The position numbers and the translations under genes were made by a program. From contig JAERRP010000248.1 of assembly GCA_016735415.1 (NCBI GenBank), forward strand, positions 1 to 11,664: a DNA stretch of 11,664 nt, read 5' to 3'. The notes under the pieces are model-generated. The model was not told the origin of the DNA. It saw only the letters and a program-made list of their open reading frames with translations, and made no database searches. This document shows positions 1 through 11,664 of this stretch, piece after piece (the first letter of the stretch is position 1; each line of letters opens with the position of its first letter). This stretch comes from Desulfobacterales bacterium. Its GTDB lineage: Bacteria; Desulfobacterota; Desulfobacteria; Desulfobacterales; UBA5852.

Positions 1-3000
1 GCGGACGTGGACCGCTCGGCCCTCGATGGCCTGTCGGCCGCCCCCCTGTTGATCGTGAACACCCCCGATGAATGCGTTATCGGGGGCCACGCCCCCCGGG
101 TGGCGGCGGTCCTGCAGAAATTGCAATGCGAGGCCATTGACCTCGAGGGCACCGTGGCGGTCCACTGTGATGCCGTTCAGCCGGTGGCCGACGCTTATCT
201 GGAACTGCATCGTTTTACAACCCGACCGCCCCAGGGCGTCCGGTATTACAGCTGCGCCGCAGAGCGGGCCATCACGCTCACCCGTGCGTCGGCCGCCCAA
301 TCCCTCCTGAACCAGGCCTTGAAAGGGTTCGATTTCTCCCGCACCGTTCGCCAGGCCTACCGGGACGGCGTGCGCATCTTTCTGGAAATGGGGCCGCAGG
401 CCTCCTGCACCCGCATGATTGGCCGGATTTTAGGCGATCAACCCCATCTGGCGGTATCCACTTCACATCGGGAAGATGACGACGGCTTTGCGATTGCCCG
501 AACGCTTGCGGCCCTGGCCGCGGAAGGCATCCGCTTCGATCTGGACGCTTTTTTTCCCCTGTCGAAACGACCGGAACCCCGTTCGCCCCGTGAGTCCCGA
601 ATCACCGCTGATGCCCCCCTGAAGCGAATCGTCAACGGCGGCCGCCCCATCAATCCGCCACCGGCATTGTCCCGGCCGAATGACGCCCAGCCGTCCACCC
701 CGACCGAAGACGGCCCGGCGATCAAACGGATGACGCCCGGGGTGCAAAAACGACCCTTGCATACCGCCGGATCAGTCGGTGAAACCGCGCCGGCCCGGGA
801 TCGTCATCCGATGCTGGATCAATCAGAGACCTTGCTCCGGCAGATGAATGCCCACCTGAAAGAGACTGCCCGGGCCCATCACCGCTATCTGGATATGACC
901 TCCGAATTGACGCGTGAATATGCCGCCACCTTCGACCTGCGCAACCGATTGCTGGGACAACTCGCCGGCGCGCCCGACCGTCCAACGGACGTCTCTCCTG
1001 ACGCCCGGCGGGAAGCGGCCCCGGCCGACACGGACAGGATCCAACCGGTCTTCTCGCGTGAAATGTGCATGGAGTTCGCGGTGGGATCGGCCGCCAGGGT
1101 ATTGGGACCTGAATTTGAAGCCCTCGACGGTTATCCGGCCCGGGTCCGTCTTCCGGACGAACCGCTGATGCTGGTGGATCGGATCATGCACATCGAAGGC
1201 ACCCGGGGGTCCCTGGGACCGGGACGCATCGTCACCGAACACGACGTCCGGCCGGGGGCCTGGTACCTGGATGCCGATCGCGCCCCGGTCTGCATTTCGG
1301 TTGAAGCCGGACAGGCCGACCTCTTTCTCTGCAGCTACCTGGGGATCGATCTCGAAGTCAAAGGCCAGCGCACCTATCGGCTTCTGGATGCCGCCGTGAC
1401 CTTTCACCGCGGCCTGCCGCGCCCCGGTGACGTGATTCGCTACGAAATCACCATCGAAAAGTTTATCCGCCAGGGGGCCACCTGGATGTTCTTCTTCCAA
1501 TTCGACGGATACATCGGGGATACCCATCTGATCACCATGCGCGACGGCTGCGCCGGATTCTTTACGGCCGAGGAAGTGCGCCAGTCCGGCGGAATTCTGC
1601 TCACGGAAAAAGAAACCTCGGCGGTGGTCGTCCGACGCCCCGCGAACTGGACGCCACCGGTGACCATGCCGAAGGAACACTACGACGATGCGGCCATCGA
1701 GGCCCTGCGCCGCGGGAATGCCGCCGCCTGTTTTGGCGATGCCTTCCGGGGAATTACCATCCCGCCCGCCCTGCGGCTTCCGGGCGGACGCCTGCGCCTG
1801 CTGGATCGGGTGCTTGAAATCGATCCGAGCGGCGGGCGCTATGGTCTGGGACAAATTCGTGCGGAGGCCGACATCCACCCGGATGACTGGTTTCTGACCT
1901 GCCATTTCGTGGACGACATGGTCATGCCCGGAACGCTGATGTACGAATGCTGTGCCCATACCCTGCGCATTTTTCTCCAGCGCATGGGCTGGATCAGCGA
2001 CCACGAGGGAGTCTGCTACGAACCGGTGGTGGGCCATCGCAGCTTGCTGAAATGTCGCGGGCCGGTGACAGCGGCCACGCAGCGTGTCACCTATGAGGTC
2101 GAGATCAGCGAAATCGGTTTCAATCCGGCGCCCTGTGTGCGGGCCGATGCCCACATGTATGCTGACGGCCACCGCATTGTTTTGTTCAAAGACATGTCCA
2201 TGCAGATGAGCGGCATGACCCGGGAACGCCTGCTGGCTTTCTGGGACCCGCAGCGGCCTTCCGAAAAAGTGAGCACGGAACCACCCGCCGTCTTCTCCCG
2301 GGATCAAATCATCGAGTTCGCCTACGGCCGGCCCTCGAAGGCTTTCGGTCCCCCTTACCGGCCGTTTGACCGCGACCGCTTTATCGCCCGCCTGCCGGGA
2401 CCGCCCTTTTCGTTTATCTCCCGGGTCCCCCGGATTGAACCGGCGCCCTGGGAGCTCAAGCCGGGCGGGTGGGTGGATATCGACTGGGATATGACGCCGC
2501 ACGACTGGTATTTCCGTGCCAACCGCAGCGCGGGCATGCCGCTTTGCATCCTGATGGAAATCGGCCTGCAGGCCTGCGGCTTTCTGGCCTCCTACCTGGG
2601 CTCCGCCCTGCACAGCGACAAGGACCGGCGCTTTCGCAATCTGGACGGCAGCGCCACACTGAAGGCCAACGTGATGCGCGACCGGGGGCCGGTTGCAGCC
2701 CGGGCCCGCCTGCTGTCGTCTTCCGCGGCCGGCGACATGCTGATCGAACAATTTGCCTTTGAGGTCTTTCAGGCCGACCAGATGGTCTACGAAGGCCGGA
2801 CCTCTTTCGGTTTTTTTACCGAAGCCGCTCTGGGGCGCCAGGTCGGCCTGGGCCCGGAAGACGGTTCCGTGGCCTGGAAGCATTGGCGGGCGACGGCCGC
2901 ATCGACCCCGGGGATACTGGATGATCTGGCCCCGCGCACGCCGCACGATTCCGGTGAAGATCCAAGGCCTGACTTCCGCCTGCCCGCCACCGCCCTGCGC

Positions 3001-3423
3001 ATGATCGACCGCATCGAGATTTTTCTGCCCCGGGGGGGTGACCACGGACTGGGCTACCTGCTGGGTACCAAGTCCGTTGATCCCCGGGAGTGGTTCTTTG
3101 CGGCCCATTTTTTCCAGGATCCGGTATGCCCGGGCTCTCTCGGCATCGAATCCTTTTTCCAGCTGCTGCGCCACGCCGCCCGCGAGCGCTGGCCGGATCT
3201 GGCCGCCACCCACATGCCCCTGATCCGCACCGCTGAACCCCACACCTGGCGCTACCGCGGCCAGATCCTGCCGCATAACAAACACATCGAAGTCGAAGCA
3301 ATGATCCTCGAAGTCGAAGACGGCCCCGAACCGGGGCTGCGCGCGGACGGCTACTTGAAAGTCGACGGACTTTCCATATATAAGATGCAGAATTACGGCC
3401 TGCGTCTGGTGAAACGGAGATAA
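1..3423 (+). CDS. pfaC: PfaC-type PUFA/secondary-lipid synthase subunit, C-terminal part: acyltransferase end plus four FabA-like dehydratase hotdogs (5' partial)
   Basis: The frame is open from base 1, so the true start lies upstream; residues are counted from the GTG at 7. Residues 1-150 are the end of a malonyl/acyl-transferase domain: the VHCDAVQP block holds the probable catalytic His53, and FLEMGPQASCTRMI is the usual C-terminal motif. The GHSxG serine must lie upstream. A Pro-rich linker (about 185-260) and a helical stretch (265-320) follow. Four FabA-like hotdog domains come next. Domains 1 (near W419) and 3 (near W834) lack the catalytic His. Domain 2 (CHFVDDMVMPG, His633) and domain 4 (AHFFQDPVCPG, His1034) have it. 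This matches the dehydratase tetradomain of PfaC-type synthases, which introduces the double bonds. The acyltransferase before the dehydratases resembles the KS-CLF-AT-DH-DH order of myxobacterial Pfa3. The protein ends after the fourth hotdog, with no acyltransferase or thioesterase-like release domain. KS, CLF, ACP, KR and ER parts are presumably upstream. oleA follows after 9 nt. Confidence 0.85.
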   Translation, partial: ADVDRSALDGLSAAPLLIVNTPDECVIGGHAPRVAAVLQKLQCEAIDLEGTVAVHCDAVQPVADAYLELHRFTTRPPQGVRYYSCAAERAITLTRASAAQSLLNQALKGFDFSRTVRQAYRDGVRIFLEMGPQASCTRMIGRILGDQPHLAVSTSHREDDDGFAIARTLAALAAEGIRFDLDAFFPLSKRPEPRSPRESRITADAPLKRIVNGGRPINPPPALSRPNDAQPSTPTEDGPAIKRMTPGVQKRPLHTAGSVGETAPARDRHPMLDQSETLLRQMNAHLKETARAHHRYLDMTSELTREYAATFDLRNRLLGQLAGAPDRPTDVSPDARREAAPADTDRIQPVFSREMCMEFAVGSAARVLGPEFEALDGYPARVRLPDEPLMLVDRIMHIEGTRGSLGPGRIVTEHDVRPGAWYLDADRAPVCISVEAGQADLFLCSYLGIDLEVKGQRTYRLLDAAVTFHRGLPRPGDVIRYEITIEKFIRQGATWMFFFQFDGYIGDTHLITMRDGCAGFFTAEEVRQSGGILLTEKETSAVVVRRPANWTPPVTMPKEHYDDAAIEALRRGNAAACFGDAFRGITIPPALRLPGGRLRLLDRVLEIDPSGGRYGLGQIRAEADIHPDDWFLTCHFVDDMVMPGTLMYECCAHTLRIFLQRMGWISDHEGVCYEPVVGHRSLLKCRGPVTAATQRVTYEVEISEIGFNPAPCVRADAHMYADGHRIVLFKDMSMQMSGMTRERLLAFWDPQRPSEKVSTEPPAVFSRDQIIEFAYGRPSKAFGPPYRPFDRDRFIARLPGPPFSFISRVPRIEPAPWELKPGGWVDIDWDMTPHDWYFRANRSAGMPLCILMEIGLQACGFLASYLGSALHSDKDRRFRNLDGSATLKANVMRDRGPVAARARLLSSSAAGDMLIEQFAFEVFQADQMVYEGRTSFGFFTEAALGRQVGLGPEDGSVAWKHWRATAASTPGILDDLAPRTPHDSGEDPRPDFRLPATALRMIDRIEIFLPRGGDHGLGYLLGTKSVDPREWFFAAHFFQDPVCPGSLGIESFFQLLRHAARERWPDLAATHMPLIRTAEPHTWRYRGQILPHNKHIEVEAMILEVEDGPEPGLRADGYLKVDGLSIYKMQNYGLRLVKRR

Positions 3424-3432
3424 AACCAATCC

Positions 3433-4473
3433 ATGCGCTATGACAATGTCATCATCGCCGCCATCGGCTACGAGCTGGCCCCTAACGTGGTCACGGCGGA
3501 AGATCTGGAAGCACGCCTGGCGCCCCTTTATGATGCGCTGCACCTCAAACCCGGCCAGATGGAGCAATTGACCGGTATCCAGGAAAGCCGCTACTGGGAC
3601 CCGGACTTCAAGCTCTCGCAAGGCGCCATCCGCGCCGGCCGCAAGGCCCTGGAAAAAGCCGACCTGGACGCCGCGCACGTCGGCATGCTGGTATACGGCG
3701 CCGTCTGTCGCGAAAATCTGGAGCCGGCCACGGCCTGTGCTGTGGCCGACGGCCTGGGTATCGGACCCGATGCCCAGGTTTTCGATATCTCCAACGCCTG
3801 TCTGGGGATTTTGAACGGGATGGTTCAGGTGGCCAATGCCATCGCCCTGGGGCAGATCCGGGCCGGTCTGGTGGTTGCATGCGAATCCTGCCGCCAGATC
3901 GTCGACAGCACCATCGCGCGCATGCTCCAGGCCGGCAGCATGGACGTCTTCAAGCGATGTGTGGCCACCCTGACCGGCGGTTCGGGCGCGGCGTCGGTGT
4001 TGCTCACGGATGGATCGTTCGGCCATCAGGGACGCCGTCTTCTGGGCGGCGTGATCCGCAATGCCGTCCGGCATCACCGCCTCTGCACCTGGGGGCCGGA
4101 TACGGGCATTCCCGCCACGGCTCCCCACGTCATGAACACGGATTCGGTCGGCGTTCTCCAGAACGGGGTCAAACTCGGCCGCGAAACGTTCCGGGCCCTG
4201 CGCCGGGAACTGGCCTGGCATGATGACCAGCCGGACAAGGTCGTCTGCCACCAGGTGGGGTCATCGCACCAGAGCGCTGTTCTGGAGGCCATCGGCCTGC
4301 CCGCTTCCCGGGATTTCACCACCTTCCGCTATCTCGGCAATATCGGCACGGTATCCGTCATTGTAACGGCGGCCATGGCCGACGAAAGGGGTTTTCTCCA
4401 ACCGGGGGACCAGGTGGGTTTTCTGGGGATCGGCAGCGGGCTGAACTGCCTCATGCTGGGCGCGGACTGGTAA
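3433..4473 (+). CDS. oleA: OleA, thiolase-fold acyl-CoA head-to-head condensing enzyme (3-oxoacyl-ACP synthase III family)
   Basis: OleA catalyses the non-decarboxylative Claisen condensation of two fatty acyl chains to a 2-alkyl-3-ketoacid, the first step of long-chain olefin synthesis. The 346-residue protein has normal family length. The nucleophile is Cys123 in ISNACLGILNG, with His273 in VVCHQVGSSH and Asn303 in YLGNIGTVS completing the thiolase-type site. Glu97, in CRENLEPATA, lies 26 residues before the cysteine. That is the same spacing as the Glu117/Cys143 pair known in Xanthomonas OleA, where the Glu serves the partner subunit. This favours OleA over ordinary FabH. Immediate oleB, oleC and oleD neighbours make the call firm. 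The ATG at 3433 is preceded by GGAG at 3416-3419, a rather long 13-nt spacing. The 9-nt gap after the PUFA-synthase gene suggests co-transcription and shared supply of acyl chains. Confidence 0.92.
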   Translation: MRYDNVIIAAIGYELAPNVVTAEDLEARLAPLYDALHLKPGQMEQLTGIQESRYWDPDFKLSQGAIRAGRKALEKADLDAAHVGMLVYGAVCRENLEPATACAVADGLGIGPDAQVFDISNACLGILNGMVQVANAIALGQIRAGLVVACESCRQIVDSTIARMLQAGSMDVFKRCVATLTGGSGAASVLLTDGSFGHQGRRLLGGVIRNAVRHHRLCTWGPDTGIPATAPHVMNTDSVGVLQNGVKLGRETFRALRRELAWHDDQPDKVVCHQVGSSHQSAVLEAIGLPASRDFTTFRYLGNIGTVSVIVTAAMADERGFLQPGDQVGFLGIGSGLNCLMLGADW

Positions 4474-4474
4474 C

Positions 4475-5401
4475 GTGATCGATATCCGTCCATACCGGCA
4501 TCTCTACCCTTTCCGCTCGCACTACCGGAACATCGGCGGCTTTCAGATCCATTATCTGGACGAAGGTTCCGGCGATCCGGTGATCATGCTGCACGGCAAT
4601 CCCACCTGGTCCTTTTACTACCGTCATCTGGTAGGAATCCTGGCCCCCGCCTGTCGAACCATTGTCCCGGACCACATCGGCTGCGGCCTTTCGGAAAAAC
4701 CACCGGTCGCTGAATATCCGTACCGCCTGGCACGCCGCGTGGCCGATCTCGAACTGCTGCTGGAATCTCTGGAGATCCACCGCAACGTCAGCCTGGTCGT
4801 ACACGACTGGGGCGGTATGATCGGCCTGGTGTGGGCCCTGCGCCATATCGACAAGGTCAAACGACTGGTGATAACGAATACATCCGGGTTTCTGCCGCCC
4901 GACGGCAAATCGCTTCCCTGGCGACTCAAGCTTATCCGCAATCTCACGGCCCTGGGGGCACCGGCGGTGCTGCACGGCAACCTGTTTGCCCGGGCGGCGC
5001 TGGTCATGGCCCCCCGCAAACGCCTGGCCCGGGACGTCCGCCGGGGCCTGATTGCCCCCTACGATTCACCATCGCACCGCATCGCCACCTTCAAATTCGT
5101 CCAGGACATCCCCCTGACGCCCCGTGACCCCAGCTACGCCCTGGTTGAAAGCGTCGACCGCAACCTGAAGCGGCTCGCGGCGATTCCCATGCTCATCCTG
5201 TGGGGACTCAACGACTTTGTCTTCGATTCCGATTATCTGGCCGAATGGCGGCGGCGTTTTCCCCGGGCCGAAGTTCACACCTTTCCCACAGCCGGCCATT
5301 ATCTGCTGGAAGACGAACCCGCCTCCGTGAGCGCCGCCATCAAGGACTTCTTCAGGCGTCATCCGATGGCCTCCGAGACCGCCCCGGGAAGAACGCCCTG
5401 A
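4475..5401 (+). CDS. oleB: OleB, alpha/beta-hydrolase beta-lactone decarboxylase
   Basis: OleB splits the cis-beta-lactone made by OleC into a cis-olefin and CO2. The 308-residue protein has a haloalkane-dehalogenase-like alpha/beta-hydrolase fold. HGNPTW at residues 40-45 supplies the oxyanion-hole Asn and Trp. The nucleophile is Asp111 in VVHDWGG, an aspartate as in dehalogenases and OleB rather than a serine. Asp247 (WGLNDF) is the likely acid and His275 (TAGHYLLEDE) the base. On sequence alone it could pass for a haloalkane dehalogenase, but its place between oleA and oleC decides for OleB. The start is the GTG at 4475, one base after the oleA stop. No strong ribosome-binding site is visible, so translational coupling to oleA is likely. 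Its stop overlaps the oleC start by one base (TGATG). In some bacteria OleB and OleC are a single fused protein; here they are separate. Confidence 0.9.
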   Translation: MIDIRPYRHLYPFRSHYRNIGGFQIHYLDEGSGDPVIMLHGNPTWSFYYRHLVGILAPACRTIVPDHIGCGLSEKPPVAEYPYRLARRVADLELLLESLEIHRNVSLVVHDWGGMIGLVWALRHIDKVKRLVITNTSGFLPPDGKSLPWRLKLIRNLTALGAPAVLHGNLFARAALVMAPRKRLARDVRRGLIAPYDSPSHRIATFKFVQDIPLTPRDPSYALVESVDRNLKRLAAIPMLILWGLNDFVFDSDYLAEWRRRFPRAEVHTFPTAGHYLLEDEPASVSAAIKDFFRRHPMASETAPGRTP

Positions 5402-7080
5402 TGGAAAAACTTCTTTCCGCCGACAAGGCCGAGCGGGTCAACATCGCCTACCGCCTGCAGCATACAGCGGCCCGGATGCCCTCCAAACGGGCCGTGGTAT
5501 ATCCCGCCGGACACGACCGCCGGGGCCGCATCGCTTACAGCCATCTGACCTTCGAGCAGCTCAACTGTGAGTCCGACGGTCTGGCCCGGGGTTTGGAAAA
5601 GGCGGGTGTGGGACGCGACACCAAAACCGTGCTGATGGTCAAACCGGGCATTGAATTCTTCGTATTGATTTTCGCCCTCTTCAAAGTCGGCGCGGTACCG
5701 GTGGTGGTGGATCCCGGCATGGGCCTAGGACGCATGCTGCGCTGCCTGGAATCCACGTCACCGCAAGCCTTTATCGGTATCCCGGCCGCCCATGTCGTTC
5801 GGGTTTTCTGCCCCCGATTCTTCCGCAGCGTCCAGACTTCCGTCACCGTGGGCCGGCGGCTGTTCTGGGGAGGCGCCACCCTCGAGGGCCTGATCCAGCG
5901 CCCCTGGCAGCCCTATGCGCCGGCGCCGACCCAGCGCCATGAAACCGCCGCCATCCTTTTCACGACCGGCAGCACCGGCCCGGCCAAGGGGGTTGTTTAC
6001 ACCCACGGGAACTTCGATGCCCAGATCCAACAGATCCAGGATCACTTCGATATCGGTGATGATGAAATCGACCTGCCCACTTTCCCCCTCTTTGCCCTTT
6101 TCGATCCGGCCCTGGGAATGACCGCCGTGATTCCGGACATGGATCCGCGCAAACCGGCCCTGGTCGATCCCGAGAAAATCATCAGGCCCATCATCGACCA
6201 TGGGGTTACGAACATGTTCGCCTCCCCGGCCCTTTTGAATCGTGTCGGCCGCTTCGGGCGCCAACACCATCTCCGGCTGCCGTCCCTGCGACGGGTCGTG
6301 TCGGCCGGGGCCCCGGTTTCACCGGCCAACATCGCCCAGTTCGTTTCCATGCTCAGCGAGGAGGCCGAAGTGCACACCCCCTACGGGGCGACCGAAGCCG
6401 TCCCCATCGTTTCCATCGGCAGCCAAGAAATTTTATCCGAAACACGCCCGTTGAGTGAGCAGGGCTACGGCATGTGTGTCGGGCGGCCATTGCGGCACAC
6501 CGAGATTCGGATCGTCCGCATCTCGGACGATCCGATCCCCGCCTGGGATGACGACCTTCAGGTGGTGGCGGGTGAAATTGGCGAAATCATTGTACGGGGC
6601 GATCTGGTAACGCACCACTACTACCGCAACCGTCAGGCTGATGCCCGGACCAAAATAAAAGATGGCGATACGATCTGGCACCGCATGGGTGATCTGGGCT
6701 GGCAGGACCACAAAGGCCGCATCTGGTTCTGCGGCCGTAAAAACCATCGGGTGATCAGATCGGATGGTGATATGTACACCATCCCCTGCGAGGCCATCTT
6801 CAACAACCACCCCCGGGTCCTCCGGAGTGCCCTGGTGGGCATCGGCGCCCCGCCGGACCAGGAACCGGTGATCTGCATCGAATGTCATCCGGATACACCG
6901 GCAGGCAACTCAGACCGCCTGGCGAGGGAGCTTCGGGAACTTGCCGCCGCCAACCCATTGACGACCGCGATCCGGAAAGTACTCTTCCATCCGGGCTTCC
7001 CGGTGGATATTCGCCATAACGCCAAAATTTTTCGGGAAAAACTGGCGCGCTGGGCCGAAAAAGAGATTCGGGAGAAATGA
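5401..7080 (+). CDS. oleC: OleC, ATP-dependent beta-lactone synthetase (AMP-forming ligase superfamily)
   Basis: OleC adenylates the 2-alkyl-3-hydroxyacid from OleD and closes it to a beta-lactone. The protein has 559 residues if it starts at the ATG at 5401, which overlaps the oleB stop. The frame stays open back to 5200, but that part is antiphase to oleB and does not resemble the family, and MEKLLSADKAER is a normal N-terminus. Adenylate-forming motifs appear in order: P-loop FTTGSTGPAKG (187-197), YGATEAVP (about 328-334), the ATP-ribose aspartate in RMGDLGW (Asp431), the hinge CGRKNHR (about 445-450), and the C-terminal catalytic lysine in HNAKIFREK (Lys542). The P-loop and GATE motifs fit the OleC class better than an acyl-CoA synthetase, and oleB and oleD neighbours confirm it. 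oleD begins 1 nt after its stop. A weak purine-rich ribosome-binding site (GGGAAGAA) lies just before the chosen ATG. Confidence 0.92.
   Translation: MEKLLSADKAERVNIAYRLQHTAARMPSKRAVVYPAGHDRRGRIAYSHLTFEQLNCESDGLARGLEKAGVGRDTKTVLMVKPGIEFFVLIFALFKVGAVPVVVDPGMGLGRMLRCLESTSPQAFIGIPAAHVVRVFCPRFFRSVQTSVTVGRRLFWGGATLEGLIQRPWQPYAPAPTQRHETAAILFTTGSTGPAKGVVYTHGNFDAQIQQIQDHFDIGDDEIDLPTFPLFALFDPALGMTAVIPDMDPRKPALVDPEKIIRPIIDHGVTNMFASPALLNRVGRFGRQHHLRLPSLRRVVSAGAPVSPANIAQFVSMLSEEAEVHTPYGATEAVPIVSIGSQEILSETRPLSEQGYGMCVGRPLRHTEIRIVRISDDPIPAWDDDLQVVAGEIGEIIVRGDLVTHHYYRNRQADARTKIKDGDTIWHRMGDLGWQDHKGRIWFCGRKNHRVIRSDGDMYTIPCEAIFNNHPRVLRSALVGIGAPPDQEPVICIECHPDTPAGNSDRLARELRELAAANPLTTAIRKVLFHPGFPVDIRHNAKIFREKLARWAEKEIREK
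7071..7074 (+). promoter_or_regulatory. Ribosome-binding site of oleD
   Basis: GGAG lies 7 nt before the ATG at 7082, inside the last codons of oleC. It supports the chosen oleD start and ties oleD translation to the oleC end. Confidence 0.6.
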
Positions 7081-7081
7081 T

Positions 7082-8146
7082 ATGGCGTCCCTGAACCTGT
7101 CGGATAAACCTGTCCTGGTAACCGGTGGTGGCGGTTTTCTGGGTGGTGCCATTGTGCGCCTGCTTCTTGGAAAGGGAATCCGGGTACGCAGTTTTTCCCG
7201 TCGGCACTATCCGGCGCTTGATGCCCTGGGGGTGGAACAGGTTCAGGGCGACATCGCCCATTTGGATGCCGTCCTGGCCGCCACCGCCGGGGTCGACCTC
7301 GTTTTTCACGTGGCGGCCAAACCGGGTATCTGGGGAGACTACCAGGATTATCACCGTCCCAATGTCATCGGAACGGAGAATGTCCTGCAGGCCTGCCGCG
7401 AACATGGTGTGCACCACTTAGTGTATACCAGTTCCCCCAGCGTTGTCTTCAACGGCCAGGACATGGCCGGGGTGGACGAGTCCGTCCCCTACCCCGGTCA
7501 TTGGGATGCCCACTACCCCCAAACCAAAGCCCTGGCCGAACAGATGGTATTGCAAGCCGGCCGCCGGGATCTCTCCACCATCGCCCTTCGGCCCCATCTC
7601 ATCTGGGGGCCGGGCGACAATCATCTGGCCCCGCGGATTATCCGGCGTGCCAAACGCCTCCGCAAAATCGGACCGGGCCGCAACCGGGTGGATACGATCT
7701 ACATCGACAATGCGGCCCATGCCCATCTGCTGGCGGCCGAAAACCTGATCGCCCGCCCGGAGCTTTCGGGCCGGGTCTATTTTATCAGCCAGGACGAACC
7801 GATCGTTCTCTGGGAGATGATCGACGCCATCCTGGCAGCGGCGGATCTTCCACCGGTCAAACGCTCGCTTTCGGCCCCGGCGGCCCGATGTATCGGCACC
7901 CTGTCGGAATGGCTCTACCGGACATTTCGACTGCCGGGCGAACCCCCGATGACCCGTTTCGTGGCCGACGAGCTGGCCAGCGCCCATTGGTTTGACATCG
8001 GTGCCGCCAAACGGGATCTGGGCTACCGACCGCTTGTATCGACCCAGGAGGGGCTGCATCGTTTGAGACATTGGCTTCAAACGAAAAATAAGCCCACTGA
8101 CGCATCAGACACCAATCAGGTCGAGGCCAATCCGCGATTCCCATAG
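7082..8146 (+). CDS. oleD: OleD, NAD(P)H-dependent 2-alkyl-3-ketoacid reductase (extended SDR, 3-beta-HSD/epimerase type)
   Basis: OleD reduces the ketoacid from OleA to the 2-alkyl-3-hydroxyacid that OleC uses. The 354-residue protein is an extended short-chain dehydrogenase/reductase. The dinucleotide-binding motif is TGGGGFLGG (GxxGxxG at 15-21), the catalytic Thr/Ser is in YTSSPSV (116-118), and the YxxxK pair is Tyr145/Lys149 in HYPQTKALAEQ. Later segments such as RPHLIWGPGD and the DTIYIDNAAHAH block match the 3-beta-hydroxysteroid dehydrogenase/epimerase family to which OleD belongs. Alone it could only be called an NAD-dependent epimerase/dehydratase; directly after oleABC the OleD call is strong. 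It is the last ole gene; the stop at 8144-8146 is followed by 44 nt and then the PocR gene. The last 25 or so residues, after LRHWLQ, look like a variable tail. Confidence 0.9.
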   Translation: MASLNLSDKPVLVTGGGGFLGGAIVRLLLGKGIRVRSFSRRHYPALDALGVEQVQGDIAHLDAVLAATAGVDLVFHVAAKPGIWGDYQDYHRPNVIGTENVLQACREHGVHHLVYTSSPSVVFNGQDMAGVDESVPYPGHWDAHYPQTKALAEQMVLQAGRRDLSTIALRPHLIWGPGDNHLAPRIIRRAKRLRKIGPGRNRVDTIYIDNAAHAHLLAAENLIARPELSGRVYFISQDEPIVLWEMIDAILAAADLPPVKRSLSAPAARCIGTLSEWLYRTFRLPGEPPMTRFVADELASAHWFDIGAAKRDLGYRPLVSTQEGLHRLRHWLQTKNKPTDASDTNQVEANPRFP

Positions 8147-8177
8147 CGGCCTGGTTGGACCAATCAACCCTTATTCC

Positions 8178-8184
8178 GGGAGAG
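8178..8184 (+). promoter_or_regulatory. Ribosome-binding site deciding the start of the PocR gene
   Basis: GGGAGAG ends 6 nt before the ATG at 8191, with its GGAG core 8 nt away. It fixes the start at 8191; the earlier in-frame TTG at 8155 has no comparable signal. Confidence 0.6.
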
Positions 8185-8190
8185 CACTAC

Positions 8191-8709
8191 ATGAAACTGA
8201 CCGATTTACAACCGCTTGAAAAATGGGCTGAACTGGAAAAGGCTATCCATCGGAAATCAGGCCTGCGTTCACGGGTCTACGATGTCGATGGGGTGGGCAT
8301 TACCGACAAAACAGAGCCCGCCAACAAGCTTTGTCCGGAAATTAGAGCAACGTCCAAAGGTTTGACCTTTATTTGCGCCGTGGCGCATCAGAATCTGGCG
8401 GCCATGGCCCGGAACACCCGCAAACCCGTGATCGAGGAATGCGATGCCGGTCTGATCAAGATTGTCGTGCCGATTTTTGTCGGTGATGAATTCGTCGGGG
8501 CCGCCGGCGGTTGCGGTCTTCTGATGGCCGACGGCGAAGTGGATGACTTCATGATCAATAAAACCACGGATCTGCCCGAAGACCGTATTGCCGCCCTGAT
8601 TGAAGATTTGGGCACGATCACCTCGGCACAGGCGGCGGAACTGACCGCTTTTATCGAGCGCGAAATCCAGCGCGTGATTGAGGCGTTTCGGGCGGGACGA
8701 AAATACTGA
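8191..8709 (+). CDS. Free-standing PocR-domain sensory protein
   Basis: The 172-residue protein is almost entirely one PocR domain, the PAS-related ligand-binding domain first described in the propanediol regulator PocR. Recognisable pieces are the N-terminal helix and GLRSRVYDVDGVGITD, the CAVAHQNLAAMA stretch (Cys62, His66), IEECDAGL (Cys84), and VVPIFVGDEFVGAAGGCGLL (Cys108). A fourth cysteine is Cys48 (LCPE). There is no DNA-binding, kinase or other output domain, and no signal peptide, so it is probably a cytoplasmic sensor that works through a partner. A C-terminal helix (about 145-170) may mediate dimerisation. It lies 44 nt after oleD with its own ribosome-binding site and could be co-transcribed with the ole genes. 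PocR domains have been predicted to sense simple hydrocarbon derivatives; a link to the olefin pathway is my inference. Its 3' end is overlapped by the opposite-strand chimeric ORF. Confidence 0.75.
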   Translation: MKLTDLQPLEKWAELEKAIHRKSGLRSRVYDVDGVGITDKTEPANKLCPEIRATSKGLTFICAVAHQNLAAMARNTRKPVIEECDAGLIKIVVPIFVGDEFVGAAGGCGLLMADGEVDDFMINKTTDLPEDRIAALIEDLGTITSAQAAELTAFIEREIQRVIEAFRAGRKY

Positions 8710-9004
8710 ATCCGATCTTGAGCACCTTACGCGCCGAAAAACCGGTGATCTTCTCGATGGCCGGGTTGATATAGACCATTTTAACTTCCTGGCAACGTCC
8801 TTTTTCCCACACGGACACATAGGGGGCGTCAATGCGATCGGCATAATGATCCCAACCCTCATCAGCATGCCGGACCGTGATCTGAAACCGATAGCGGTTT
8901 TCTCCCATCGGTACGGCTTCAACCGCTTCCACGTCAGCCTCCCCGGCCCAGGTGGTTCCCGCCGCTAATAACATCCAGGCCAGCGTCATGATGCGCAGAT
9001 TCAT
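8651..9004 (-). CDS. Chimeric, probably decayed small secreted-protein gene fused in frame to a PAS-domain fragment
   Basis: The 117-residue reading frame has three parts. Residues 1-20 form a clear signal peptide (a hydrophobic stretch ending TTWAG). Residues 21-57 belong to a small periplasmic family of unknown function, recognised by its VRHADEGWDHYADR motif; members normally continue with roughly 60 more residues. From residue 58 the sequence switches to a PAS-domain start, visible as VYINPAIEKITGFSARKVL (residues 77-95), which breaks off near residue 95-99. The rest is antisense of the PocR gene up to a chance stop. Both recognisable parts are truncated, and a PAS domain behind a secretion signal with no membrane anchor makes little sense. 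A deletion or recombination scar is the likely origin. A good ribosome-binding site (AGGA at 9013-9016, 8 nt before the ATG) suggests the start is still functional. It lies 67 nt after the membrane-protein gene. Confidence 0.55.
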   Translation of the reverse strand: MNLRIMTLAWMLLAAGTTWAGEADVEAVEAVPMGENRYRFQITVRHADEGWDHYADRIDAPYVSVWEKGRCQEVKMVYINPAIEKITGFSARKVLKIGFSIFVPPETPQSRAGFRAR

Positions 9005-9010
9005 GCTCGA

Positions 9011-9018
9011 TTTCCTTT
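9011..9018 (-). promoter_or_regulatory. Ribosome-binding site of the chimeric secreted-protein ORF
   Basis: Read on the minus strand this is AAAGGAAA, with the AGGA core 8 nt before the ATG at 9004. It supports that start. Confidence 0.5.
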
Positions 9019-9071
9019 CCGTTCGGCTTTATCCGAAAGCAGCTCATAAATGTGGTGGGGAGTGTTCGTCT

Positions 9072-9899
9072 TCACGGCGATTGACTTTTGAATTTTTCGC
9101 CGGGCGGCATTTCTCCGTCGCCTTCGCGCCAGGCCACGAGTCGCGCCGGATCGCGTTGATCATCCAGTCTTCTTGGGGTCTGGCCGTGTTTATACGCCAG
9201 TTCCAGGCGATGTTTCTCCAGTTCGGTCCGGCTTTCGATGGATTTGCGGGCCAGGAGATATCGCAGGTAAATCACCCATGTCAGCAGGCCCAGTGAAACC
9301 GCGGCCGCAATGATGAAAAACCACTTGTAGCGGATAAGCGTGTCGATTCCGGCCTGACTGATATGGACGATGAAATTGGGGACCACCCAATAAGTCATGA
9401 TACCCATCAGCACCAGAAAGCCGATGATGAAAATATTATAGCGGCTGATACGCACCAGGAAACGTTCAAGCATCGAAGCATCGGCGGAGGGACTGAGGGC
9501 CTCTTCGCTTTCTTTGAGTTTATCGCCGTAAAAAATAGACAGATAGGCCTTGACCACGAAAGCAAACAACAGGATGCCGCCGACCGGCAAGCCGAAGGCC
9601 GCCACGAACCAGGCCCGGAAGGGAAAAGGAATCTCCCGGGTGTGCAGTTTGAGCTGGTATTGCGCGATCGGACCAAAATTCTGCTCGAAATAGTATTTGT
9701 CGAACTGACTGAGATTCCGGCCATCGGACTCATAAATCACTTCGCCCGTACTCGTCATGACCTGGATGACGGACTGACGCCCCGATTTCATGGCGGCCAG
9801 CACGAATATTTCGAGTTCGATCAAAAACAGGCCGACCGCGATCACGATAAAAAGAGTCCGGTTTTCCCTGATGATGGCCATGAGGGTTTTTTTTTGCAT
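9072..9899 (-). CDS. Unrecognised four-helix integral membrane protein
   Basis: I do not recognise this 275-residue protein. Hydrophobic segments at about 15-36, 97-122, 155-179 and 192-213 indicate four transmembrane helices. The basic N-terminus (KK, RENR) suggests it begins in the cytoplasm. Residues 37-95 would then form a periplasmic domain (containing MTSTGEVIYESDGRNL), 123-153 a cytoplasmic loop, and 214-275 a charged cytoplasmic tail. Residues 218-236 of the tail are rich in Glu, Arg and Lys and may be helical. The single anchored extracytoplasmic segment loosely recalls sensor proteins, but no HAMP, kinase or GGDEF output is present, so I assign no function. The start ATG at 9899 has no clear ribosome-binding site and is followed at once by nine A residues on the coding strand; Met7 (codon at 9881-9879) is an alternative start. 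Base composition looks less GC-rich than in the ole operon. Confidence 0.65.
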   Translation of the reverse strand: MQKKTLMAIIRENRTLFIVIAVGLFLIELEIFVLAAMKSGRQSVIQVMTSTGEVIYESDGRNLSQFDKYYFEQNFGPIAQYQLKLHTREIPFPFRAWFVAAFGLPVGGILLFAFVVKAYLSIFYGDKLKESEEALSPSADASMLERFLVRISRYNIFIIGFLVLMGIMTYWVVPNFIVHISQAGIDTLIRYKWFFIIAAAVSLGLLTWVIYLRYLLARKSIESRTELEKHRLELAYKHGQTPRRLDDQRDPARLVAWREGDGEMPPGEKFKSQSP

Positions 9900-10123
9900 T
9901 TCAATGACCGTTTGGTTTTAGGGATCGCTCAATTTTGATGAACGCGTAAAAAGTCACCCCGATACCGGCATCTCCGGGCCGCCATCGCCATGGCGCCGTC
10001 AAGCTCGGCACAGGCCCGATTTTCATATCACAAGCATCGTGCGGGACACAAGCAGGGCTCTTTGACGGGTATTGACCGGCGGTCGTGACCCGAAGGTCCT
10101 GGGGGCTGCTTCAAATAAGCGGA

Positions 10124-10918
10124 TCATCCCAGCAGGGCCCGATCCGATGTGAACGTTTCGCCCTGGGAGGCGTAAAACCGGGCCAGCAGGTCTTCGACCC
10201 CAAGCCCCGCCTTCTCTTCACCGGCCATATCCAGAATGATCTTTCCCCGGTGAAGCATAATCAAGCGGTTGCCGAATGCAAGCGCATAGGTCATGTTGTG
10301 GGTGACCATCAAGGTGGTCAGCCCGCGGGCTTCAATGATGTTGCGCGTCAGATCGAGAATCTGCGCTGCTGTCTTGGGGTCCAGTGCGGCCGTGTGCTCA
10401 TCGAGCAGAAGCACTTCGGGTTCGATCAGCGTGGCCATGATCATCGTGAGTGCCTGCCGCTGTCCACCGGAGAGTAAACCGACCCCGCTCTTCAAGCGAT
10501 CTTCCAGTCCCAGCCCGAGGATTTCAAGTTGTTCGCGAAAAAAGCGCCGATGACGAGATTTAACGCCAATTCCCAAACCGCGGCGCCGGCCCCTGTTTAT
10601 GGCCAGCGCCAGGTTCTGCTCGATGCTGAGCGATGCGCAGGTCCCCACCAACGGGTCTTGAAATCCCCGGCCGATCCATTGCGCCCGCCGGTATTCCGGC
10701 CAGACGGTAACATCCCTTCCCCCCAGCCGGACTTTTCCCGTGTCGATCGCGTAGGCACCGGCCAGACAATCGAGCAGGGTCGACTTGCCGGCGCCGTTTG
10801 ATCCGATGATGGTGACAAAATCCCCTTGGCGGACATGCAGATCGAGGTGGTCCAGGGCGGTGACTTCGTTGACCCCGCCGCGATGGAAATATTTGGTCAT
10901 TTCTTCCACACGAATCAT
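10124..10918 (-). CDS. ABC transporter ATP-binding protein (uncharacterised TrpXYZ-like importer class)
   Basis: This cytoplasmic ATPase of 264 residues powers import through the permease encoded just upstream. All nucleotide-binding motifs are intact: Walker A GSNGAGKST (39-47), Q-loop Gln87 in GFQDPLVG, signature LLSGGQRQ (148-155), Walker B VLLLDEH (169-175, catalytic Glu174) and H-loop His207 in MVTHNM. Length and motif spacing fit the COG1101-like ATPases that pair with a LivH/RbsC-type permease and a TrpX-like lipoprotein or periplasmic binding protein. The substrate cannot be read from the ATPase; some relatives are linked to tryptophan, many are unassigned. The start ATG overlaps the permease stop by 4 nt (ATGA), so the two are translated as an operon. 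The stop at 10124 is followed by 224 nt without a recognised gene. Confidence 0.88.
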   Translation of the reverse strand: MIRVEEMTKYFHRGGVNEVTALDHLDLHVRQGDFVTIIGSNGAGKSTLLDCLAGAYAIDTGKVRLGGRDVTVWPEYRRAQWIGRGFQDPLVGTCASLSIEQNLALAINRGRRRGLGIGVKSRHRRFFREQLEILGLGLEDRLKSGVGLLSGGQRQALTMIMATLIEPEVLLLDEHTAALDPKTAAQILDLTRNIIEARGLTTLMVTHNMTYALAFGNRLIMLHRGKIILDMAGEEKAGLGVEDLLARFYASQGETFTSDRALLG

Positions 10919-11664
10919 GCGTGGCTCCAGCGGGCCTTGATCAGCGGTACCGTCAGGGCCAATACCACCAGAAGGGCGGTGATCAGGTTCAAATCACTCG
11001 GTGTAAAGGCAAAGCCGCCCAGCTTGAAGCTCAAAGCCGCGGCAATGGCCACGCGATAGATCACCGATCCGAAAATTGCAGCGATGCAGCCGCGGGCAAT
11101 GCCGCCGCGACCGAACAATGTTTCTCCCACGATGACCGAAGCCAGGCCGGCAATAATGGTGCCGACCCCCATGTTCACATCGGCGGCGCCCTGGTTCTGG
11201 GCCACCAGGGCGCCGCTGGCCGCCACCAGGGCATTGGAAAGGCCGACTCCCAGAATGATGATATTGTGGGTGTTGACCCCCTGGGCGGTGATCATGCGCG
11301 GATTGTCGCCGGTGGCCAGAACGGCCAGACCCAGTTCCGTGTGTAAAAACCAGATCATCAATCCAGTCGCAACCAGCACACAGAGGGCGAAAAGCGCCGG
11401 TGCCGCCATATAACCCGGAATCCCCATTGCCATGATGGGATCAAGTGCCGTTTCAACGCCCAGCAGGGAAACGTTGGGGCCGCCCATGATGCGGATATTG
11501 ATGGAGTAGAGCGCAATCATGGTCAAAATCGAGGCCAGCAGGTGCAAAATCTTCAATTTGGTATTCAAGAGGGCCGTAACGCAGCCGGCCATAAAACCGG
11601 CCGTCATGGCCATCATCAGAGCGATAACCGGATTGATGCCATTTGATATGGCAACGGCCGATAC
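10915..11664 (-). CDS. ABC transporter permease, BPD_transp_2 family (5' partial)
   Basis: The frame is open to the window edge: beyond the first internal Met (11616) it continues upstream through VSAVAISNGINPVIAL, which fits the family, so the start lies outside. About 250 residues are visible, strongly hydrophobic with roughly seven or eight membrane segments. Recognisable blocks are LLNTKLKILHLLASILTM, ALYSINIRIMGGPNVSLL, TGDNPRMITAQGVN (the cytoplasmic coupling region) and GLASVIVGETLFGRGGI. These place it with COG4120-like permeases, the membrane partners of TrpXYZ-type importers in the branched-chain amino acid/ribose permease superfamily. It passes substrate from a periplasmic binding protein, whose gene is probably further upstream. 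Its stop overlaps the ATPase start by 4 nt. The substrate is unknown. Confidence 0.85.
   Translation of the reverse strand, partial: VSAVAISNGINPVIALMMAMTAGFMAGCVTALLNTKLKILHLLASILTMIALYSINIRIMGGPNVSLLGVETALDPIMAMGIPGYMAAPALFALCVLVATGLMIWFLHTELGLAVLATGDNPRMITAQGVNTHNIIILGVGLSNALVAASGALVAQNQGAADVNMGVGTIIAGLASVIVGETLFGRGGIARGCIAAIFGSVIYRVAIAAALSFKLGGFAFTPSDLNLITALLVVLALTVPLIKARWSHA

Follow-up and report, generated by a model that had tools for sequence, protein, structure and literature searches.

In Geobacter bemidjiensis Bem, a strict anaerobe, pfaD, A, B and C are followed directly by oleA, B, C and D and then by pfaE, all in tandem, and the strain is reported to make the C31:9 hydrocarbon hentriacontanonaene (PMC4882568). 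This cluster is a Type I secondary-lipid synthase, a type described as having a pfaBC fusion (PMC3098273). Two further types in the same survey, Type C (Desulfatibacillum alkenivorans) and Type K (Desulfococcus oleovorans), have sulfate-reducing hosts, to which the bacterium studied here is probably related, and the KS-CLF-AT-DH2 fusion of Type C has the PfaBC domain order that we find in relatives of our locus; the products of both types are uncharacterised. Of the 80 genomes with secondary-lipid synthases covered there, 44 have ole genes, which are frequently linked (PMC3098273). In Photobacterium profundum SS9 and Shewanella, a synthase of polyunsaturated fatty acids (PUFA) likewise feeds OleA, and in SS9 the pfa and ole operons are adjacent, but pfaB and pfaC are separate genes, the two SS9 operons have pfaT between them and in some of the hosts described the ole genes lie elsewhere (PMC6463001).

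We analysed a stretch of 11,664 nucleotides, here called the window. Together with the pathway proposed below, we consider it likely that the window is the 3' half of a pfa–ole supercluster of an uncultured Desulfobacterales-like bacterium. A reading made from the sequence alone (the sequence-only reading) had allowed that similar clusters might already have been noted, as the published accounts of G. bemidjiensis (PMC4882568) and P. profundum (PMC6463001) confirm. Linkage of pfa and ole genes is a kind of arrangement already known; the present analysis contributes the extent of that linkage within one order and a possibly new variant that lacks the acyltransferase. Relatives are denoted below by L (loci) and G (genomes).

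The gene run in the window

The plus strand of the window carries, in order, the 3' portion of a fused pfaBC gene, oleA, oleB, oleC, oleD and a PocR-domain gene, beyond which the recognised genes lie on the opposite strand. The pfaBC part (1..3423, 1,140 residues visible) is open at its 5' end and stops 9 nt short of oleA (3433..4473), which encodes a predicted head-to-head acyl condensing thiolase. After a 1-nt gap comes oleB (4475..5401, GTG start), for an alpha/beta hydrolase of haloalkane-dehalogenase type, which overlaps the ATG start of oleC (5401..7080), for an AMP-binding enzyme and putative olefin beta-lactone synthetase, by 1 nt within TGATG; another 1-nt gap separates oleC from oleD (7082..8146), for an SDR-type 2-alkyl-3-oxoalkanoate reductase. 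The four ole genes stand together as separate genes, with no OleBC fusion, and the gene order, strand and tight junctions (9, +1, −1 and +1 nt) are as the sequence-only reading had given them. Two promoter-like sites were found in the window against a mean of 3.2 in shuffled sequence, none at a junction of the run, in a scan that is uninformative for this organism; one of the sites falls within oleB, roughly 100 nt ahead of oleC, at chance frequency. Terminator-like sites numbered 13 (8.7 after shuffling, s.d. 3.2), none of them between genes of the run.

The probable last gene of the run (8191..8709, plus strand) begins 44 nt past oleD and encodes a stand-alone PocR-domain protein of 172 residues with four cysteines (PF10114, 55.6 bits, cut-off 23.9). 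We examined the 25 relatives in which oleD is near-complete and followed by 700 nt or more of sequence; a PocR match occurs past oleD in 13, at 9 to 266 nt in 12 of them and at 1,190 nt in one. PocR as a general ole partner was considered and rejected on this count and on the presence of homologues in 114 of 194 genomes.

Approximately the last 800 residues of the first gene are FabA-like hotdogs, which match Pfam FabA at 255.7 bits (cut-off 23), with three stretches passing alone. There are four hotdogs, amounting to two dehydratase/isomerase pairs, and four are also seen in the full-length relative L004. The gene has the tandem FabA-like double-hotdog dehydratases with a histidine in every second hotdog, its motifs HFVDDMVMPG and HFFQDPVCPG alternating with two hotdogs that lack histidine, as is expected of two fused FabA-like pseudo-dimers. 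Residues 1 to about 190 are the end of an acyltransferase; within them, residues 17–187 match a polyketide synthase acyltransferase region (48.3 bits), MdcH (41.0 bits) and PfaA (19.0 bits), all under the curated cut-offs, and the gene agrees with the near relative L001 at 71% over the acyltransferase and 76% over the dehydratase (DH) region. Because it begins inside an acyltransferase domain that aligns with that of L001, the gene is a predicted PfaBC-type fusion and not a stand-alone PfaC dehydratase subunit. The tetra-hotdog architecture proposed by the sequence-only reading holds, on the FabA match and the histidine motifs, whereas its description of the gene as a PUFA-synthase dehydratase subunit gives way before this 5' acyltransferase end.

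PfaB-type acyltransferases are marked by a motif II of GYSxG, in which Tyr replaces His, and a motif III of xAxH. At residue 52 (nt 154) the gene has VAVH, which resembles motif III in fitting xAxH but does not fit [NT]A[IM]H[ST], the form reported for prokaryotic PfaB (PMC12895367); the KS, the CLF and the acyltransferase nucleophile with motif II would lie off the window, upstream. In the relatives, whose PfaBC runs KS-CLF-AT-DH, motif II reads GYSLG wherever its column could be aligned, apart from a single GYSIG; GYSMG is the motif given for the Shewanella PfaB enzyme (PMC12895367). Judged from these relatives, the acyltransferase of the window is probably of PfaB type. The KS cysteine is kept in 24 of the 25 relative loci in which its column is visible, including L116 from the close relative G001. 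The exception, L001 (DAARA, with Arg for Cys), had prompted the idea that cysteine loss marks the window's clade; this was rejected, and the missing cysteine is an oddity of one metagenome-assembled genome (MAG).

OleA scores 453.8 bits against PRK09258 (cut-off 285) and aligns over its full length (E 9.1e-61) with the solved chain 3fk5, listed as a 3-oxoacyl synthase and presumably X. campestris OleA, with Cys123 and Glu97 in register. Glu, His and Asn have active-site roles in OleA, and the full Cys/Glu/His/Asn set of an OleA thiolase is present in the window. OleB, whose best NCBIfam match (171.3 bits) falls under its cut-off of 241, carries HDWGG and GHYL and is named as the putative beta-lactone decarboxylase by its position beside oleA and oleC. 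OleC exceeds the PRK09274 cut-off (735.5 against 478 bits) and does not reach those of the NCBI OleC equivalogs (NF045786, 610.7 against 900; another model, 595.7 against 850); OleD, with GGGGFLG and YPQTK, similarly stays below the OleD equivalog cut-offs (NF042422, 416.9, and a second model, 413.4, against 580). These equivalog models, named for Xanthomonas and Shewanella types, are nonetheless the best specific matches and nearly full length. All four ole frames are open, and the motifs sought are present in all four proteins.

Linkage and the rest of the synthase in relatives

A scan with OleA of a contig collection covering 84,980 species gave 45 loci, the closest of which (L001–L003, OleA 84–85%) come from Desulfobacterales MAGs, so that the window most likely derives from an uncultured bacterium of this order; a cultured relative, Desulfatitalea alkaliphila (L026), also carries the cluster. 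Although the loci were found with OleA alone, a synthase DH region lies upstream of oleA in 35 of them; it ends no more than 304 nt short of the oleA match in all but one, where the distance is 560 nt. Of the other ten, nine are planctomycete-type loci (OleA 41–46%) and the tenth is L016, which has its synthase on a different contig. We also sampled 194 genomes of the order of G003, counting OleA at 50% identity or more and leaving out two genomes with fragments of about 100 residues. OleA was present in 122, and pfaBC lay upstream on the same strand in 84 of these, within 1 kb in 83; the DH and oleA matches are separated by a median of 56 nt. The pfaBC–oleA arrangement exceeds chance in both samples, and pfaBC–oleABCD shows the conserved synteny that the sequence-only reading had offered as a check. 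In the remaining 38 genomes pfaBC was not found adjoining oleA, in some because of contig ends: G001, counted as a miss from a contig edge, shows the end of pfaBC in its locus L002. Because in four genomes (G133, G072, G182 and G091) the two genes share a contig but are widely separated, the linkage is not obligatory. In L032 and L034, oleA adjoins pfaBC but oleBCD are missing from the locus; a ketone pathway was considered for these two loci and rejected, oleC being found elsewhere in both genomes (G020 and G022).

PfaD is above its family cut-off in all 30 relatives, compared with three matches and one above cut-off among 14 control genomes; the PfaA family is likewise found in 30 of 30 (E 1.3e-236 or better), over cut-off in 20, with 11 of the 14 controls matching and none above cut-off. 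Six genomes (G001, G002, G003, G006, G012 and G022) carry pfaD, pfaA and pfaBC in that order, in one direction and on one contig, and in G009 the order differs, pfaD–pfaA lying downstream of the ole genes. The distance from pfaA to pfaBC is 9 nt in G022, whereas others have several genes between them, and these vary: a DacA/YbbR-like gene in G001, PD40 in L004, ADP-ribosylglycohydrolase and T2SSC genes in G006 and a hybrid kinase in G012. The PfaA copies examined have two or three LGIDSIK carrier motifs. Phosphopantetheinyl transferase (PPTase) matches occur in 10 of the 11 relatives' genomes searched, none in a pfa–ole stretch. Of the synthase parts that the sequence-only reading had proposed to look for upstream, the relatives supply carrier motifs and, in full frames, KS and CLF, besides pfaD and pfaA; no PPTase match appeared within the cluster (0 of 11). 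Variable genes between pfaA and pfaBC, a cluster with no PPTase match and a PocR gene often past oleD set these relatives apart from G. bemidjiensis, judged by the published description of that cluster.

The proposed pathway and its alternatives

PfaA, PfaBC and PfaD, encoded in large part off the window, would assemble a polyunsaturated acyl chain without oxygen, held on the carrier domains of PfaA, and the PfaBC hotdogs would place its double bonds by dehydration and isomerisation. OleA, which probably shares a transcript with the synthase, would take two chains straight from the carrier domains and condense them head to head, after which OleD would reduce the keto acid, OleC would close the beta-lactone and OleB would remove CO2 to leave a long polyene olefin. 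A C31:9-type product, from OleA acting on the polyunsaturated chains of the synthase, is the most likely outcome. We regard this Pfa-to-Ole polyene reading of the window as probable; the gene order, domains, motifs and linkage behind it are observed, and we infer the shared transcript, the length of the chain, the product and the direct hand-off to OleA, for which others have argued from work with Shewanella genes in E. coli. The synthase-to-hydrocarbon line suggested by the sequence-only reading gains support from the conserved pfaBC–oleABCD synteny and from pfaD and pfaA upstream in relatives.

In the described systems, OleA is argued to act on the acyl-ACP of the Pfa synthase and to condense a 16:4 intermediate, OleBCD then finishing the 31:9 hydrocarbon; a 31:8 ketone is reported to form without OleBCD, and the same ketone from S. 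pealeana Pfa and OleA in E. coli (PMC6463001). The gene order of the window fits such a line from acyl-ACP through OleA to OleBCD. One observation that weighs against a polyene product comes from P. profundum, whose operons are adjacent, yet whose polyene is reported as undetectable (PMC6463001).

The stronger alternative, which we judge improbable, is that the main product of the synthase is PUFA, or some other secondary lipid, for membranes, with OleABCD a side stream or fed by ordinary acyl chains and the linkage reflecting shared regulation or transfer. The PfaBC of the window keeps an acyltransferase, which in the relatives shows GYSxG, the PfaB motif; PfaB itself is described as a terminal acyltransferase required beyond C18 (PMC12895367). 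In addition, among the 69 genomes that combine a long PfaBC frame with an acyltransferase, 9 are without a close OleA, and Shewanella is described as producing EPA as well as the C31:9 hydrocarbon (PMC6463001). However, the adjacency of pfaBC and oleA is tight and recurrent, and it is kept in L032 and L034 despite oleC lying elsewhere, and for bacteria with a PUFA synthase it is reported that OleA condenses the 16:4 chain of Pfa origin and no other (PMC6463001). The sequence-only reading had inferred a long polyunsaturated olefin rather than a PUFA phospholipid. With an acyltransferase in the fusion, of a type credited with completing or off-loading PUFA, either output may occur, and this domain could act in the release of free PUFA in place of the olefin that we favour. 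That the end product is instead a ketone or other OleA product, or that the cluster is silent or degraded, is very unlikely: L032 and L034 have no oleBCD beside oleA, the PfaBC of L005/G003 falls into two frames, broken within the acyltransferase, and L001 has Arg for the KS Cys, but the four ole genes of the window are open with their motifs present, and oleC is found elsewhere in G020 and G022.

Relatives without the acyltransferase

We compared 91 genomes in which the PfaBC frame has at least 1,700 residues and its DH region matches with an identity of 50% or higher, taking a PfaB-type acyltransferase as absent where no match reached E 1e-25 and 40% identity anywhere in the genome. By this threshold 69 genomes have the domain and 22, G002 among them, do not. 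By domain lengths, a frame of at least 1,700 residues should have included the acyltransferase. Gene absence from one genome is weak evidence, many of the relatives being MAGs. When ten of the 22, together with G023, were searched at E 1e-5, ten gave one match each, at 23–28% identity, and G024 gave none; seven of the ten weak matches fall within the PfaA match, G179, G185 and G140 being outside that PfaA search. Positive controls (G006, G007 and G025) matched at 3.2e-118 or better, and for G001 and G026, in which contig ends truncate PfaBC, nothing better than 26–28% was seen. Six genomes (G126, G044, G102, G111, G146 and G202), in which the frame adjoining oleA is shorter and its match is confined to the first dehydratase pair, stand outside the count.

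On a tree of 58 DH regions (38 with the acyltransferase, 13 without and 7 undetermined), the 'without' label needs seven changes, at least five of them on well-supported (starred) branches, with the bootstrap not fully settled. A tentative interpretation, which we put forward with more doubt than belief, is that the PfaB-type terminal acyltransferase has repeatedly been dropped (or gained) in Desulfobacterales Pfa–Ole lines, OleA then off-loading the chains, and that acyltransferase-free synthases are hydrocarbon machines unable to finish or release PUFA of EPA or DHA length. Such systems may be dedicated hydrocarbon lines, because OleA needs only a 16-carbon chain. A tie between acyltransferase loss and OleA was tried and rejected, as OleA is kept in 20 of the 22 acyltransferase-free and 60 of the 69 acyltransferase-bearing genomes (Fisher p = 1.0), and the acyltransferase is apparently dispensable for OleA-bearing systems. 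A literature search, to which most subscription papers were closed, met no acyltransferase-free PfaBC beside ole genes, and this Pfa–Ole form is possibly new.

The arrangement in the window is real, well conserved, biochemically sensible and largely known already. Its acyltransferase-free relatives provide a natural test of which part of the synthase free PUFA needs and which part suffices for OleA. Together, these comparisons point to a line from PUFA synthase to hydrocarbon that is common in an order of anaerobic sediment bacteria, where polyunsaturated hydrocarbons may be widespread lipids.

Variation in PfaBC among relatives

The PfaB-type acyltransferase did not accompany PfaBC in 22 of the 91 genomes with a long PfaBC frame (at least 1,700 aa); the acyltransferase-free loci include L004, L017, L022, L024, L033, L037 and L045, along with others. 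Presence and absence of this domain changed repeatedly across the tree of 58 dehydratase (DH) regions. The ketosynthase active-site Cys was retained in 24 of the 25 loci with an aligned column, the exception being L001, where Arg occupies the position (DAARA).

On six contigs (G126:C49, G044:C52, G102:C254, G111:C15, G146:C1 and G202:C51, as genome:contig), oleA was directly preceded by shorter frames of 1,407–1,587 aa in which the match was limited to the first dehydratase pair. In G102 and G044, sequence matching the second pair lay on a separate contig, and stops interrupted the matched stretch in G044 and G202. At L005 (2785–9960; genome G003), PfaBC is made up of two frames, each with acyltransferase matches, a split attributable to a frameshift that arose through misassembly or because the acyltransferase domain is decaying.

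A recurrent gene between pfaD and pfaA

A reverse-strand gene of around 190–200 aa recurred between pfaD and pfaA in G002, G006, G012 and G025, and is exemplified by L110 (4762–5367, minus strand). The N-terminus of its product resembles KFY.NRELA.KL.I, WKRWSREFLP. A Pfam scan of one copy, that of L110, returned no match; the gene is possibly a regulator.

Taxonomic titles of a sister pair

L032 and L034 were sisters on the DH tree (support 100/100) and share a similar gene order 3′ of oleA, yet their records are titled as Alphaproteobacteria and Phycisphaerae MAGs; one of these titles is probably wrong. Both genomes carry an oleC elsewhere.

Genes downstream of oleD

Downstream of oleD in the window, a minus-strand ORF (9072–9899) encodes a membrane-like protein for which a Pfam search found no match; G003 encodes a protein with a similar N-terminus downstream of its ole genes. 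Another, short minus-strand ORF (8651–9004) overlaps the end of the PocR gene. It begins like a signal peptide and matches PAS weakly over part of the domain (20.7 bits, under the 22.9 cut-off); it may represent a gene remnant or not be a gene at all.

The PocR gene itself (8191–8709, plus strand), downstream of oleD, encodes a stand-alone PocR domain, and a PocR-domain gene also lies 3′ of oleD in 13 of 25 testable relatives (L002, L004, L005, L008, L012, L017, L022–L025, L029, L033 and L045). PocR has reportedly been proposed as a sensor of simple hydrocarbon derivatives, so an Ole product or intermediate might be a candidate ligand sensed or bound by the PocR-domain protein.
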